NCBI GenBank assembly: GCA_003345555.1
Contig: PRDJ01000077.1
Location: 1 to 64,000, forward strand
Direction of reading: 5' to 3'
Source: Candidatus Thorarchaeota archaeon
Lineage (GTDB): Archaea > Asgardarchaeota > Thorarchaeia > Thorarchaeales > Thorarchaeaceae
Length of the DNA: 64,000 nucleotides
In this document: positions 1 to 64,000 of the stretch, piece by piece
Layout: the number at the start of each line of letters is the position of its first letter
How positions within the stretch are numbered: position 1 is the first letter of the stretch
Program-made: the position numbers and the translations under genes
The notes under the pieces: model-generated
What the model was told of the DNA's origin: nothing
The model's input: the letters and a program-made list of their open reading frames with translations, nothing else
Databases searched by the model: none

Positions 1-585
1 CGATCCAAGTTCACGTATGTTGTCGGGTCTGCGACGGGCAGAGTGAGAAAGCGTGATGTTCTCTCGGCGGGTGGAGCCAAGATCGGGGATGTGATTGTTC
101 TTCTGTTTGACCAAACTGGTAAGCGTGGCTCCAGCTACCGTTTGGGTTGGGATTCAGTCGTAGAACGTGAGTCGGAGGTCGTCCTGGAAAGGTTATCCAT
201 AATGAACGAGCTTGCTCGGATGCACCTTGTCAACGCATCAAAGGACGTTTCGGTAGCCGGACTTGTGGGCACGGTGGGCATGCTACTCGAATACTCGGGA
301 AAAGGCGGGTGCATCGACCTTGAGTCCGTGGAACAGACTTGTCCACCATCTATCGAATTTGAAGACTGGATCAGGATGTACATATCATTGGGCTTTCTCA
401 TCACGCTGTCTCATGACAACGCTACCAAGGTCGCTAGTATCGCGGCGAAGCACGGTATGACATCCAATATGATTGGCACTGTCGATGATTCAAGTGCGCT
501 TCGCCTTAGGCGAGGATGTGACGAGCATATTCTATTCGACTTTTCAAAGGGGCCCGTGCTGACTCCGCGCGGCACTGACCGATAG
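1..585 (+). CDS. AIR synthase-related protein, C-terminal part (5' end outside window)
   Basis: The reading frame is open from base 1, so the gene begins upstream and 194 residues are visible. A GTG at base 43 lies inside the domain and is unlikely to be the start. The visible part resembles the C-terminal domain of the PurM/SelD/ThiL (AIR synthase) superfamily. The signature is a DVSVAGLVGT stretch followed by MLLEYSG and later a GFLITLS strand, which matches the pattern of the AIR-synthase-like proteins called methanogenesis marker 2 in methanogens. Family members bind ATP at the dimer interface and phosphorylate or cyclise small substrates. The substrate cannot be told from the sequence. 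The ATP-binding N-terminal half is not visible. Confidence 0.7.
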   Translation, partial: RSKFTYVVGSATGRVRKRDVLSAGGAKIGDVIVLLFDQTGKRGSSYRLGWDSVVERESEVVLERLSIMNELARMHLVNASKDVSVAGLVGTVGMLLEYSGKGGCIDLESVEQTCPPSIEFEDWIRMYISLGFLITLSHDNATKVASIAAKHGMTSNMIGTVDDSSALRLRRGCDEHILFDFSKGPVLTPRGTDR

Positions 586-630
586 CGCCAACATAGTTAT
601 AATGATATCAAGTCGGCATATGTAGTTGAA

Positions 631-861
631 GTGGTGATTTTGGAGAAGTCCGATAAGACATGCAGCGTGGCTGGATGTAATAACCCCTCCAAGCGAGCGT
701 TTGCCACACCAAGGATAACGGCAAGCGTCACGGCAAGCGGCCTGAGACTGAAAGACGCGTCCGCGCGGACCACATATCTCTGTTCTGACCACTACAAGAC
801 GGTCAAGAAAGCATTCAGGAAAGACACCAAACCAGAACGTCTCCGCTGGGGACATCCATAG
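631..861 (+). CDS. Small putative zinc-binding protein
   Basis: This is a 76-residue basic protein starting at GTG 631 or GTG 634. Two cysteine pairs stand out: C11 and C16 (C-x4-C) and, after a basic linker, C51 and H54 in LCSDHYK (C-x2-H). Together they could form one zinc knuckle. The C-terminal third is rich in lysine and arginine, which would suit nucleic-acid or ribosome binding. I do not recognise the family. It sits alone between the AIR-synthase-like gene and the ModE-like regulator, both on the same strand, 45 and 63 bases away. Confidence 0.6.
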   Translation: MVILEKSDKTCSVAGCNNPSKRAFATPRITASVTASGLRLKDASARTTYLCSDHYKTVKKAFRKDTKPERLRWGHP

Positions 862-924
862 ATTTCTTCATTATGTCGTTCTGATGTCTATATCATAGTG
901 AGAAAAGGAGACGCAGAGTCTCAG

Positions 925-1284
925 ATGAGTGAGGATAGTCGAATCACACGTTCTCTCTCAGTGCGGTGGAAGATGTGGCTGGAAATCGATGGCAAGCCTG
1001 TATTCGGTCCGGGGGCATACATGATTCTGAAAGCTGTTCAAGAGACTGGAACCATCACTGAGGGCGCAAAGAAGCTTGGAATGTCTTACAGGTACGCATG
1101 GGGAGTAATTCGCAAGATCGAGAAGAGAATCGATGCCACTCTCCTAGAGACGCACAAAGGTGGTACGATTGGCGGCGGAGGTGCCACAGTCACTCCGCTT
1201 GGCCTTCGGTTCATGCAGCTCTTTGCTAGAGCCGAGGAAGAGTTCGGCGATGTGGCACAAGAAGCCGTCAGGAGCCGTTCATGA
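925..1284 (+). CDS. ModE-type LysR-like HTH transcriptional regulator
   Basis: This 119-residue protein has only the N-terminal winged-helix domain of the ModE family, without molybdate-binding TOBE domains. Family landmarks are KMWLEIDGKPVFGPG at the start, an ILKAVQETGTITEGAKKLGMSY recognition region and a RYAWGVIRKIEK helix. Such single-domain ModE proteins bind DNA and often regulate molybdenum, tungsten or redox genes. The effector here is unknown. I prefer ATG 925 because the domain starts right after it; GTG 898 would add nine residues. The gene converges on the polyferredoxin gene, and the two stop regions overlap by 6 bp. Confidence 0.8.
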   Translation: MSEDSRITRSLSVRWKMWLEIDGKPVFGPGAYMILKAVQETGTITEGAKKLGMSYRYAWGVIRKIEKRIDATLLETHKGGTIGGGGATVTPLGLRFMQLFARAEEEFGDVAQEAVRSRS

Positions 1285-2352
1285 GAATCTTATGACAATC
1301 GCCTTTCTGGGGCAATGTGACTTGCATTCTAAGCAAAGTATGCAGTCTGGACTGTGCATGTGCTGGTACGGGAAGCGTCTAATCTTGATGTTCATCGGGC
1401 AGACCACTTCGCAGATGTTGCACGTGTCCGGAGTGCATTTTGCAGGGTTTCTTCCGATGCCGATCAGTGAATCCTTAGAGAAGATTCCGTAGATCCACCC
1501 TGCAGGGCATAGCCACCTGCAGAATGCTCTTGGGAACCAGAAAGAGATAGCAAGTATCACGATGACAAAGATGAGCTGAGGAATGAACCAACCCCACTGC
1601 AGGACATACCACAGATTGCCGAGGCCTGTGGGCCAGAGTCCACGACTGATTATTGAGGGAAAAGCCACAAACAGGATGTAGGCAGGGCTGAATGGATCGA
1701 ACGCCGCTTCTGCGAATGGTCCCAACGCTGCCGTAAGAGCTGCCGACGTACCTGTGAGCTTGCTTACGCCCACCCAGACAGCCAAGAACATCACGATGAT
1801 GAATATGTACGCTTTCAGGCGGCGCATCTCAGTTTCTGTATTTGGTGCAGGTCGGATTTTCTTCCGGTTGGGAAGCGTTGCAAAATCCTGCAGGGTGCCA
1901 AACGGGCACATCCAACCGCATCCGGCTCTCCCCAAGACAATAAGGACGATTATCATTGTGCCCAGGGTATAGAAAGGAAAGAATCCGCTTGCGAACTCCC
2001 TCTCGAAGGTATCAAATGATCCCGCGAGTATGGCAGCCGGAGCTTGCAGTGGTGACAGGATCGGCAGGGCGGGGATAATGAAACTGATATTTCGCCAGAA
2101 AGCTGTGAACGCCTCTCCTCCGCTCAGAGATGCTACGAAATATGCGTTTATCCCGACGATGAAGAGAATTTGCACAAACCGGCGCAACATTCGCACATTG
2201 AATATGAGCCCAACAGGGTCCGATAGCATTTCACGATAGGAACGCTTCGGCAATCCCTCATATGCTTCGGTCTTCTCTTCGCGGCTGACGTCTTTGCGTG
2301 GGGGAATCTCTTCTTCACGTTCGACATCCGCCTTTTCGGCATCTTCTGCCAC
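1279..2352 (-). CDS. Membrane polyferredoxin of the NapH/CcoG type
   Basis: This 357-residue membrane protein has about six hydrophobic segments between residues 55 and 275. It carries a CGWMCPFG motif and a CRWLCPAGW motif at membrane borders, as in NapH/NosR/CcoG proteins. A C-terminal double [4Fe-4S] ferredoxin domain is complete: C306, C311, C314, C318 and C337, C340, C343, C347. Such proteins pass electrons across or along the membrane to a reductase or maturation system; the partner is not encoded next to it. The N-terminus (about 40 residues) is highly charged. GTG at 2352 is preceded by AGGAG seven bases upstream, which supports this start. Confidence 0.88.
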   Translation of the reverse strand: MAEDAEKADVEREEEIPPRKDVSREEKTEAYEGLPKRSYREMLSDPVGLIFNVRMLRRFVQILFIVGINAYFVASLSGGEAFTAFWRNISFIIPALPILSPLQAPAAILAGSFDTFEREFASGFFPFYTLGTMIIVLIVLGRAGCGWMCPFGTLQDFATLPNRKKIRPAPNTETEMRRLKAYIFIIVMFLAVWVGVSKLTGTSAALTAALGPFAEAAFDPFSPAYILFVAFPSIISRGLWPTGLGNLWYVLQWGWFIPQLIFVIVILAISFWFPRAFCRWLCPAGWIYGIFSKDSLIGIGRNPAKCTPDTCNICEVVCPMNIKIRRFPYQHMHSPDCILCLECKSHCPRKAIVIRFS

Positions 2353-2501
2353 TGAATCACTCCTCGCCTTGGGCTGCGTGACCCGCGCAGAACTGGAGGG
2401 GCATTAAAAACGTTTTGATGAATGATGGTCGAAATATGGCATCATAGGTGAGTTCTGACTGCAGATTCAGGGAGAACTCAAGAGGGCGTGGGGCCTGTCT
2501 C

Positions 2502-2915
2502 TTACACTTGCCGCTTCACTGCCGGCACAGAAGAGCCGCAGTAGGGACACTTAATCGTGAGAGGCCCCACCCAATCGACGTTGGAGCTGGTGAGCTTTCC
2601 TCTGCAACTTGGGCAAACAGTCGGTGGCTCATAGACGTACGTTGCTCCAGCGGCTGGCTGGCTTTGGGTTGATGGCGGAACGTACCTGACCGAGACGGTG
2701 CCGCCCGGTGGCGTGGTGATGCCCTCTCGCACGCCCGTACACAGGAACGGTATAGCGAAAAGGAAGCCCAAGAAAGGAACTCCGAGTGTGTAGACCAGGA
2801 TTAATACGACATCGAATGTGCCAGACGTGATCGCGTTAATCATCCCTATCATTCCGAGGAGAAACGTACCCACGATGATTGCCACGCCAATGCAGATTCG
2901 GGCCATGTTAGGCAC
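2502..2915 (-). CDS. Two-helix membrane protein with C-terminal zinc ribbon
   Basis: The 137-residue product has two hydrophobic helices near its N-terminus (IGVAIIVGTFLLGM and VVLILVYTLGVPFLGF). A proline-rich linker follows, then a C-terminal zinc ribbon made of CPSC and CPYC about 26 residues apart. Starting at GTG 2915 gives a GGAGG Shine-Dalgarno site seven bases upstream; the longer open frame upstream lacks such a signal. This architecture (TM helices plus cytoplasmic zinc ribbon) is common in archaea and its function is unknown. It is transcribed divergently from the BtrH-like gene. Confidence 0.7.
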   Translation of the reverse strand: MPNMARICIGVAIIVGTFLLGMIGMINAITSGTFDVVLILVYTLGVPFLGFLFAIPFLCTGVREGITTPPGGTVSVRYVPPSTQSQPAAGATYVYEPPTVCPSCRGKLTSSNVDWVGPLTIKCPYCGSSVPAVKRQV

Positions 2916-3156
2916 AAGATTTCCTCCGTCTGTCTGTCGAACGGACTCAGTCAGTCTAGATGTACTAATAACCTGTTCTGCGATGGAGAACGTTCTGCTG
3001 ACCGCGTCTTCCGGAGTACTGTGCCGTGATGAGATACAGGCCGCCATCTTCTGAAGGTCGCGGTTTCAAGGGCTTCTCGAAGTCAGAATGGCTTAAAACG
3101 CGAGGGATCAATCGAGGGCTGAAGCAAGAGACATATTCCGTTGCTGTTTGAATGCC

Positions 3157-4395
3157 ATGCTCGACAGAAAGGGAGACACGGTTCACTTGGTGCGTCAAAA
3201 TACGAAGGAGTTCGTGCCCGAAGGAATAGGCAGTGAAAGGATAGTACTGGATTTTCATCACTTTGGAGGAGGGAAGAACTGCCAAACCAGCTCCATGGTC
3301 CGACTGATGCATCATATGGGTTACGACATCAGTGAGCCAATGCTGGTTGGAATCTCGTCCGGATTGGGTTTCATCTATTGGTTCATGAAACTGATGCCAT
3401 ATCCAATTGTCGGTGGAATGAATAGAGCTGACTGCCGTCGTTTCCCCGGCATATTGAGTAAGGCTGCGCACAGACTCGGAGGCGACTATGATGCTATCCT
3501 TACAAAGAGCGTCAAGAAGGCACATATCTTCCTGAAGGAGACTCTACGCGAAAACCAGCCCGGCCTCGTTTGCGTCGATATGGCTTACTTGGATCACTTG
3601 CTGACCGGTGAGGACGACCATTTTGGTGAACATAACATCCTTGTATACGGAATCGACGAGTCAAAGGACTTTGTCTACATTTCTGATAGGTTCGATGGAA
3701 CTGCCACAATGTCTCTGGAGAAACTGCAAAAGGCACGTGCTTCGGAGTTTCAGCCGTTTCCAGCAATGAACCAAATGGTGAGATTCCACTTTCCGAAGAG
3801 TCTAACTCCTCTGAAGACGATTATTCCAGCTGCTATTAGAGAGAATATCCGAGCTCTTCTCAATCCGCCTATCTCCAACATAGGAGTCAAGGGGATTGTG
3901 AAGTGGAGCAAGGAACTTCAGAAGTATCCGAAGATGATTCCTGATCCCAAGGATCTTGCCCACGCTCTCATGATGCATTACATCTACATTGAGACCGGGG
4001 GCTCAGGAGGAGCTATTTTCAGGCGCATATACGCAGATTTCCTCAGAGAGGCTGGCGACCTCATGGACAACAACGCTCTGATTAATGCCTCAGAAGAGTT
4101 CATTGAGATATCGGATACTTGGAGTGAGATTGCCAACGAATTACTACCTGACAGTCTCCCTTCATTGCGAAGGCTACGAGAGATACAATGGTCTGCAAAC
4201 CATGAGTTGGAAACAAGAGGTCTGAGCGCCTTAGGCAGTGTAAGGCATCTTGTAGAGGCTGTCCCAGCCTTGTTGAAGGAGGCCCGGCTAGAGGTATCAA
4301 GCTTCCCCGAGTTCGTCAAGCCAGTTCAGAATCTCTTGGTAAGAGTGAGCGATATGGAGACAAAGTCTCTCGAGAAGCTGGCGGTACTGCTTTGA
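3157..4395 (+). CDS. BtrH N-terminal domain / DUF4872 protein
   Basis: The N-terminal half matches the butirosin biosynthesis protein H (BtrH) N-terminal domain: DFHHFGGGKNCQTSS followed by a helix, SEPMLVGISSGLGF and later EHNILVYGIDES. BtrH-type proteins have a papain/C39-like fold; the Cys in GGKNC and the following histidine-containing strand could be a catalytic pair. The C-terminal part (from about residue 240) is helical and corresponds to DUF4872. Known BtrH transfers an acyl chain from a carrier protein to an aminoglycoside; no carrier protein or antibiotic gene is nearby, so its substrate is unknown. ATG 3157 is used; TTG 3148 is an alternative. Confidence 0.75.
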   Translation: MLDRKGDTVHLVRQNTKEFVPEGIGSERIVLDFHHFGGGKNCQTSSMVRLMHHMGYDISEPMLVGISSGLGFIYWFMKLMPYPIVGGMNRADCRRFPGILSKAAHRLGGDYDAILTKSVKKAHIFLKETLRENQPGLVCVDMAYLDHLLTGEDDHFGEHNILVYGIDESKDFVYISDRFDGTATMSLEKLQKARASEFQPFPAMNQMVRFHFPKSLTPLKTIIPAAIRENIRALLNPPISNIGVKGIVKWSKELQKYPKMIPDPKDLAHALMMHYIYIETGGSGGAIFRRIYADFLREAGDLMDNNALINASEEFIEISDTWSEIANELLPDSLPSLRRLREIQWSANHELETRGLSALGSVRHLVEAVPALLKEARLEVSSFPEFVKPVQNLLVRVSDMETKSLEKLAVLL

Positions 4396-4471
4396 GCATC
4401 TGCAAGAAACGAACTAACGGAACATCACATGCGGGGGGCCAGCCAACCGGTTCGATGTTGGAACGTATGGC

Positions 4472-5251
4472 TTAGTATTCGACTAGAAGCGGCAGATCCC
4501 TTGCGGCCCTGACTGTAAACTGGGCTTCTTTGGGAGTAGGCGGAATCCCTTGAAATCTGGTCCGCCGAATGAACTCGCTCGTGACTCGTATCAGCTCTAG
4601 AGGATCTATTCTGGCCATCTTGTCCACGGTGTCAACGCCAGAGTCGTGGTACAGCCTTGCTCTTATTGCCTTCAGGCCGAATATCCTTGTGAGATCTGAC
4701 ATCTTCACCAGCTCCAAGATAGTCTCAAGCGGTAATCCAGTCTCCTCTTGGAGTCTTCTTCGGTCGGACTCGGTCTGCCCTGCCTTGACCATCTGGTTGG
4801 CATCTCGAATGCCATATTGAGCTAGTCTGCTAACGGCAATTGGTTTGACACCGACAAGATCCTTAAGCTTGAAGGCTTTCTTCTGGAGGAATCTGGCCCT
4901 GATTTCTGTGGACTTGTCAGCCATGGGCTTGTTCTGCATGAATTCATAGTAGTATCTTAGAGCATGCATCAGGTTCTTGATTCTGCTTACATCGCCAATC
5001 GTGCTTGCGAAGGCATCAAGGTCGTGTTTCGAGGGTGTGCCGGAGTCTCTTCCACTCTCTTTGAGGAATTCTTCGAACACATGAATAGACTGAAGGCTCC
5101 CCTTGATGATATTGTCTTTCTTCTGATTGCGTTTCATGAATCGTCTGAACTCTGTCTCGTCAAAATGAGACCTCGGTCCTGTCAACGCTACGGCTTGACC
5201 TCCGCCTAACCCTGATACTTCCGCAGGCCGCGAGTGTTTTCTTATATCCAT
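4472..5251 (-). CDS. DUF4332-like HhH protein with integrase-like N-terminus
   Basis: The roughly 259-residue product has an N-terminal helical part (HFDETEFRRFMKRNQK through YYYEFMQNKP) that looks like the SAM-like N-terminal DNA-binding domain of tyrosine recombinases. The C-terminal half has two helix-hairpin-helix units (ALRLAQYGI-like and TRIFGLKAIRARLYHDSG), as in DUF4332 proteins. No recombinase catalytic domain follows. A paralogue of the same layout lies at 11126-11827; the two share an ILELVKxxDLxRIxGL block and an ending of RTRFxGxPPTPxEAxFTV. ATG 5251 is preferred over an upstream in-frame codon. DNA binding is an inference. Confidence 0.68.
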   Translation of the reverse strand: MDIRKHSRPAEVSGLGGGQAVALTGPRSHFDETEFRRFMKRNQKKDNIIKGSLQSIHVFEEFLKESGRDSGTPSKHDLDAFASTIGDVSRIKNLMHALRYYYEFMQNKPMADKSTEIRARFLQKKAFKLKDLVGVKPIAVSRLAQYGIRDANQMVKAGQTESDRRRLQEETGLPLETILELVKMSDLTRIFGLKAIRARLYHDSGVDTVDKMARIDPLELIRVTSEFIRRTRFQGIPPTPKEAQFTVRAARDLPLLVEY

Positions 5252-5373
5252 TGCTGTCACAAGTAAACGCCGCGTGTGTCGCGGCAAATCCAATGTCCAA
5301 TCAAGCACTCAGGAGCCTACCGGAAAGGTTTTTCTCGAACGAAACGTTTACTCCTCACAGGAAGCGGGTTTTC

Positions 5374-5730
5374 ATGAAATCTGAGCTAGACATGGCATTC
5401 TCAAAACTGACGAACCCGCGAATGAGCGCTGGCCTGATGATACTTCACAGTCTCCTGGAACCTCTGAAGGGTCCTAATGTTGCACCCAGAGAGGTTCGAG
5501 AGACCGTTGACCGCTTGGTCGAGGAGCGGAAAGTGTCAAAGCAGTCAATTACCAATGCTGCCCGCAGATTGGAGGAGGCCAGAATACTCGCGCGCGGTGA
5601 GGGTTACTCAGTGAACTATGGGCGTCTGATCTCGGTGTTGCTCAACACCGTTCTGGATCAAGAGCAGCGTATCGCTAAGCTCGAAGATGAGATCGATGAA
5701 CTGAAGCGTCCAGCCGCGCGTGAGAGCTAG
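5374..5730 (+). CDS. Small winged-helix-like protein with C-terminal coiled coil
   Basis: ATG 5374 gives 118 residues; an upstream in-frame TTG at 5251 would collide with the divergent gene. The middle (VAPREVRETVDRLVEERKVSKQSITNA, in two blocks) reads like a helix-turn-helix followed by a wing, and the end (QEQRIAKLEDEIDELKR) is a short coiled coil likely to form dimers. I do not recognise a named family. The stop codon overlaps that of the convergent decarboxylase gene by 4 bp. A role as a transcription factor is plausible but unproven. Confidence 0.6.
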   Translation: MKSELDMAFSKLTNPRMSAGLMILHSLLEPLKGPNVAPREVRETVDRLVEERKVSKQSITNAARRLEEARILARGEGYSVNYGRLISVLLNTVLDQEQRIAKLEDEIDELKRPAARES

Positions 5731-6914
5731 TCCGATGGCACCGTGCCTGCTGCCTCTTCAAGGTCATTGAGCAACGCATTCACGGTTCCATCTGTCATGT
5801 GCGGCATGACGACAATCCTCATGGTTGGTGGCAAAGGCGACAAATCGATTCGCCATCCCCGATCTTCCATCTTTTGCGTTGCCAGCTCGAGCGAAACCAC
5901 TTTGGTCTTTATTCCAAGGATATTCATCACGGGTTGAATCGCCAAGCTCAATGTCGAGCTGGGTTCGACCCGGTCCTTGATATTCATCGTCCGCTTCATA
6001 CATTGTCGGACGATTGACCTGTACCCGCTTCTTCCGAGGTGTTTCATTACAGCCCATGTTCCGAGTATCGAACCTGCTGGCCTTGTGCCCAGCAGTGTTG
6101 GCTGAAATGCACTTGCTCCTCTCAGGTAGGGAACCTGTCTTGTTACTGTCTTCAGGTGACGCTCAGACCTGAATAGAATGCAGCCGCAAGGTATTGGTCC
6201 CAGCCCCATCTTGTGTGGATCTGTGCTTACGCTCGTGACGCCGTCCACTTGGAAGTCGAAGGCGTGATGGCCAATCCCGAGGTCGTTCAGAAAAGGTATC
6301 ACAAACCCTCCGAATGCAGCGTCTATGTGAAGCGGCAGTCTGTGTTTGCTGGCTATATCCGCAATCTCTTCGATTGGGTCCACTTGGCCCAGATACGTGG
6401 TGCCTGCGGTGGCAAAGATGCCAACCGTGTTTGGGCCAATCGCGTGCTCGATTGCATCAGGTACTGCCTTAAACTGGTCGTCGACTTCCGTCTTGACTAG
6501 TTTCATGCCCAGAATCCAGGCGGCCTTGTCAACAGAGGCGTGAACCGTCTTGGAGGCGATAATCTCACGCATGCCGGTCTTCTTCCTTGCAGCTTCGCGA
6601 TGTGAGAGCATGGCCAGAATGTTGGATTCGGTTCCCCCGGAAGTCGTCGTGCCAAAAGGTTCAGCAAGATGTAGCAGGTCCCCAATCATGTCTATCACTT
6701 CGCGCTCCACCTTTGCTGAGCCGGCAAAGGTATGAAAACGGCCTGCATTCTTCTCCATTGACCTTGAGAAGACCTCGACGCCCAGACTATGGGGCTCCGT
6801 GGACATTGAAGCAACCGGACGCCCACTTGCGAAGCCGACATCGTCTGCCAGTAACGACTGAAGCATTTGGGTCACCTCCGAGGTTGTCAACCCTTTGTCT
6901 TCGAACATCTGCAT
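5727..6914 (-). CDS. mfnA: Group II PLP-dependent amino acid decarboxylase (MfnA-like)
   Basis: The protein shows the full fold-type I group II decarboxylase pattern: TTSGGTESNILAML for phosphate binding, HASVDKAAWILG for stacking on the cofactor, ATAGTTYLGQVDPI, the aspartate in HIDAAFGGF that pairs with the pyridine nitrogen, and the Schiff-base lysine in STDPHKMGLGP. Archaeal homologues decarboxylate tyrosine (tyramine for methanofuran) or aspartate (beta-alanine for coenzyme A). In an Asgard archaeon without visible methanofuran genes here, aspartate decarboxylation is at least as likely. Start ATG 6914 or ATG 6908; the open frame extends further upstream without family similarity. Confidence 0.85.
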   Translation of the reverse strand: MQMFEDKGLTTSEVTQMLQSLLADDVGFASGRPVASMSTEPHSLGVEVFSRSMEKNAGRFHTFAGSAKVEREVIDMIGDLLHLAEPFGTTTSGGTESNILAMLSHREAARKKTGMREIIASKTVHASVDKAAWILGMKLVKTEVDDQFKAVPDAIEHAIGPNTVGIFATAGTTYLGQVDPIEEIADIASKHRLPLHIDAAFGGFVIPFLNDLGIGHHAFDFQVDGVTSVSTDPHKMGLGPIPCGCILFRSERHLKTVTRQVPYLRGASAFQPTLLGTRPAGSILGTWAVMKHLGRSGYRSIVRQCMKRTMNIKDRVEPSSTLSLAIQPVMNILGIKTKVVSLELATQKMEDRGWRIDLSPLPPTMRIVVMPHMTDGTVNALLNDLEEAAGTVPSD

Positions 6915-7074
6915 AGCACCGCTCTGGGTTGGTCGGGTCCGTCCTACTATAACCGTTGTGGAATGAAGAACCTGGTTCGGGCTTAGCAGATGGTTTCGAA
7001 GCAATTATAACCTGAGAAGATAAGCGCCGTACCCGCATGACTCCCGGCGTCTTCTCGCATGGGGTCGAGCAATG

Positions 7075-7178
7075 GCCTGGGTGAGGTAGTTCGTTCGACC
7101 TTGTGGTCTGCGAGCCCTCTGGTAGCCTAGAGGACTGTGGATCCTTTCGCGCGGGTCCGATTCCCGCCCCGGGCCCCA
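7075..7178 (+). tRNA. tRNA-His (GTG) with oversized D loop, CCA encoded
   Basis: Acceptor arms GCCTGGG (7075-7081) and CCCGGGC (7168-7174) pair with one G-U. The T arm is GCGGG/CCCGC with loop TCCGATT. The anticodon arm GAGGA/TCCTT holds loop CTGTGGA with anticodon GTG at 7137-7139. The discriminator is C (7175) and a G lies at 7074, matching the G-1:C73 identity pair of tRNA-His. CCA follows at 7176-7178. D-stem halves AGG (7084-7086) and CCT (7126-7128) are separated by 39 bases instead of the usual 8-11, so about 28-31 bases are extra and probably an intron. Confidence 0.82.
7090..7119 (+). other. Probable noncanonical intron in the D loop of tRNA-His
   Basis: The excess D-loop sequence contains a perfect GACC-TTGT-GGTC hairpin (7097-7108). 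Flanking it, TTCG (7090-7093) can pair with CGAG (7111-7114), and CCC (7115-7117) could be a 3-base bulge. This resembles a relaxed bulge-helix-bulge as cut by archaeal tRNA endonuclease. The exact splice points cannot be fixed from sequence alone, so the coordinates are approximate. Archaeal tRNA introns at non-anticodon positions are known in other lineages. Confidence 0.5.
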
Positions 7179-7265
7179 TTCCCTTTTGCGAATCCGCTTC
7201 TAGTCGCACTCTCGTCGTCACGTCAACTGCGGTCCCCGAGCGATTAATTGTCTACGAGTTCTCAC

Positions 7266-7688
7266 TTATGCATGGGGTTCGTCACGATCGCTTAATGAGA
7301 AGGCGAACAGCCTCGCAAACTCGACACCTGATAGACCACCGATTTTGTTAGCGAGATTCTCGATATCGGCTCTTTTGCCTTCTAAAGCTAATACCTCCAG
7401 ACAGTGCGAACGAGTCAGATGAATATGTACAGTGGAAATTACATGCGCTGCCGCATCGTGCTGAGCATTCACCAACTCAGTCATTAGTCGTGGCTTGTGC
7501 TCGTAAACAACGCTTAAAGTTGCTCGATTCCCCTCTTGACCTGACTCCCACTCGCACTGAGATATACATGCTCGCATCGCATCGCGGACTGCCTCAGAGC
7601 GGCCTACATAGCCCTTGATTTCAACAATCTCATCAAAGCGATCAAGCAAATCCTCAGGGACGGACACGCCAAATCTCTTGATAGTCAA
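7266..7688 (-). CDS. nikR: NikR nickel-responsive repressor
   Basis: Reading from TTG 7688 gives 140 residues, the usual NikR size. Residues 1-42 form the ribbon-helix-helix DNA-binding domain (TIKRFGVSVPEDLLDRFDE, then GRSEAVRDAMR). The ACT-like C-terminal domain has all four nickel ligands: H77, H88, H90 and C96, one position offset from E. coli H76, H87, H89 and C95. A GTG ten codons upstream is an alternative start. It is divergent from the cbiM-cbiQ-cbiO operon, with repeated operator-like sequence between them, so it very probably represses nickel import when nickel is plentiful. Confidence 0.93.
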   Translation of the reverse strand: MTIKRFGVSVPEDLLDRFDEIVEIKGYVGRSEAVRDAMRACISQCEWESGQEGNRATLSVVYEHKPRLMTELVNAQHDAAAHVISTVHIHLTRSHCLEVLALEGKRADIENLANKIGGLSGVEFARLFAFSLSDRDEPHA

Positions 7689-7738
7689 AGTAACACGAAC
7701 CCCTTCATATAGTAACACGATTCTAGGAAAAGTAACAC
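7689..7738. promoter_or_regulatory. Three direct AGTAACAC repeats, candidate NikR operator
   Basis: The octamer AGTAACAC occurs at 7689-7696, 7711-7718 and 7731-7738, all in the same orientation, with start-to-start spacing of 22 and 20 bp (about two helical turns). They lie between nikR and cbiM. From memory, GTAACAC-type half sites occur in predicted NikR boxes of some bacteria, usually as inverted repeats; here only direct copies are visible. Confidence 0.6.
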
Positions 7739-7791
7739 ACTTAAGAATATCATTTTGACAAACATCCGTCTTCAAACACGAGGGAATCCAG

Positions 7792-8487
7792 TTGCACGTA
7801 CCGGATGGCATCGTCCCCTTCTGGCTGCAGGTGCTCATGTTCGCCTTGAGCGGAATCATGCTCGTGTTGTCCGGGCGAAGACTGAGCAAACAGTTTGATG
7901 ATCGCCTAGTACCTTACATGGGTGTCCTTGCTGCAGTCGTATTTGGAATACAGTTTGTTGACATTCCTGTGCCGCCATCGAGTGGTCATTTGATGGGTTC
8001 CACTCTTCTCGCAATCATGGTAGGTCCCTGGGCTGCTATCATAGTGATTGGACTAGTGTTGTTCGTGCAGGCGCTGACCGGGGACGGCGGTCTCCTGACC
8101 TACGGTCTCAATCTGTTCAATATGGGCATTGTATGCTCTCTAGTAGGTTGGTCTCTTTCGCTCCTGATTTTCAAGGCGCTTAGAACCCACCTCAATGACA
8201 GGTGGTCTGTCTTGACAGCTACTGCAGTGGCCTCATACGTAGCAGTCGTTGTGACAGCAGTGGTTCTGGGCCTTGAGTTTTTCACAGTTGCTGGTTTTGG
8301 CTATATCGCATTCCTGACTATCGTGGGAGTTAACGCTGTTATCGGTGTAGGCGAAGCTATTGTGACATGTATGGTACTTGCCTATTTTGTGAGAGCACGA
8401 CCGAGCGTGATTTCGTTGCTCTCCGGCCGCAAGAAACTCGATGTGACTCAAAGCGCACTAATAGGACAGAAAAGTCCTTTGGACTAG
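7792..8487 (+). CDS. cbiM: CbiM/NikM substrate-binding membrane subunit of nickel/cobalt ECF importer
   Basis: The 231-residue protein starts at TTG 7792 with MHVPDG, the N-terminal Met-His-x-Pro-Asp-Gly signature whose amino group and His2 bind the metal in CbiM/NikM. A further ligand is present as H66 in PPSSGHLMG. About six or seven transmembrane helices follow, including GGLLTYGLNLFNMG, a family hallmark. AGGGAA lies just upstream as ribosome binding site. No separate cbiN gene is seen. The divergent NikR gene argues for nickel as the substrate. It is the first gene of a tight three-gene operon. Confidence 0.93.
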   Translation: MHVPDGIVPFWLQVLMFALSGIMLVLSGRRLSKQFDDRLVPYMGVLAAVVFGIQFVDIPVPPSSGHLMGSTLLAIMVGPWAAIIVIGLVLFVQALTGDGGLLTYGLNLFNMGIVCSLVGWSLSLLIFKALRTHLNDRWSVLTATAVASYVAVVVTAVVLGLEFFTVAGFGYIAFLTIVGVNAVIGVGEAIVTCMVLAYFVRARPSVISLLSGRKKLDVTQSALIGQKSPLD

Positions 8488-8498
8488 GAGGCTTTGGG

Positions 8499-9278
8499 TT
8501 GAACGATTTTCTATTACCCTTTGTTGAAGGCCGAAAGGCTTCAGGTGTCTTCTCTCCCAAAGCTATGATTATCGCGTCTGTCGCAACGGCTATTCTAGTC
8601 TCCATCCAAACGAATCTTCGTATAGTGCTCCTTCTAGGGTTCCTGATTGTCGCGTGTGGAGTAGCTTCTCGCACCCGGTGGAGACCAGTAATCTCATTGG
8701 CTGCCAGATTCGAGGTGTTGGTCCTGTTTTGGGTTGTAATGGTACCGTTCATGTACGGAAGCACTGTCCTTGCAACTATCTCGCTTCCGTTTGGTCGATT
8801 CCAGATCTATCTCGAAGGCCTCACCCTGGGATTCATGCTGACCCTCAGAATGTCACTAATCGTACTTCTCTTTGTGGGCACGTTGTCGCACATGGCTCTT
8901 AGTGATTTTGTGGGTGCTATGTACGGCCTACGACTGCCAATGCCAGTCATAGGGTCATTACTCATAATGCTCAGATATGTTCCTCAGCTTGTCAACGAGC
9001 GAAGAGTCATGCACGAGTCTCAGCTCCTTCGGGGTCTCGGTGGCGCTGCGCGTTCAGTGCAGATACGTTCAGTAGGCTTTCTCATCGGCACAACTATAGA
9101 CAGAGGATTTGACAGAAGCACCGTGGTCTATGACTCAATGGTGTTGAGGGGTTTGGGAAAGCAATTCCGCCCGTCAGGAACAGGGTTTCATCGCTCCGAT
9201 ACTCTCCTTCTTGGTGTAGTCCTTCTTCTGGCCTCTATTCTCTGTGGCATTCTCCCGATTCCGGTTCAGGTGTTCTAA
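8499..9278 (+). CDS. cbiQ: CbiQ-type transmembrane (T) component of the ECF importer
   Basis: The start is TTG 8499, preceded by AGGAGG seven bases upstream and overlapping nothing; the longer open frame runs back into cbiM in another frame. The 259-residue product has four to five membrane helices and, near residues 170-190, the cytoplasmic coupling region with ESQLLRGLGG and later DSMVLRGLGK. Both contain the Ala/Gly-Arg-Gly type motif that docks to the ATPase. It couples ATP hydrolysis by CbiO to movement of the CbiM substrate unit. It lies 11 bases after cbiM. Confidence 0.9.
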   Translation: MNDFLLPFVEGRKASGVFSPKAMIIASVATAILVSIQTNLRIVLLLGFLIVACGVASRTRWRPVISLAARFEVLVLFWVVMVPFMYGSTVLATISLPFGRFQIYLEGLTLGFMLTLRMSLIVLLFVGTLSHMALSDFVGAMYGLRLPMPVIGSLLIMLRYVPQLVNERRVMHESQLLRGLGGAARSVQIRSVGFLIGTTIDRGFDRSTVVYDSMVLRGLGKQFRPSGTGFHRSDTLLLGVVLLLASILCGILPIPVQVF

Positions 9279-9279
9279 C

Positions 9280-10029
9280 GTGATAAAACCGATCGAGCTC
9301 GAACATGTCTTCTTCAGCTATCCTAGCTTCTCCATCGACAATGTCACTACTGAATTGAGACAGGGAGAGCTCAAGGCGGTAGCAGGGCGCAATGGCTCCG
9401 GAAAGACTACACTCTTCCGACTAATCCTAGGTCTACTGCAGCCAAGGCAAGGTGAGATTCGTGTATTCGGACGCCCTGTAAACAAGGATAACCTCTGGTC
9501 TGTCAGGCAAGACGTTGGATTCCTGTTTCAGAGCCCGCAGGATCAACTCTTCGCTCCGACAGTCTGGGAGGATATCAGCTTTGGTCCAAGAAATCAGGGA
9601 CTGACTGAAGAGGAGACCAGCGCTAGGGTCGAACAAGCACTAGATATCGTGGGTCTGTCGGAGCTGGGAGGGCGACCTGTGAACCAACTCAGCCATGGTG
9701 AGGCGAAGCGCATAGCTCTTGCAGGAATCATTGCCATGCGTCCGAAGATACTGCTGTTGGACGAACCGTTCTCAGGACTAGACTATCCCATGATTGCAGG
9801 TCTTCTTGATATTGTGAACAATCTGAGGAGAGAAGAGAGAGTGAGCGTAATGTACACGACTCATGACAGATTCTTTCTCGAGAACTGGGCTGATTCTGTA
9901 CTGGTCATGAGGCGAGGACGCGTGGTATATGATGGGGCAATTGGCGCGGCTCTTGTTAGTCCGGATCTCCAACCGGAGGTGGGTGGCTGCAGCTTGCTAA
10001 GGGCGCATCTTGCGGACTCAACGGACTAG
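9280..10029 (+). CDS. cbiO: CbiO/EcfA-type ATPase of the nickel/cobalt importer
   Basis: The 249-residue ATPase starts at GTG 9280, one base after the cbiQ stop codon. Walker A is GRNGSGKTT, the Q-loop is LFQSPQDQLF (typical of ECF ATPases), the signature is LSHGEAKR, Walker B is ILLLDEPFSGLD and the switch histidine is in YTTHDR. The serine-to-H variation in the LSHGE signature is common in this family. Together with cbiM and cbiQ it completes a group I ECF importer. Confidence 0.93.
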   Translation: MIKPIELEHVFFSYPSFSIDNVTTELRQGELKAVAGRNGSGKTTLFRLILGLLQPRQGEIRVFGRPVNKDNLWSVRQDVGFLFQSPQDQLFAPTVWEDISFGPRNQGLTEEETSARVEQALDIVGLSELGGRPVNQLSHGEAKRIALAGIIAMRPKILLLDEPFSGLDYPMIAGLLDIVNNLRREERVSVMYTTHDRFFLENWADSVLVMRRGRVVYDGAIGAALVSPDLQPEVGGCSLLRAHLADSTD

Positions 10030-10143
10030 ATTCTCACTTTGCCGTTCGAAAACCGCTTCATTCAGAGCTGAGGCGTGATGGTTCACAATCGTTAACCTTA
10101 TAATGGTTGTAGGAATTGTGTTAGGAAAGGGAGGCAAGTCGGA

Positions 10144-10638
10144 ATGATACCACGCGAGCAGAACGTATGCCTAAATATAGGTGAGAAGGCACCGGACTTT
10201 ACACTTCCGGACCAGAATGGCAGTCAAGTGCGCCTGTCGGACTTCAAGGGGAAGAAGAACGTTGTATTGGTTCTGCATCCTAGCACACTCACCAAATCCT
10301 GCAAGGACGATATTCGCTTCTATCAAGAACGAACGGACGAGTTCCACGCTTTGAACACCGAGATTCTGGTGGTGAACATGGATTCGATCGATTACAACAG
10401 AGATTGGGTCAAGGAGATTGGAGGGCTCAGCTTCCCCGTGCTTTCCGATCGCGATCCTCTTGGAGGCGTCAGTTTGACGTACGATTGCTTTGTTCCGAAG
10501 GAAGGGTATGGCAACAGAGCGGTCTTTGTCATTGACAAGAGTGGGATAATTCGGCACATCGAGAAGATCAAGGCTCTTCGAGGCGCCTGTCCTGACATGA
10601 TTCGTCTGAGCGATGTCCTATTGTCATTGAAGAGCTAG
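10144..10638 (+). CDS. Peroxiredoxin (AhpC/TSA, Bcp-like)
   Basis: The 164-residue thioredoxin-fold protein starts GEKAPDFTLPDQNG and has the peroxidatic site P46-x3-T50-x2-C53, the universal Prx pattern, though written PSTLTKSC instead of the usual FTxVC. A conserved arginine lies in GNRAVFVID and a possible resolving cysteine in TYDCFVP. It would reduce hydrogen peroxide or organic peroxides using a thioredoxin-like donor. It lies 114 bases after the nickel importer operon with its own upstream TATA-like stretch (CCTTATAATGG near 10095). Confidence 0.87.
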   Translation: MIPREQNVCLNIGEKAPDFTLPDQNGSQVRLSDFKGKKNVVLVLHPSTLTKSCKDDIRFYQERTDEFHALNTEILVVNMDSIDYNRDWVKEIGGLSFPVLSDRDPLGGVSLTYDCFVPKEGYGNRAVFVIDKSGIIRHIEKIKALRGACPDMIRLSDVLLSLKS

Positions 10639-10659
10639 TTCATCCTACGATACATTAGA

Positions 10660-10678
10660 AGGTTCACGGGCGTGACCT
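10660..10678 (+). terminator. Hairpin after peroxiredoxin gene
   Basis: AGGT(T)CAC and GTGACCT form a seven-pair stem with one bulged T around loop GGGC, 22 bases after the peroxiredoxin stop. There is no T-run, so termination is a guess; it could also be an RNA-processing structure just ahead of the tRNA-like repeat. Confidence 0.35.
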
Positions 10679-10686
10679 GCGACAAC

Positions 10687-10725
10687 GCGGAGGTTGCCAA
10701 GCCAGGTCAAAGGCATAGGACCTAA
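10687..10725 (+). pseudogene. Orphan tRNA-Leu 5' half (pseudo or split tRNA)
   Basis: Bases 10687-10719 match the 5' half of the tRNA-Leu at 12286-12318 with a single difference: acceptor GCGGAGG, TT, D arm GCC...GGC and the 5' side of the anticodon stem TAGG. Downstream, AGGA...TCCT would close a loop of only five bases, and no proper variable arm, T arm (TTCRA) or matching CCTCCGC end follows. A strong inverted repeat (GGCGTAGG/CCTAC...GCC, 10741-10760) follows instead. It may be a decayed copy, or the 5' piece of a split tRNA; the first is simpler. Confidence 0.55.
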
Positions 10726-10787
10726 TCCTGTGCGACTAGAGGCGTAGGGCCTACTCCGCCTCCGTTTGATCCCGGACGATTCATACT

Positions 10788-11069
10788 TCAAGCAATATTC
10801 ATCGAATTCGTTATAGCACAATTGGGCGGCCATTCGTCGGCAGTCAAGAGTGTTGCTGGACACGGGGGCCGGGCGGGGAACAATTCTCTTGTTGCCTGGT
10901 GGTTTTCTACAAGACCGAACTGGCTCATCATGTATGCACGCTGCTCTCGGCTGAGTCCATACTTATCCGGAAAGAATCTCCCTAGGTCGAAGTCCTCCTT
11001 TCCTCCTGCATCGGTTCCTCCTGCCTTGGCTTCTGGCCTGTCTTGTGAAGATATCTTGACGGAAGTCAT
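10788..11069 (-). CDS. Small acidic hypothetical protein
   Basis: ATG 11069 opens a 93-residue frame. The middle (EDFDLGRFFPDKYGLSREQR, then MMSQFGLVENHQATRELF) looks like a real amphipathic helical protein, whereas the last 20 residues are less convincing. On this strand a TTTAATATT box lies about 20-25 bases ahead of the ATG, which would fit a leaderless archaeal transcript. It is divergent from the second DUF4332 gene. I recognise no family, and chance coding cannot be excluded. Confidence 0.4.
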   Translation of the reverse strand: MTSVKISSQDRPEAKAGGTDAGGKEDFDLGRFFPDKYGLSREQRAYMMSQFGLVENHQATRELFPARPPCPATLLTADEWPPNCAITNSMNIA

Positions 11070-11125
11070 CTTCAATTTCCCGCAAATATTAAAAGTGAAG
11101 CCATAGAGCAGCGCCGAGGGAGGCG

Positions 11126-11827
11126 TTGGTCTTGGATGAAGAAAGGTTCAGACGATATCTGAAGGAGACCGGCAAACCTGAGAAGCGGATTGAGCGCGAA
11201 GTTAGCAAGATGAAGGACTTTGAGCTGTATTTGTCACGACACAGAAAGAGGAAGCTTGGAGCGGAAACTGCTGAAGATCTCAAAGACTTCATGAATCAGC
11301 TAGGGGACAGAAGGGAAAAGATCAACGTCTGGCTGTGGGTTCTCAGCCGGTACTATAACTCTGTGTCCAATGACTTGATGCTCTGCGCAGTAAACGAAAT
11401 GATAGGATTGCAGTTCATCAAGGTAGCTAATCTGAAAGACTTCTTGGGCGTCAATCATCAACATACTCAGGCGTTGAGGAAGGATGGAGTGTTCACATCT
11501 ATGCACTTGCTTGACGGGGGACGAACCGAAGAGGGAAGAGTGGAACTGGCAGAAAGGACTGGCGTTCCTCTTAGTGCCATACTAGAGCTGGTGAAATTGG
11601 CTGACCTGTCCAGGATTCCGGGCTTGGCTAAGAAGCGTGCAAGGCTCTATTACGATGCTGGATTGGAGACTCTGGACAGGATAGCAGAATCGAACCAAGA
11701 GGATATGCGAAAGATGCTTGTTGAGTTCGTTGAACGCACACGTTTCGACGGTAGCCCTCCGACTCCGTCCGAAGCCGCCTTCACTGTGAAACTTGCCAAG
11801 TATCTTCCACGAATCGTGGAGTACTGA
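11126..11827 (+). CDS. DUF4332-like HhH protein, paralogue of 4472-5251
   Basis: The product (233 residues from TTG 11126, or 231 from TTG 11132) has the same layout as the protein at 4472-5251. The N-terminal helical domain (RFRRYLKETGKPEKRIEREV) resembles a recombinase SAM-like arm. A helix-hairpin-helix C-terminal half contains ILELVKLADLSRIPGLAKKR and YYDAGLETLDRI. GAGGGAGG lies directly upstream; its spacing suits TTG 11132 better. A TATA-like AATATTAAAAG at about 11085 precedes it. Function is unknown; HhH repeats suggest DNA or RNA contact. Confidence 0.7.
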   Translation: MVLDEERFRRYLKETGKPEKRIEREVSKMKDFELYLSRHRKRKLGAETAEDLKDFMNQLGDRREKINVWLWVLSRYYNSVSNDLMLCAVNEMIGLQFIKVANLKDFLGVNHQHTQALRKDGVFTSMHLLDGGRTEEGRVELAERTGVPLSAILELVKLADLSRIPGLAKKRARLYYDAGLETLDRIAESNQEDMRKMLVEFVERTRFDGSPPTPSEAAFTVKLAKYLPRIVEY

Positions 11828-11951
11828 CAGATGCGTGCTCCGCTTCTTCATCGTGGCCTTACCAAGTGCCCCGGCTGCCGAAGATCACGCAGACTTGGGT
11901 TGAGACTCGATTCTCCTCAACTTGGCTAGGTAGTGGCAGCCCACAATCGCC

Positions 11952-12173
11952 ATGCCGGGGAGGAGAGGTAGAAACAGCTGCCATATGATCCCATGCATCG
12001 CAAGAAACAGCAGAAGGAGACTGCTCAGTTTGAGGAAATATCTTCGCGAGCTGAATCCTGATGAGTGGGTGGCCCTATGCCAGAAGCATCATCGATATGT
12101 CCATTGGGCCATGGACAGGCTTCATCTCGGATGGGAAGACATGGATTGTGCATTTCTCGGGAATCGGACGTAG
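11952..12173 (+). pseudogene. HNH-endonuclease-like remnant or short gene
   Basis: The 73-residue frame ends with NPDEWVALCQKHHRYVHW, which looks like the second half of an HNH nuclease (C-x2-H-x-x-x-H around the metal site). The first Cys pair and the beta-hairpin of a complete HNH domain are missing, although several arginines precede it. The frame closes 5' at a TAG at 11931. It lies 113 bases before tRNA-Leu. The rest of 11828-12285 shows no other coding signal. Confidence 0.4.
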
Positions 12174-12285
12174 CACGAAAAGCTCCCTTGCTGATTCATA
12201 GAAATGCTTATCATTCGATGACTCTCGGATTGCCGAGAGAGGCGACTTGGTACAGTTACTTGCTGTATCCGTTCGGCTCTGCAAT

Positions 12286-12402
12286 GCGGAGGTTGCCAAG
12301 CCAGGTCAAAGGCGTAGGTCTGTATTCCTCTGGAAATACATTGCGAAACTCAGGCTCCTATTTCGTAGGAATTCGCGGGTTCAAATCCCGTCCTCCGCAC
12401 CA
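12286..12402 (+). tRNA. tRNA-Leu (CAG) with intron in the anticodon stem, CCA encoded
   Basis: Acceptor GCGGAGG (12286-12292) pairs with CCTCCGC (12392-12398), then A73 and CCA. The D arm is GCC...GGC with the AAGCCAGGTCAAA loop typical of Leu. Once a 29-base insert is removed, stem TAGGA/TCCTA closes loop CTCAGGC with anticodon CAG at 12351-12353. The type II variable arm is TTTC-GTA-GGAA and the T arm GCGGG-TTCAAAT-CCCGT. All arms then pair fully, which supports both the tRNA call and the intron position. Confidence 0.9.
12319..12347 (+). other. tRNA-Leu intron between positions 30 and 31
   Basis: The 29-base insert folds into a hairpin TGTATTCC / GG(A)AATACA with loop TCT (one bulged A). 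Removing it restores a perfect five-pair anticodon stem. The position, inside the 5' anticodon stem instead of at 37/38, is noncanonical but known in archaea. The precise junction may shift by a base. Confidence 0.75.
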
Positions 12403-12432
12403 TTATTCAGAAACATCCCTTATGCTGTATGG

Positions 12433-12561
12433 TCAGCGGGCGGTCTGCGGCGCCGACAACTGACAGAGCATCTTTGAACCTGAGGCAAGCGCAAGCTGGC
12501 TCATCATCATGAGAACCGTGATAATGGCTATCACAAACGACGATGCTTTGCGTCGTGACAC
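12433..12561 (-). CDS. Putative short signal-peptide-like protein
   Basis: GTG 12561 is preceded by GGAGG nine bases upstream. The 42-residue product begins SRRKASS, then a hydrophobic run FVIAIITVLMMMSQLALA, which is a good signal peptide with an Ala-x-Ala cleavage site, and ends 16 residues later. It could be a truncated secreted protein, cut off near the tRNA, or a genuine small exported peptide. Confidence 0.35.
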   Translation of the reverse strand: MSRRKASSFVIAIITVLMMMSQLALASGSKMLCQLSAPQTAR

Positions 12562-12851
12562 GTCCTGTTTCCTCCAATAGCAGGAAGCTCTGGGCAGTCC
12601 ACGTCTATGAATCCCATTCCACTGCCCAGAAATGTGTACGCCACCGTCCCTTAGGAATTGTTCGGGCTGCTTTGATTCGCTGCACCATTCCACGGTCACA
12701 GACACAGACGCTCTCCTGTAGAAACACAGTCTGGCCAAGATGGGAAATCGATTTGCTGAGAGTCAGGTAGGCACCAACAGACTCGATGAGGGGGAAAATG
12801 TTTCAAGAAGATGGGCAATCCTCTTATTCAATCCGGGAGCATCTACATTAC

Positions 12852-12944
12852 ATGGATAGAAAGACCAAGGAAATCATAGCAGTGGTACTGTTTTGTCTCG
12901 CAATTGTGGCAATCGACCTTCTTCTTCTGCGGGTCCAGTATTAG
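12852..12944 (+). CDS. Putative 30-residue single-helix membrane peptide
   Basis: ATG 12852 encodes a charged head (MDRKTKE), one hydrophobic helix (IIAVVLFCLAIVAIDLLLL) and a short tail RVQY. The positive-inside pattern is sensible. Only a weak GGGAG lies upstream. Too short for firm support. Confidence 0.3.
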   Translation: MDRKTKEIIAVVLFCLAIVAIDLLLLRVQY

Positions 12945-13148
12945 TCTGCCGTTTTACATATTCAGCGTCTGCAAAGACTGCTCTTCGCCCGGAGATCGGG
13001 TTAAGAGATACTACTCCAGCTGTATATCCTGAGACGACATCAAAGAAGGATTCTGCCTGCTGCCCCAAAGACAGAAGCACAAGCTGAAGCGTCCTGTCGC
13101 CCTATTGGGCCCATGATAGACTCACTGATGTAACATGGCACAGGGTCT

Positions 13149-13283
13149 TCAGGCAATGGCGTGATATGCAGACGACAACAAACTACCGTTTCCGGTTGCT
13201 ACATTAGTCAATCCCGCTTCTCGTGCAGTCTCGGCGGCAGCAGTCTCATGTGCCCTGTTTGTGCGTGGCGGGTCAATCGTCAT
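13149..13283 (-). CDS. Putative small protein coupled to the upstream membrane peptide
   Basis: The frame of 44 residues begins at an ATG that overlaps the stop codon of the preceding small frame (ATGA), as in translationally coupled genes. Its composition (AHETAAAETAREAGLTNVAT) is plausible protein but unknown. A frameshifted continuation of a single decayed gene would produce the same picture. Confidence 0.3.
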   Translation of the reverse strand: MTIDPPRTNRAHETAAAETAREAGLTNVATGNGSLLSSAYHAIA

Positions 13284-13420
13284 GCGACGCTGAAAGAACC
13301 CGAGTCCACGGTGAAGCTCAGTATCGCTAGAATCGATACGAGCGCAAGACCGGAAATGCAGACAGCCGCCACATCGGACGAGAATCTATTGCCCGAACCT
13401 TGAGTAGCCACAACCGACAT
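13280..13420 (-). CDS. Putative 46-residue membrane-anchored peptide
   Basis: ATG 13420 follows a GGAGG site six bases upstream. After a polar start (SVVATQGSGNRFSSD) comes one hydrophobic helix (VAAVCISGLALVSILAIL) and a short polar tail. The frame stops at 13280 and overlaps the next small frame by ATGA. The layout resembles the N-terminus of an archaeal secreted or pilin-like protein, so it may be the 5' end of a pseudogene. Confidence 0.35.
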   Translation of the reverse strand: MSVVATQGSGNRFSSDVAAVCISGLALVSILAILSFTVDSGSFSVA

Positions 13421-13648
13421 GATACCCTCCGCAAACTTGTCCGTTCAACCTTTCATAGATAGACCCGTTGCCTCAGTTACGCATTCATACGTGGAGTCCC
13501 GTCCTGCGTATCGCTGTTTCTCGTTTCAGCAGATGATCAAGCAAGACTTGTGGACAGACGAAACGGCTGCTTTCCCGGAATGGCCCACGCGCTATGCCTA
13601 GTGCATATATGCGCTCTAGAAGAAGGGACACCGAGGAGACAGTCGTCG

Positions 13649-14167
13649 ATGGAGTTTCGAAGGGCCATTCTCTTGATGATAGTCGTCTTGATGGTCTTGC
13701 GCACAGGAGTTTTGCCTATGACCGTTTTCTCATCCAGCGATGGACCAGTTTTTTCCGAGTACGGAGACTTCTATGCTGACTTCGTTGGTTCTTCCGGCAG
13801 CGTTTTTCTTGCGGTCACGGTGAACGACGGCGATGGAGTACAGACGGTAATAGGAAGTGTCAGCAATGTCTCTGAGCTGGAGTGGCACAACGTAACGATG
13901 TCAGAATCTGGTAGTGTACGGCATCGCTACTACGGCGGCTACAATGTCCCCCTTCCTGAAGACGGTCATACCTACGAGTCCCACGCAAAGTATTTTGCGA
14001 ATGACACCCTTGGTAACTGGAATAAGTCGAATCTCACGCGTCAGTACCTCACGAACATGGGCCTTTGGCGTGCTCCAAGTACCATGCTAACAGTTCTGGG
14101 GATTCTAGCAGGCACATCAGTGGTCGTTGCGGTCCTTATAGTGGTCCTACGGCGACGAAACCGCTGA
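13649..14167 (+). CDS. Secreted single-pass membrane protein
   Basis: The 172-residue product starts at ATG 13649 with GAGGAG about ten bases upstream. A signal peptide (RRAILLMIVVLMVLRTG) leads into an extracellular domain with several N-glycosylation sequons (NVS, NVT, NDT, NKS, NLT). A C-terminal helix (VLGILAGTSVVVAVLIVVL) ends in RRRNR. No family is recognised. The type I topology suggests a surface-exposed protein anchored at its C-terminus. The longer open frame upstream has no coding character. Confidence 0.65.
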   Translation: MEFRRAILLMIVVLMVLRTGVLPMTVFSSSDGPVFSEYGDFYADFVGSSGSVFLAVTVNDGDGVQTVIGSVSNVSELEWHNVTMSESGSVRHRYYGGYNVPLPEDGHTYESHAKYFANDTLGNWNKSNLTRQYLTNMGLWRAPSTMLTVLGILAGTSVVVAVLIVVLRRRNR

Positions 14168-14237
14168 ATATCTGCGGCTGGCCTGCTGGCCCGAGCAGGA
14201 ACCGGCGCACACTTCTGGGCCTTGAGACCCGCGCCAG

Positions 14238-14642
14238 TTACTTCTCTGATTTCACGCGCATGATGACGCGCTTCTCCATGACGAACCAGACCTCAACTGG
14301 ACAATTGAGAGTGATTTGAGCGAGGAGGTCTTGGTCAGCTGGCTTGGGCACTTCGTAGGTCTCGAATGTGTCACTGTCCATGAGGCTGAAGTTTTCTCCC
14401 ATGTCAGCGATGACTGTTGCGCCTTTCTTGTCTATGATAGGCACATCGACCATTCGGTCTGCAGGCATGATGGCTTGTCGTTTCCGGTTATCAAAGAAAC
14501 CAACCGCTTCAAAGGTGATTTTCGCTGCTCCGTGTTTGCCTGGCTTTGACTTTTCCACATTAACAACCCTTGAGGGCATATCATCGACAATCACGTATCC
14601 ACCGGGTTTCAGGGTCCTGGCTTCTACTCTCCTAATGCTCAT
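14238..14642 (-). CDS. eif5a: Translation factor aIF5A
   Basis: The 134-residue protein from ATG 14642 has the N-terminal SH3-like domain with the hypusination loop SKPGKHGAAK, where K36 would carry hypusine or deoxyhypusine, and a C-terminal OB-fold domain. It binds the ribosomal E site and helps peptide bond formation at stalling sequences. The length and loop match archaeal aIF5A exactly. The frame upstream of 14642 is open but lacks similarity. It is divergent from NAD kinase, with a TATA-like TATACTTTAT in the intergenic region. Confidence 0.95.
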   Translation of the reverse strand: MSIRRVEARTLKPGGYVIVDDMPSRVVNVEKSKPGKHGAAKITFEAVGFFDNRKRQAIMPADRMVDVPIIDKKGATVIADMGENFSLMDSDTFETYEVPKPADQDLLAQITLNCPVEVWFVMEKRVIMRVKSEK

Positions 14643-14805
14643 CCGAATCACCGTCGCATTCTTGCAGACAATTACCGGTCGGTCATGGTGTTGCATTCAT
14701 ATACTTTATGGGGAGTCATCTAGCGACCCAGCGAGGCGCCTAGGCAATGCTTAACAGCAACAGTGATAGAAATCGTTTCCGAACCGCTGTCGGGATGTGT
14801 CAGTC

Positions 14806-15675
14806 ATGATTGAGGAGAAGCCTCAGATTCTATCCAAACGGAGGGCCGTAGGTCTCGTGTGCAGAGCGGGCAGGGCGGAGGCCGATCAGCTTGGCCAAGA
14901 TATTGTGGACTTCCTCCTAGACCGTAATATCGAAGTACAGATCTGCCCGGGCTCCTGCAACGTAGACGATTCTCGAGCAAGTCCTACCCCCGTTGATAAG
15001 ATGGATGTCGATTTCATGACCTTGATCGGCGGCGATGGCACGATTCTTGATACGCTGTCGAAGCTGAGGGACAAGGAGACTCCTCTGTTTTGTATAAACA
15101 TGGGTACAGTAGGCTTCATGACGGAGAGTGACGTAGCGAGTGCCCTGAGCGCATTGGAGAAGGTTCTCAGCCGAGACTGCATAATCGAGAGGTGCACGAA
15201 TCTGAGTTCGGGTATTGGCGACAGGATTTTCCGGGATGCCCTAAACGAGGTTTACGTTGCCTCTTCTATTCACGGTCGCCTGCTGACTTTCGATATCTAT
15301 CTCGATGGAACCAACATAAGCTTCGGCCGGGCTGACGGTGTGATGGTTGCTACCCCAAGTGGATCGACGGCATATGCCCTTTCCGCAGGGGGTTCAATAT
15401 TGTCCCCTTCACTCGGAGCATTCATAGTCGTCCCCGTCTGTCCTCCAAGGTCTGAACTGCGGCCTCTCGTAGTTCCGGACTACTGCCATGTCGAGATAGA
15501 GCTGGTTAAGCCTGAAGCCTTGGGGACAGTCGTAATTGATGGCCAAGCGCAGTGGGATGTACAGCCGCTAGAAAGGGTGTGGGTGAAGAAGTCAGAAGGA
15601 GTAACCCGTTTCATACGACTGTACGACAATTACTATGATCGACTGAGGACCAGACTGGTACCTAGTAGCGTCTAG
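14806..15675 (+). CDS. nadK: NAD kinase
   Basis: The protein of about 289 residues shows the NAD kinase hallmarks: GGDGT at 75-79 (catalytic Asp), TPSGSTAYALSAGG later, and a C-terminal VIDGQ strand. It phosphorylates NAD to NADP using ATP or polyphosphate. ATG 14806 is favoured; an in-frame GTG 14797 lies three codons upstream. The stop codon is immediately followed by the start of nob1, so the two are co-transcribed. Confidence 0.92.
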   Translation: MIEEKPQILSKRRAVGLVCRAGRAEADQLGQDIVDFLLDRNIEVQICPGSCNVDDSRASPTPVDKMDVDFMTLIGGDGTILDTLSKLRDKETPLFCINMGTVGFMTESDVASALSALEKVLSRDCIIERCTNLSSGIGDRIFRDALNEVYVASSIHGRLLTFDIYLDGTNISFGRADGVMVATPSGSTAYALSAGGSILSPSLGAFIVVPVCPPRSELRPLVVPDYCHVEIELVKPEALGTVVIDGQAQWDVQPLERVWVKKSEGVTRFIRLYDNYYDRLRTRLVPSSV

Positions 15676-16200
15676 GTGAACTTGATGCATAAGGTGTATG
15701 TGGTTGACACAGGGGCACTGCTCTCCATGTGGGCACAAGAGAGTCAAGGTGCAGATATGATTACAGTACCTTCTGTAGTAGAGGAACTCCAAAATAGGCC
15801 GTCACAGACTCGCACTGAAATGCTCATCTCAACTGGGCGGTTGCGTGAGGAAGCTCCAACTGTGGGGTATATTGCAGAGGTCAAGAAGGTCGCACAGAAG
15901 AGTGGCGATTTTACATCTCTGTCAGACACTGATATCGAGCTTCTTGCGCTTGCGTTATCAAAGAAAGAGGCCGACTATTCTGTGACCATTGTCTCTACAG
16001 ACCTCTCCCTGTTGAATACTGCAAGATTCCTGAAAGTCGATGTACTTGACACAACATCGAAATTCACTCATCAGATTAAGTGGATTCTGAAGTGTCCTGC
16101 ATGCGGTCACACATCAGGGGAAAGCAGTGAAGGTCCTGAATGTCCAGTGTGCGGTACAACAATGCGCAGACACCCTGTTCAGAGGAAGTCCGTCCGCTAG
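15676..16200 (+). CDS. nob1: rRNA endonuclease Nob1 (PIN domain plus zinc ribbon)
   Basis: The 174-residue protein has an N-terminal PIN domain (VVDTGALLS with the first catalytic Asp, a VVEEL region, SDTDIELLALAL and a VSTDLSLL block with further acidic residues). A C-terminal zinc ribbon with CPACG and CPVCG follows. This is the standard archaeal Nob1 layout; it trims the 3' end of 16S rRNA. GTG 15676 abuts the nadK stop; ATG 15685 is possible. Confidence 0.92.
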   Translation: MNLMHKVYVVDTGALLSMWAQESQGADMITVPSVVEELQNRPSQTRTEMLISTGRLREEAPTVGYIAEVKKVAQKSGDFTSLSDTDIELLALALSKKEADYSVTIVSTDLSLLNTARFLKVDVLDTTSKFTHQIKWILKCPACGHTSGESSEGPECPVCGTTMRRHPVQRKSVR

Positions 16201-16278
16201 GTAACGCGTATTATGGGTGGAATACAGCTCATTATCTGTCGCTGCGTCCCGGATGATAGTGCAGAGGAGCTTCGCCAT

Positions 16279-16548
16279 ATGACGGACCCCACCACTCTCA
16301 CGATCGATCGCGAAATCGACGATATCAAAGACCAAGTGAGACGCGAAATTGAGACCATACGCGACCTCATGACCACAGTCGGCTATCGTGACAGTTCGCC
16401 TGGCTGGAACGCACCTTTCCAGATACAACGACTTAGGCGTGCTCTTCGTATCCACTATCTGGCATTGAAAATCAGAGATTCGACACCGGTTCCAAGCGGG
16501 ACCCGAGAACTAGCTTGGTCTCTGGAGAGAGACGACGAATCATTTTGA
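16279..16548 (+). CDS. Small helical hypothetical protein
   Basis: ATG 16279 has a GAGGAG site nine bases upstream, which is better than ATG 16213 with no site. The 89-residue product is charged and helical (REIDDIKDQVRREIETI, then QIQRLRRALRIHYLALKI). I do not recognise it. It follows nob1 by 78 bases and abuts the convergent YjbQ gene, whose stop begins at the next base. Confidence 0.6.
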   Translation: MTDPTTLTIDREIDDIKDQVRREIETIRDLMTTVGYRDSSPGWNAPFQIQRLRRALRIHYLALKIRDSTPVPSGTRELAWSLERDDESF

Positions 16549-16968
16549 TTACTCGCCAACCATGACGACCTCGAGCAGCCTGTTTCTACTGACATTATCG
16601 AAGTCGACGAACACAACTTGCTGCCAAGTTCCAAGACATGGTCTCGCGTCTGCGAACGGTATCGTTAGGCTGGGACCTAGAATCGATGCGCGAATGTGAG
16701 AGTGTCCATTTCCATCTTGCCATCTTAGATGGTGTTCGTAGACAGCATCAGAAGGAGCAATCCTTTCCATCGCCGCTGGGAAATCCTTGAGTAATCCGCC
16801 CTCAAACTCGATTGTTGTTACGGAACCCGTCGAACCTGCGCAGAAGACGTTGCATAGCCCTGTCTTGAGGCCACTGCCTGCGATGCACTTCTCTACATCT
16901 CTCGTTATGTCAATTATGTCGCAGTTGCCTTTGGTCTTCAGAGCAATGGTCGTATGATAAGTGGCCAT
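16549..16968 (-). CDS. YjbQ/UPF0047 family protein
   Basis: The 139-residue protein matches UPF0047: an N-terminal strand region, GLCNVFCAGSTGSVTTIEFE near the middle, and HSHIRASILGPSLTIPF followed by GTWQQVVFVDFDN. The conserved histidines (HHLRW, HSH) form the putative metal/active site. E. coli YjbQ has weak thiamine phosphate synthase activity; the physiological role in archaea is unsettled. It is a single gene, convergent with the small helical protein. Confidence 0.9.
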   Translation of the reverse strand: MATYHTTIALKTKGNCDIIDITRDVEKCIAGSGLKTGLCNVFCAGSTGSVTTIEFEGGLLKDFPAAMERIAPSDAVYEHHLRWQDGNGHSHIRASILGPSLTIPFADARPCLGTWQQVVFVDFDNVSRNRLLEVVMVGE

Positions 16969-17063
16969 CCTGACAGTCCTTCTATCGTTCTTGCCGGACT
17001 AAGCTGTCTATTTCGAATCAGATTTGCTTTCTGGTCACTGTTAGACTACGAGTCGCGGGATGG

Positions 17064-18866
17064 CTATGTAGCCTTCTTTCTGACCTTGAGCAACTCGACG
17101 AGCTTTCTAAGGCGGTCACGTTTGGGCAGCAGGTCCTCTTCCTTTGCCTGCAGCGTAAGAATGGCCGCAGTATAGTCTCCTTTCTCAATGACTCGCAAGA
17201 CGGTGACTAGCGACAACATGTACTTCTTCCTAGTGGATTTGGCTATTTCTTCCATCTGCCCTATTAAGGCCGAAATCTGATCTCGTGCTTCTGGATGCTT
17301 GTCGAAGGTGACCTCAAAGACTTGGAAGAAGTCCTCAAAGGCATCGTCGCTTTCGTTGATTCTCTTGAACCCTTCCGCAGATTGTCTAAAGAACACAATT
17401 GCCTTCTCAATCATTTCCGGGTCATTCGTGTTGAGTGCCTCTGTGCCTGCATTCCTTACCCACACAGTAGCCACTTCAGGTACAGACATGCTCTCGTAAA
17501 GACTCGCGGCGTCAGTTGCTCTTTCACTTGCCAACTTGTGAAACAAGAAATGCTTCTCGCTGTCTCCCAGCTTGTCAGCGCAGTCAGCAGCCTTGCTGTA
17601 GTATTTTGAAGCGTCTTCCATTTCTGCAGACACAGTCTTCTCCTCAGCTAGGCTGACATAGATATCGAGGGCCGATTGAAGGTGCTTTCTGGAGGTTGCC
17701 ACATCACCGGTTTCACTGAGAACGTCAGCGAGTTCCTCAAGCGATACTGCCTGTTGCTCTTTGTTTCCTTTCTTTGCTTCCGTTTGTGATTGCGTGAGAT
17801 AGTAGTCAATTACCTGCTGATAGATAGTCGCAGATTCCTTCTTTAAGCCCCACAGCTTCAAGCACATCGCTTGATGTCTAAGGTAATCCTTCTGGGCATC
17901 TGTTTCATTGTCTTTTGCGGCCTTTGCAGCCAGCGTGCCGAAGAGCTCACCAGCTCTTTTGTACGCCCACTTGGCTTTAACATTCCCGAGTTCAGCAAAC
18001 ATCCCTCCTGCCTTGACCAGCAACGGTGCGAGGACCTCTGGCGCCCCCTCCATCTTGAGGTAGGCCTCTGCTGATTTCAGGAGAGCTTGCTTTCGTGCAC
18101 CTGTGAGTCTCTGCTGTTGGAATGCCTCTTGGGCCGCATCATAGGTGTTCCCGGCTTTTTCAAATAGCCCTGCTGCTTCATAGAGTTCTGCCGCCTCCAT
18201 CATTGCCCGAGCCGCCTCAGACAGAATACCTCTAATCTGCATTACCTGAGCAGCCTCGGCTAGAGCATTGCCTGCAGAAAGAAAGTCCCCCGTATTCTTT
18301 GACGCCTCGGCCCACCTGAGTGCGATTCTTTGAGCACGATCATCTATGCGTGCGCCGAGATCGTTGTCACCTGAAGCATAGTAGAGCCTGCCCACCTTTT
18401 TCAGAAGTGTGACAGCTTCGCTGAAGTTCTTCTCTTCCTCCTGCTTGTCCGCAAGCTCTTCAAGGGCATCAGCTGCTCGCGTATTGAATTCTGTTCGACT
18501 GTCTTCAGTAGCTGAAAATTCGGCAGCTCTAAAGTAGAAATCCGCAGCGCGTTTGAATTCGATTGCTCTTTCAGCAGTCTTAGCCGCGGCAGCGCTGAGG
18601 CGAACTATTTCGCTATAGGCTTCCGGCTTGGCTCCCTGCCGAATTAGCATGAGGATTGCCTGCTCTATCGCATCATAATATTGCTGGGTCTTGCCGATTT
18701 GTCGATAGACTTGTGCTGACTGTTCGTAAAGCTTCGCTGCTGCGCTATAGGCACCTTTTGACGAAAAGGCATCGGCTGCCTGAGCGAGAAACATGCTGGC
18801 GGCCTCCTTATCTCCACTTGTGACTGCTTTCTTAGCCTTCTCTAGAAGTTCCTCAGTGGAGGTCAC
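17064..18866 (-). CDS. Large SNAP/TPR-like helical repeat protein
   Basis: The 600-residue protein is made almost entirely of helical hairpin repeats (for example AAKLYEQSAQVYRQIG, RAADFYFRAAEF, AAELYEAAGLFEKAG, AADCADKLGDSEKH). The repeat spacing and AxxxYExAA pattern resemble alpha-SNAP and related TPR proteins. It would act as a scaffold in the cytoplasm. GTG 18866 is preceded by GAGG; the frame runs upstream to 18929 without similarity. Alpha-SNAP in eukaryotes recruits NSF to SNARE bundles; no SNARE-like or NSF gene is seen here, so only the fold is claimed. Generic TPR is the alternative. Confidence 0.75.
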   Translation of the reverse strand: MTSTEELLEKAKKAVTSGDKEAASMFLAQAADAFSSKGAYSAAAKLYEQSAQVYRQIGKTQQYYDAIEQAILMLIRQGAKPEAYSEIVRLSAAAAKTAERAIEFKRAADFYFRAAEFSATEDSRTEFNTRAADALEELADKQEEEKNFSEAVTLLKKVGRLYYASGDNDLGARIDDRAQRIALRWAEASKNTGDFLSAGNALAEAAQVMQIRGILSEAARAMMEAAELYEAAGLFEKAGNTYDAAQEAFQQQRLTGARKQALLKSAEAYLKMEGAPEVLAPLLVKAGGMFAELGNVKAKWAYKRAGELFGTLAAKAAKDNETDAQKDYLRHQAMCLKLWGLKKESATIYQQVIDYYLTQSQTEAKKGNKEQQAVSLEELADVLSETGDVATSRKHLQSALDIYVSLAEEKTVSAEMEDASKYYSKAADCADKLGDSEKHFLFHKLASERATDAASLYESMSVPEVATVWVRNAGTEALNTNDPEMIEKAIVFFRQSAEGFKRINESDDAFEDFFQVFEVTFDKHPEARDQISALIGQMEEIAKSTRKKYMLSLVTVLRVIEKGDYTAAILTLQAKEEDLLPKRDRLRKLVELLKVRKKAT

Positions 18867-19140
18867 CAGTTTAACCCTCAGACTATGCAGTAGATGGTAT
18901 ACAGGGCTGAGAGCTTTCGCCCTCCTCATAACAGTTTTTCTGACAAAACCTGCTCGTTTCGTGGCCGGCTAGAGAAGCTTGAGAAAGAACGGACATCGAC
19001 TGTCTGCTAGGGCGTCAACAGTGCTTGGGAAAGTACACAGTTATCCATGGAGTACTACCTAGGAAATGGACGGTCCAACTTGGCTCAAAAGGAAGCATCA
19101 CTCGACAATGATCAATTCACACCAGAGTCCGCTATTTCCT

Positions 19141-19971
19141 TCATAGCAGAGTGATTACCAGTCCCCATTTACTGATACCTAACTGGAGTTCACTGCCAAA
19201 TTCCTTTACATACCCATTCTCAATCCTTATTGATGACTTGTCCGAAACTTGTCTAATCTGATCATTCCAAAGGACAAGCTTGATTGAAGCCGTATCATCA
19301 GTGAGTACTGCATCAACCAACTTCAGTTGTTCGCCTGTTTTTCTAGATGAAACTGTGCGAGGACTCGAGAGACTTCGGACTTGTCCTTCAACCACGACTG
19401 AGACCAGGTCCTTGTGAAGGCCTTCGATTCTTGACATTGCTCTTGGGAATTCGTGAGAAATCCTTCTTTCGTAGTAGTTGCCGCTCCATTGACTGTACTC
19501 GTGCGTTGTTCCGATTTGAACGAATCCAAGCTTCCTATAGAATGGATTAGTCCTCAGATTCCATTCTGGGGTTCCCAATGCCCACAGATCAACGGAAGAA
19601 TATCTCTCCCAGATTAACTGAAAGGCCTTCTCCCCTATTCCCTTTCTCATGTAGGCAGGATTAACCCAAATCCTTTCACACACTTGATATCCGGGGCCTC
19701 TGTCTCCCACAATGAACCCGCCAACGATGTCTCCTCCCTTGAGAATCTTGTAGTATTGCAGGTACCTATTGGTAATCCTGTGTGAGTTCCAGTCAACCGA
19801 GTCATAGCCGGGAGGGCCGCCCGGACCAGGTGCTCCCACTTCCAAGTCTGAATCAAATGCTCTCCTGCAAGTTTCTGTAAGGATTGCAGCATCTTCGACT
19901 TCTGCTCTACGGACTGTGATTTCGGTTGCGGCATCCATTGAGAAAACCGGTTTCGCATGAGAAGTGCTCAT
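19141..19971 (-). CDS. GNAT acetyltransferase fused to an OB-fold domain
   Basis: Residues 15-170 form a GNAT domain: ITVRRAEVEDAAILTET, the acetyl-CoA loop in NPAYMRKGIGEKAF and a C-terminal NPFYRKLGFVQIG. Residues 185-276 form an RPA/SSB-like OB fold (VEGQVRSLSSPRTV, DDTASIKLVLWND, IRIENGYVKEFGSELQLGIS). The standalone OB protein at 62294-62635 has the same strand order. The fusion could direct acetylation to proteins on nucleic acid, but this is inference. It is a single gene on its strand. Confidence 0.82.
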   Translation of the reverse strand: MSTSHAKPVFSMDAATEITVRRAEVEDAAILTETCRRAFDSDLEVGAPGPGGPPGYDSVDWNSHRITNRYLQYYKILKGGDIVGGFIVGDRGPGYQVCERIWVNPAYMRKGIGEKAFQLIWERYSSVDLWALGTPEWNLRTNPFYRKLGFVQIGTTHEYSQWSGNYYERRISHEFPRAMSRIEGLHKDLVSVVVEGQVRSLSSPRTVSSRKTGEQLKLVDAVLTDDTASIKLVLWNDQIRQVSDKSSIRIENGYVKEFGSELQLGISKWGLVITLL

Positions 19972-20104
19972 TTTTGACTTCTTCTCTTAATCACATCACG
20001 CGAAGAATGTAGTTCACTTCTGGCTTCTAGACCGATTCGTTCTGTGGGCATTTACAGAAGCCTAAAAAAGAACGAACATTGGTTCCCTCTTCCGGAGTTG
20101 GTTC

Positions 20105-21208
20105 CTGACGAAGGCCCATACGAGAGTTGGCGTTATCGGCACAGGCAACATAGGTAAGGCTCACTTGACTTCAATAGCTGCCCTCCGAGAGGCTAATCTT
20201 CTTGACGTTGAAGTGACTGCAATCTGCGATTCCGATTCAGACACGCTCAGAGCTGCCGCCGAGTTCTTTGACGTGCCCAAGAAATATGCAGCTTACAGTG
20301 AGCTTGTGAACAGCAATGACGTCGACGTTGTCTATGTATGCACTCCCACGAATCTTCATCCAGAGATGGTCGAAGCTGCTGTAAGGGCTCGCAAACCCGC
20401 ATTGTGTGAAAAGCCTCTGGCCCACACCTATGCTCAGGCCTCCAGTCTCATGACCGCGGCTAGGAGCGCCGGAGTACCTACAGGAATCGACCTTGTGCTC
20501 AGGTTCGACCAGTTCCTGCTTTGTGCCAAGAATCTGATTGAGTCTAGAGAACTTGGCAAACCAATGCTGGCCCATATCCGGGACGACCAGCGGATGCCTG
20601 TCGGTTTTCTGTACTATAGTCAGTGGCGCGGCGACAAAGCGATTGCCGGCGGTGGCACGTTGATTGAGCATAGTATCCATGATGTGGATCTTCTTCAATG
20701 GTTCTTGGGGCCAGCTGATACCGTATTTGCGAAGACGAGTTACTTTGCAGGCAAGGAGATAGAGGACCAGGCGTCGGTGATTACCACACACAGAGACGGA
20801 TCGGTAAGTACAATCGACTCTGTCTGGCACCTTGTTGAGCGCCCCAGTGAAAGAATGATCGAGTTCTTCTTCGAGAAAGGGTACATTGGCATCAAGCTCG
20901 GGTCGGACGAACACTACCTTCAGTATCAGCTCCAAGGCGAGAAACCGGTCAGTGTCCCTGAGGAAACGGCGAATCGCGCTCTTCTCGAAAAGCTTGGACT
21001 GGCTAGAGCCAATCTTTCAGCAGAGGCACGAGAACTCATCACATCAGTTGGTACTGAGAGATACATGGCTCTGAGCTACTCGTTTCTGGATGCCATCCAG
21101 AGGAATCTAAATCCTTCTCCCGGTTTTGCCGAAGCAGTGGAGGCGCACAGGGTTGTCGATGCTGCGTACGATTCTGCGAAGAAGCAAAGACTGGTGAAGA
21201 TTCGTTAA
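20105..21208 (+). CDS. Gfo/Idh/MocA-family oxidoreductase (CTG start)
   Basis: The Rossmann motif VGVIGTGNIGKAH lies upstream of the first TTG, so the start must be earlier. CTG 20105 has GGAG seven bases upstream (20094-20097) and gives MTKAHTRVGV as the N-terminus; no ATG, GTG or TTG is available in frame there. The 367-residue protein continues with VVYVCTPTNLHPEM, CEKPLAHTY (catalytic Lys) and a GGTLIEHSIHDVD motif with the active-site His/Asp. The family oxidises or reduces sugars and inositol-type alcohols with NAD(P). The substrate is unknown. Confidence 0.87.
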   Translation: MTKAHTRVGVIGTGNIGKAHLTSIAALREANLLDVEVTAICDSDSDTLRAAAEFFDVPKKYAAYSELVNSNDVDVVYVCTPTNLHPEMVEAAVRARKPALCEKPLAHTYAQASSLMTAARSAGVPTGIDLVLRFDQFLLCAKNLIESRELGKPMLAHIRDDQRMPVGFLYYSQWRGDKAIAGGGTLIEHSIHDVDLLQWFLGPADTVFAKTSYFAGKEIEDQASVITTHRDGSVSTIDSVWHLVERPSERMIEFFFEKGYIGIKLGSDEHYLQYQLQGEKPVSVPEETANRALLEKLGLARANLSAEARELITSVGTERYMALSYSFLDAIQRNLNPSPGFAEAVEAHRVVDAAYDSAKKQRLVKIR

Positions 21209-21335
21209 GAGCAAAAAGGAAGGTTGTCCTCCACGTGTGAACGTGGCGGGACGTGTGACACCTACGTACTTCCCGAGTCTTGGGCGGCGGAGAAAACAAC
21301 CTTAAGACGGCATTCATTGTGCTGCAGGGGCACTC

Positions 21336-22703
21336 ATGAAAGAGAAATCCCTTGACCGTGTTGACGAGTCAGAGTATGACGTAGTCATCGCCGGTTCTGG
21401 TGCTGGGGGACTCCTTACAGCACTGGGCCTGTCCGAAGATGGAAAGAGGGTATTGGTGCTAGAAAAGGAGAATCACTTGGGGGGTGTCTGGTACGGATAC
21501 AATGTCGACGGATATCGGGTTGATCAGGGTCTCCACGTGATAACGCGGGCAAAGAGAGGACCTTTCTCTCGTTTTCTGAGAAAGTACCTGAGACCTCCTC
21601 CTGAAATCGTTCTGCATGAAGGCTGGTATTTCCGTGTAAATGATCGAGTTGGTACCATTCCGTCAAGTGTTGCTGATGGGCTTCGTTGGCCGCTCACAGG
21701 TATGGTCGGTCGTCTGTCCCTTATCCGAATTGGGGCCAGAATCAAGATGATGAAGCTCCGCGAGATGCGCACCTATCAGCACTTGACATTCATTGAGTAT
21801 CTGCGAATGAAAGGGGTGACAAATCAAACAATCATGGACGTAATGGAGAGTGCGTTGTACTTGGCGGCCGGCGTACCTATCGAGCAAGCATCTGCCTATG
21901 AGGCGCTTCGGACGCTCAAGGATACTGACAAGGAGACACCCAAGATCCGATCTCTGAAGAACCTGTTATTTGGGTCTCAAGATTATGATGAGGGGGTTGC
22001 TATCGGTGGGATGCAAGGGCTGGTGAACAGGGTCGTCTCCGCCATCAACGGTGACTACGTATTGAATGCTCCAGTCGAACGGATAACTGAAAGGGAAAGC
22101 AGGGTTACGGGCTTGACCGTTCGGGGGAAGGAAATCCGCAATTCAAAGATAGTCAGCAATATCCCTCTCTGGTCATTGCCCAACATAATTGATTCCAAAC
22201 GCACAGAAGTCACATCATTCTTTCAGAATTGGAGCCACATGAGACCGACAAAGGGTGTGACACTCTGGCTGGGCCTCGACAAAGTGATAATAGGTGACAG
22301 GAAATCGCGGGTTATTGTGCATCCTACTCCGAGTAGATGGGTGCTATCGTTGTCCAGCTTCGACCCATCATGTGCTCCCGATGGGAAGGAGCTTGTCGCC
22401 ATTGCCATGATATTCATCGAGGGCAAACCAATAGATGAACAGGTTCAGATGATGAAGGGCAACGGACTTTCAACATATCATCCTGGCATAGTCGACCACA
22501 TCGACATGGAGCATGTTCAGGTATCCTATGCAACACGTGCTGCGCTCATGCCCGGCCAGACCGCCCTAGATCGCCCCGGTCCTCGTACGCCAGTGGCAGG
22601 GTTGTACATAGTAGGAACAGATACTGCTGGAGAAGGCGTAGGGCTACAGCAGGCTGCAAATTCCGCTGAGGGCGTCTTGGCAGCTCTTAGGTCAGACAAT
22701 TGA
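21336..22703 (+). CDS. FAD-dependent oxidoreductase of the phytoene desaturase/retinol saturase type
   Basis: The 455-residue protein opens with a dinucleotide-binding motif VVIAGSGAGGLLTALGL, then VLVLEKENHLGG and DQGLHVI. It ends with LYIVGTDTAGEGVGLQQAANSAEG, the second FAD-contact motif. This is the NAD(P)/FAD-dependent amine oxidase-like family that includes phytoene desaturases and archaeal lipid or isoprenoid saturases. The substrate cannot be read from sequence. No carotenoid genes are adjacent. It is followed by the 2-oxoacid oxidoreductase gamma gene on the same strand. Confidence 0.85.
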   Translation: MKEKSLDRVDESEYDVVIAGSGAGGLLTALGLSEDGKRVLVLEKENHLGGVWYGYNVDGYRVDQGLHVITRAKRGPFSRFLRKYLRPPPEIVLHEGWYFRVNDRVGTIPSSVADGLRWPLTGMVGRLSLIRIGARIKMMKLREMRTYQHLTFIEYLRMKGVTNQTIMDVMESALYLAAGVPIEQASAYEALRTLKDTDKETPKIRSLKNLLFGSQDYDEGVAIGGMQGLVNRVVSAINGDYVLNAPVERITERESRVTGLTVRGKEIRNSKIVSNIPLWSLPNIIDSKRTEVTSFFQNWSHMRPTKGVTLWLGLDKVIIGDRKSRVIVHPTPSRWVLSLSSFDPSCAPDGKELVAIAMIFIEGKPIDEQVQMMKGNGLSTYHPGIVDHIDMEHVQVSYATRAALMPGQTALDRPGPRTPVAGLYIVGTDTAGEGVGLQQAANSAEGVLAALRSDN

Positions 22704-22781
22704 CCAGTCTTGCCGAAAGAGTTTTGTTCATCACCCGTGGTCACATGCCGACGACAGACTAGCTGTCAGAGGCCGTTCAAG

Positions 22782-23342
22782 ATGACCATGATTGAGGTCA
22801 GATGGCATGGGCGAGGAGGACAAGGTGGGGTTACTTCTGCGGAGCTCTTGGCTAAGGCCGCCTTTCTTGATGGATACAAGGGGGTTCAGGCCTTTCCATT
22901 CTTTGGTTCCGAGCGCAGGGGCGCACCCGTGAAGGCATTCACTCGGGTATCCACTGAGGAGATTAATGTTAGGAGTCAGATATACGAGCCTGACGTAGTT
23001 GCAGTACTTGACTCAAGCATACTCGATTTGATAGACGTAACCGAAGGTCTCAAAGAAGGCGGGAAGGTGATTGTCAATACTCCCTCCAAAGCAAGCAAGC
23101 TACAGCTGAACAGGGGGCACGTGTACACCTATGATGGGACCGGAATTGCTCTGAAGCTAGGTCTATTGGTTGCTGGCCTTCCCGTTGTCAATACTACCAT
23201 GCTTGGTGCATTTGCAAGAGCGACCGGACTGGTCAAGCTGGAGACTGTACAGCAAGTCATCCTGTCAAAGTGGTCTGGCAAAGCAGGAGAAAGGAATGCT
23301 GAGGGTGCTCGCGAGGCGTTCGACATCTGTAGCGACCTCTAG
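22782..23342 (+). CDS. porG: 2-oxoacid:ferredoxin oxidoreductase gamma subunit, orphan
   Basis: From ATG 22782 the 186-residue product begins IEVRWHGRGGQGGVTSAELLA, the hallmark of the gamma subunit, and continues with FFGSERRGAPVKAFTR and PDVVAVLDSS. It forms part of the CoA-binding subunit in pyruvate, 2-oxoisovalerate or indolepyruvate oxidoreductases. The delta, alpha and beta genes that usually follow are absent; a PAC2 gene lies on the other strand instead. Either the other subunits are elsewhere or this paralogue serves a different complex. An upstream extension to 22710 lacks similarity. Confidence 0.87.
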   Translation: MTMIEVRWHGRGGQGGVTSAELLAKAAFLDGYKGVQAFPFFGSERRGAPVKAFTRVSTEEINVRSQIYEPDVVAVLDSSILDLIDVTEGLKEGGKVIVNTPSKASKLQLNRGHVYTYDGTGIALKLGLLVAGLPVVNTTMLGAFARATGLVKLETVQQVILSKWSGKAGERNAEGAREAFDICSDL

Positions 23343-23433
23343 GATGCTGTGGTGTCGTGACCAGTGCGCTGATTCTCTTAAGAGACGAAATGTATCCTTG
23401 TCTGGGCTGCAGAGGCACGCATCCCACCTGTAA

Positions 23434-24246
23434 TCAGGCGTACATCCTTTCGTAACCTGGGGCGCCAATCTGCGGGGGTGATCTTCGCATTCCATCTACC
23501 TGATGGGCGACGTCTTCCAAGTGCTTGCGAATTTCCTCAGCCGACTCCTGTAGCTCTTTGACATCAACCCCTAGTCGGTACAGCTTGTTCAGAGCTTGTA
23601 TCAATTGGATTGCGCCATCAGGATCCGGCACTACTGCAATCGCAGGTGTCAGTAGAGCGAATCCAACCATTGACCTGCACAAGGTTTCAGCCAATACTGA
23701 CCCAGCGATTCCAGTGATGATACCCTTCTTGAGCATCTCCATCTCCTTGTACTTCTCGAGGTCAGCTATTTTTTCTTCTTCGGCAACGAAGAGGACCTTG
23801 CGTTCTTCTGGTAGACCCTGAACAGGAATCCCGTCAAGTACCACGGTTTCCTTGACGCCCATTGTTGCAGCCCAGTCCAGAAGTGATGAGCTGACCGCAT
23901 ACATACCCTCTTCTGCGACTGGCAGCTCCGTTGTTACAACAAGCAGATTCTTGGTTTTGTGTGCGTAGACTCTGAAAGGATGACGAAGCCTGCCGTCTAG
24001 AAAAACGGCAGCAGAAGGGATGTACTTCGATCGTAGGTGAGCAATCTCTTCCATCCCCAATTGGTCAATTATCGTGTTTGCCACAATTATGCCTACGACA
24101 CCTGCTGACGGGAAGCAGCAGAGGAGGAGAGGCTGGTTGAGCTTTACCTCCTTTGTCTGTACAATCTGAGCATCCGGAGAACCGAGAACCTTGCCAACAC
24201 ATGCGCTTGCCACTTTTGAGAACCCGACACGAGTTGATTGATACAC
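23434..24246 (-). CDS. PAC2-family protein (proteasome assembly chaperone-like)
   Basis: The 270-residue protein shows the PAC2 fold pattern: PLLLCCFPSAGVVGIIVANTIID at the start of the core, LPVAEEGMYAVSSSLLDWA, VVLDGIPVQGLP and GIAGSVLAETLCRSMVGFALL. Archaeal homologues (PbaA/PbaB) assist or resemble assembly chaperones of the 20S proteasome. GTG 24246 is the start called here; it is separated by only 5 bases from the stop of the CDF transporter gene, so both are probably one transcript. Confidence 0.85.
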   Translation of the reverse strand: MYQSTRVGFSKVASACVGKVLGSPDAQIVQTKEVKLNQPLLLCCFPSAGVVGIIVANTIIDQLGMEEIAHLRSKYIPSAAVFLDGRLRHPFRVYAHKTKNLLVVTTELPVAEEGMYAVSSSLLDWAATMGVKETVVLDGIPVQGLPEERKVLFVAEEEKIADLEKYKEMEMLKKGIITGIAGSVLAETLCRSMVGFALLTPAIAVVPDPDGAIQLIQALNKLYRLGVDVKELQESAEEIRKHLEDVAHQVDGMRRSPPQIGAPGYERMYA

Positions 24247-24251
24247 CGATA

Positions 24252-25655
24252 TTAATCTTGGGTCAGAGGCTCAACATGAACAAAGACCTTGTTCACTTTA
24301 GGAAATGCTCCCTTAATCAGTCTCTCAACTCTCTCTGCAATAGTGTGGCTCTCTATGAGGGATATTCCTCCCTCCGCCCTGCAGTCAAGCGACAAAACCA
24401 GCCCGTTTTCATCTTCTCTCACAATGATATCATGGCAGTCACGTGCGACGGTCTCGCTTTCCACAGTTGTCTTGATGAACTTGACAATTGCCTGGTCCTC
24501 TTCCGTAACGTTGCGCACAGCAGTTTCTTTGCGCACTGACTCAAGATGGAGGGTCACACTTCTGATGTTGGAAATGTGTTCACGCAGAGTTGCCTCGAAC
24601 ATATCAGAGGCCTTGTGGGCTTCATCTAACGTGAGGCTAGGCGGCATCTCTAGGTCGGCTGCGATGTGCACGCCGTCAGACATATCATAAACACGGACGT
24701 TGTGAAGACCTTGGACAACTGGGTCCGCCTCGGCCAAATACTGAAGCTCTGAGTAAACGTTCATGTGGGGGCCAAGCATCCCCTCTCTCTTCATAGGTTC
24801 CATGTGGACCACGACATCTATCCTTTCCACTCGTCCCGCCAAGCCCTTCTCAATGGCATCCGCTATCACGTGTGCTCCGCTTCTTGCCAAGAGTTCGTCA
24901 ACTATTACCAAGACATCTATGAACAGCTGAGGTCCTGCGGTTCTCGTGCGTACTCTCCTGCACTCAATAACGCCTGGTACCTGACTACAAATCTGTCCTA
25001 TCCTTTCGCGCACACCCATCGGAGCGCGGTCAGTCAACATATCATAGGATCTCTTACCCAATCTAGCAGATACGAAGAAGATGACGACCGCTACCCCCAT
25101 TGCGGCCACAGGATCTGCCTGCGGGACGCCAATCCATACGAAACCCAATCCGATTAGTACAACAGTTGAGCTTATCATGTCGGTGCTAAAGTGCAAAGCG
25201 TCAGCTTCGAGGGCTTGACTGCCATGCTTGTGAGCAGTTCTGTACAGCATTCTACTTCTTTCGTAGTCCACGAAGATGCTCGTTGCCATAACTAGGACGC
25301 CTACGAAGGTCGCTTCAGGCCATTCCTGGGCTTGAATCCTCCGAATTGCCTCGAAGATGATCCACCCTGAGGTGAACCAAAGTATGAGGGTTTCTGCAAG
25401 TGCCGCGAAATTCTCTACTTTCCCATATCCATAGTTGTGGTCCAAATCAGGAGCCCTAGCTGCTCTCTTGACTGCAGTAAAGGTAATTATAGCAGCGGAC
25501 ATGTCTAGCCCACTGTGCAAAGCCTCGGATAGAATTCCAAGCGAACCACTGACAATACCAATCACAAGCTTCATGGAGGTCAGAAAGGCGGCTGCGCCCA
25601 CTGAGAGTGCCGCTGCTCTGTTGACCTCTCGCCTGTCCTTAGTAGCCGAGACCAT
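24252..25655 (-). CDS. Cation diffusion facilitator with extended C-terminal region
   Basis: The first 210 residues form a six-helix CDF transporter: SEALHSGLDMSAA and DALHFSTDMISS carry the paired H-x-x-x-D metal sites in helices 2 and 5. The remaining 255 residues contain repeated ferredoxin-like dimerisation domains: one near 230-290 (VPGVIECRRVRTRTAGPQ), a second near 310-385 and a third near 395-467, each with an H-E or H-V ending. Usual CDFs have one such domain of about 80 residues. It exports Zn, Mn, Fe, Co or Ni by proton antiport. Confidence 0.88.
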   Translation of the reverse strand: MVSATKDRREVNRAAALSVGAAAFLTSMKLVIGIVSGSLGILSEALHSGLDMSAAIITFTAVKRAARAPDLDHNYGYGKVENFAALAETLILWFTSGWIIFEAIRRIQAQEWPEATFVGVLVMATSIFVDYERSRMLYRTAHKHGSQALEADALHFSTDMISSTVVLIGLGFVWIGVPQADPVAAMGVAVVIFFVSARLGKRSYDMLTDRAPMGVRERIGQICSQVPGVIECRRVRTRTAGPQLFIDVLVIVDELLARSGAHVIADAIEKGLAGRVERIDVVVHMEPMKREGMLGPHMNVYSELQYLAEADPVVQGLHNVRVYDMSDGVHIAADLEMPPSLTLDEAHKASDMFEATLREHISNIRSVTLHLESVRKETAVRNVTEEDQAIVKFIKTTVESETVARDCHDIIVREDENGLVLSLDCRAEGGISLIESHTIAERVERLIKGAFPKVNKVFVHVEPLTQD

Positions 25656-25918
25656 GTACTATATCCGATTCCTGAGGCCGCAGAGTCCAGAGACTCTGGC
25701 TTTTCAAGTATTCTGTCTAACAGCGGCACTGACAGGAAATTCCCACTCATTGGCTTATTGGTTGACTACTGTGGAACTCCCTGTCAATAGACTGCATACG
25801 ACATAATCTGCAGTCTTTCTGGCTTCAGTTGGGCGATTCATCAGCTTTCACGTGTGAAAACCCGCCAAGCCTGTCTCGGCGCTCCGAATGGCACAACGGA
25901 TGGATGATTCAGGATATG

Positions 25919-27226
25919 CTAGATGGATGCGTACTTCTCCCATTCCCAGTCCGTGACACACTTGCTTGTGTATTCTATCCACTCTTCCTGCTTGATCTTG
26001 ATATAGGCCTGAAACAGCTGGGGACCTAGAGTGTCTCTGATTACTGTGTCCTGCTCCAAGAATCTTAATGCGTCTTCGAGGGTTCTTGGCAAGACGCCAA
26101 TCCCAAATCCTTCTCTATCTTCATCTGTTAGGCCAAAGATATCCTCTGTACGAGGTTCGGGGGGAGGCAGATTCCGTTCAACGCCATCCATGCCTGCCGC
26201 GATTATTGCGGCAAACATAAGGTACGGGTTGCATGTCGAGTCGGGTGACCTGATTTCGACCGCTGCCTTCTGGCTATCTGTGAACAGTGGTATTCTCACC
26301 AGAGTAGTGCGATTCCTGTAACCCCACGAAATGTACACGGGTGCTTCCATGTGAGGAACCAGTCTCTTATACGAGTTCACTGAAGGATTCGCAATCGCAG
26401 TAATAGCCTGAGCATGCTCAAGGAGTCCGGCAACGAAGCTCTTTCCCGTCTCAGAGAGACCTGACCCGGTTTCTGAACCGAAGAGGTTCTGCTTTCCATC
26501 CCACAACTGCAGATGAGCATGCAGGCCGCTTCCTGCAGATTCCGGAAACGGCTTCGGCATGAACGTGACGTCGAACCCGTGGTCTCGGGCAACAGCATGA
26601 GCGAGGTTTCGGAAGACCACGGCAGAATCTGATATCTTCCTCACATCGTCAAAGTCGATTTCGATTTCATGTTGAGATTCCCCGCCCTCGTGATGCAATA
26701 CGAGAGGGTGCACACCCACGTCCCTTATTGATGAGGCTATGTCCATGAGCGCATCTGCGGCGGGGTTGGCAGGATATGTGTCTGCATAGTGTCCGGAATC
26801 CAATCTCTCCCCCTCTTCTGTTATGAAGTAGAATTCGGGTTCAAGCTTGACCCTAAGATGCATCTGTCCTGGAAGTAGGTTGTTGCAGACGGAGTATAAC
26901 AATCCCCGAGAATCCTTGGGGTGATAAAGTCCGCTGTCTGAGGAGGTTGCCTTCTCTTTTATGAAACACATTACTGCAGCTATTCTTTGTGAGGCATACG
27001 GGAGTTCTATGAGTGTGGTCAAGTCTGGATCGAGTCTAAGGTCCGACGACTCAACACTGGCCATGCCAGCAATGGAGCTGCCATCTACACTTGCACCCTT
27101 TCTCAGGACTGGATCCCTACTGAGTGTTTCCAGAGAGTCGGCGGGTTCACAAGGCACAATCATGGCCTTAAGGCGACCCAACAGGTCTACAAAGCGCATC
27201 TCAACATAGTCAATGGTTTCGGACAC
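25919..27226 (-). CDS. glnA: Glutamine synthetase, type I
   Basis: The 435-residue protein carries the GS signatures in order: the N-terminal beta-grasp DVDG-like GASVDGSSIAGM, the metal-site LEPEFYFI, HHEGGESQHEIEID, FMPKPFPESAGSGLHAHLQLWD (read in two parts; ATP and metal binding) and NPSVNSYKRLVPHMEAP. The adenylylation tyrosine loop is absent, so it resembles the short GSI-alpha form. It makes glutamine from glutamate, ammonia and ATP. A GlnA-like enzyme acting on a polyamine is possible but motif conservation favours glutamine synthesis. Confidence 0.9.
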   Translation of the reverse strand: MSETIDYVEMRFVDLLGRLKAMIVPCEPADSLETLSRDPVLRKGASVDGSSIAGMASVESSDLRLDPDLTTLIELPYASQRIAAVMCFIKEKATSSDSGLYHPKDSRGLLYSVCNNLLPGQMHLRVKLEPEFYFITEEGERLDSGHYADTYPANPAADALMDIASSIRDVGVHPLVLHHEGGESQHEIEIDFDDVRKISDSAVVFRNLAHAVARDHGFDVTFMPKPFPESAGSGLHAHLQLWDGKQNLFGSETGSGLSETGKSFVAGLLEHAQAITAIANPSVNSYKRLVPHMEAPVYISWGYRNRTTLVRIPLFTDSQKAAVEIRSPDSTCNPYLMFAAIIAAGMDGVERNLPPPEPRTEDIFGLTDEDREGFGIGVLPRTLEDALRFLEQDTVIRDTLGPQLFQAYIKIKQEEWIEYTSKCVTDWEWEKYASI

Positions 27227-27300
27227 CGTTGTTCTGCCCTCGAGTATTGTGTCCGGTCAGCCGACGAAAGGGCTATTTTAAGACTGCTCCCTGATGCAGT

Positions 27301-27612
27301 TCAGCCCCAAAGCTCCTTGTACCACGCCGCTGCTTGCTCTCCAAGTTCAATCTTTATGGACCCACTGGCGACACTTGTGTCTCCTCCCTCGACTATTTCG
27401 AAGTTCATGGCTGCAATCCTGATTGCTTTCTTCTCAAGATGCACATTGGATATGTTGCGCGCATGAAGTCTGGCGACTCTCTTTCCGCCGTCAATTATGA
27501 GAAGTAGATTCTCATATGTTACATCACATTTCATGCTGAATCCGGTTTCTCTGAAGTCACCCACGTGAGTCAGAAGATTGACAAATTCGGCCTTGACCTT
27601 CTCTGCTCTCAT
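27301..27612 (-). CDS. Conserved-looking hypothetical protein
   Basis: The 103-residue ATG-initiated protein alternates charged helices and strands (KAEFVNLLTHVGDF, NLLLIIDGGKRVARLHARNI). No motif or family is recognised. It lies 75 bases upstream-side of glnA's start on the same strand and could share its transcript, and is divergent from the DUF72 gene. Confidence 0.6.
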   Translation of the reverse strand: MRAEKVKAEFVNLLTHVGDFRETGFSMKCDVTYENLLLIIDGGKRVARLHARNISNVHLEKKAIRIAAMNFEIVEGGDTSVASGSIKIELGEQAAAWYKELWG

Positions 27613-27725
27613 AGAGTCTACACGGCCGAGGATGACGTTTCCTGTGCTTTATGAACTTCTGTGTCTAGGCCAGAATTATCCTGCGAGGGCCGTAAAACAG
27701 AAACGCCTCTGATTCGTACAACAAA

Positions 27726-28550
27726 GTGACCATGATACCAAAGGGTTTGCACATAGGTACCTCCGGGTGGAGCTACAAGAAAGACTGGGCTGGTGTCTTC
27801 TATCACGGCAGCATGCCGATGCTCCAGCAGTATTTAGACTACTTCGATACTGCTGAGATAAATTCAACATTCTACGCTTTGCCAAAGCCAGAATTCGTGG
27901 GCCATCTAGCCAGTTCTCTCAGAGCAAGTGTCTTCTTTGCTGCGAAGATGCCGCGGGCAGTCACTCACGACAACCGGCTTGACTTGAGTGGTGAAGGTGG
28001 AACCGCACTAAACGAGTTCCTCACTTTGATGACCCCGCTGGAGAAGCATTTGGCAGTGTTGCTGGTTCAGTTGCCTCCCTGGGAACCGTCAAGACTAGGA
28101 GATCTAGAGTCATTCCTTGCAAACCTTGATCCGAAGTTCAGGTATGCTGTCGAGTTCCGGCACGAGTCGTGGTTGACGGCACACACATGGAAAACCCTTG
28201 AGGATCATAATGTTGGATATGTGATTGTTGATGAACCCAGGCTCTCAATTGACTTACGTGTGACGACAGATTTCTCATATATTCGATGGCATGGCCACGG
28301 CAATAGACCTTGGTACAACTATCGTTATTCTATAGAGGAGCTCCAAGAATGGCAACCCCGGCTTGAACAATTGGGTGACATGACTAAGAGCATTCTGGGG
28401 TATTTCAACAACCACTTTAGTGGTAATGCTCCCTTGAATGCATTGCAGATGCTAAAGCTGATGAATCTGACGAGTCCGGCGCAAGAGGCAAAGCTTGAAC
28501 GGATCTTGGGTCGCGGCGAAGCTGTCCAGGCGTCTCTGGACGAGTTTTGA
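27726..28550 (+). CDS. DUF72 (YecE-like) TIM-barrel protein
   Basis: The 274-residue protein matches DUF72: an N-terminal IGTSGWSYKKDWAGVFY, the strand EINSTFYALP, VQLPPW, YAVEFRHESW and FSYIRWHGHG. All are hallmark blocks of the family. DUF72 proteins are TIM barrels of unsettled function, with hints of nucleic acid or phosphate binding. GTG 27726 or ATG 27732 is the start. It ends just before the eL13 region, on the same strand. Confidence 0.9.
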   Translation: MTMIPKGLHIGTSGWSYKKDWAGVFYHGSMPMLQQYLDYFDTAEINSTFYALPKPEFVGHLASSLRASVFFAAKMPRAVTHDNRLDLSGEGGTALNEFLTLMTPLEKHLAVLLVQLPPWEPSRLGDLESFLANLDPKFRYAVEFRHESWLTAHTWKTLEDHNVGYVIVDEPRLSIDLRVTTDFSYIRWHGHGNRPWYNYRYSIEELQEWQPRLEQLGDMTKSILGYFNNHFSGNAPLNALQMLKLMNLTSPAQEAKLERILGRGEAVQASLDEF

Positions 28551-28648
28551 CTGCTGCTGCAGAGGCCTCCAATCTCCTGAGGGCTGTTCACCTCGAAAGG
28601 CTAATAAGGCCACCCAAGGGTCGGGTGCTGAGTCAGGTGAACCAGCAC

Positions 28649-29095
28649 ATGAACCCTGATGTTGGAAACGAACCTACCGTCAAATCATCGAGAACACTGC
28701 AACCCCGGCCAGGTCGTGGTTTCAGTCTTGGTGAGATTAACGAAGCTGGACTCGCCTTGAAGACCGCACGGGCGATGGGCCTTATTGTTGATATGCGTAG
28801 AGAGACGTCGCATGAGGATAACATTGAAGCTCTCAAGCAATACATGAAGGCAGCGGGTGAACGTGCACTAGCCCGACCAGCAGGACCAGCACCGCTAGTA
28901 GATACCGATGCTGTGATTACGGAACTGACTTCGATTCGAGCGGTGAAGAAGGCGGATGCGGCGAAGCTTGTCGACGCAGGAATAAGGTCACTCTCAGATC
29001 TTGCGTACTGTGAAATCGGTAAAGTGTCAAAGAAGACAGGTATTGAGAAGGAGCGCCTGACTGCCATAGTGCGGGCTGCGCTCAAGAAAGTCTAG
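28649..29095 (+). CDS. rpl13e: Ribosomal protein eL13 with C-terminal helix-hairpin-helix
   Basis: From ATG 28649 (AGGTGA eight bases upstream) the 148-residue protein has the eL13 core: VKSSRTLQPRPGRGFSLGE, INEAGLALKTARAMG and VDMRRETSHEDNIEALK. After a short linker, residues 85-148 form a helix-hairpin-helix unit (VKKADAAKLVDAGIRSLSDL, then ISKKTGI-like KVSKKTGIEKERL). eL13 belongs to the large subunit in eukaryotes and some archaea. The tail is an addition relative to short archaeal forms. The open frame upstream of 28649 overlaps the DUF72 end and has no similarity. Confidence 0.85.
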   Translation: MNPDVGNEPTVKSSRTLQPRPGRGFSLGEINEAGLALKTARAMGLIVDMRRETSHEDNIEALKQYMKAAGERALARPAGPAPLVDTDAVITELTSIRAVKKADAAKLVDAGIRSLSDLAYCEIGKVSKKTGIEKERLTAIVRAALKKV

Positions 29096-29122
29096 GATTA
29101 TGTTTCGTACTATACGTGGGGT

Positions 29123-30232
29123 ATGGTCAATTTGGACCCCAGCCGAGTCATAGAAGTCTTGCACAACCCGCCTAGTGTCGGGCGTCCGACCATTCTGCCT
29201 GACTTCTTTCTAGATCACTTCGTCATAACCGGGTCTCTTGACGAGTTCATTCAAGGTCTCAAGCGTTTGGCTGAACAAGGGGGCGGAAACCTGACTGGCA
29301 CTACCCACTTGATTCGACGAGGCGGTAACTCAGTCAACACAGCCTCGGCTCTCCTCACACTTGGGATGAACCCCTGCCTGATTGTAAAGACCGATAGGCA
29401 GGGCGCTTCATTGCTGAGGAGTCTGGTAAGCCCCCAATTGGACCTCGGTCACCTACATGTAGACGGACGTCTCTCAGCAACGGTCTCCATTGAAGCTGAG
29501 AATCGCGGTAGGAGGGTGGACCTCATGGTAAGTGATAGCGGGTCGGCATTTGACTTCTCCTACTTTGATCTGACAGAGTCCGATATCCAAGCAGTCTTAG
29601 GGAGTCCTCTCGTGGCTCTTCTTTGTTTGAACCACAATAGGAACGCTCCGAAGCTTGCAGAGGATTTGTTTTCGAAAGTGCACTCCGACTCGAAAGCGCT
29701 CACCTTCATGGACATGGGCGATCCATCATCCAATGTAAGCATTGTTGAGCCGCTCGCAAAGAGGGTAGTGTCAGAAGGCTTGGTCGACATTCTTGGAATG
29801 AACGAGAATGAAGCAGGATGGTTTGCCCAAGCGATAACCGGCGAGGTCGATAAGTGGCGAGACACACCCACGCGCCCCGAGAAGTGGCTTTCTGCGGCCA
29901 AGCTTGTTTCACATGAGACCGGAGTGCGCGTAGATTTTCACACGCCGCACTTCACTGCAACCTTGGAGGATGATGCGGTTACTGCATTACCCGCGTTTGA
30001 CGTACCTGTGCAAGTCACCTGTGGCGCTGGAGACGCATGGAATGCTGGGAATATCTTTGGAACCCTTGTCCATTTGGAGACCAGAGACCGTCTTCTCCTG
30101 TCGAACTCCGTTGCGGCTATGTATGTCTCTTCTGCTTCAGCGGTCCATCCAACCCGCGAGGCATTGATTCAGTTCCTTAAGGGGAAGCAGGCACTGTCAA
30201 ACATCGGCAGTAAGCTAATTAGAGCTCTCTGA
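29123..30232 (+). CDS. PfkB-family carbohydrate kinase
   Basis: The 369-residue protein contains both PfkB signatures: RRGGNSVNTASALLTLG near residue 70 and the C-terminal VTCGAGDAWNAGNIFG with the catalytic Asp in GAGDAW. A MNENEA block is the usual N-x-x-E metal-linked motif. Substrates in the family include ribose, fructose phosphates, nucleosides and ketohexoses; the one used here is unknown. It precedes the roadblock/TRAPP-like cluster on the same strand by 45 bases. Confidence 0.88.
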   Translation: MVNLDPSRVIEVLHNPPSVGRPTILPDFFLDHFVITGSLDEFIQGLKRLAEQGGGNLTGTTHLIRRGGNSVNTASALLTLGMNPCLIVKTDRQGASLLRSLVSPQLDLGHLHVDGRLSATVSIEAENRGRRVDLMVSDSGSAFDFSYFDLTESDIQAVLGSPLVALLCLNHNRNAPKLAEDLFSKVHSDSKALTFMDMGDPSSNVSIVEPLAKRVVSEGLVDILGMNENEAGWFAQAITGEVDKWRDTPTRPEKWLSAAKLVSHETGVRVDFHTPHFTATLEDDAVTALPAFDVPVQVTCGAGDAWNAGNIFGTLVHLETRDRLLLSNSVAAMYVSSASAVHPTREALIQFLKGKQALSNIGSKLIRAL

Positions 30233-30277
30233 CAAGACTGCTTTGGTGTTTGCAGGTCAGAGGAAGGAAGTGCTCCC

Positions 30278-31210
30278 TTGGCGCTTGAACATATCCTTGG
30301 TAAGTTGAAGTACGACGGTTCCGTCACCGGGTTTGCACTTCTGACCAACAATGGTCAACCCTTTCTGTCGTTCTCCTTACCAGAGGAATTGCTTCCTCAG
30401 ATCCATGGTGCCTTGAGAATTCACGCATCATCACTGAAACTAGTCAATGTGATGACGAAACAAGGAACTCTGATTCTGGCCCGAGTGGATCCAAACTGGA
30501 TACTTGCTGTACACTTCTCAGAGGAATCACTGGGGTCGGCTCTTCAGAAGACTAAAACGGTTGTGGATATGCTCGAGCAAGTCGAGCTGCCTCCGCCACC
30601 ATCCAACATTGCCACCGAGTTGCCTGTCGAGGCTGTGGAGGAAGTGCCTGAAGACCTCAGCCCCGAGATTGAGAAGATGAAGGCTGCCACGATAACAGAG
30701 GGTGCAGAGGTAGGTGTACCCGAGGCAGGTCTCGTTGTTGTCAGGCATGGCTGTATCGTGCACCACGGACCAAGGTACACCGATGCCGTTACTCTCGGCT
30801 CACCTCTCAATCGACTGCTCAAAGACAAATCGGCAAAGTTCGCGGTCGACGTGCTCTTGCTGGCGGATGAGAAACGGACTGTCTTCAAGATATCACAAGA
30901 ACTCGGAAAATCTGTTGAAAGAGTGATTGATGTCGTGACTTGGTGTGTATCGGAGCGTATCTTGACCGTTGAATGTCCGGAAGAGCAGGAAGCCGGGGTT
31001 GCACCGATAGTTGAATACCCATTATATGAGGGCGACCTGAAAAAGGCCAAGAAAGAGCATCAGGCAGTCCTCATGTTATGCGACGGTGTTCACACTGTTC
31101 AGGACATAGCAGCGGAGCTCAACATACCATACTTCAAGGCATTGCAGAGCATCGTACCATATCGAGGAAAGACTGTCAAGTTTGTTGGCAAAGACAAAGC
31201 TGGCGAATGA
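30278..31210 (+). CDS. Roadblock-like domain protein with two winged-helix-like repeats (copy A)
   Basis: The 310-residue product starts at TTG 30278 after GGAAG. Residues 1-100 look like a roadblock/LC7-type fold (FALLTNNGQPFLSFSLPE, then VDPNWILAVHFSEESLGSAL). A proline/acidic linker follows, then two winged-helix-like repeats near 185-240 (FAVDVLLLADEKRTVFKISQE) and 255-305 (LMLCDGVHTVQDIAAEL). The protein at 33134-34135 is a clear paralogue with the same order. Roadblock proteins in eukaryotes and bacteria bind small GTPases. It is followed 23 bases later by a Bet3/V4R gene, suggesting they act together. Confidence 0.72.
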   Translation: MALEHILGKLKYDGSVTGFALLTNNGQPFLSFSLPEELLPQIHGALRIHASSLKLVNVMTKQGTLILARVDPNWILAVHFSEESLGSALQKTKTVVDMLEQVELPPPPSNIATELPVEAVEEVPEDLSPEIEKMKAATITEGAEVGVPEAGLVVVRHGCIVHHGPRYTDAVTLGSPLNRLLKDKSAKFAVDVLLLADEKRTVFKISQELGKSVERVIDVVTWCVSERILTVECPEEQEAGVAPIVEYPLYEGDLKKAKKEHQAVLMLCDGVHTVQDIAAELNIPYFKALQSIVPYRGKTVKFVGKDKAGE

Positions 31211-31233
31211 CGAACAGAACGGAGGACTAACAA

Positions 31234-31740
31234 ATGGGCGTCAAAGGTTCATTGGCTTGGAGTTTGAAAATCCCGAAAGTATCGAAACCACTGTTTCAGG
31301 CAACTTACAGAGAACTCATGAATTACCTGATCCAGACAAGTTCAAACGTTGATGAAATCAATCAGAAACTGAAGGAGATAGGCTTCAAGGTCGGAGAATA
31401 TCTCCTTATGGACTATGCAGACAGGATAAGGAAGCATGCAGTAGCATTTCATCAATTTGCATCGACTCTTCAGCTAGCATACAAAGTGAATTCGGGACAG
31501 GAGTTTACTTCTATTTGGATCAGCGATGACCGTCGCGTGGTCAAGTTTACAGACGTAAAGTGCCCGATATGCGAAGGCGTTGAAATCAAGGACTTGCCCG
31601 GACTGCAATACTGCAATCTTGTGAGCGGCGTATTCCAAGCTGTTCTTACGCTTAGAGGTTTCAATGGCGATTCCTATCAGGAGTCTTGCAGGGCTGTTGG
31701 AGACGACGCATGCACATGGACTATCAAGTTGCTTGAGTGA
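31234..31740 (+). CDS. Bet3/V4R (TRAPP-like) domain protein (copy A)
   Basis: The 168-residue product resembles TRAPP Bet3-family subunits and V4R domains. The N-terminal helices contain NVDEINQKLKEIGFKVGEYL, similar to the Bet3 'V-N-x-x-L-x-x-x-G-x-x-I-G' pattern. The core has CPICEG and LPGLQYCNLVSGVFQAVL, and the end QESCRAVGDDACTWTIKLL is the V4R cysteine-containing hairpin. In eukaryotes Bet3 forms the core of the TRAPP exchange factor for Rab GTPases. Its place directly after a roadblock-like gene, repeated at 33134-34641, supports a joint function. A small-ligand-binding V4R role is the alternative. Confidence 0.78.
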   Translation: MGVKGSLAWSLKIPKVSKPLFQATYRELMNYLIQTSSNVDEINQKLKEIGFKVGEYLLMDYADRIRKHAVAFHQFASTLQLAYKVNSGQEFTSIWISDDRRVVKFTDVKCPICEGVEIKDLPGLQYCNLVSGVFQAVLTLRGFNGDSYQESCRAVGDDACTWTIKLLE

Positions 31741-31860
31741 CGATACTGACAGTCTGCGGTCTACTATCACAGAATGCCCCCTTGCCAATAACAGCTAACA
31801 TATCTTAAAATGGACTAATCACAAGGCAGTGTATGCCACGTGCCTTAGGGTGAGTCAGGA

Positions 31861-32376
31861 TTGGGTCAGTTCATTGGTACCCTTGTGGGTCTGATTGTAG
31901 GATTTGTGCTCTCTTTCGCTATTCTTACGCTCGGGACCGTAATGCCTGAAGCGCTGATTCCTTCTAGCATAGTGGCAGATTTTCTTTCGCGTCCCGACCT
32001 AGAAGTGAGGCTGGCTATCGCAGGCACAGTGATGTATCCCTCGGCATTTGGATCCATAAGCCTTGGCGGCATGCTTCACATGGGAGCCAGTAGTGCAACA
32101 GTATTGATGTTCCTAGCATGGGGCACGGGTGGGCTTGTTGCCGGATTGCTGGCACGCGGACCAGTACAGGGAATATTCGCGGGCGTTTTTTCAGTCATAC
32201 TTGGTGCCCTTCTAATCTGGCTCTTGGTTTTCTTCATTCAGACCCCTGACTTCAGTGCAATCTTTGGTACAGGGTCTATGCTCATCTTGCAGGCCGCATT
32301 TGAAGGCACAGTCTACCCTCTCATCGGCGTTGGAGTCGGAGGTCTTTTGGGGGGCGCTATTAGTAGAGAGCGCTGA
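31861..32376 (+). CDS. Four-helix glycine-rich membrane protein
   Basis: The 171-residue protein (TTG 31861) has about four or five hydrophobic helices rich in glycine (LVGLIVGFVLSFAI, VLMFLAWGTGGLVAGLL, IFAGVFSVILGALLIWLLVFF, VGVGGLLGGAI). It ends SRER. No family is recognised. It lies between the two roadblock/Bet3 pairs on the same strand and could anchor their products at the membrane, which is inference only. Confidence 0.65.
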   Translation: MGQFIGTLVGLIVGFVLSFAILTLGTVMPEALIPSSIVADFLSRPDLEVRLAIAGTVMYPSAFGSISLGGMLHMGASSATVLMFLAWGTGGLVAGLLARGPVQGIFAGVFSVILGALLIWLLVFFIQTPDFSAIFGTGSMLILQAAFEGTVYPLIGVGVGGLLGGAISRER

Positions 32377-32399
32377 CCCATTCAGTCGTGGAAAGCTGT

Positions 32400-32966
32400 C
32401 TATTGAGCGTCGGACCCCGTCAGTTGCCTTCCACACTCGGAACAAAAAACCGGCCTCGATTTGAAGACTGCACCACACTCACAGACAGTCTCAATCTTCT
32501 CTGGTGGCGTAGCCTCGCCGCTTGTTAACCACGCTGCAGACAGACTAATCGGAATGCAGCTAAGGAGAGACAGAGGTGACGCAATCAGGCTTGATGTGAA
32601 CAGAGTGATTAAGTCCATGTTTCTGCTCGGCGAATACCAAAATGATGGATTGGTGATGAGGATGGAGCCCGTCGCCAACAACGCGATAAACAGGCCGACC
32701 CATAATGCGCTTCGAAGTGCATTCCAGTTCGGTTTCGAAAACGGGGCAATTGCGAGACCTATGATAAGCCACGCTACTACGTACTGACCTGAGACTGCCC
32801 AGTCCATTAAGCCCAATAGTGTTGATTGAAGCAGAACGCTCCCTGACAAAAGGAACGATACGGTATTGAACGGTTCGGGGTAAACAGTCTGAGGTAGCGC
32901 TCGCAGCCACACTATGAAGAGGCATCCCACTACTGCTCCAACCAAACCTCCGAGCGCATTTCTCAT
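32400..32966 (-). CDS. Four-helix membrane protein with C-terminal zinc ribbon
   Basis: Starting at ATG 32966 (or ATG 32972) the product has about 188 residues. Hydrophobic helices cover GGLVGAVVGCLFIVWL, VSFLLSGSVLLQSTLLGL, VVAWLIIGLAIAP, LWVGLFIALLATG and LSLLSCIPISLSAAWL. The C-terminal tail has C-x-C and C-x2-C pairs (CECGAVF, CSECGRQ), a zinc ribbon on the cytoplasmic side. It resembles the 31861 protein in size and topology but runs on the opposite strand. Function unknown. Confidence 0.65.
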   Translation of the reverse strand: MRNALGGLVGAVVGCLFIVWLRALPQTVYPEPFNTVSFLLSGSVLLQSTLLGLMDWAVSGQYVVAWLIIGLAIAPFSKPNWNALRSALWVGLFIALLATGSILITNPSFWYSPSRNMDLITLFTSSLIASPLSLLSCIPISLSAAWLTSGEATPPEKIETVCECGAVFKSRPVFCSECGRQLTGSDAQ

Positions 32967-33133
32967 TTCCATCCCATACCGAGACGACTGGTCACGCGTC
33001 CGGCACTGCATGAGCTCTTAACACTTTTCGTCCATAAGCATATCAATCACCACAATGCTTTTCTGACCAGCCTGGGAAATATCATCGAAAACACGTGGGA
33101 CCGGCTATGCGAAGTGACTCGAGGTGTTGATTC

Positions 33134-34135
33134 ATGGCGGGAGACCTTGAACGTGCTCTCTCCAAGCTAAGAACTGACAATCAGGTGTTAGGGTATTCCC
33201 TGATGACCAAAGTGGGGCGGCCGTTTATCAGCTTCTCGTTTCCCGGTGACATATTCCCGCGTGTAAAAGATAGCATCAAGCTCTACAAGTCGGATCTTCG
33301 GCTCATGACGATTGACACCGAGAAAGGACTTGTGGTGTTGTCACCAGTGGATGCCAACTGGATTCTGACCGTGCTTTACATACACGAGCTTCAGCTGGGG
33401 GTGGCAATAGCCAAGACAAAGAATGTCCTTAGGTTGCTGGAAGGGATTGAATTGCCTCCTCCCCCTGAAGACTTCGAAGACTCTGCTGAAGCCAACCTTC
33501 AGGTACTTCAGAGCATTGCGATCAAAGCGGCGTCGACAGCCCCTGGGGCATCCGAAGCGGTGATGACATCCCCTCAGGCCAAGTCTTTGCCTTCTGTTGC
33601 ACCTGCCCCGAAGGCCGCGATTGAGAAGCAATCGCCGAGTCCAGATGATTTCTATGTTCTGCCTACCACGATTCCGAAAAAGGGCGAGACCCATTCTAAT
33701 GCTCTCTCTCTTGACTCTGTACTTTGTTCAGAGATGAAGAAGGTATACAGAAACTTCGGATTCGACGTGCTGATGTTGGTCGATGGGAGCCGCACGGTCA
33801 CACAGATAGCCGAGTCCATGTTTCAGCCAAACGAAAGAGTCGCGTCATTCCTGAAGTGGGCTGCATCAAAAGGCATCGTGGCCTTACCTGAAGCCAAGGA
33901 AAGAACTCCCGAGGAGAAGGCGAGTCCTTCGATGGGCCGCTTTGTGAAGTGTCCCCTGTTTGAGGGAGACCTGAGCAAGGTCAAGAGCGAGGATGTCCCG
34001 ATATTGAAGCTCTGTGATGGTTCAAGGACACCAGAGAAAATTGCAGAGGAGACAGGCAGTCCACAAGTGAGAGTCATTCAAGTGCTGGCGCTGTATCGTC
34101 GACTCGGGCTCAAAATGATCGGAAAGGCAGTCTAG
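33134..34135 (+). CDS. Roadblock-like domain protein with two winged-helix-like repeats (copy B)
   Basis: This 333-residue ATG-initiated protein is the paralogue of 30278-31210. The N-terminal roadblock-like part shares the PFISFSFP, VDANWILTV and IELPPPP blocks. A longer alanine/proline/serine linker (residues 115-190) separates it from the winged-helix-like repeats (FGFDVLMLVDGSRTVTQIAES and LKLCDGSRTPEKIAEETGS). The repeated LxDGxRTxxxIA motif marks each repeat. It is followed 32 bases later by a Bet3/V4R gene, repeating the gene order of copy A. Confidence 0.72.
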   Translation: MAGDLERALSKLRTDNQVLGYSLMTKVGRPFISFSFPGDIFPRVKDSIKLYKSDLRLMTIDTEKGLVVLSPVDANWILTVLYIHELQLGVAIAKTKNVLRLLEGIELPPPPEDFEDSAEANLQVLQSIAIKAASTAPGASEAVMTSPQAKSLPSVAPAPKAAIEKQSPSPDDFYVLPTTIPKKGETHSNALSLDSVLCSEMKKVYRNFGFDVLMLVDGSRTVTQIAESMFQPNERVASFLKWAASKGIVALPEAKERTPEEKASPSMGRFVKCPLFEGDLSKVKSEDVPILKLCDGSRTPEKIAEETGSPQVRVIQVLALYRRLGLKMIGKAV

Positions 34136-34167
34136 ACGTTCTTAGATTGCTCAAAGAGGTTTGATAA

Positions 34168-34641
34168 TTGCCAAAGATAGAGAATCCACTTCTTCTCAGC
34201 CTCTACTCCAAGGTCGTTGACCAGGTTCTGTCAGAGACCAACAACATCGACGAAGCGAATCGACGGCTGAGAGACATAGGACGCGAGGTGGGATCCCAGA
34301 TATACCTCACGACGGACATTGTGGATAGGACCAAGGATACTATTACGACTCGTGAAGATGTTTCGAAGCTGGTTGAAATCATCTTCAGGGTGCTCTACGA
34401 CAAGAAGCCAACGTTAGTAGACATGGAGACAGCTCGTGGCTCAGTCAGAGTAACGGACGAGTCGTGTATCTGGTGTCAGGACGTTCATCTCGAAGGCATG
34501 GCCGGTTTCGGCTACTGCGAAGTTTTCAGTGGCATATTGGAGTCCCTGCTAGCTTTCAAGGGTGTCGAGGCCAAGGTCTTCCAGGAAATGTGCCGTGCAA
34601 CAGGCGCTGACAGCTGCGAATGGAATATCCGCTTGCAGTAG
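34168..34641 (+). CDS. Bet3/V4R (TRAPP-like) domain protein (copy B)
   Basis: The 157-residue protein starts at TTG 34168 with GAGG nine bases upstream. NIDEANRRLRDIGREVGSQI corresponds to the Bet3 helix block; CIWCQD, GFGYCEVFSGILESLLAF and QEMCRATGADSCEWNI form the V4R-type core and hairpin. Compared with copy A it lacks about ten N-terminal residues. The paired cysteines may hold zinc or form a ligand pocket. It probably forms homo- or heterodimers with the neighbouring Bet3-like proteins, as Bet3 subunits do. Confidence 0.78.
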   Translation: MPKIENPLLLSLYSKVVDQVLSETNNIDEANRRLRDIGREVGSQIYLTTDIVDRTKDTITTREDVSKLVEIIFRVLYDKKPTLVDMETARGSVRVTDESCIWCQDVHLEGMAGFGYCEVFSGILESLLAFKGVEAKVFQEMCRATGADSCEWNIRLQ

Positions 34642-34702
34642 GAAAACCATCACAAAGAACTTAACGCTGGATGAGAAACAGCCGCTGGCGAGAGAGACTC
34701 CT

Positions 34703-35251
34703 ATGTCGAAGACTCCAGAGGCTGTTCCTTGGTGGCTGGGCAAGCTAAAAGAACGCGACCTCATGAGGGCATTTTTTGCAAAGACGTGGACCAAAATCGG
34801 CAACAGAGTCGAAGTTATGTTTCCCGACAAAGTCCGCGATCTCTATTACAGCGCTGGTCGGCTCGCGGGTCTTGAGACGCAACGCGAGTATTTCAAACTG
34901 GGGAGGCAGAGGCCGCCCGGTGACTTCAAGGGCATTGTTGAGTTTATCAAGATGGCGCTCTCTATCCTGATAGTTCCATTCGGCGATGTCAAAATATCTC
35001 GCCTCTACAAGCTATTCTTGGATGAAGAGGCAGTGATAGAGATTCAAGACAACCCATATGCATCAGGCATGAAAACACCCGAGCCTTCGTGTTACTTCTT
35101 AAGAGGCTTCATCGAAGCCGTCCTCGAGTATCTGACTGATTCCAACAAGATTGTGTACGAGAAACTCGTCGTTGTAGAGGAGACATGCATGGCTTCAGGC
35201 GGCGAGGCATGCACCTTCAAGATGACACTGACCTACCCTGCCCGCGGCTGA
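34703..35251 (+). CDS. Third Bet3/V4R-like protein
   Basis: ATG 34703 gives 182 residues; the longer frame upstream overlaps copy B and is not similar to anything. The core has SCYFLRGFIEAVLEYL and the C-terminal hairpin EETCMASGGEACTFKMTL, the same plan as copies A and B. The N-terminal part is longer and basic, with an LYYSAGRLAG block in place of the G-x-x-x-G helix, and it lacks the CxxC of the others. It is divergent enough to serve as a distinct subunit of a hetero-oligomer. Confidence 0.7.
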   Translation: MSKTPEAVPWWLGKLKERDLMRAFFAKTWTKIGNRVEVMFPDKVRDLYYSAGRLAGLETQREYFKLGRQRPPGDFKGIVEFIKMALSILIVPFGDVKISRLYKLFLDEEAVIEIQDNPYASGMKTPEPSCYFLRGFIEAVLEYLTDSNKIVYEKLVVVEETCMASGGEACTFKMTLTYPARG

Positions 35252-35377
35252 GCGTAGTCAGCACTTAGCAGAATGACATACGAAGACTCATGTGTCAAGG
35301 TTTATCCGCCTTGCAGTGGATGGTAGTACATCTGTACCACAAACATATCTCTTAATTGCATTAAACACAATTCCGGG

Positions 35378-36148
35378 ATGAGGCAAAGCATGAGCGGAAG
35401 TCAGGCCAGAAAAGCGTTCGTTCTGCTACCGCTCTTGCTCTTTTTCTCCGGGATGCTGAGCGTCTATCTGTTTCAACTTGGAGTCAATTCCCATGATTTA
35501 TCCTTCCAGAATTCCGACACGCATCCCGTCGCAATCCAGTTGGCGGACAGCGTAGTTCTGGTTGCTCCAATTGGCGCCGGAACATCCATTGTCCTTGGGG
35601 CCGGACTACTGCAATCCTCGAACGGTCAGTTTGTCTTAGCCGTAGCCATCGGAACAGTGATTGCTCAGGCTAGGCAACAGGAGCGTACTTCCCGACTTCG
35701 TGAGCGTATCCTCGATGAGGTCTCATCCAGCCCCGGTATACATCTGAGGGAAATGCACCGAATCCTTGGTTGTGCGATGGGCGCACTGCAGTACCACGTG
35801 AAGCAGCTCGAAGAACAAAGGTTCATCACATCTGTCAGGAGTGGCAACACAAGACACTTCTTCCCATCTGAGTTCTCATGTGATGAGCAGGTTCTGAAGC
35901 TGACAGCATTGATACGGAATCCAATCATCAGTTCAATAATCATGCAGTGCTTGGCCAGTGACCGGACGACCCAAGCGGACCTTAGCAGGCTCCTGTCAAT
36001 TGACAAGAGCTTGGTCTCATACTACGTAAGTCACCTGATAAGAGAGGATGTATTGAACACGATTCGTGTCTTTGGCCGCGAAAAGCCGCTGACGGTGACG
36101 GATTGGGCAAGGTATGCTCTTTCGACAGGGGAATCGGTGGTGCAGTAG
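35378..36148 (+). CDS. Membrane-anchored tandem winged-helix regulator
   Basis: The 256-residue protein has two hydrophobic helices in its first 105 residues (FVLLPLLLFFSGMLSVYLF and VLVAPIGAGTSIVLGAGLL, plus FVLAVAIGTVIA). Two winged-helix domains follow: RLRERILDEVSSSPGIHLRE with GALQYHVKQLEEQ, and IISSIIMQCLASDRTTQADLSR with KSLVSYYVSHLI. This is a common archaeal membrane-bound regulator layout. The downstream ABC transporter and FtsX permease are on the same strand 104 bases later and are likely its targets. A TATA-like TTAATTGCATTAAA precedes it. Confidence 0.8.
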   Translation: MRQSMSGSQARKAFVLLPLLLFFSGMLSVYLFQLGVNSHDLSFQNSDTHPVAIQLADSVVLVAPIGAGTSIVLGAGLLQSSNGQFVLAVAIGTVIAQARQQERTSRLRERILDEVSSSPGIHLREMHRILGCAMGALQYHVKQLEEQRFITSVRSGNTRHFFPSEFSCDEQVLKLTALIRNPIISSIIMQCLASDRTTQADLSRLLSIDKSLVSYYVSHLIREDVLNTIRVFGREKPLTVTDWARYALSTGESVVQ

Positions 36149-36251
36149 CTCACCAACCTCTATACTTAAGGCACAATCGTTTTCAATCTAGAAACGTCAC
36201 TCGGACGAATCCTCACGTTATATCAGGATTCTACGTTCAGGAGGCGACCTG

Positions 36252-36998
36252 ATGCCGAAGGAATCTACAACGACCAAGGATGATCTGAGCGAAGTCGATA
36301 CCGAAATATCGGAAGGCGTTCAGCACGCTGTCCGTCTTGTTAACGTGTCCCGCGTCTACGCAATGGGCAACACAGAGGTAGTTGCCCTGAGTGATGTGAG
36401 TCTGGATGTGACCTCTGGCGAGCTTGTGGTTGTTTCAGGGCCATCAGGTTCTGGAAAGACAACTCTTCTCAATATGATTGGTGGTCTGGACTATCCATCT
36501 AGCGGAAGAGTCCTACTCATGGACGTCCCGATCGGCGACTATGATGAATCTTTTCGGGCCACCTTTAGACTCACCAATACTGGTTTTGTCTTTCAAAGCT
36601 ACAACCTGATTTCCACGTTAACTGCCATTGAGAACGTTATGTTTCCCATGCAGTTGTCGAACAAGGATTCCAAAGAGATACGCAAAGATGCCTCGATGCT
36701 CCTTGAGCGCGTGGGGCTGTCAGATCGGCTCAATCATCTTCCTTGGCAACTGAGTTCGGGCGAACAACAGCGGGTCGCCATGGCTCGTGCAATGGCAAAT
36801 GATCCGCCCATCGTGATTGCCGATGAGCCCACAGCTAACTTGGACTCCGAAAGCGCAGAAATGATTCGTAGTCTGCTAATCAGCCTAAACAATGCAGGAA
36901 AGACTGTATTTGTGGTGTCCCATGATGAGGATATAACTGGCCTGCCAAGCGCGCGGCATCTCAGGATGGACAAGGGAGTGCTGTCTGCCAATGCGTGA
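36252..36998 (+). CDS. ABC transporter ATPase (MacB/LolD type)
   Basis: The 248-residue protein has Walker [14 protein letters not shown]-loop VFQSYNLIS, signature [14 protein letters not shown], Walker [12 protein letters not shown] and the switch histidine in VSHDED. This is the type VII ABC ATPase that works with FtsX-like permeases in mechanotransmission or lipoprotein/peptide export. About 25 extra residues precede the ATPase core. It overlaps the permease gene by 8 bp, indicating translational coupling. Confidence 0.92.
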
Positions 36999-38841
36999 CC
37001 TAGACTACGCATCGACCGACTTGAAGCGCCGACCATTCAGGTCCACGACCGTGCTGCTGTCAATGACAACTGTTGTTGCGTTCACAACCTTTCTTTTCCT
37101 TTTCGCGAACACGCTCTTGGACGTTACATCTGCTGTGACATCTCTCGGACTGAGTTCTCCACTTGGAGTCCTCTATGGCGCGTTCATTTGGACAACACTG
37201 GTGCTCGTCCTCATTCTAGGAGCAGTTGTTGTATCGAGTACGGTTTCATTGGAGATGGTGAGTCGGAGGAAAGACATAGGACTCATGAAATCAATCGGTA
37301 CTCTAGTGGACACGATTTTTGACCATTTCATGGCTCAGGCCGTTACGCTATTGCTAGCCAGCGTGGTACTCGGAGTAGCATGCGGCACACTAATGTACTT
37401 GGCAGGTATGCTCTGGCTCGCATATTCCATTCCGGCTCTTCAATTCTCATTCAACTACCCCCTCTACCAAATCGGAGGGCTCGCTCTGATCTATGTCTTT
37501 GTCGGCTACTTCGCCGCCCAGAAACCTATCTACGACGCAGTACAGGAGTCACCCATCTCTGCCCTGAGTCCTGATACAACTCTGAGGGTCGGACCTGCAG
37601 GTTTCCTTAGTGGATTCGGCCTTTCTTTCAGGATTGCTGCGAAGGCTACAGGGCGCCGGGTCAAGGGATCTAGGAGAGTAGTGGTCTCTCTCTTCCTAAG
37701 CGTCTCTCTTGCTTCCGTGCTTTGGATTGGCGGAGGGGTTGTCGAGAATACAACAGACGCCTATGTTGCTAGGGCAATGGGCAACAATGTCGTTGCTGTC
37801 GGCCACCCTGATGTACTGTCCGAGTACTATAGCGCGTATTCGCTTCAAGGCGCCTCGCTAAATGAGAATGTGACTTTTCTTAACAGCTCGTACGTTGTAC
37901 CCTCTTCTCTCATTCAACTGCTTGCAAATGCCCCCGGCGTGATTCAGATCGAGTCGCGGTTTGTCGTGTCCACCAGCGTCAAGGAAGGTCCTGCCATTGT
38001 CTGGAATCCGACCTTGGCACGATACGAACGAATCGGCAACGACCGAGTCTCGCAGGCGATTTTGGTGGGCGTGAATTGGTCACACACTATATCGACTTGG
38101 TATTACGAAGGAGACCCAGTGAGTAAACCAGATGAAGTCTGGATTGGAGGAAAAATGGCGACATCGATGTACGTGGATCCTCTGGTCCAGACGCTGCAAG
38201 TCCAAGGAGCTTCTCTGAGTGTCAAAGGAATTGCATTTGACATCCTCAATGGAGGGATGGTGGCCATTATGGACCTCTCCTCAATGCTGTCTCTCTGGAA
38301 TGTCACAGGAGTGAATCTGGTCCTGGTTCAGTTGTACTCCTATGATGAGTCCTACATCTCGCAGATTCGGACTATGGCTAGTGCTTTCGGCATGGACGTG
38401 TACAGACAGCAAGATGTGCTCTTGGGCAATGAAAGAACAATAGGGGGCATCTGGCTATTGATGCAGCCTCTTCCTGTGATGGCCCTTTTCAGCGCATTCT
38501 TGAGTCTGATGTACTTCCTTCTTGTCTCCGTTTTTGGCAGATTCCGTGACTACATCATAATGCGGTCAGTCGGTGCTAAACCCTCATTTGTTGCTAAGAC
38601 CATGATTGCCGAAGGACTTGGTATTGGATTGAAGGCGGGACTGCCAGCTGCCCTCGTTGCCGCCTTGGTCAGCGTCTATGGCCTCATACCTGATGCGACA
38701 GTGCCATCACTGCTCTATCTTCCGGGCATGATATTCCTCATCATGTTGTCCTTAATTGGGACAGTCCTGCTCGCGTCCATACCCGTGTACTTGATATTCA
38801 TAGGCCGATCCGACCTGAGGGTATCAGAGTTCTCGGCTTGA
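36991..38841 (+). CDS. FtsX/MacB-like ABC permease
   Basis: The 616-residue protein has an N-terminal helix, an FtsX-type block ([19 protein letters not shown] followed by two helices) and further helices near 225. A large extracellular domain spans roughly residues 245-490. A C-terminal helical FtsX half follows ([37 protein letters not shown]). The repeated R-R/G-A-K patterns are typical coupling helices. With the preceding ATPase it would drive a conformational change in, or export of, an extracellular substrate that is not identified. Confidence 0.87.
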
Positions 38842-38889
38842 CGGTAATCTTCATTAGACATGGCCAACCGGAAGCGGCGGGATGTGCAG

Positions 38890-40557
38890 ATGTCAAATAT
38901 CCCTCACGAAGAGGAATACTCAATTCACTGGATTCGACAAGTTGTCGACAGCGTGTTGGAGAGAGACGTTCCGAACTACCTCATATCTACCGGAAAGAGT
39001 CCAAGCGGCAGCATTCACATCGGATCACTCCGGGAGCTGATTATAGCGGACGTGATAAAGCGTCAGCTGCAGCAACTGGGAAAGAAAGCAAAGACGATGT
39101 TCATTGTCGACGACTATGACCCTGTTCGATCGTTTCCACCCGGCATATCTCTTCCTCTCAAGGAATGGGCTGGCATGCCCTATTCGGACGTGCCGGACGA
39201 GTTCGGCTGTCACGAGAGCTTTGGATCCCATTGGGCGAATGAGTTCATTGACACGTTTTCCGAGTTCGGTCTAGCCCCGGAAATCGTTTGGACTCACGAA
39301 CTCTATGAGAAGAAAGAGATGCAGGATGCGGTTCGTATATGTTTGGAGAATACTGAGGTTATTCGAGAAATCATGATCGAGTTCGTGGCTCACGATTTCG
39401 ACGAAGAGCAGAAGAAACAGTATATTGATTCGATGAAGACATGGTTTCCAGCGTCAGTCGTATGCCCAGAATGCGGCCACCTCCAAGCCGGCGTCAAGGG
39501 CGAGATAGTCCCGAACAGGATTACTCGGTATAATAGGGACACGGAAGAGGTCACGTTTGAATGTCAAGCCTGCGGTCATACGGACACCGTCTCCAGAAGC
39601 GATCTTCGATTGAAGCTCACATGGAGAATCGACTGGCCCGCCAAATGGTACATTTTCAAAGTCACTTGTGAACCCGCAGGAAAGGACCATGCTGTCAAGG
39701 GCGGCTCATATGATACAGGGCTTGAAGTCTCGAAACGCGTGTTTGGATGGTCTGGTCCGGTGAAGGTGCCGTACGAGTGGGTACAGATAGGTGGCCACGA
39801 CATGACAACTTCCAAGGGTGTTGTTTTCAGGCCCAAGACTTGGCTATCAGTCGCCCCTCCGCAGCTCTACAGGTTTCTCATGCTAAAGACAGACCTGCAG
39901 AGGACAATCAATGTACGGCCTGAACGAATCCCTGACATGTGTGACGAATACGAGAGGTTTGAGCGGCTCTACTATCGACTTGACGATGGAGCTGACACAA
40001 AGAGGGAGCTGATCGAACTGCTCTACCCATTGAGCGAGCCGAACGGAGCTAGAGCCACTTACATTCCGAAGCTTCCATTCAAATACGCCGTCCTGATGTC
40101 TCAGCTGCAAGATATCCTCGGACGCGAAACCGTGATCGAGCGTTGTGAGGATGCCATAAAGAAACAGCACAGTATCAAGAGAATACCCAAGGGTGCTCAA
40201 TCGCTAATGACTATTCGTCTAGAACAGGCAAGAAACTGGGTTGAGCAATTTGGCTCGGCGACAGACAGGATTCGAGTGACACCTGAGGTTCCTATTGAAG
40301 TGCGTACCTCGCTGACAGCATCAGACCGAAGCTTCTTGTCAGGGATGGTCCGGGTTTTAAGCCCTCTGTCAATCAGCGATGATGAGATTCAGGCTGCGGT
40401 CTTCCAGACAGCGAGAGACTCGGGTTTGTCCGAGAAACAGGCGTTCGTTGTCCTGTATCGAGTTCTTGTCTCTCAGAAGTATGGTCCTCGGCTTGGGTCC
40501 TTCATCAATATGCTTGGCAAGGACTGGGTAGTGCACCGTATTGAGAGCGTCCTTTGA
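38890..40557 (+). CDS. lysS: Lysyl-tRNA synthetase, class I
   Basis: From ATG 38890 the 555-residue protein has the class I HIGH variant HIGS at 43-46, a FIVDDYDPVR block, two CxxC pairs of a zinc insertion (CPECGHLQAG, CQACGHTDT), and the KMSKS equivalent MTTSKG with VFRPKTWLS. The all-helical C-terminal anticodon-binding region follows. Archaea often use this class I enzyme in place of class II LysRS. ATG 38860 upstream is in frame but adds an unusual basic leader. No other tRNA synthetase gene is in the window. Confidence 0.95.
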   Translation: MSNIPHEEEYSIHWIRQVVDSVLERDVPNYLISTGKSPSGSIHIGSLRELIIADVIKRQLQQLGKKAKTMFIVDDYDPVRSFPPGISLPLKEWAGMPYSDVPDEFGCHESFGSHWANEFIDTFSEFGLAPEIVWTHELYEKKEMQDAVRICLENTEVIREIMIEFVAHDFDEEQKKQYIDSMKTWFPASVVCPECGHLQAGVKGEIVPNRITRYNRDTEEVTFECQACGHTDTVSRSDLRLKLTWRIDWPAKWYIFKVTCEPAGKDHAVKGGSYDTGLEVSKRVFGWSGPVKVPYEWVQIGGHDMTTSKGVVFRPKTWLSVAPPQLYRFLMLKTDLQRTINVRPERIPDMCDEYERFERLYYRLDDGADTKRELIELLYPLSEPNGARATYIPKLPFKYAVLMSQLQDILGRETVIERCEDAIKKQHSIKRIPKGAQSLMTIRLEQARNWVEQFGSATDRIRVTPEVPIEVRTSLTASDRSFLSGMVRVLSPLSISDDEIQAAVFQTARDSGLSEKQAFVVLYRVLVSQKYGPRLGSFINMLGKDWVVHRIESVL

Positions 40558-40641
40558 GCAAAGGGTGCTTCCGGGATTCATGCCTCAACACGTTTATTAG
40601 TCCACCAACTCGGGCACCGGCTGGATTCTGGTTCTAGGTGT

Positions 40642-41382
40642 GTGTTGTTAATGCTGGGCAGACTTCGAGAACATTATCAGAGGGCCATGATGCCTTTCGG
40701 CAAGGCACTTGCGAGAACGGGCGTCACTCCTAACCGCATAACTGCCCTGTCACTCCTTGTTGCTTTTTTCAGTGCGTATTATTTCTACATAGGCGAACTG
40801 CTTCTTGGTTTAGCGATAATGTTGCTTGCAGTGTTCATGGACATGCTTGATGGCGCGGTGGCAAGAGCCGCGAACATGGCGTCCAAGTTCGGGGCGACCT
40901 TCGATCACACGCTTGATCGATATGCCGAATTCCTGTTTATCATGGGACTGGTGATGGGCCCTACCGCTCATGTCTCTATTCCTTGGTGGCCGGTTGCTGT
41001 CGGAGATACATTCGTTCCTTGGTTCTGGGGAGTTCTTGCTCTTTTTGGCATGGTTATGGCAAGCTTCACACGAGCGAAGGCCGAGTCAGTAGGTGGAATG
41101 AAGAGCTGTGCGGTAGGGATAGCAGAACGCCAAGAGAAGCTGATTTTGATGATTGCTGGCATTCTGTTGCTTGCGATACCTCAGACGAACGTGTGGCTTG
41201 ATATTCTCGGCGCGGCGCCTGCTCCGGTCTCAGATCTCTTCTTTGCGTTAGGCATCACAAACATACTGGCGCTTTGCATGGTGATAGTTGCTGTATTGTC
41301 CCATGTGACCGTCGTGCAACGGCTTGCATATGCTCGCAAAATCATAGGTGCGTCCGAACGGGAAGCACAGGCAAGCACGTAA
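40642..41382 (+). CDS. CDP-alcohol phosphatidyltransferase, archaetidylinositol-phosphate-synthase-like
   Basis: The 246-residue membrane protein has the CDP-alcohol transferase motif D-x2-D-G-x2-A-R-x8-G-x3-D-x3-D, seen as DMLDGAVARAANMASKFG then ATFDHTLD. About six helices surround it. Archaeal members of this size join CDP-archaeol with inositol 1-phosphate. The inositol-1-phosphate synthase at 51570-52667 would provide that substrate, which favours this reaction over glycerol or serine transfer. GTG 40642 or ATG 40651 is the start. Confidence 0.83.
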   Translation: MLLMLGRLREHYQRAMMPFGKALARTGVTPNRITALSLLVAFFSAYYFYIGELLLGLAIMLLAVFMDMLDGAVARAANMASKFGATFDHTLDRYAEFLFIMGLVMGPTAHVSIPWWPVAVGDTFVPWFWGVLALFGMVMASFTRAKAESVGGMKSCAVGIAERQEKLILMIAGILLLAIPQTNVWLDILGAAPAPVSDLFFALGITNILALCMVIVAVLSHVTVVQRLAYARKIIGASEREAQAST

Positions 41383-41400
41383 CAGCCAGATGGTCAAGAC

Positions 41401-41760
41401 TTACGTGCTAGTCTTGTCGAATACCGTTTCAATGGTCTCATCGAGGAAACCTTTCGCGGTCACCATGGCTTTCCGGCCCTTGTCAGTTATACCATAGTAC
41501 TTTCTAGGAGAACCGCTTTCTTCCATTTCTTGAATAAGGCCGTCCTTTACCAAGCGATAGATAATCGCGTACCCGCTGACTGTCGCTGGAGAAAACCTGA
41601 ACCTCTCTGTCACCAGTTCCTTAATCTCATACCCGTAGTGTGGCCGTTCTTGCAGCAAACGGAGAATGTAGATCCATAGCATCTCCTTAGTGAGTTTGTT
41701 TACGAGTCTAGTGACTGCCTTAGGTTGAGCCGATGGCTCGGGGTCCGATACTCGCGGCAT
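41401..41760 (-). CDS. PadR-family transcriptional regulator
   Basis: The 119-residue protein has the PadR winged helix: MLWIYILRLLQERPHYGYEI, VSGYAIIYRLVKDGLIQ, RKYYGITDKGRKAM. A short C-terminal helix follows. It overlaps the stop codon of the TrmY gene upstream (TAATG), so it is probably co-translated with it. The signal it senses is unknown; PadR proteins often respond to aromatics or antibiotics. Confidence 0.88.
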   Translation of the reverse strand: MPRVSDPEPSAQPKAVTRLVNKLTKEMLWIYILRLLQERPHYGYEIKELVTERFRFSPATVSGYAIIYRLVKDGLIQEMEESGSPRKYYGITDKGRKAMVTAKGFLDETIETVFDKTST

Positions 41761-42353
41761 TAATCATTCATCCTCTCGTATTCTGATATGACGGCTGCCA
41801 CGCAATGGCTGCCCAAGTAACTGGTCTTTCCGAATGAAACATGAGGTATCCCGTACTGGTCAGCTATTTGAAGCGTCTTCGTGTCAAAGCCTTGATGGTC
41901 TCCGAGAATAAAACTGTTCTCAGCATTCCTGCACAGGTCTGAGACCTCCGAGAAGGGTTTGCCGTCAGCTTCCAAAAGCCAGACTGAGGAATCGGCGGTG
42001 GCCCTGCTGACCTTGATGGCCTGCTCTAGGCCGGATTGTCTGACCTTCACGAAGCCAGGCGGCCTACCTGCAAGAGAATCCTTGATTACTTGGGCCCATC
42101 TCACCTCACCTAGAGGCAACAATGGGCCGGGTTCGCTGAAAGTGAGTGTGACCGAATCTTGGAGAATCGCACTTAGCTCTAGATGAGGTCTTGGCCATGA
42201 ATCCGGTGCCCAATCGAAACAAGCACTGAGGTCGCGGCACAGAATATCTATCCTCTTTCCTGAACTTGGCAAGTCTTTCATGAGGAAATCATCTTTCGTT
42301 GGAGCGTGAGGCAGAATCTGAATGAACTTCAACAGCTGAGATGGCTTTGTCAT
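41760..42353 (-). CDS. trmY: TrmY, tRNA pseudouridine-54 N1-methyltransferase
   Basis: From ATG 42353 the roughly 197-residue SPOUT-family protein shows LKFIQILPHAP at the start, RIDILCRDLSACF, FILGDHQGFD and the knot region SFGKTSYLGSHCVAAVISEYER, which binds S-adenosylmethionine. TrmY methylates pseudouridine-54 to N1-methylpseudouridine in the T loop of archaeal tRNA. It is on the same strand as eS26 and PadR. Confidence 0.88.
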   Translation of the reverse strand: MTKPSQLLKFIQILPHAPTKDDFLMKDLPSSGKRIDILCRDLSACFDWAPDSWPRPHLELSAILQDSVTLTFSEPGPLLPLGEVRWAQVIKDSLAGRPPGFVKVRQSGLEQAIKVSRATADSSVWLLEADGKPFSEVSDLCRNAENSFILGDHQGFDTKTLQIADQYGIPHVSFGKTSYLGSHCVAAVISEYERMND

Positions 42354-42432
42354 TCGGCCTACCAACTATCATGTTGAGCTTGACATTTCCGAAATGGCGG
42401 GTGTCCCGGAAGCTAACATCTCGATGACAATC

Positions 42433-42717
42433 TTAACGCTTGGACTCGTCTTTCCTGTCTACATGCTGCCTGATCTGGAGTTTGCCCGAGTGAATTGCAC
42501 AACTGATGCAGTAGTAGCTCGTCAGACGTCTCGTTTCTATGTAGCTGCCCTGCTGTCTAAGCTCTCGTGCTAGCTGTGGGTCCACAGAGGAGACACGCTT
42601 GGTGAACTTCTTGGCCTTATCGGCTGGCACAAGGCGTCCGCACCTAGAACACTGTACATTGTGTGACGCACCGTGACCGCCCTGATGTCGACCACCAGAC
42701 TTTCTTTTCTTTGCCAA
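42433..42717 (-). CDS. rps26e: Ribosomal protein eS26
   Basis: The 94-residue basic protein matches eS26: an N-terminal KKRKSGGRHQGGHGAS, the zinc pair CSRCGRLVPADKA, and YCISCAIHSGKLQIR near the end with the second CxxC. In eukaryotes eS26 binds the mRNA exit channel of the small subunit. Among archaea it is restricted to some lineages, including Asgard and Crenarchaeota. Confidence 0.93.
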   Translation of the reverse strand: MAKKRKSGGRHQGGHGASHNVQCSRCGRLVPADKAKKFTKRVSSVDPQLARELRQQGSYIETRRLTSYYCISCAIHSGKLQIRQHVDRKDESKR

Positions 42718-42831
42718 AGTCTTGCCCCACCAACAAGTGGATTCTGGCCCCGCCTCCTCGAGGGTCCTTAAAACCTTGTGCCTACTGCACTGATGCTACT
42801 GGACATAGGAGTCCGACGTCGTCGCACTCCA

Positions 42832-43905
42832 CTAGGAATATGCATCTAAGGTCTCCAATACCTGCTCTATGATGCTCTCATTCGTTTCAATGACAGATTC
42901 ATTTGTCTCTCTCTCGATTTGGTCATCTAGCTTGGGCAAAGGATGTTTCGCCATGCCCGCTAGGCTCGCTTCTATGCAAGGACCAATCATCATCGGATTG
43001 TATCCTCCCTCAAGTACCCAGAATGACCCTGCACAATTGAGTCTCTCGACAAGTTTCGTCACAGTACTCCCCAAGTACCAGTACACCTTTGAGGTCACGT
43101 CCATATTGCCAACGGGATCGGCATAGTGTGAGTCATATCCAGCTGACACAGCAAGAATCTGGGGGCTGAATCTCTCAATGGCGGGGACTACCACTCTGTC
43201 AATCGCTGAGATGTAGGATGAATCAGGCGTCATGTCCACCAAGGGGATGTTGATCTTGGTGCCTATTGCTTCCCCATGACCCACTTCCATGTAGTGACCC
43301 AAGCCGAAGCTTTCGTAATCGTATTCATGTATCGAGACGATCTGCACATTTGGATCCGAATAGAATATCTCAGCAGTACCGTTTCCGAAGTGGTCATCAA
43401 AGTCGAGTATGGTGACCTTTGCTACTCCGAGGTGTTTCGTTGCATGGCGAACCGCGATGGCTACGTTGTTGAAGAAGCACAGGCCTGACGGAGTTGATGT
43501 CGATGCATGGTGTCCGGGAGGTCTCATTAGTGAGAACGCATGGAGGGCCTTTCCTTTGGCCACAAGCTCCGCTGAGCGCATAGCACCGCCAACGGCTAAT
43601 AGTGCCGTCCTGAACAGCTCCGGGCTGGCGTAAGCGCTCTCGCCGAGTTGACCCGTTCCGATCTCTGTCATCAGCTTGATAGAGTCGACTAGGTACGGGC
43701 TATGGACAAGAAGCGCAGCTCTCTCTTTGGCACGCGGAGACCTGATGCAAAGCAGGGTCTCTAGGATTCCTCTGTTTCTTAGATACGATTCAGCCATCTG
43801 CGTTCTTAACGGGCTTTCGAATGATTCGATATTGGGTCTAGGAAAAGGGGCCAGATGAGTGTTTGAGTCCGGATGGGAAATGAAGGCTATGCTGTCTCCA
43901 CGCAT
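42832..43905 (-). CDS. Histone deacetylase superfamily protein
   Basis: The 357-residue arginase-fold enzyme has the zinc and catalytic motifs RPPGHHASTS, GLCFFNNVAIAV, ILDFDDHFGNGT (D-x-H), SIHEYDYESFG, VSAGYDSHYADP and LEGGYNP. Family members remove acetyl groups from lysine, polyamines or small molecules (AcuC, acetylpolyamine amidohydrolase). Which substrate applies is not clear. It lies 6 bases after the CCA enzyme gene, on the same strand. Confidence 0.9.
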   Translation of the reverse strand: MRGDSIAFISHPDSNTHLAPFPRPNIESFESPLRTQMAESYLRNRGILETLLCIRSPRAKERAALLVHSPYLVDSIKLMTEIGTGQLGESAYASPELFRTALLAVGGAMRSAELVAKGKALHAFSLMRPPGHHASTSTPSGLCFFNNVAIAVRHATKHLGVAKVTILDFDDHFGNGTAEIFYSDPNVQIVSIHEYDYESFGLGHYMEVGHGEAIGTKINIPLVDMTPDSSYISAIDRVVVPAIERFSPQILAVSAGYDSHYADPVGNMDVTSKVYWYLGSTVTKLVERLNCAGSFWVLEGGYNPMMIGPCIEASLAGMAKHPLPKLDDQIERETNESVIETNESIIEQVLETLDAYS

Positions 43906-43911
43906 GGTTAT

Positions 43912-45453
43912 TCATTGACTTGGTTTGGCATTGGCCCGCTTAAACTCTTCTTCGTTCTCAAGAGAGAACTCCGTCTCCAGTGGCATGACGTACGTGGAGA
44001 GGATGTACAGAACCCTTCTTGAGACATCGGTGAGACTACTTGAGGGTTCAAGTCCGCGCACTCTGTGCTCTTCTATAATTGCCCGTGAAAGGTCAGACGC
44101 CGAGGTCCACTGTCTTTGTTCATCAACCCACAGGTGGCCATCTTTCTCGTATGCATCGGGATGCGCATTCCTGAATTCAACGCAGGGCCCATCTAGGCTC
44201 GTGGATGGTCCTCTCCTTGGATACATCGCAGGTATCTCGGGTCTTTCTACAAGGATGCCGAGCGAAAACCTGGTTCCCTCAAAATACACTTCCGTAAGCA
44301 CCTTTCCAAACCGTCTCTCACCGTTCTTCTCTCTCTCAAGTTCCGATTCGATTTTCGCAGCGATTCTGTAGAGCTTGTCTCTCAGAACCGTGTAGTGTAC
44401 ACTCTCATCAGACACGAACTCAAAAGCAAGAGCATGTGACGCTGCCCGCTCGGGCAGTGGCTCCACAGGGATCGGTCTTTCGATGAAGAACTCCATCAAA
44501 TCGCGTTTGCCGCCTTGGGCTTTCTCAATTAGCTCGTTGATACGTCGTGACAGCCACAAGCAAGAACGTCGCGTGAAACTGGAGGCAACGTTCCTTCGCA
44601 TGTCGGTCGGATCAATGATGAAAACATAATCGTCTTTGAACTGAGCTATTGCATGAAGCGTGTCAATGGATCTTTGCATTGGATCAAGGGGTGCTTCATT
44701 GAGGTCTCTGATGGCTGCAATCGCTGAATCCAGTCCGCCAGTCATGATGACGGCCAGCTCGAGGGAATAACCCGTGAAGCCCATCTTGCCAAGCGCCGCA
44801 ATATCCCCATAGGCATGGCTTGTTCTCACAAAGGATTTCAGAATCCTGACGTCCTCGCGCATTCTATCGTTCAAGTTTGCGACAATGTATCGCGTGTGAT
44901 GGACAGTTCTGTCGACAGCGGTTACGGGTCCAGTGTTGGCCAGCTCATTTGCGGGGATATCGAAGCACCCTATGATGTCAACATCGAGTCCCTTCATGAC
45001 AAGTGACAGGAACGGATGCTGTGAGTATGTCTTGCGCACATTAGTTGCACGAAGATCTTTCGCGGCTGGGGTGAACCAAGTCTCGACGAGCCGGTTCAAG
45101 AGGTCGTCCAAGGACTGATGTCTTTCTTTCGTTTGCAGTGCAAGTATGTCCGAATAGTCACCGGGCCTTAAACCAACGAACAGGTCAATGTCTGCTGCCC
45201 CACGCAGCTGGGTCTGTTTTCTTCCCGTAGAACCTTGAGGCTCAATAAAAGAATACTGTAGGCCCATAGCCTTGGCGCGCCGACCAAGCGCTTCGACCAG
45301 ACTACTGGTGACCTGGTTCTGTCTACCAATCTCCTCGCGAGTGGGCACTATTCGCGCAAGGATTTTCTGTCGTAGAACGGGACTCAGGAGCTCATCCAAG
45401 GCTCTAACCCAGTCAGCGAAAGGAGCGGTCGCGCTAAGAACCTTCGCCTCCAA
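43912..45453 (-). CDS. cca: CCA-adding enzyme, archaeal class I
   Basis: The 513-residue enzyme has the nucleotidyltransferase core EPQGSTGRKQTQLRGAADIDLF (written here in parts: GSTGRKQTQ, GAADIDLFVG) with the catalytic carboxylates, a further Asp in VDIIGCFDIP and the tail domain layout of archaeal CCA enzymes. It adds or repairs the 3' CCA of tRNA. Both tRNAs in this window already encode CCA, so repair would be its task for them. Nearly the same length as characterised archaeal enzymes (about 440-520). Confidence 0.93.
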   Translation of the reverse strand: MEAKVLSATAPFADWVRALDELLSPVLRQKILARIVPTREEIGRQNQVTSSLVEALGRRAKAMGLQYSFIEPQGSTGRKQTQLRGAADIDLFVGLRPGDYSDILALQTKERHQSLDDLLNRLVETWFTPAAKDLRATNVRKTYSQHPFLSLVMKGLDVDIIGCFDIPANELANTGPVTAVDRTVHHTRYIVANLNDRMREDVRILKSFVRTSHAYGDIAALGKMGFTGYSLELAVIMTGGLDSAIAAIRDLNEAPLDPMQRSIDTLHAIAQFKDDYVFIIDPTDMRRNVASSFTRRSCLWLSRRINELIEKAQGGKRDLMEFFIERPIPVEPLPERAASHALAFEFVSDESVHYTVLRDKLYRIAAKIESELEREKNGERRFGKVLTEVYFEGTRFSLGILVERPEIPAMYPRRGPSTSLDGPCVEFRNAHPDAYEKDGHLWVDEQRQWTSASDLSRAIIEEHRVRGLEPSSSLTDVSRRVLYILSTYVMPLETEFSLENEEEFKRANAKPSQ

Positions 45454-45578
45454 AGTCTACGACATACGTGTGACCGTACAAAGAGCATGCTCTCGAAGGT
45501 CCACATCTTTAAAGAGAGCTCCTCAGCCTCTTCCAATCATTACTATACTCGAAGGAACCTCTCTGGGAGTGGCGTGAA

Positions 45579-46070
45579 GTGACTCAGATACTGCCCATAG
45601 CAATCACGATCCTTGAATGTGACAATCGATATCTCTTCATTAGGCGACAGAAAGAGCCGTACGCCGGTTTATGGGGTCTTGTTGGGGGCAAGGTGCATTC
45701 AGGGGAGCATATACGGGCCGCTGCTGTACGAGAGGTTATGGAGGAGACCGGCGCTCCGGAAGTGATGGACTACACTTTCAAAGGCACGATTTCGGAGCGT
45801 CTGGTCGGACCGACTGGTGAGCTGTTGTCGCATTTCCTTATTTTCGTGAGTCGAGCTAGGATTGACGAATATCAGCCCCACCATCGGGAAGGCGATCTTT
45901 CGCTGTTTGGGAAAGATGATATCGAATCAGAGCGTTATAGGTTTCTGCCTTCGGACCGCCGGATGTTCGAATGTTTTGAGGTCCAATGCTCATCGGCTGG
46001 AGTCTATGAGGTTGAGATGGTTCAAGAGAATGGGTATAGGCTGAGCTACTACAGGAAGTCTGAAACGTGA
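45579..46070 (+). CDS. Nudix hydrolase
   Basis: The 163-residue protein starts at GTG 45579 and carries a full Nudix box G-x5-E-x7-REVxEExG: GGKVHSGEHIRAAAVREVMEETG in two parts (GGKVHSGE, REVMEETG). This family hydrolyses nucleoside diphosphates linked to other moieties, and here the LWGLVGG start suggests an ADP-ribose or NTP type. Its stop overlaps the start of the UPF0282 gene by 4 bp. Confidence 0.9.
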   Translation: MTQILPIAITILECDNRYLFIRRQKEPYAGLWGLVGGKVHSGEHIRAAAVREVMEETGAPEVMDYTFKGTISERLVGPTGELLSHFLIFVSRARIDEYQPHHREGDLSLFGKDDIESERYRFLPSDRRMFECFEVQCSSAGVYEVEMVQENGYRLSYYRKSET

Positions 46071-47044
46071 TTGTCGGCGATATTGAGGTAGAGCCACTTG
46101 CAGCCGAGAGCATGGGACTGAGATCGATGTGCACGAAAGTGACGACCCCAGACTTGACCATAATCCTCGATCCATCAGCGGCATTGTCTGCAAGGTATGG
46201 TCTCGAGCCGCATCCTCAGGAGTACAGGCAACTTGAGCAATCGCTTCAGACCATCTTTGTTGCAGCGAGAAGTGCTGATGCCATTTCCATCAGTCATTAC
46301 CACTATGATCATGTCCGGCCAGGCTTCACCAACTACCGGTACAATTTCAGCTCACACGAGGAACTGCAACGCATGTTCGAGGGCAAGATGGTACTGGCAA
46401 AGGACAATCGCGAGAATATCAATGCGTCCCAAAGACGTCGGGGTTTCTATTTTGAACGAGACATAAGGGAGGTCACTAAAGATATCAGATGGGCTGACGG
46501 TCAAAGCTATACCTTTGGGACCACGACAGTCAACTACTCTCCTCCTTTGCCGCACGGACCGAATGCCTCAGAACTGGGTTTCGTTCTCGCAACTGCCGTT
46601 TCCTGCCAAGGCAAACGGTTGCTCTTCGTCCCGGATGTGCAAGGTCCCGTGGACCGCGACTCACTGTCTTATTGCCTGTCTTTGACACCAGATGTAGCTA
46701 TAGTAGGTGGGCCGCCCATATACTTGGGTCAATTCCGAGAATCGCATCGTCAGACCGCTCTCTACTCTCTTGTCAGATTGGCTTCCACGGTTCCGGTCTT
46801 GGCAATTGATCACCATCTGATACGATCCCCCGACTGGGAGACGTGGATTGCCCCTGTGAAAGAGGCAGCAGCACAAGCTGGCAACCGGGTGATGACAATG
46901 GCTGAGCTGGCGGGAACAGATACAAACTGCTTGGAAGCACATAGAAAGGAACTCTACTCAGATCTTCCGCCCAGCGAGCAGTTCGTGCATTGGACCGAAT
47001 CAGACGATGAGTATAAGGAGCAGAACCGTCCTCCTATCGACTAG
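46067..47044 (+). CDS. UPF0282 metallo-beta-lactamase-fold protein
   Basis: The 325-residue protein has the MBL motif SHYHYDHVRPG (H-x-H-x-D-H), LDPSAALSARYG near the N-terminus, FVPDVQGPVDRD and IDHHLIRSPDW. These are the features of the archaeal UPF0282 family. Its activity is not established. It overlaps the Nudix gene (GTGA), so they are translated together. Confidence 0.92.
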   Translation: MIVGDIEVEPLAAESMGLRSMCTKVTTPDLTIILDPSAALSARYGLEPHPQEYRQLEQSLQTIFVAARSADAISISHYHYDHVRPGFTNYRYNFSSHEELQRMFEGKMVLAKDNRENINASQRRRGFYFERDIREVTKDIRWADGQSYTFGTTTVNYSPPLPHGPNASELGFVLATAVSCQGKRLLFVPDVQGPVDRDSLSYCLSLTPDVAIVGGPPIYLGQFRESHRQTALYSLVRLASTVPVLAIDHHLIRSPDWETWIAPVKEAAAQAGNRVMTMAELAGTDTNCLEAHRKELYSDLPPSEQFVHWTESDDEYKEQNRPPID

Positions 47045-47167
47045 GGCGCGGGCATTTCCCATCTGGACGCTTGTTCCTGATTGTGGGCGAGCCGAGCAAT
47101 GTTCAAGAGTCTTTCACACTTCAAAAAGCCACTCTCATCACAGGTTTGAACGTAATTGGTCGACAAT

Positions 47168-47761
47168 ATGACAAATGGTGAAAGCGTGACTGGCGACGAA
47201 GAACCTTTGGTTTCCGAAAGCGAGGGTGAGTCCACAAGGTCGATTCTTGAAAGGTACCAGAGATCGACCAAGGAGGCTGACCTGTCACTCTATAGTGGGG
47301 AGTACCAGCAGGCGATGGCCCACTACTATGATGCCAGTCAGTCAGCCGATGACATGTGTGAGCGATTCCTGGCACTATTAATCAAGACATCGGCAAGTGC
47401 TGCTCAGAAGACGCTGTTAGTGGAGGTCTTGAGCTGGCGTCTCCGTTATTACACTTCACAATATGACTATCACTTGGCTGTGGCCCAGACTCTCGCTGGT
47501 CTTCCTCGTGAGGAGTGGCTTGCGCGGCTTGAAACAATCCTCGTTCTCTCGCAGACTCTTGTTACGAAGCTCACACCCATCCTCAAGTCGACCAAAGACT
47601 TGGGCATCAGAAGCAGGATTGAGAGCGTATTGGGTGATTGGGTCTTGGGCATTCGGAATCTGGTCTCTAACTTGAGGAGTTGGGGAATGGCTAGCGCTCA
47701 GGCCTCAAGAGTTCTTGAATGGGCTCTCGACAACGACCTTGATTTTCACACTCGTGATTAG
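47168..47761 (+). CDS. Helical hypothetical protein
   Basis: From ATG 47168 the roughly 197-residue protein is acidic at the N-terminus and then helical, with TPR-like pattern (YSGEYQQAMAHYYDASQSA, LVEVLSWRLRYYTSQ). No family recognised. TTG 47156 is an alternative start. It stands alone between the UPF0282 gene and a convergent pair. Confidence 0.55.
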   Translation: MTNGESVTGDEEPLVSESEGESTRSILERYQRSTKEADLSLYSGEYQQAMAHYYDASQSADDMCERFLALLIKTSASAAQKTLLVEVLSWRLRYYTSQYDYHLAVAQTLAGLPREEWLARLETILVLSQTLVTKLTPILKSTKDLGIRSRIESVLGDWVLGIRNLVSNLRSWGMASAQASRVLEWALDNDLDFHTRD

Positions 47762-47808
47762 TAGCTGAACGGCAACCTACGTCCTCTCGGAAGCGTGATG
47801 CATAGAGC

Positions 47809-48024
47809 TTACTCTTTTGCTTTGGCTTCAATGAATGCCGAAGCAATCTCAGTATCCGCGACTTGGTAATGACTGTCGACATAACAGACAACGTAATGGT
47901 CCTCATGTTTTATGATGACGGGGGTCGGGAATCGCTTGACATTCTTTAGGACCTTCTCCGGAACCTTCCAATAGACTGTCTCTTTGCAGATTGGGCATTG
48001 CAGCCACTTGAGCCCGTCAGTCAT
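47809..48024 (-). CDS. Small zinc-ribbon-like hypothetical protein
   Basis: From ATG 48024 the 71-residue protein begins MTDGLKWLQCPICKETVYW, a lone C-x2-C, followed by a basic strand region (RFPTPVIIKHEDHYVVCYVD) with two histidines and another cysteine that could complete a zinc site. No named family. It lies downstream of the helical-repeat/winged-helix gene on the same strand (gap about 130 bases). Confidence 0.6.
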   Translation of the reverse strand: MTDGLKWLQCPICKETVYWKVPEKVLKNVKRFPTPVIIKHEDHYVVCYVDSHYQVADTEIASAFIEAKAKE

Positions 48025-48156
48025 TGATACCACCAGTAGTCCACAGAGCCGAGTCAACGGCATCAAACAACAATCGGACTAAAAACGTTTCCCGTCAATT
48101 AGTCCGGCCCAGCTAGGCGGTCTTCAACAATAGGTAAGCCTGACCCACGGGCAGCA

Positions 48157-48987
48157 TTACTCATCTAGGTCGGCGTCCCATGCTCCTGGGTCCTTGAGGT
48201 CTCTGCTAAGTATGGGTCCTTTCCTGAGCGTCAAGCTTTCTGGGTCATACCTGCTTGCGTCTATGACGACTTCCTCCGTTTCCTCATCAAATGAAGCGGG
48301 TATAAGCCCCTCATCTATGCCCTTCTTGACTAATTCTCTCAGTCTGGTTTGATCTAGTCCAGTGCTCACTGCTAGACTGGCGATGGTGATTGCCGCCTCC
48401 GACTCGAGTGATGCACGCACGAACTCCGATAGGATGAGGAAGAAGTCTCTTTTGACCTTGCTGAGCTCGTCCTGCTCTAGGAGACCTGCAAGTACAGACT
48501 CAATGTAGGTGTCTGCTTTGCCAAAGTCATACTCGCTAAGCATTAGTGCGAGATCAACAAGCTCCTTTCCCTTTCCTCTGGTTGTCTCTAATGCTCCATG
48601 GATAAGTTTCCTAGCCATGTCGAGATTTCCTCCGAGGATGGAGGAGAACGCGGCGTCCACGAGAGGCAGTGGGTCCTTTTCTTCATCGGCTGCTGCCATG
48701 TATGCATCGGATGCGATTTGGCAGTCAAGTCCGTACTTGTCATGTTCACCCTGTCTTGCCCATGCCCAAGCCGCTTTCATTATGGTTTCGGCTGCCGCCT
48801 TGTATTGATGGCACAACATGCCATGTTCATATGCCCTTTCATAGCACATCGCGGTCTTGGAGAATGATTCCCATCTGCTCCAGCATTCGGCCGCCTGTAG
48901 GAATCCGTACATGGCCTCTTCGTTCAACCCATTCTCGGCCATTGCCTCAGCCAAGCTTTCGGACTCTTGGCATTCTTTGCTGGGCAT
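48157..48987 (-). CDS. Helical-repeat protein with C-terminal winged-helix (PCI-like layout)
   Basis: The 276-residue protein starts with SNAP/TPR-like hairpins (FLQAAECWSRWESFSK, AMCYERAYEHGMLCHQYKA, ETIMKAAWAWARQGEHDKY) and ends with a winged-helix-like domain (AAITIASLAVSTGLDQTRLR, LVKKGIDEGLIPASFDE). Helical repeats plus a C-terminal winged helix is the layout of PCI proteins in the eukaryotic proteasome lid, COP9 and eIF3; only the layout is claimed. The last 30 residues are acidic. ABC transporter genes follow upstream on the same strand. Confidence 0.62.
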   Translation of the reverse strand: MPSKECQESESLAEAMAENGLNEEAMYGFLQAAECWSRWESFSKTAMCYERAYEHGMLCHQYKAAAETIMKAAWAWARQGEHDKYGLDCQIASDAYMAAADEEKDPLPLVDAAFSSILGGNLDMARKLIHGALETTRGKGKELVDLALMLSEYDFGKADTYIESVLAGLLEQDELSKVKRDFFLILSEFVRASLESEAAITIASLAVSTGLDQTRLRELVKKGIDEGLIPASFDEETEEVVIDASRYDPESLTLRKGPILSRDLKDPGAWDADLDE

Positions 48988-49072
48988 TTCCGCTCAATCT
49001 CCGGGAACAGCCGGGTCATCTGCTTCATCCCGGGGAACTAGGCAGCTCGAGGTCGCCCGCGACCGCGGCTGG

Positions 49073-49774
49073 TCATTCCTGACGGCTCTTACTTTCCCCG
49101 ACGATGGCTCCGTCTTTCATTCGCAGAATGCGTTTGGCATACTTCACTAGTTCCTCATTGTGAGTCACAAGCACGACTGTCATTTTCCTATCCTTGTTCA
49201 GGCTTGCGATGATCTTCATGACAGTCTCGCCTGTCTTGGAGTCGAGGTTGCCTGTAGGTTCGTCGCAGAAGAGGATTGGAGGATTGTTCACGAGCGCCCT
49301 TGCTATGGCGACTCTCTGTTGTTCTCCACCGCTCATCTGCCTTGGGAAATGGTCCTTCCTTTCAAGCATGTCGACCTCACGTAGGACCTCGAGCGCCATC
49401 GCTTCCTCCTTTTCCTTCTTTAGCTCAAGACTGGGCCAGAGCACTGCCTCGATATTCTCGAATGCGGTTAGGTCTTCTATGAGCAAGAACGCCTGAAAGA
49501 CAAAACCAATCTTCTGGGCTCGTACTTTAGGCATGTCTCGCTCACTGATGAGTGTCACATCGACTCCGTCGAGGAGTATCCTTCCAGAGGTCGGTGCTTC
49601 AAGTCCTGCCATGACATGAAGAAGCGTCGACTTGCCGCAACCGGATGGGCCCACTACGGCGACGAACTCTCCGGGCATTATCTCTATGTTGATGTCTTTC
49701 AGTGCGGCGACTGTCTTCTTTCCCCTGCCGTACTCTTTGTTGACACCCTGAACTTGGATTATTGGGTTCGCCAT
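49073..49774 (-). CDS. ABC transporter ATPase (LolD/MacB type)
   Basis: From ATG 49774 (GGAGG upstream) the 233-residue protein has Walker [13 protein letters not shown]-loop VFQAFLLIE, signature [15 protein letters not shown], Walker [13 protein letters not shown] and switch VTHNEE. It belongs to the same type as the ATPase at 36252. The stop of the small permease gene lies two bases before the ATG, so they are coupled. The frame open to 49921 overlaps the permease and is not part of the protein. Confidence 0.92.
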
Positions 49775-49776
49775 CT

Positions 49777-50301
49777 CTATTCCTCCCTTATCGCCATCAT
49801 TGGCGGAATGTGGTTTGCTCTGAATTGCGCTAGTATTAGTCCAGGTATCTGAAGAACTACTATGAGGAACAGGGTGATGAACATGGGTCCGGCGCTGATT
49901 GTTATGTAATTCGTAAGCCATGTGACCAGCGGCGTGCTCGTGGTACCGACGAAATACTGTGTCACGCCTAGGACCTCAACAGTCAGCTGGAACACGACAA
50001 GGAATGCAGAGATCGAGACAACCACGACCTCGCCAATAAGGAGCAACATGACGTCCGGATTGCTCCAAGAGACGCATTTCAGGATTGCAATGTCTCTTCT
50101 TCTAAACTGACTAATCAGAATTGCGTACACCGTTGCCACCGAGAAGGCCACTATAGGCCAGAGCCACCAATCCGGACCCGGTGCCTCCAGGCCCTTGCCA
50201 ACCATTATGTACAGTACGGCGTATATTATGATGAACGCAAATATGCGTCGGCGTGACCGAAACGCGAATCTCATACTCTTGAAGAAGATCCTAAGGTTCA
50301 A
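49777..50301 (-). CDS. Compact FtsX-like permease
   Basis: The 174-residue protein has four hydrophobic helices (IFAFIIIYAVLYIMVG, WPIVAFSVATVYAILI, LLLIGEVVVVSISAFLVVF, GPMFITLFLIVVLQIPGLIL). The FtsX-type coupling block RRRDIAILKCVSWSNPDVMLLLIGE precedes the second half; read as RRRDIAILKCVSW. Typical FtsX-like permeases have 300 or more residues with a large outer domain; this one lacks that domain, so it may act as a half-transporter dimer. A basic N-terminus (FAFRSRRR) is present. Cotranscribed with the ATPase. Confidence 0.75.
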   Translation of the reverse strand: MNLRIFFKSMRFAFRSRRRIFAFIIIYAVLYIMVGKGLEAPGPDWWLWPIVAFSVATVYAILISQFRRRDIAILKCVSWSNPDVMLLLIGEVVVVSISAFLVVFQLTVEVLGVTQYFVGTTSTPLVTWLTNYITISAGPMFITLFLIVVLQIPGLILAQFRANHIPPMMAIREE

Positions 50302-50460
50302 GCTTCTCTTGCTCCTACGGACTATCGGATGGTTGGCTGATGCACGTTTGAATCCTTAAAGTGTCTTCCGCGTATCTAGACACGGACTCTCCGGTCTGTA
50401 AGAATATATGTCCTTATCGCGGAATCGTTCGTCTTACGATTTGTCCGATCTGCGCATTGG

Positions 50461-50646
50461 CTATCCTTCGGCTCTTGCATCAGATTGCTTTGAGACGGGC
50501 ACACCATCAATCCAGAGTTCCTTCATGAGCAGGTCTCTTATCGCGACTCTAATCGCTTCACTCCGTGATGGGTACATCCCGCGTTCGACGAGCTTATCGA
50601 GTGCGCTCACGTATATGTCGCTCATTTTGACGGTGACGAGCTGCAA
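50461..50646 (-). CDS. Ribbon-helix-helix (CopG-like) protein
   Basis: The 61-residue protein starts at TTG 50646, with GGGAGG eight bases upstream. The first 45 residues give an RHH fold (QLVTVKMSDIYVSALDKLVE, then PSRSEAIRVAIRDLL). No ligand-binding domain follows. It is probably a DNA-binding regulator or antitoxin; no toxin gene is adjacent. It lies between the compact ABC transporter and the Rab-like GTPase. Confidence 0.85.
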   Translation of the reverse strand: MQLVTVKMSDIYVSALDKLVERGMYPSRSEAIRVAIRDLLMKELWIDGVPVSKQSDARAEG

Positions 50647-50926
50647 TTTCGTTTCCTCCCGGCTAGCGCTACCCGCCAGCTAAGTCGAATATAACACCTT
50701 CTGATGTCGAAGACTGGGCACCGGACCATGCTTTGTTCATTGAATGGACAGTCAAATCCACACATCCTCGGGACTGGCAGATTGAAGAAAAGCTGAGGTC
50801 CCATCCTAGAAAGTCTAAATAGCGTAGGATGGAATCTCTTCGTGGTCCCCGTATTGCCCGGAGAACAAGCATAGGGGACCAGGCAAAGGCAAGAAAGCAG
50901 GGACCGTTACGTCACAAGCGAAGACG

Positions 50927-51469
50927 ATGGTGTCAGTGTCTACGAACTTCGACTTCATGAGGAAAGTCGTTATGATTGGCGCGGGCGGAAGTGGGAAGAC
51001 CGCACTCGTCAATCGCTTTCTCACTCAGAAGTTCTCGGAGCAGTACATTGTAACCATAGGGTCCCAGTTTGCAGTCAAGACAGTCACTGTGGAGAATTTC
51101 AACGGGCACAGCGTGATTGTAAAGCTCCTTGTTTGGGATTTGGCGGGTCAAGAGCGTTTCGATTTCATTCGCAGTAGTTACTACAAAGGATCCAAAGGAG
51201 CGCTATTGGTTTACGATACGACTCGAAGGAACACTTGGGCTGAGTTGCCCAAATGGATTGAAGAGACTGACAACGCGCTCGGACAGCGAATACCGATTAT
51301 ACTCCTTGCAAACAAGGTTGACTTGGCGAACGAGCGCGTCATTACTCCTGAGATGGGAAAAGCATTCGTCCAAGAGCACGGTCTTGTTGGTTATCTGGAA
51401 ACGAGTGCACTTAACGGACAAAACGTAGAAGAAGCATTTACGCTCCTAGCGAGGTCAAGCATTTCCTAG
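50927..51469 (+). CDS. Rab/Ras-like small GTPase
   Basis: The 180-residue protein has all G motifs: G1 GAGGSGKT at 18-25, the G2 threonine T43 in YIVTIGSQ, G3 WDLAGQERF (D71 to Q75), G4 NKVD at 129-132 and G5 ETSA at 158-161. The Gln75 equivalent of Ras Q61 is kept, so intrinsic or activator-assisted hydrolysis is likely. The WDLAGQE signature and NKVD/ETSA pair are of the Rab/Ras type more than Arf. There is no C-terminal CAAX or CC, so no prenyl anchor. No operon partner is on this strand. ATG 50927 is used, ATG 50957 possible. Confidence 0.92.
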   Translation: MVSVSTNFDFMRKVVMIGAGGSGKTALVNRFLTQKFSEQYIVTIGSQFAVKTVTVENFNGHSVIVKLLVWDLAGQERFDFIRSSYYKGSKGALLVYDTTRRNTWAELPKWIEETDNALGQRIPIILLANKVDLANERVITPEMGKAFVQEHGLVGYLETSALNGQNVEEAFTLLARSSIS

Positions 51470-51569
51470 TACGCATGTTGTTTCTTCTGCATGTGCCCCT
51501 ACTTGCTAAGCATGACGTAGACGAAGTCGTTGTGAAGTCCGTGTCAATGAGATGCTGCTCAACTGGTCC

Positions 51570-52667
51570 CTAACGTTCTCTCTTGCCTTCGATGAATTGA
51601 TCCACGCGCTTGCGTCCTTCGAAGTCATCTATCTGGTAGCGAGGGTGCTTGAAGCTGTAGGAACTTATGCTTGAGAGTTCTCCTCCGATTCCCCTGTCCA
51701 AGGCTATCTTGACTGCCCTTGCTACATCGATAATAACGCCAGCACTGTTTGTCGAGTCCTGGACTGAGAGCTTCAGAAAGAGGTCTATTTGCTGGTCACC
51801 GAAGGACTTCGCTCTCATTGTGATATAGCAGACCTTGTTGTTTTCTAGGAATGGAACATAGTCGCTTGGTCCAATCTTGGTCGGCAGCTCATAGTCGACG
51901 CAACTTGTCACAGCTGCAGTTTTGCTAATCCTTTTTGACTTCAATCTGGCTTCGACTTGCATATTCTCGAAGTCCGTATCTCCGCCTATGTTCAACTGGT
52001 ATGTGTTCAGTACAACCAGTCCTCTCTGGTCAAAAAGCTGTGTAAGCACACGATGGAGAATGGTGGCTCCAAGCTGGCTCTTCACGTCGTCCCCAGCACA
52101 AGGGAGTCCCTTTCTCAGAAACTCCTTCTCATGAGGGCTATTCGGATCTGACACAATGAACTCGGGCATCGCATTGATGAACCCTATTCCAGCATCCAAC
52201 GCGGCTTGCGCGTACATTCGTGCACCTGCCTCGCTTCCGACTGGAAGGTAGTTGATGAGGAGATCAGCCTTTGCCTTTCTTAGTTCTTCAGTCACATCCA
52301 CCGGCTGGATTTCGCTCTCGTCGTAAGTGAAGAACGAATCCCTCATATGGGGTGCCACGCCATCCAAAATGGGACCCGGCATAACCTCAACCCCCGTCCT
52401 TGGAACATCAGGGGCGAAGATCGGGGCACAGTTAGGCTTCACCCACATTGCCTCAGCAATGTCATGCCCTATCTTGTTCCTGTTGACTTCGAATGCCGCA
52501 ACGAACTTCAGGTCTCTAGGGAAATATCCCCCGAAATCAACATGCATGAGACCTGGAACATCCTCATCGGCTCTTGCGTTGCGATAGTAGTGCACTCCTT
52601 GGATAAGTGCTGATGCGCAGTTGCCCAGCCCAGCTAGTGCGACACGAATCTCACCCATTATGGTCAT
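51570..52667 (-). CDS. ino1: Myo-inositol-1-phosphate synthase
   Basis: The 365-residue protein has the Rossmann start VALAGLGNCASALIQG, LLINYLPVGSEAG, FINAMPEFI, CAGDDVKSQLGATILHR and NTYQLNIGGDTDFENM, the well-conserved NAD-site and catalytic blocks of this family. It converts glucose 6-phosphate to L-myo-inositol 1-phosphate. In archaea the product feeds archaetidylinositol synthesis (see 40642-41382) and compatible solutes. A TATA-like TTTTAAAAGA box lies about 40 bases upstream of the start. Confidence 0.95.
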   Translation of the reverse strand: MTIMGEIRVALAGLGNCASALIQGVHYYRNARADEDVPGLMHVDFGGYFPRDLKFVAAFEVNRNKIGHDIAEAMWVKPNCAPIFAPDVPRTGVEVMPGPILDGVAPHMRDSFFTYDESEIQPVDVTEELRKAKADLLINYLPVGSEAGARMYAQAALDAGIGFINAMPEFIVSDPNSPHEKEFLRKGLPCAGDDVKSQLGATILHRVLTQLFDQRGLVVLNTYQLNIGGDTDFENMQVEARLKSKRISKTAAVTSCVDYELPTKIGPSDYVPFLENNKVCYITMRAKSFGDQQIDLFLKLSVQDSTNSAGVIIDVARAVKIALDRGIGGELSSISSYSFKHPRYQIDDFEGRKRVDQFIEGKRER

Positions 52668-52722
52668 CTCTACGGAAGTATTCTTTAGCCATAGAATAGT
52701 CTCATCTTTTAAAACTATCGAG

Positions 52723-53574
52723 CTAGGACAACTCTGCCGTATCGTTTCTCTTGGCTTCGGACTCTACTACCTTGTCTTCTGGGGATGCATCTGAGTAGTC
52801 TGAGAATAGGACCTTTCGAGCTGATGCCATTGTCTTTGGTCCTATGCCCGAGACCGCAATCCACTCGTCCGTCCTACTGATGACCTCGATTGGTGAGCGA
52901 AAATGCTTGAGGAGGCTTCTTGCCCGCACGACGTTTATTCCCGGGAGGCCGGCGACAAAGAACTCTTGTTCGTTGCTGAGGGTCTCCAGACCTTTCCGTG
53001 TCCGAATCACTGGAAGCCTGCTTGTCTGCTCGTCATGTGTTTCTTCCTTTGCCATCAATAGTCCGTAAAGAAGTCCAGCTGAATGCAGCGAGTTGAAGCC
53101 CTCCAGCAAGTGTATACCTCTTTCACTGATGCTCTCAAGCAGGGCGTCCAATGCCTTGGGATGGATGTAGCTCACTCTCTCCATTGTTACCACGTAGGGT
53201 TTGCCCTTTGTCTGTCTGGTCTTGAATGGAATATAGATGCAGCCTTTCACAGGGTCTCTTCTGATTGCGAGTATGTCCTCAACCAGCAGGTGAGGTCTCT
53301 CGTACTTCATGAGTCCGTCAAGCTGTCTGTTGAGACGAGGAACTCCAAGATTGCCGCCTCTGAGAGTGTTTACTAAGTCACTTACTGTCTTCCTCTCTAT
53401 CGCGATGCCATCTGATCCGAGCACATCACCAATTGGTATCTCCTGAACAGCATAGAGTATGCCTTCCTTCTGTAGCATTGACATCAGGTGCTTAGTAGCA
53501 TTCATGCCCTTGCCTGTTGTTTCATGGACGTCCACGATAACCTGTGGAACATTTCCGAACACGTCTGTCTGCAT
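52723..53574 (-). CDS. ERCC4/XPF-type nuclease with HhH domain
   Basis: The 283-residue protein has the ERCC4 nuclease core: PQVIVDVHETTGKG, a GDVLGSDGIAIERKTVSDL segment (read as IAIERKTVSDL) matching the G-D-x(n)-E-R-K-x3-D motif, and a C-terminal tandem HhH (FFVAGLPGINVVRARSLLKHF, IAVSGIGPKTM). No helicase domain is present, as in crenarchaeal XPF-type proteins. It would cut branched DNA in repair or recombination. It lies 3 bases after the DUF4443 gene. Confidence 0.88.
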   Translation of the reverse strand: MQTDVFGNVPQVIVDVHETTGKGMNATKHLMSMLQKEGILYAVQEIPIGDVLGSDGIAIERKTVSDLVNTLRGGNLGVPRLNRQLDGLMKYERPHLLVEDILAIRRDPVKGCIYIPFKTRQTKGKPYVVTMERVSYIHPKALDALLESISERGIHLLEGFNSLHSAGLLYGLLMAKEETHDEQTSRLPVIRTRKGLETLSNEQEFFVAGLPGINVVRARSLLKHFRSPIEVISRTDEWIAVSGIGPKTMASARKVLFSDYSDASPEDKVVESEAKRNDTAELS

Positions 53575-53576
53575 GG

Positions 53577-54215
53577 CTATTCCACTTCGAAGAGGGTAAT
53601 GACGGCTGCCATCGAGACTTCTCTGGCTAGGTTGGAGTCTACGGCTGATCCGATGACGATTGCATCGCCATCTTCGGGCTTCACGCTATCTATCACTAGC
53701 GCAACCTCATCTCCATACTCGGAGAGTATGTCGAAGTTGCCCGGAGGCATTGTCAACACGCCTTCTCTGTACTTGAGGGTCGTGGCACCTGCTTTGCCAT
53801 AGCCTCCTTGGATGATTGCCTCATCTCTTTGTCTGATCCCGTCGCTTACGTTCTGTGCTCTGTCCTTCACGATATTCGCGTATGCATAGTCATACATGAC
53901 GAGTCTCGGAACATCTAGAAACAAGCCCAAAGGAATGTCTCGTGTAATCTGGTCGAAGAGCGCGAGTCCTTTGCGCGTTAGCTTCTGACCTTGCTTCCCA
54001 TCCGCGGTTGTGTATTCAGCTACTGTCAGCCTCTTGAGAAGAGTCCTTGCGCTGCCTTCACCGATTGACAGGTTATCACACAGTTCGTAGCGGCCCAAAG
54101 GCTGCTGTCTGCCAATCATGATCACTGCAACAGCTGCGTGGTGCGCCTTGAAGGCGTGCGGGACGCGCCCATCAGCGGGTTCAGCAAGCCGAATGAGTTC
54201 TTTTTTCCAGCTCAA
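53577..54215 (-). CDS. DUF4443 / winged-helix protein
   Basis: The 212-residue protein begins with a winged-helix segment (AVAVIMIGRQQPLGRYEL, SIGEGSARTLLKRLTVAEY) and continues into a C-terminal domain typical of archaeal DUF4443 proteins (ALVIDSVKPEDGDAIVIGSA). DUF4443 is found in archaea and its function is unknown. It overlaps or abuts the ERCC4 gene (gap 2 bases), so the two share a transcript. Confidence 0.75.
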   Translation of the reverse strand: MSWKKELIRLAEPADGRVPHAFKAHHAAVAVIMIGRQQPLGRYELCDNLSIGEGSARTLLKRLTVAEYTTADGKQGQKLTRKGLALFDQITRDIPLGLFLDVPRLVMYDYAYANIVKDRAQNVSDGIRQRDEAIIQGGYGKAGATTLKYREGVLTMPPGNFDILSEYGDEVALVIDSVKPEDGDAIVIGSAVDSNLAREVSMAAVITLFEVE

Positions 54216-54253
54216 TCCAACATACTCTCCAGTGTCTAGACTATAGTTCTCTT

Positions 54254-54898
54254 TTATTCTTCACCCAGTGAAACAGGATGTTCAATGACATTACGCCAAA
54301 TTGCCGCCCCGAATGACCTATCGATTAGGCGACTAATCACCGGCACAACGACAAGGAAGATGAAGAAGTTCGAGGTAACGTGCACCATCATGTAAGGGAG
54401 TCCATAAGCGACCACGCCGAAGTACGGAAGGTCGAATGCCCATGAGAATCCTAGGTTAGTAATGAGATCAAAGAACAATGTTGTGACGGCACCCAAGACC
54501 CCGAATTCTATCGGGCTGGTCTGGCTAGTTGGCGCCGTCCCGCGGTTCCTGCCTTCGATTGCTCCGGCCGCAACTACTACAAACCATCCTGCAAGTTGAC
54601 AGAGATATATCTGGGGCAAGAGAGCGCCCCACGGATTGAACATGCCGAAGATTATCGACATGATCAGAGTACACCAAATCGCCATATGAAATCCAAATAC
54701 ATAGGCGGTGACGAAGAGAATGCTTGAGCCCATTTCCACGTTTGGCACGCCCACCAATGCATAGTTGCCAAGGAGAGCAAGACCACTCATGATTCCTGTC
54801 AGGGCTACCCACTGACTTCGCCTAATTTCCTGGCCTTCACGTTCGTGGACGGTCTGGTTCTCCATCATCTTTTGATTCATCTCCGCTTGATGACACAT
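54254..54898 (-). CDS. ECF-type substrate-binding (S) membrane protein
   Basis: The 214-residue protein has about five helices. The region VPNVEMGSSILFVTAYVFG, then FNPWGALLPQIYLCQLAGW, follows the pattern of ECF S components of the HmpT/CbrT kind (small uptake proteins for vitamins). It sits downstream of a DUF4430 protein and overlaps the preceding gene by 22 bp in a three-gene operon. Cobalamin or another vitamin is likely, as DUF4430 is related to a transcobalamin domain. No dedicated EcfA/EcfT is adjacent. The start ATG could be 54898 or 54877-54880 downstream. Confidence 0.72.
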   Translation of the reverse strand: MCHQAEMNQKMMENQTVHEREGQEIRRSQWVALTGIMSGLALLGNYALVGVPNVEMGSSILFVTAYVFGFHMAIWCTLIMSIIFGMFNPWGALLPQIYLCQLAGWFVVVAAGAIEGRNRGTAPTSQTSPIEFGVLGAVTTLFFDLITNLGFSWAFDLPYFGVVAYGLPYMMVHVTSNFFIFLVVVPVISRLIDRSFGAAIWRNVIEHPVSLGEE

Positions 54899-55620
54899 AC
54901 CAGAAGAACGATGACCACCCCTACTGAGAACACGACTGTGACCGTGAGTATGACCGAAGCGGGGGTATAAACCGACGACAATTCAATCGAGAGCCTGTAG
55001 GGGGTACCGAACGAGTAAGTGGTGTTTCCTCTCACGAGCAGGCCTGTTCCAGTGTCATAGGCTAGATACGTCCTCTGGGGTTCGCCGTAGGAAGTCTCGT
55101 CCTGTTCATAGTCGAAGACCAAGCAGTTGTAGGCAACTCCGCTTACTTCTACAACACCGCGGTGGGACGACATCGTACCATTCAGGTAGTTTCCCGCCAG
55201 TCTTTGGGCTGACTCGAAAGCCGTTTCATTCAGGTCATTGAGGTCTCCTTCTCCTGTCTTGACTATTAGTCCTGGAAGCCATGCCGTTAGACCCCATACC
55301 CCAAGGGCCAAGTCCTTTGCAAGATCTGTATCATTGGCGCGCCAAGTCCGGTTGCCCAGCGTTATGATGCCTTCAATGTCTTGCCCCACTGCAAGAACAG
55401 TCAATGTCATCCTGCTGTCAGGCTGAGCAAGCCAGTAACCATTGCCAGACCAGTACAGGCTGAAGGGAGCACTGGGACAATCAGCAACTCTCCAGGTGAT
55501 CTCTGTATTTCCCCATATGTTTGGGATGAGTATGGCGCCGTAGTCATTACTGATGAACGTCCCTCCGCCATGAATGATAGTTGCCAAGATGAATGCTGCT
55601 AACAGACATTTCTCCTTCAT
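54877..55620 (-). CDS. Secreted single-pass membrane protein
   Basis: The 247-residue protein has an N-terminal signal segment (CLLAAFILATIIHGG), an extracellular domain (about 190 residues, with the sequons NRT, NDT, NET, NGT and NTT) and a C-terminal helix (ASVILTVTVVFSVGVVIVLLVCV) followed by IKRR. It lies between the DUF4430 and ECF S genes and is expected to work at the outer membrane face with them. No known family. Confidence 0.6.
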   Translation of the reverse strand: MKEKCLLAAFILATIIHGGGTFISNDYGAILIPNIWGNTEITWRVADCPSAPFSLYWSGNGYWLAQPDSRMTLTVLAVGQDIEGIITLGNRTWRANDTDLAKDLALGVWGLTAWLPGLIVKTGEGDLNDLNETAFESAQRLAGNYLNGTMSSHRGVVEVSGVAYNCLVFDYEQDETSYGEPQRTYLAYDTGTGLLVRGNTTYSFGTPYRLSIELSSVYTPASVILTVTVVFSVGVVIVLLVCVIKRR

Positions 55621-55624
55621 TTTC

Positions 55625-56134
55625 TCACTGGCCTCTCATTTTTCTCCTATAGAGTATACCCAAGAACACCAGAGTAAGCACCCCTAGTGTACTCGCCCCA
55701 AACAAGACGGAGTAATTGAACTGGCCTTCCTCGTTTGCATTGAAATGAGAGAGATCTCTTCGCCACTGAATAGAGTCGTTGTCTTCAAGCTCATACTTGT
55801 TCGCGGCCACAGGCCCCAGTTGTCCATTTACCCAATACTGCCACCACAGTCCCGCGGTGGGATCATTCGAGACACCGTCAATTGCTATCACAAATGCGAA
55901 ATCGCCGTACCAGCTCAGTTCTACCTGCGCTATTGACTGCGTCGCATTCAGCACATTGGCTGCGTTGATACCAGCGTAACTCGCGTTCGTATAATTGCCG
56001 AAATCGATACTGATGGTTATTCCTGAAGATTGCTGAGAATGCTCGTGGATATGTGTCACGACAGCGGAGGCCGGCGACAGGCACTGAGCAAAGAGAACAA
56101 GCAACAATGATGTATACAGAGCGACAATCCGCAT
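55625..56134 (-). CDS. Secreted DUF4430 protein
   Basis: The 169-residue protein has a signal peptide (ALYTSLLLVLFAQCLSPASA), then a DUF4430-like domain with GLWWQYWVNGQLGPVAANKYELEDNDSIQW (read as GLWWQYWVNGQLG and LEDNDSIQW), the pattern also found in transcobalamin-like vitamin-binding domains. A C-terminal helix (LFGASTLGVLTLVFLGIL) ends RRKMRGQ, so it is membrane-anchored with the domain outside. It is the first gene of the operon with the membrane protein and ECF S gene. A 22-bp palindrome sits just upstream. Confidence 0.8.
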   Translation of the reverse strand: MRIVALYTSLLLVLFAQCLSPASAVVTHIHEHSQQSSGITISIDFGNYTNASYAGINAANVLNATQSIAQVELSWYGDFAFVIAIDGVSNDPTAGLWWQYWVNGQLGPVAANKYELEDNDSIQWRRDLSHFNANEEGQFNYSVLFGASTLGVLTLVFLGILYRRKMRGQ

Positions 56135-56143
56135 TCCGGTTCC

Positions 56144-56165
56144 TAGGATAGGATATCCTATCCTA
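56144..56165. promoter_or_regulatory. 22-bp perfect palindrome upstream of the DUF4430 operon
   Basis: The half site TAGGATAGGAT is followed directly by its exact complement with no spacer, 9 bases ahead of the DUF4430 start codon (56134). A TATA-like CTTAAAT lies about 40 bases upstream on the same strand, so the palindrome covers the expected transcription start. It is a likely repressor operator. The outline (TAGGxTAG halves) is vaguely like DtxR-family boxes, but the match is not exact. Confidence 0.7.
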
Positions 56166-56378
56166 TTCTGATTTAAGCATTGTCATCGAAATCAGTCCTT
56201 CCGGCCAGTCATAGGATTCGTGGAGGACTGCCCTCACGTCTAATTCAAGACTCGTGGTGCCATGAGATGAAAAGGTTCGTTCATCCAGAAATCATCTCCT
56301 GGATCTATTACATCGTCAAACCATCCCATACATTGAAAACGAGGAGGCCTTAACCACCCGTCGAAGGCAGTCAGCCAA

Positions 56379-57032
56379 ATGAAGAATCGGAGAAGCCGCA
56401 AGGGCCTGCTCTTTGTACTAGAAGGCATCGACGGTTCTGGTAAGACTGCTGTAGCTGAGCTGGTTGTCACGCGTCTGACGGAAGAGGGGTATGATGCTGT
56501 CAAGCTTCATGAGCCCACGAGTGAGAGTGAATGGGGGCGTCAAATAAGGGATCGGTCCCCGAGAGGCGGATTAAGCCCGGCCGAGGAACTTGAGCTCTTC
56601 GTTCGCGATAGAGAATGGCACGTCCGAAATCGCATTCGCCCCGCTCTCAACGCAGGCAAGATAATTGTGTTGGACCGATATTTCTTCGCCAATGGAGCAT
56701 ACCAGAGCGCCAGTACTGGAATCCACTGGAGGGAAATCCTTCGAAGGAATAGGGAGGGAATTCACCCACCAGAGCCTGATCTGGTTTTCGTACTTGATGT
56801 CCCAGTAGAAACAGGTCTCGCAAGAGTGCTAGGTAGAGAGTACCAGAGTAACGAGCAATTCGAGAAGATTGAGCGGCTTGTCAAGGTGCGTCAGGCCTAC
56901 TTGGAAATGGCACATGAGGATGCTGGCCTTTTCGAAATCGTTGATGCTACTCAGACATTAGAGCAAGTCGCGGACCAAGTGCACAGGAGAATACTAGAGT
57001 TCTTAGGACGGAAGGGCCGGAAAACGGGTTAG
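56379..57032 (+). CDS. tmk: Thymidylate kinase
   Basis: The 217-residue protein has a P-loop EGIDGSGKT (15-23), the DR-type motif VLDRYFFANGAYQ, a dTMP-binding REWHVRNRI region and the LID helix LGREYQ. It phosphorylates dTMP to dTDP. ATG 56379 has a weak upstream site. Its neighbours do not suggest another role. Confidence 0.92.
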   Translation: MKNRRSRKGLLFVLEGIDGSGKTAVAELVVTRLTEEGYDAVKLHEPTSESEWGRQIRDRSPRGGLSPAEELELFVRDREWHVRNRIRPALNAGKIIVLDRYFFANGAYQSASTGIHWREILRRNREGIHPPEPDLVFVLDVPVETGLARVLGREYQSNEQFEKIERLVKVRQAYLEMAHEDAGLFEIVDATQTLEQVADQVHRRILEFLGRKGRKTG

Positions 57033-57187
57033 GAACTCGCTGGCCAGCGGCTCAGGAACGAGAATCGACGCTTGCAGTGGAATCAATATGACGGTTTTGT
57101 CACAAGCTTTTTTAATGCGGCGCCACGCAGCCATAAAAAAGACAAGCTCCTCGCACACTGGCGAGCAAGGGACCGGAGTAGAAGATC

Positions 57188-58327
57188 ATGCCCGTAGCAA
57201 TGCTTCTGATTGACTGGGACAGCAAGATAGGGGCCGTGTTGAAAGCAAAGGTCCCCAATGATTTCGCTGACTACTACAAAGAAGACTTGAACACCGAAAT
57301 CATGCGTATCTTTACGTCGCACGCTATGGGTGATGCCACAGCCGGTTTCTCATCTCTTAGTGTTCGAATTGGCGGCGAGGAGTATAGCGTTGCATCATAC
57401 TACACAGGCATTCTCCGTGAAGAGGAGCAATACTGTGTGTCACTGTTATTGACACCATCTGAAGATCCAAAGATGTACGAGGCAGCAATAACGTCTGTTG
57501 TTTCTCCGCTAACCAATGCGGTTGTATCGATGACAGATTCCGAGTTCCAAACAGAACTCGAGAACACCTACCGCAGAATAATCAGACTTGCTGGCATGAC
57601 AGACGAGTCGCGCTTGGCCCGCCTGTTTGCTGACGAAGTCTCAAGGGCTGTTTTTCCGAAACTCTGGAAGGGAGGAATATCCAAGGAGGACCTTGAGGAA
57701 TGGCTCAAGATGGTCACAGGTCTTCCGAGCGTAAGCGTGGATTCAATACTAGCGCCGTTCGAGGAGCTAGGTATCATCAAGAGCGACTGGGTAGACGAAA
57801 TAGGCAGAACCTGTGTCTTTATGATAAAGGATCTTGAGGTCTTCCGTGCTCCACCTCTCCAAGCTATGGAGTCTGCAAGTACTATGGTGGATCCCGAGCT
57901 CGCAGCAGAATACAAGGGCGAGGTGCTGGAATTTCTGACAGAATGGCAGAAGACACCGGACGATACAGTTGCCGTCGCTCAAGTTCTTGCAGACCCTGAC
58001 TGCTACGATATGCTGAACGAGCTGAGGCGTAGGCCAGCAAACATGTCCGAGCTAGAGGCCACACTGGGCATTCCCCCCAAGGAACTGAAAGAAGCAGTCC
58101 AGACTCTGAAGAAGTACAGAATTGTCTCCGAGAAACGGAGAAAGGGGTCCTCTGGCGAATTTGACAAGTGGCTGTTTCTTCTCAACGACATTCGGGTGCG
58201 GTTGTTCTTCCCCGAATACTTCCTTCAATCTCTAATCGCTGATCTTGAAAAGACGCCTGACGATCCAAAAGCACGCGAAATGGTGCATCATCACTTGCGG
58301 CTGTTGCGAGACAATTTCCCACGCTGA
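57188..58327 (+). CDS. Longin/roadblock-like domain protein with winged-helix C-terminus
   Basis: The 379-residue protein begins with a domain of about 115 residues with strand pattern MLLIDWDSKIGAVLKAKVP, then YCVSLLLTPSEDP, typical of the longin/roadblock class of alpha-beta folds. The rest has two or more winged-helix-like segments (ISKEDLEEWLKMVTGL, VDSILAPFEELGIIKSDW; MLNELRRRPANMSELEAT, LKEAVQTLKKYRIVSEK). A TATA-like CTTTTTTAATG lies upstream near 57108. This layout matches the copy A/B roadblock proteins in spirit but not in sequence. Assignments are by pattern only. Confidence 0.58.
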   Translation: MPVAMLLIDWDSKIGAVLKAKVPNDFADYYKEDLNTEIMRIFTSHAMGDATAGFSSLSVRIGGEEYSVASYYTGILREEEQYCVSLLLTPSEDPKMYEAAITSVVSPLTNAVVSMTDSEFQTELENTYRRIIRLAGMTDESRLARLFADEVSRAVFPKLWKGGISKEDLEEWLKMVTGLPSVSVDSILAPFEELGIIKSDWVDEIGRTCVFMIKDLEVFRAPPLQAMESASTMVDPELAAEYKGEVLEFLTEWQKTPDDTVAVAQVLADPDCYDMLNELRRRPANMSELEATLGIPPKELKEAVQTLKKYRIVSEKRRKGSSGEFDKWLFLLNDIRVRLFFPEYFLQSLIADLEKTPDDPKAREMVHHHLRLLRDNFPR

Positions 58328-58761
58328 GGGTCTTTCACACAGTGGGGAAACGGCCGATCTGTAGTGACGGACACAATCCTAGACAAGACCGCCCAGTTCG
58401 GTCAAGGAATTAATCTGCCATCGAACAATGATCCAGCAGACGCTCTCATGTCTATCAACTGGATGGCTGATGAAGAGCAGGGTCTGCAGTCTGCCGGCAC
58501 GTTCTCTCCACACTATTTAATCCCCTTTCTTGATGGCCTCCATGAATGATAGTCTTTGTCTTCTTAATTGATACCGCGCGTAGAAGACTGTCAATCTGAA
58601 GATTGTGGGTGAATAGCTGGAGTAATTCTCGGTGAATAACCAAAATGAACACTGAGACACGTCCTGTTGTACCACCCGATGGGCCATGGTAAATCCCTGA
58701 ATGAAGCCAACTTCATCCAGCGAGCAACCAGGGCAAACCAAACTTTGGCTAGTCTAAAGCC

Positions 58762-58787
58762 CGGTGCCGGTTCCGGGATTGGGACCG
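58762..58787. other. Strong GC hairpin
   Basis: GCCGGTTCC pairs with GGGACCGGC around a GGGATT loop, about nine pairs including one G-U. It lies alone in the 1-kb noncoding stretch; its role is unknown. Confidence 0.5.
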
Positions 58788-59273
58788 GCGCCCAAATCTC
58801 TTTTCAGATCCATATCTATGCCCGGCCGACTCTTTGACACGCGGGCATCCTGGCTGCCTCCCGGTCTGGTCGAGTCTATACGGAGGGTTGCGAAGAAACC
58901 GAACTCCGGCATGACGAACCTCCGCTGCGCAATTGCTACCATACTGGAGTAGCTCGTCGTGAGTTTGGAAAGCCATACCTGATCATTAAGTCTCCCTGCT
59001 TCGCTTAATGGCGAATTGCTGTTTCATTTTACGTTTCGAAGACTAGATAGGTTCATATGCCTAGTCTGCCCAAGATTCTTGGTTGATTCCGGTTCCGGCC
59101 AGAGTCAATTCCGATGAGTGGTTTATGTCGAGGAGCACGGTCCCCCGTCTAGGAACTCGCATTCGCAACACGGTCCCAAATCTCCGAGTTTCTAAATTGG
59201 TCCCCCTTGCCATTGCAAGTACTTGCGCATTACCGGTTTTTGCCGTGCGACGCGACAATCGAGCTCAACGGAA

Positions 59274-59317
59274 GCGGGAGGTTCGCACGATGCGGGCTTC
59301 GGCCCGGCGAGCTCCCG
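59274..59317 (+). ncRNA. Candidate structured RNA element with UUCG tetraloop
   Basis: GCGGGAG pairs with CTCCCGC; inside, TTCGC faces GCGA and a CGGGC-TTCG-GCCCG stem carries a stable C(UUCG)G tetraloop on the plus strand. It lies just before the convergent end of the double GNAT gene, so it could be a terminator or part of a longer RNA. Confidence 0.4.
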
Positions 59318-59337
59318 CCCAACCCTATGCACGTAGT

Positions 59338-60282
59338 TCAGGTCAGCTTGCATTCGTACCAGATTCGTTTGTACCGCTCCCGGTAACAGGCGGCCTTGTA
59401 CATCATCGATGCAGGGAAGTCAACAGTGTCGACAATCAGCTCCGACCGCTTAACGCCCATAGAAGCCGCGCGGACCAGAATCTCATTGAGTATCGAACTG
59501 CCAAAGCCATGGCGTCGAAAATGAGGGGTCACTCCGATGCCATCTATCACCAAGCGCCTTTCACCAACCTGACTGCCCATCGGACCCAACAGAGTTCCGA
59601 TGCAGTACGCTATTGTATGCCCCTCGCATAGGCCGAAAAGGGCCAAGTCCCTGCAAAACGTGTCTGCCTGGGTTTTCCTGACGTAGTCTTCAGGGGTGAC
59701 TTCTCTGTAGTTGAACGAACCCTTGAACAGACTGTTCTGGAGAGAAGCCCATTTACCGGCGTCTCGGTCTTCTATAGTTCGATAGGTCAACTTGGTCGAG
59801 CCCGTCTGACCATGAATATTGCCGATATCAGTATGAACAAGCTTGGCCCATTCCCGTATGGGCCTGAAGCCTCGCTTCTCCAAGAAAGATATTGCAGCTG
59901 GCCTGAAGCTTGGTACATTACAGGTGACCTTGCTAGCTCCCTTGTCTTGTGCACCTGCAATAAGATTGCCTAGCAGCTGGCTTCCTATGCCTGCTTGTCT
60001 GAACGCAGGGTGCACATACATCGTCAAGAGCGAGCTTGGGTAAGCCCGCCCCATGACAGGTAGGATCGCGCCGAAAGCCACTGCCCGTCCAATCTTGTTT
60101 CGTACAAGCATTACATCCCGCGTGATATCGACGTCAGGGATAGAATAGCTCTGTTTGAAATAGTCGCCATCTAGGTCCGTATGGTCTGGATTGTCGAGGC
60201 CGTTGGCTGCATTATAGACTGCAGCAATCTCTTCAAAAGCAGATGAATCGGCCGCATGGTGAACCGACATTTCTCTGTTCAT
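59338..60282 (-). CDS. Tandem GNAT acetyltransferase
   Basis: The 314-residue protein contains two GNAT domains, roughly residues 1-150 and 165-314. Each has an acetyl-CoA loop: HPAFRQAGIGSQLLG in the first and TPHFRRHGFGSSILNE in the second. The first also has SFLEKRGFRPIREW. The tandem layout resembles mycothiol synthase MshD, but mycothiol is not expected in archaea, so the substrate is open. It is a single gene; its 3' end faces the noncoding stretch. Confidence 0.85.
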   Translation of the reverse strand: MNREMSVHHAADSSAFEEIAAVYNAANGLDNPDHTDLDGDYFKQSYSIPDVDITRDVMLVRNKIGRAVAFGAILPVMGRAYPSSLLTMYVHPAFRQAGIGSQLLGNLIAGAQDKGASKVTCNVPSFRPAAISFLEKRGFRPIREWAKLVHTDIGNIHGQTGSTKLTYRTIEDRDAGKWASLQNSLFKGSFNYREVTPEDYVRKTQADTFCRDLALFGLCEGHTIAYCIGTLLGPMGSQVGERRLVIDGIGVTPHFRRHGFGSSILNEILVRAASMGVKRSELIVDTVDFPASMMYKAACYRERYKRIWYECKLT

Positions 60283-60460
60283 GTTGTCTTGATGTCTCCA
60301 AGCAGTAGCTGGTCTTAGATAGATTAAAGCACCACAGCATCGAGACCCAATCGCGATTTTCGGGCATAAATCACGTGAAGCTTTAACTTATGTCAAACCC
60401 AAGAAGCACATGCTAGGATTGACCTGCCGGCTTCGGCACAATCTAATGCTGGTGTACTGA

Positions 60461-62110
60461 ATGATTCACAATACTTTCCTTGTCTATGGGCGAAAGATCC
60501 TCGCCTCATCTCAGTACTGGCCAACTACGGTGACTCCTGATGAAATCAACGAGTTCATCACAACGAGGGCGGACCTTCTCGCAGAGCATGGGGGTTTCAT
60601 GGATCTTCCGCTTATTGTTGGAGACAAGAAATTCCTTGCCCGGTCTGTCGAATCTGACATGCTGCTCATCTTTGTCAGTGACACGGGAGAAGATGAGCAT
60701 GTCATCTCCGAGAGACTAGACTCTGCAGCCAAGGAGCTAGGAAAGAAAATCAGAGCAAGCGGAGTTCGTGGTGTCGCGAAGCAGTACGCGTCACTCATTG
60801 AACCCATGATTACGACTCGACTCAAGATTGCCCTCGTGGGAGAGGGCGGAGTCGGAAAGACCACAACTCTGCAACTCCTCTTAGGCAACAGTCCTCCCCT
60901 ATCATACGTGCCGACGATTGCGCTGAACCTTGAAACGGTCGAGAATATTCGCTTCGGCAGCTATTCTCTTGTCCTCTGGGACTTCGCCGGTCAAGAGCGT
61001 TTCCGGACTCTGTGGAAGTTCTACTTTCATGGCGCTGATGTAATATTCTTGGTGTGTGATTCTACCTTGCGCAACGTGATTATCAGCAAGGACATACTGA
61101 AACTAATCAGACGCGACGCGCCCAAGGTACCTGTCTTTGCATTGGCGAACAAACAAGACAAGCCTAATGCAATGAAGCCCGAAGTCATTCAGAAGATTCT
61201 CGGCGTTCCCACATATCCTATGGTGGCAATCGACAGAGAGCGCAGAGATGAAATGCTCAAGATACTCTTGACGGCTGCTGCTCAGTACGTCGGTGTAACG
61301 TTACCTGACGTACCCACATCAGAGCTATTCAGATTCAGTGACCAAGCTGTAAAGGGTGCGGTGAAGGGCAAGGCCGCTGCTCGCGAACACAAAGAGCCGG
61401 AAGAAGCGCCGCCGGAGGAAGTCGTAGAGGAAGTCCTGATTGACGAGCAGGGAAATGTGGTTGAGGCTTCAGAGGAATATGAGGTAGTCGATGAAGTAGT
61501 AGAGGTCCTCGATGAGCCGTCGGAGACTGCGCATGTTCCAAGCCCAGCATCTGTAGAGCAGGCGCCTCGGGAAGAGGGCGAGGCAGCGGAGGCTGGCTTT
61601 GACATCGCAACCAGCGGCGCGGAATCCTTGGCAGAGGAAACAGGGCCAATGGTTAGCATGGATGCTGAAGAGCGACGCGAGGACTTGTTCTCGGCCTCTG
61701 AGAGAATCAGCGGTTCTTCCGACACGATGTCGGCGACAGTTGCTAAACAGCTGATTTCCGATGCCCTCGATGCAGACGATATAGTTGCCGCAGAGATAGA
61801 TCGTATTCCTCGTGAACATCTGGGTGCAGCAGTCGACGCCATCCGGTGCGATGAGACTGTCTCATCAGAACCTGAGAAGGAAAGCGTGCACGCCGTAGGC
61901 GCAAAAGCTATGCGCGATTTAGACAAAGTCTTAGGTCCCTCCGCAAGCAAGGAAACGAGTTCTCCAGAAGTCCGCAAGGTGTCTGAGAGCCCGATGGACG
62001 TGGACGAAGAGACAATCCGTGAACTTGGTGCCATAATAGAAAAGCAAGAATCAGATACGAAATCGGAGTCTGGCCAAGCCAGGATGTTGCTTGACGACGA
62101 AGAAGATTAG
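60461..62110 (+). CDS. Longin-like domain fused to Arf-like small GTPase with long acidic tail
   Basis: The 549-residue protein has three parts. Residues 1-112 form a longin/SRX-like fold (NTFLVYGRKILASSQYW, LIVGDKKFLARSVESDMLLIFV, ISERLDSAAKELGKKI). Residues 120-290 are a small GTPase: G1 GEGGVGKT 127-134, G2 T152 in VPTIALNLE, G3 WDFAGQERF (D174 to Q178), G4 NKQD 230-233. TIALNLE and NKQD point to the Arf/SRbeta type. Residues 310-549 are highly acidic and probably disordered, with SESGQARMLLDDEED at the end. The Gln178 is retained. Longin plus Arf-like GTPase are paired as separate chains in the SRP receptor. Confidence 0.85.
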   Translation: MIHNTFLVYGRKILASSQYWPTTVTPDEINEFITTRADLLAEHGGFMDLPLIVGDKKFLARSVESDMLLIFVSDTGEDEHVISERLDSAAKELGKKIRASGVRGVAKQYASLIEPMITTRLKIALVGEGGVGKTTTLQLLLGNSPPLSYVPTIALNLETVENIRFGSYSLVLWDFAGQERFRTLWKFYFHGADVIFLVCDSTLRNVIISKDILKLIRRDAPKVPVFALANKQDKPNAMKPEVIQKILGVPTYPMVAIDRERRDEMLKILLTAAAQYVGVTLPDVPTSELFRFSDQAVKGAVKGKAAAREHKEPEEAPPEEVVEEVLIDEQGNVVEASEEYEVVDEVVEVLDEPSETAHVPSPASVEQAPREEGEAAEAGFDIATSGAESLAEETGPMVSMDAEERREDLFSASERISGSSDTMSATVAKQLISDALDADDIVAAEIDRIPREHLGAAVDAIRCDETVSSEPEKESVHAVGAKAMRDLDKVLGPSASKETSSPEVRKVSESPMDVDEETIRELGAIIEKQESDTKSESGQARMLLDDEED

Positions 62111-62293
62111 CTCTTCTCAAACGCGGTTGTGCACCTCTATCGAGAGTTTGGATCGACTGCATGGCCATTGCTCAACTTGAGATTCGCAGGACAGCACAGC
62201 TGTATCGCTCAGTATGCGCCATCAAGCAGCATGTCCTGCACCACACGGAAGACTCAATTGCATGTTAGAACATGTTCAGCAACGGGTTCTGTA

Positions 62294-62635
62294 TTGAAGC
62301 TGAAAGACTTGGAAGCCGACAAGAACGTCTCCGACCTTCTGGTTAGGGTCGTGTCTGTAGCTCCGCCCCGGATAATCTCGACGCGAACTGGCCGCAAGAC
62401 TCAGCTTACCGAGGTACTTGTGGCGGACGAAACCGGCACAGCAGTCTTTTCCTTGTGGGGCTTTGGCGAAAGCGGATCTGTCTCTGCCGGGAAAGTGATT
62501 AGGATCACAAACGGCTGGGCAAAGGAGTGGCAAGGGAAGATACAGTTATCATTGGGACGTTCAGGTAGTTTCGAAGAGGTACCGGACGATGGGTCGCTTC
62601 CGTCGATAAGCGAGCTCAAATCGAACAAGGCATAG
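62294..62635 (+). CDS. OB-fold (SSB/RPA-like) protein
   Basis: From TTG 62294 (weak ribosome binding site) the 113-residue protein is a single OB fold: DLLVRVVSVAPPRIISTRTG, TEVLVADETGTAVFSLWGF, KVIRITNGWAKEWQGKIQLSLG. It resembles archaeal SSB and the OB part of the GNAT fusion at 19141. The longer frame from 62129 has no similarity upstream of 62294. It probably binds single-stranded DNA or RNA. Confidence 0.78.
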   Translation: MKLKDLEADKNVSDLLVRVVSVAPPRIISTRTGRKTQLTEVLVADETGTAVFSLWGFGESGSVSAGKVIRITNGWAKEWQGKIQLSLGRSGSFEEVPDDGSLPSISELKSNKA

Positions 62636-62659
62636 GGCATAATCCAAACTGGCAGCAAT

Positions 62660-63160
62660 GTGATACGTATGGTTGAAGCATATCTCTCAGGACCCATTGT
62701 AAACGCCAGCCTCAGGAAAGACGATTTCTACCGGGTCGTCGTTGACACATTAGAAGAGCTGGGCATTACGGTCTTTGCACCGCAGTTCAGTCCGAAAGTG
62801 AATCCTACCGAGACTTACAGACGTGACACGAACGCGGTAAGGATGTGTGACTTCGTTGTTGCAGAAGTCTCGAGCCCTTCTCTTGGAGTGGGCATGGAGA
62901 TTATGCTCGCGATTGAGTTGGTCAAGCCAATCCTTATGTTTTGTCGAAAAGACTCTAAGGACCTCTCCTACATGGTGCAAGGGGCCGACGGGAAAGCGCT
63001 CTTTGAGTACGAGTCGGTTAGCGATGTTCGAACCTTCCTGCTGGAACGCAGTCTTGAGAGCTTGATGGTACAGCAGTGTCCATCGTGCTCTTCACAAGTT
63101 GCAGAAATCACTGATGAAGGCCTTCGATGCATACTGTGTCTTCGCAAGTTCACGGTGTAA
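62660..63160 (+). CDS. Nucleoside 2-deoxyribosyltransferase-like protein with zinc ribbon
   Basis: The 166-residue protein starts at GTG 62660 or ATG 62669. Residues 5-125 match the nucleoside deoxyribosyltransferase fold: EAYLSGPIVNASLRKDD, CDFVVAEVSSPSLGVGMEI. The S-x-G-V-G-x-E stretch carries the catalytic glutamate. C-terminal CPSCSSQVAE and CILCLRKF form a zinc ribbon not usual for the family. It could salvage nucleosides or cleave a nucleotide-like substrate. Confidence 0.8.
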   Translation: MIRMVEAYLSGPIVNASLRKDDFYRVVVDTLEELGITVFAPQFSPKVNPTETYRRDTNAVRMCDFVVAEVSSPSLGVGMEIMLAIELVKPILMFCRKDSKDLSYMVQGADGKALFEYESVSDVRTFLLERSLESLMVQQCPSCSSQVAEITDEGLRCILCLRKFTV

Positions 63161-63163
63161 GAA

Positions 63164-64000
63164 AATGGGCGAGCCCAAGCTTATTGACGCACGGTATCAT
63201 CTTCGTGTCATTCTGCTGCTCATCTTGTCAGTCTCGATGGTGTCGAGTGCCAGTATTCTAATACGCCTCAGTATATCGCCGCCACTTGTCAAAGTCTTCT
63301 GGAGAACGTTATACGGATCAATGATCATGGCATCAGTCGGCGCGTTCCGCGGGAATCTTCATGCCTTCAAGGAGCCTGTTCTCAAGGGCAGGTGGACGTG
63401 GCTGATATTCATAGGCATAATGCTTTCTCTGCATTTCTCTGCATGGTTTGTTTCTCTCTCGATGACCAGCGTTGCAGCCAGCGTCGTGTTGACGGACTCA
63501 TCGCCGATATTCACAGCTGTTCTGTCAACGCTAGTACTACGAGAGTCGCCTCGGGCAAGAGCATGGGCCGGTGTACTCATAGCATTCACAGGTGCATCTG
63601 TACTTGCGTTGGCCGACATCGAATCGAGCGGGACCGAGGCGTTTGCAGGCGATCTCCTTGCTCTTCTTAGCGCCTTCTTCCTATCAGTCTACTTCATCGG
63701 CGGCAGAAAATACGCAAGGGGAATCCCCAATTCTGTGTATACTACTGTTGTTTACTTCTCTGCTGCCCTAACAACGCTTGCACTGTGTTTGACTACAGGT
63801 GTAGACGTGATAGTACTCATTCCGTCTGAGATAGCGCTGTTCATTGCACTTGCAGTCTTCCCAACAGCTCTGGGTCATTCGGTGAACAACTACCTCTTGA
63901 CGCTGGTCCCGGCATATGTTGTGTCTTCTGCAGTGCTTGGGGAGCCTGTCGGGGCGACATTGCTAGCCGCTTTGATTCTTCAAGAGATTCCTTCTGCGAT
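63164..64000 (+). CDS. EamA/DMT-superfamily transporter (3' end outside window)
   Basis: ATG 63164, four bases after the preceding stop, opens a frame that runs to the window end (279 codons, no stop). About nine hydrophobic helices are visible in the two-repeat EamA layout; the first repeat has SASILIRLSISPPLVKVFWR and ends AWAGVLIAFTGASVLAL, the second begins at GDLLALLSAFFLSVYFIGGR and reaches VVSSAVLGEPVGATLLAALIL, the classic EamA motif. Substrates are small metabolites such as amino acids or nucleotides. Confidence 0.88.

Follow-up and report, generated by a model that had tools for sequence, protein, structure and literature searches.

Roadblock/longin-type and Bet3-type genes form a conserved pair in Thorarchaeota and other Asgard archaea and may encode a TRAPP-like module

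A roadblock/longin-type gene and a Bet3-type gene, both related to components of the switches that control membrane traffic in eukaryotes, were found as a conserved pair in Thorarchaeota and in several other Asgard archaea, which makes a pre-eukaryotic TRAPP-like complex directly testable. The window, the whole 64,000-nucleotide stretch of Thorarchaeota DNA analysed here, carries two such pairs, RB1-TRAPP-A and RB2-TRAPP-B, separated by two membrane-protein genes and followed by a third Bet3-type gene, V4R-C (Table 1). An earlier note on this DNA had suggested a complex that is not yet described. This does not hold for the parts, as Thor-TRAPPC3 and Asgard roadblocks have been crystallised (PMC10933270) and the component folds are known; the operon pairing is reported neither in that paper nor in the other literature searched, and the conserved pairing is apparently new.

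Organization and conservation of the locus

All the open reading frames of the earlier note were found where it had placed them. Its two gene pairs were recovered, with gaps of 23 bases between RB1 and TRAPP-A and 32 bases between RB2 and TRAPP-B, but they are not strictly adjacent, as mem1 (forward strand) and mem2 (reverse strand) occupy 31.8-33.0 kb between them. The credible start of V4R-C is the ATG at 34703, whereas the listed GTG start at 34562 would give an 80-base overlap with TRAPP-B.

Table 1. Genes of the Thorarchaeota locus (positions in the window)
Gene	Position	Strand	Features	Basis
RB1	30278..31210	+	Roadblock ~1-107, linker, two winged-helix domains ~160-233 and ~240-310	
TRAPP-A	31234..31740	+	Bet3/TRAPPC3-type, N-terminal motif MGVKGxLAW..K	
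mem1	31861..32376	+	171 aa, hydrophobic, apparently multi-pass membrane protein	Synteny, alignment
mem2	32400..33011	-	Membrane protein, zinc ribbon at C-terminus	Alignment, phylum search
RB2	33134..34135	+	Roadblock 1-105, helix 115-133, disordered linker, winged helices ~187-254 and ~270-333	
TRAPP-B	34168..34641	+	Thor-TRAPPC3 (7YH3/7YH2) orthologue	
V4R-C	34703..35251	+	Third Bet3-fold protein; no CxxC zinc motif in its sequence	

The gene order is kept across the Thorarchaeota loci examined, and the RB2-TRAPP-B gap is 13-39 bases (32 loci). As Thorarchaeota gene order is broadly conserved here as a whole block, from glnA to lysS, synteny alone says little for a module; it was dropped as sole proof, and the weight was moved to other families, fusions and losses. 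RB1 and TRAPP-A are jointly absent from one genome, and some genomes of genus g4 retain RB1 together with a TRAPP-A that has an internal deletion.

RB1 and RB2 combine a roadblock domain with winged helices

RB1 and RB2, at 35% identity (E 8e-47), are a paralogous pair with no further match in the genome. For RB2, AlphaFold, Foldseek and profile search agree on a roadblock domain followed by two winged helices. The N-terminal domain of its AF2 model (pLDDT 85.9) has the topology H-b-b-H-b-b-b-H, which together with profile similarity identifies RB2 as a roadblock/LC7 protein. Foldseek matches of the model were 9JUE (E 2e-6), 7F8M, LAMTOR2/3 and MglB, with Asgard roadblocks among them, and a profile search of the PDB with residues 1-110 returned mainly roadblocks (7F8M, E 2e-4), though Pfam Robl_LC7 gave no match in RB2. 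RB1 was assigned by homology to RB2 and is included in the roadblock profile; its Pfam hits, HTH_47 (2e-5) and DUF742 (E 8e-4), are both under the cut-off. The description of the two larger proteins as paralogous, roadblock-like and winged-helix proteins is thereby borne out. The C-terminal winged helices are basic, with a pI that is mostly between 8 and 10, both in Thorarchaeota and in the other families measured.

The three small proteins are of the Bet3/V4R type

TRAPP-A (E 2.7e-8) and TRAPP-B (E 2.4e-8) matched Pfam TRAPP and V4R-C matched Pfam V4R (1.3e-10), all above the gathering cut-off. TRAPP-A matched 7YH3 (5.9e-23) and eukaryotic TRAPPC3 (1e-7). TRAPP-B matched Thor-TRAPPC3 with a phmmer E of 7.9e-77; in SMTZ1-45, the gene of the crystallised protein lies inside the same operon, 23 bases 3' of RB2, and the TRAPP-B orthologue there is identical to 7YH3 across the residues compared. 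The structural paper treated the protein alone and reported no Thorarchaeota gene context (Tran et al. 2024, PMC10933270). The four zinc-binding cysteines of Thor-TRAPPC3 (CxxC, YC and the last Cys) are retained in TRAPP-A and TRAPP-B. The AF2 model of V4R-C has the full Bet3 fold, with mouse Bet3p as the top Foldseek match (E 8.9e-6). These results confirm the Bet3/V4R assignment of the three small proteins, and the predicted folds, on which the earlier note had staked its reading, came out as roadblock and Bet3/V4R.

In a search of PDB sequences, the Asgard Bet3 profile matched the eukaryotic TRAPP subunits C3/BET3, C5 and C6 (1.7e-15 to 2e-8); all confident matches were TRAPP subunits, and no bacterial V4R was among the matches listed. 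The profile extends to residue 183 of the TRAPPC3 chains at most, while the chains themselves continue, and it has no counterpart of the Bet3 C-terminal tail, which in TRAPP reaches the Rab nucleotide site. One duplication may or may not account for both gene pairs: TRAPP-A and TRAPP-B were not grouped in the tree, yet a common clade was not rejected (p-AU 0.33).

The pairing recurs in other Asgard families

The gene pair co-occurs in related genomes, other Asgard families included, as the reading in the earlier note requires. In 9 of the 12 Asgard families inspected (designated by f numbers), a roadblock/longin-type gene whose product has a winged helix at its C-terminus adjoins, or is fused to, a Bet3-type gene. 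It lies immediately 5' of the Bet3-type gene in f5, f11, f12, f13, f14 and f16, with gaps of -7 to 149 bases, and f13 also has an overlapping three-gene operon, TRAPP-TRAPP-longin-winged helix. Fusions were found in f7 (longin-TRAPP, in which no winged helix was detected) and f10 (longin-like-winged helix-TRAPP). Rab-like genes stand directly 5' of, and consecutive with, longin-winged helix-TRAPP in two f13 genomes, and two Rab-like genes are divergent from a longin-TRAPP fusion of f10. The best matches of the longin profile, from the f13 longin-winged helix protein, were BET5/TRAPPC1 (1.8e-3, 0.012 and 0.018). In f9, mem2 adjoins RB in all eight of eight genomes and a homologue of mem1, which has no Pfam family, also adjoins RB; the winged-helix partner there has no roadblock domain. 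In f4 and f6, TRAPP genes stand in tandem without a platform gene. The N-domains of f11 and f12 gave no roadblock in the PDB profile search and weak hhalign results, so that their roadblock identity was not confirmed by sequence, and the f5/f16 N-domain alone gave no PDB match with a profile from two sequences.

A candidate GTPase-regulating module and its alternatives

We give about even odds to the reading that the module, a roadblock/longin platform with Bet3, is TRAPP-like and regulates a small GTPase at the cell membrane; GTPase regulation by it is plausible. The working that we infer comprises complex formation, a GTPase client, a catalytic sense and membrane anchoring. The roadblock domains of RB1 and RB2 would dimerise into a docking surface for a GTPase of the Rab or Rag type; MglB, LAMTOR and, in TRAPP, the Bet5-Trs23 pair are the models for this. 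Homo- or heterodimers of TRAPP-A, TRAPP-B and V4R-C would bind this platform protein and either stabilise the GTPase docked on it or tune it, and their Bet3-type cavity may sense a lipid or a hydrophobic ligand; the winged helices would be scaffold or partner-binding domains, and mem1 and mem2 would anchor the complex to the membrane. As a result, the nucleotide state of the GTPase would change, through exchange by analogy with TRAPP or hydrolysis by analogy with GATOR1/MglB.

Counting for the module are the folds, pairing and fusions, the Rab-like neighbours in f13 and f10, the BET5-like longin, the presence of mem1 and mem2 with RB in f9, the joint loss of RB1 and TRAPP-A, and the alignment of the whole RB2 architecture with GATOR1/SEAC chains. 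Counting against it are the lack of an adjacent GTPase, a roadblock rather than longin platform, the missing Bet3 tail, the g4 deletions, the f4, f6 and f9 exceptions and the unconfirmed f11, f12, f5 and f16 N-domains, as well as the published judgement that a ligand role is more likely for Thor-TRAPPC3 (PMC10933270). No GTPase gene stands beside the operon in the Thorarchaeota loci, the nearest being 16 and 26 kb away, with the nearest Ras-type match at 50963. Nothing ties the GTPases at 50927 and 60461 to the operon, and neither was kept as a client. From MK-D1, the structural paper concluded that genes for GTPases do not as a rule share operons with those for RB, longin or TRAPPC3 (PMC10933270).

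The main rival is a ligand-responsive transcription regulator, in which V4R/Bet3 responds to a signal, hydrophobic or redox, in the manner of PoxR/MopR and MsvR, and the partner relays it to DNA by its winged helices. Ligand binding is favoured by Tran 2024 (PMC10933270), the V4R sensor domains of PoxR/MopR are close in fold (Foldseek), MsvR matches weakly, the CxxC zinc-site motif is retained and the C-terminal winged helices are basic. This arrangement, however, leaves no clear role for the roadblock/longin domain or the membrane genes; the confident PDB sequence matches are TRAPP subunits throughout, Rab-like genes adjoin the pair in f13 and f10, and the f7 fusion has no detected winged helix, and we consider it unlikely. 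Somewhat less likely still is a membrane-associated carrier or scaffold for lipids or small molecules, with Bet3 dimers on a roadblock adaptor and no GTPase client. Thor-TRAPPC3 has internal cavities like those of acyl-binding Bet3, and Thor-RB has been proposed as a scaffold (PMC10933270); mem1 and mem2 travel with RB, and the Thorarchaeota operon is without a GTPase, but the f13 and f10 versions have Rab-like genes alongside, and known roadblock and longin platforms mostly bind GTPases. A Rag-type (GATOR1/NPRL2-like) GTPase-activating module in place of a TRAPP-like exchange factor is improbable: NPRL2-like longin proteins form a family already recognised in Asgard archaea (PMC9834061) and Foldseek aligned full-length RB2 (363-408 columns) with GATOR1/SEAC complex chains (rank 1, E 1.8e-6), but the different arrangement of the domains keeps TM-scores low (~0.2), winged helices resemble parts of many proteins, the matched chains are known only as parts of GATOR1/SEAC complexes, and the Bet3 partner favours TRAPP.

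As a tentative proposal, several Asgard lineages may have had a common ancestor with a TRAPP-like GTPase regulator, built of a roadblock/longin platform and Bet3-type subunits; in some of these lineages one operon holds Rab-like GTPases together with a BET5-like longin and a Bet3-like protein. If so, eukaryotic TRAPP would descend from an inherited complex and not only from separately inherited folds. With the pairing conserved in several Asgard families, and with that operon in one of them, the question of TRAPP before eukaryotes shifts from folds to complexes, where it is directly testable. The crystallised Thor-TRAPPC3 gains a candidate partner, and gene pairs are named for co-expression.

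Comparison with known systems

The eukaryotic TRAPP core consists of Bet3/TRAPPC3, C5 and C6 with the longins Bet5/Trs23. Bet3-family subunits are shared with it, and f13 relatives add a BET5/TRAPPC1-like longin and Rab-like genes, whereas in Thorarchaeota a roadblock-winged helix protein replaces the longin pair, winged helices are present and the Bet3 tail is missing; a Bet5/Trs23-type longin core is not in the window, where a roadblock stands, and is present only in f13 and similar relatives. MglB is a roadblock GAP/GEF of the Ras-like GTPase MglA; the RB2 roadblock fold matches MglB (6IZW), but the Thorarchaeota operon lacks a GTPase and adds winged helices and Bet3 partners. Actinobacterial conservons comprise the roadblock CvnB, the DUF742 protein CvnC, the GTPase CvnD and the kinase CvnA. 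RB1 resembles them in having a roadblock and a DUF742-like winged helix (DUF742 below cut-off), and differs in the fusion of these domains in one protein and in its Bet3 partner; no GTPase or sensor kinase gene of the conservon kind neighbours the operon in the conserved Thorarchaeota block. NPRL2-type proteins of GATOR1/SEAC have a longin/roadblock domain followed by winged helices, an architecture that RB2 may share (full-length Foldseek alignment, but low TM-scores); the overall arrangement is unlike, and Bet3 genes are no part of GATOR1. The prokaryotic V4R sensors PoxR/MopR, MsvR and MJ1460 share the Bet3/V4R fold and the CxxC zinc-site motif; unlike them, the window proteins are not fused to an output domain and are nearer in sequence to eukaryotic TRAPP subunits.

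Organisation of the operon and folds of its products

Contig C77, part of a draft genome of 2.28 Mb, carries the operon, which encodes two paralogous roadblock and winged-helix (wH) proteins, three small Bet3-family proteins and two membrane proteins. Just upstream (28547-29095) is a gene whose product has a ribosomal L13e-like domain at its N terminus and a helix-hairpin-helix domain at its C terminus.

Genes of the operon
Gene	Position	Strand
RB1	30278-31210	+
TRAPP-A	31234-31740	+
mem1	31861-32376	+
mem2	32400-33011	-
RB2	33134-34135	+
TRAPP-B	34168-34641	+
V4R-C	34703-35251	+

RB1 and RB2 were the sole relatives of one another in their own genome, and Candidatus Thorarchaeota was the recorded source of nearly all close relatives in named genomes. 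An alignment of 64 sequences gave an RB2 structure model (mean pLDDT 85.9, pTM 0.40) that consists of an N-terminal roadblock (H2-14, E18-25, E30-34, H38-50, E58-61, E66-71, E76-82, H88-102) followed by a helix, a disordered linker and two winged helices. Foldseek matched it to MK-D1 and Thorarchaeota roadblocks, LAMTOR2/3 and MglB, and chains of GATOR1/SEAC structures aligned over its full length. The N-domain profile retrieved mostly roadblocks from PDB (7F8M, 2.1e-4; 9JUE, 7.3e-3), the weaker matches being dynein roadblock and one unrelated hit, and Pfam's Robl_LC7 model gave no match to RB2.

TRAPP-A and TRAPP-B were both assigned a TRAPP domain. TRAPP-B matched the crystallised Thor-TRAPPC3 (7YH3/7YH2; Tran et al. 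2024, PMC10933270) at 7.9e-77, and its SMTZ1-45 orthologue (L124), located 23 bases 3' of RB2, contains the compared 7YH3 sequence. The V4R-C model (mean pLDDT 77.9, pTM 0.76) shows a complete Bet3 fold, with mouse and Naegleria Bet3 as the best structural matches; a CxxC motif was absent from V4R-C. TRAPP-A-type proteins of about ten Asgard families share an N-terminal MG(V/I/L)KGxx(A/G)W..K motif (31234-31300 in the window), which is absent from TRAPP-B.

Conservation in Thorarchaeota

The gene order of the operon was repeated in the inspected Thorarchaeota loci of sufficient length in two retrieved sets, which is weak evidence on its own because the flanks, from glnA to a lysS-like gene, are likewise conserved. 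More telling are the short spacing between RB2 and TRAPP-B (13-39 bases, n = 32 loci) and the joint absence of RB1 and TRAPP-A from genome G012, where PfkB and mem1 are still present. Genome G022 also lacks both genes, in a locus that has runs of N there. Counter-evidence to the pairing comes from some genomes of one genus (L110, L141, L145), in which RB1 is kept and TRAPP-A lacks its first ~130 residues; here the RB1 reading frame is open and TRAPP-A is a C-terminal remnant of 34-41 residues.

Pairing in other Asgard families

When the phylum was searched with A3, a sensitive Bet3 profile, the families that gave strong relatives were f4-f7, f9-f14 and f16. In f5, f11, f12, f13, f14 and f16, a platform gene (roadblock or longin type, with a C-terminal wH) lies immediately 5' of the Bet3-type gene, at -7 to 149 bases; the N-domain of the f14 platform is cut off by the contig end. 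Family f13 has an additional operon of overlapping genes, TRAPP-TRAPP-longin-wH, f7 carries a longin-TRAPP fusion, and f10 carries two fusion types, longin-like-wH-TRAPP and longin-TRAPP. Longin-like and TRAPP domains share one protein at L158:3318-4208, L162:321-1736 and L097:3-1226, one of them with a winged helix in between. Bet3-type genes of f4 and f6 stand in tandem without a platform gene. The wH partner in f9 has a different, cysteine-bearing N-domain that is not a roadblock; a YCEKCKA-type motif replaces the roadblock at L147:1004-1486, L148:3836-4318 and L149:5472-5996.

The pair is adjacent or fused in 9 of 12 families, Thorarchaeota included, and not at every Bet3 locus of those families (contig C40 of G128 has two such loci that lack the pairing). 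Judged from match counts, the wH/Bet3-type adjacency outside Thorarchaeota is not expected by chance, because matches to the wH profile A1 number at most 7 per listed genome. Identification of the N-domain as a roadblock is firm in f1, is supported by alignment in the RB protein of f9, and is tentative in f5/f16 and f11/f12. The f9 RB gene is also flanked by mem1 and mem2 homologues (L055, L056), with mem2 within about 1 kb in 8/8 genomes; therefore, both membrane genes probably belong to the module.

Eme et al. 2023 (PMC10307638) only mentioned TRAPP homologues, and no description of a conserved roadblock/longin-Bet3 pairing was found in the literature searched, which was largely open-access journal papers.

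Possible function and link to GTPases

The best-supported reading is that a roadblock/longin platform with Bet3-type partners acts on a small GTPase near a membrane; that they form a complex, its client and its catalytic sense are what we infer. A transcription regulator that senses a ligand is a rival to be taken seriously, since the C-terminal winged helix has a basic pI, mostly 8-10, in Thorarchaeota and in the further families for which it was calculated, and since bacterial and archaeal V4R domains are ligand sensors for transcription factors.

Bearing on the GTPase reading, three Rab-like genes, longin-wH and TRAPP are consecutive on one strand in f13 genome G057 (L163:1244-4864), as they are with two Rab-like genes in G217 (L187:4281-7281), and in f10 two Rab-like genes are transcribed away from the longin-TRAPP fusion (L097). 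Profile A8, which combines the longin domains of f13, f10, f7 and f16, had BET5 (1.8e-3), TRAPPC1 (0.012) and BET5 (0.018) as top PDB matches, and the f13 longin-wH protein weakly matched Pfam Sybindin, the Bet5/Trs23 family (0.028). The Asgard Bet3 profile matched TRAPPC3, BET3, TRAPPC5 and TRAPPC6 at 1.7e-15 to 2e-8. Profile search of the own Thorarchaeota genome gave 16 Ras-type and 12 roadblock matches, none of them beside the operon.

Elsewhere in that genome, a Ras-like GTPase match lies amid three roadblock matches in an MglA/MglB-like layout (C10:519-2403), and window positions 60461-62110 encode a protein of 549 aa in which two uncharacterised regions flank an Arf/Rag-like GTPase domain. 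In f6 (L190:4042-6306), a longin-wH gene and a gene that fuses longin with a GTPase are lined up, and TRAPP is absent from this row.
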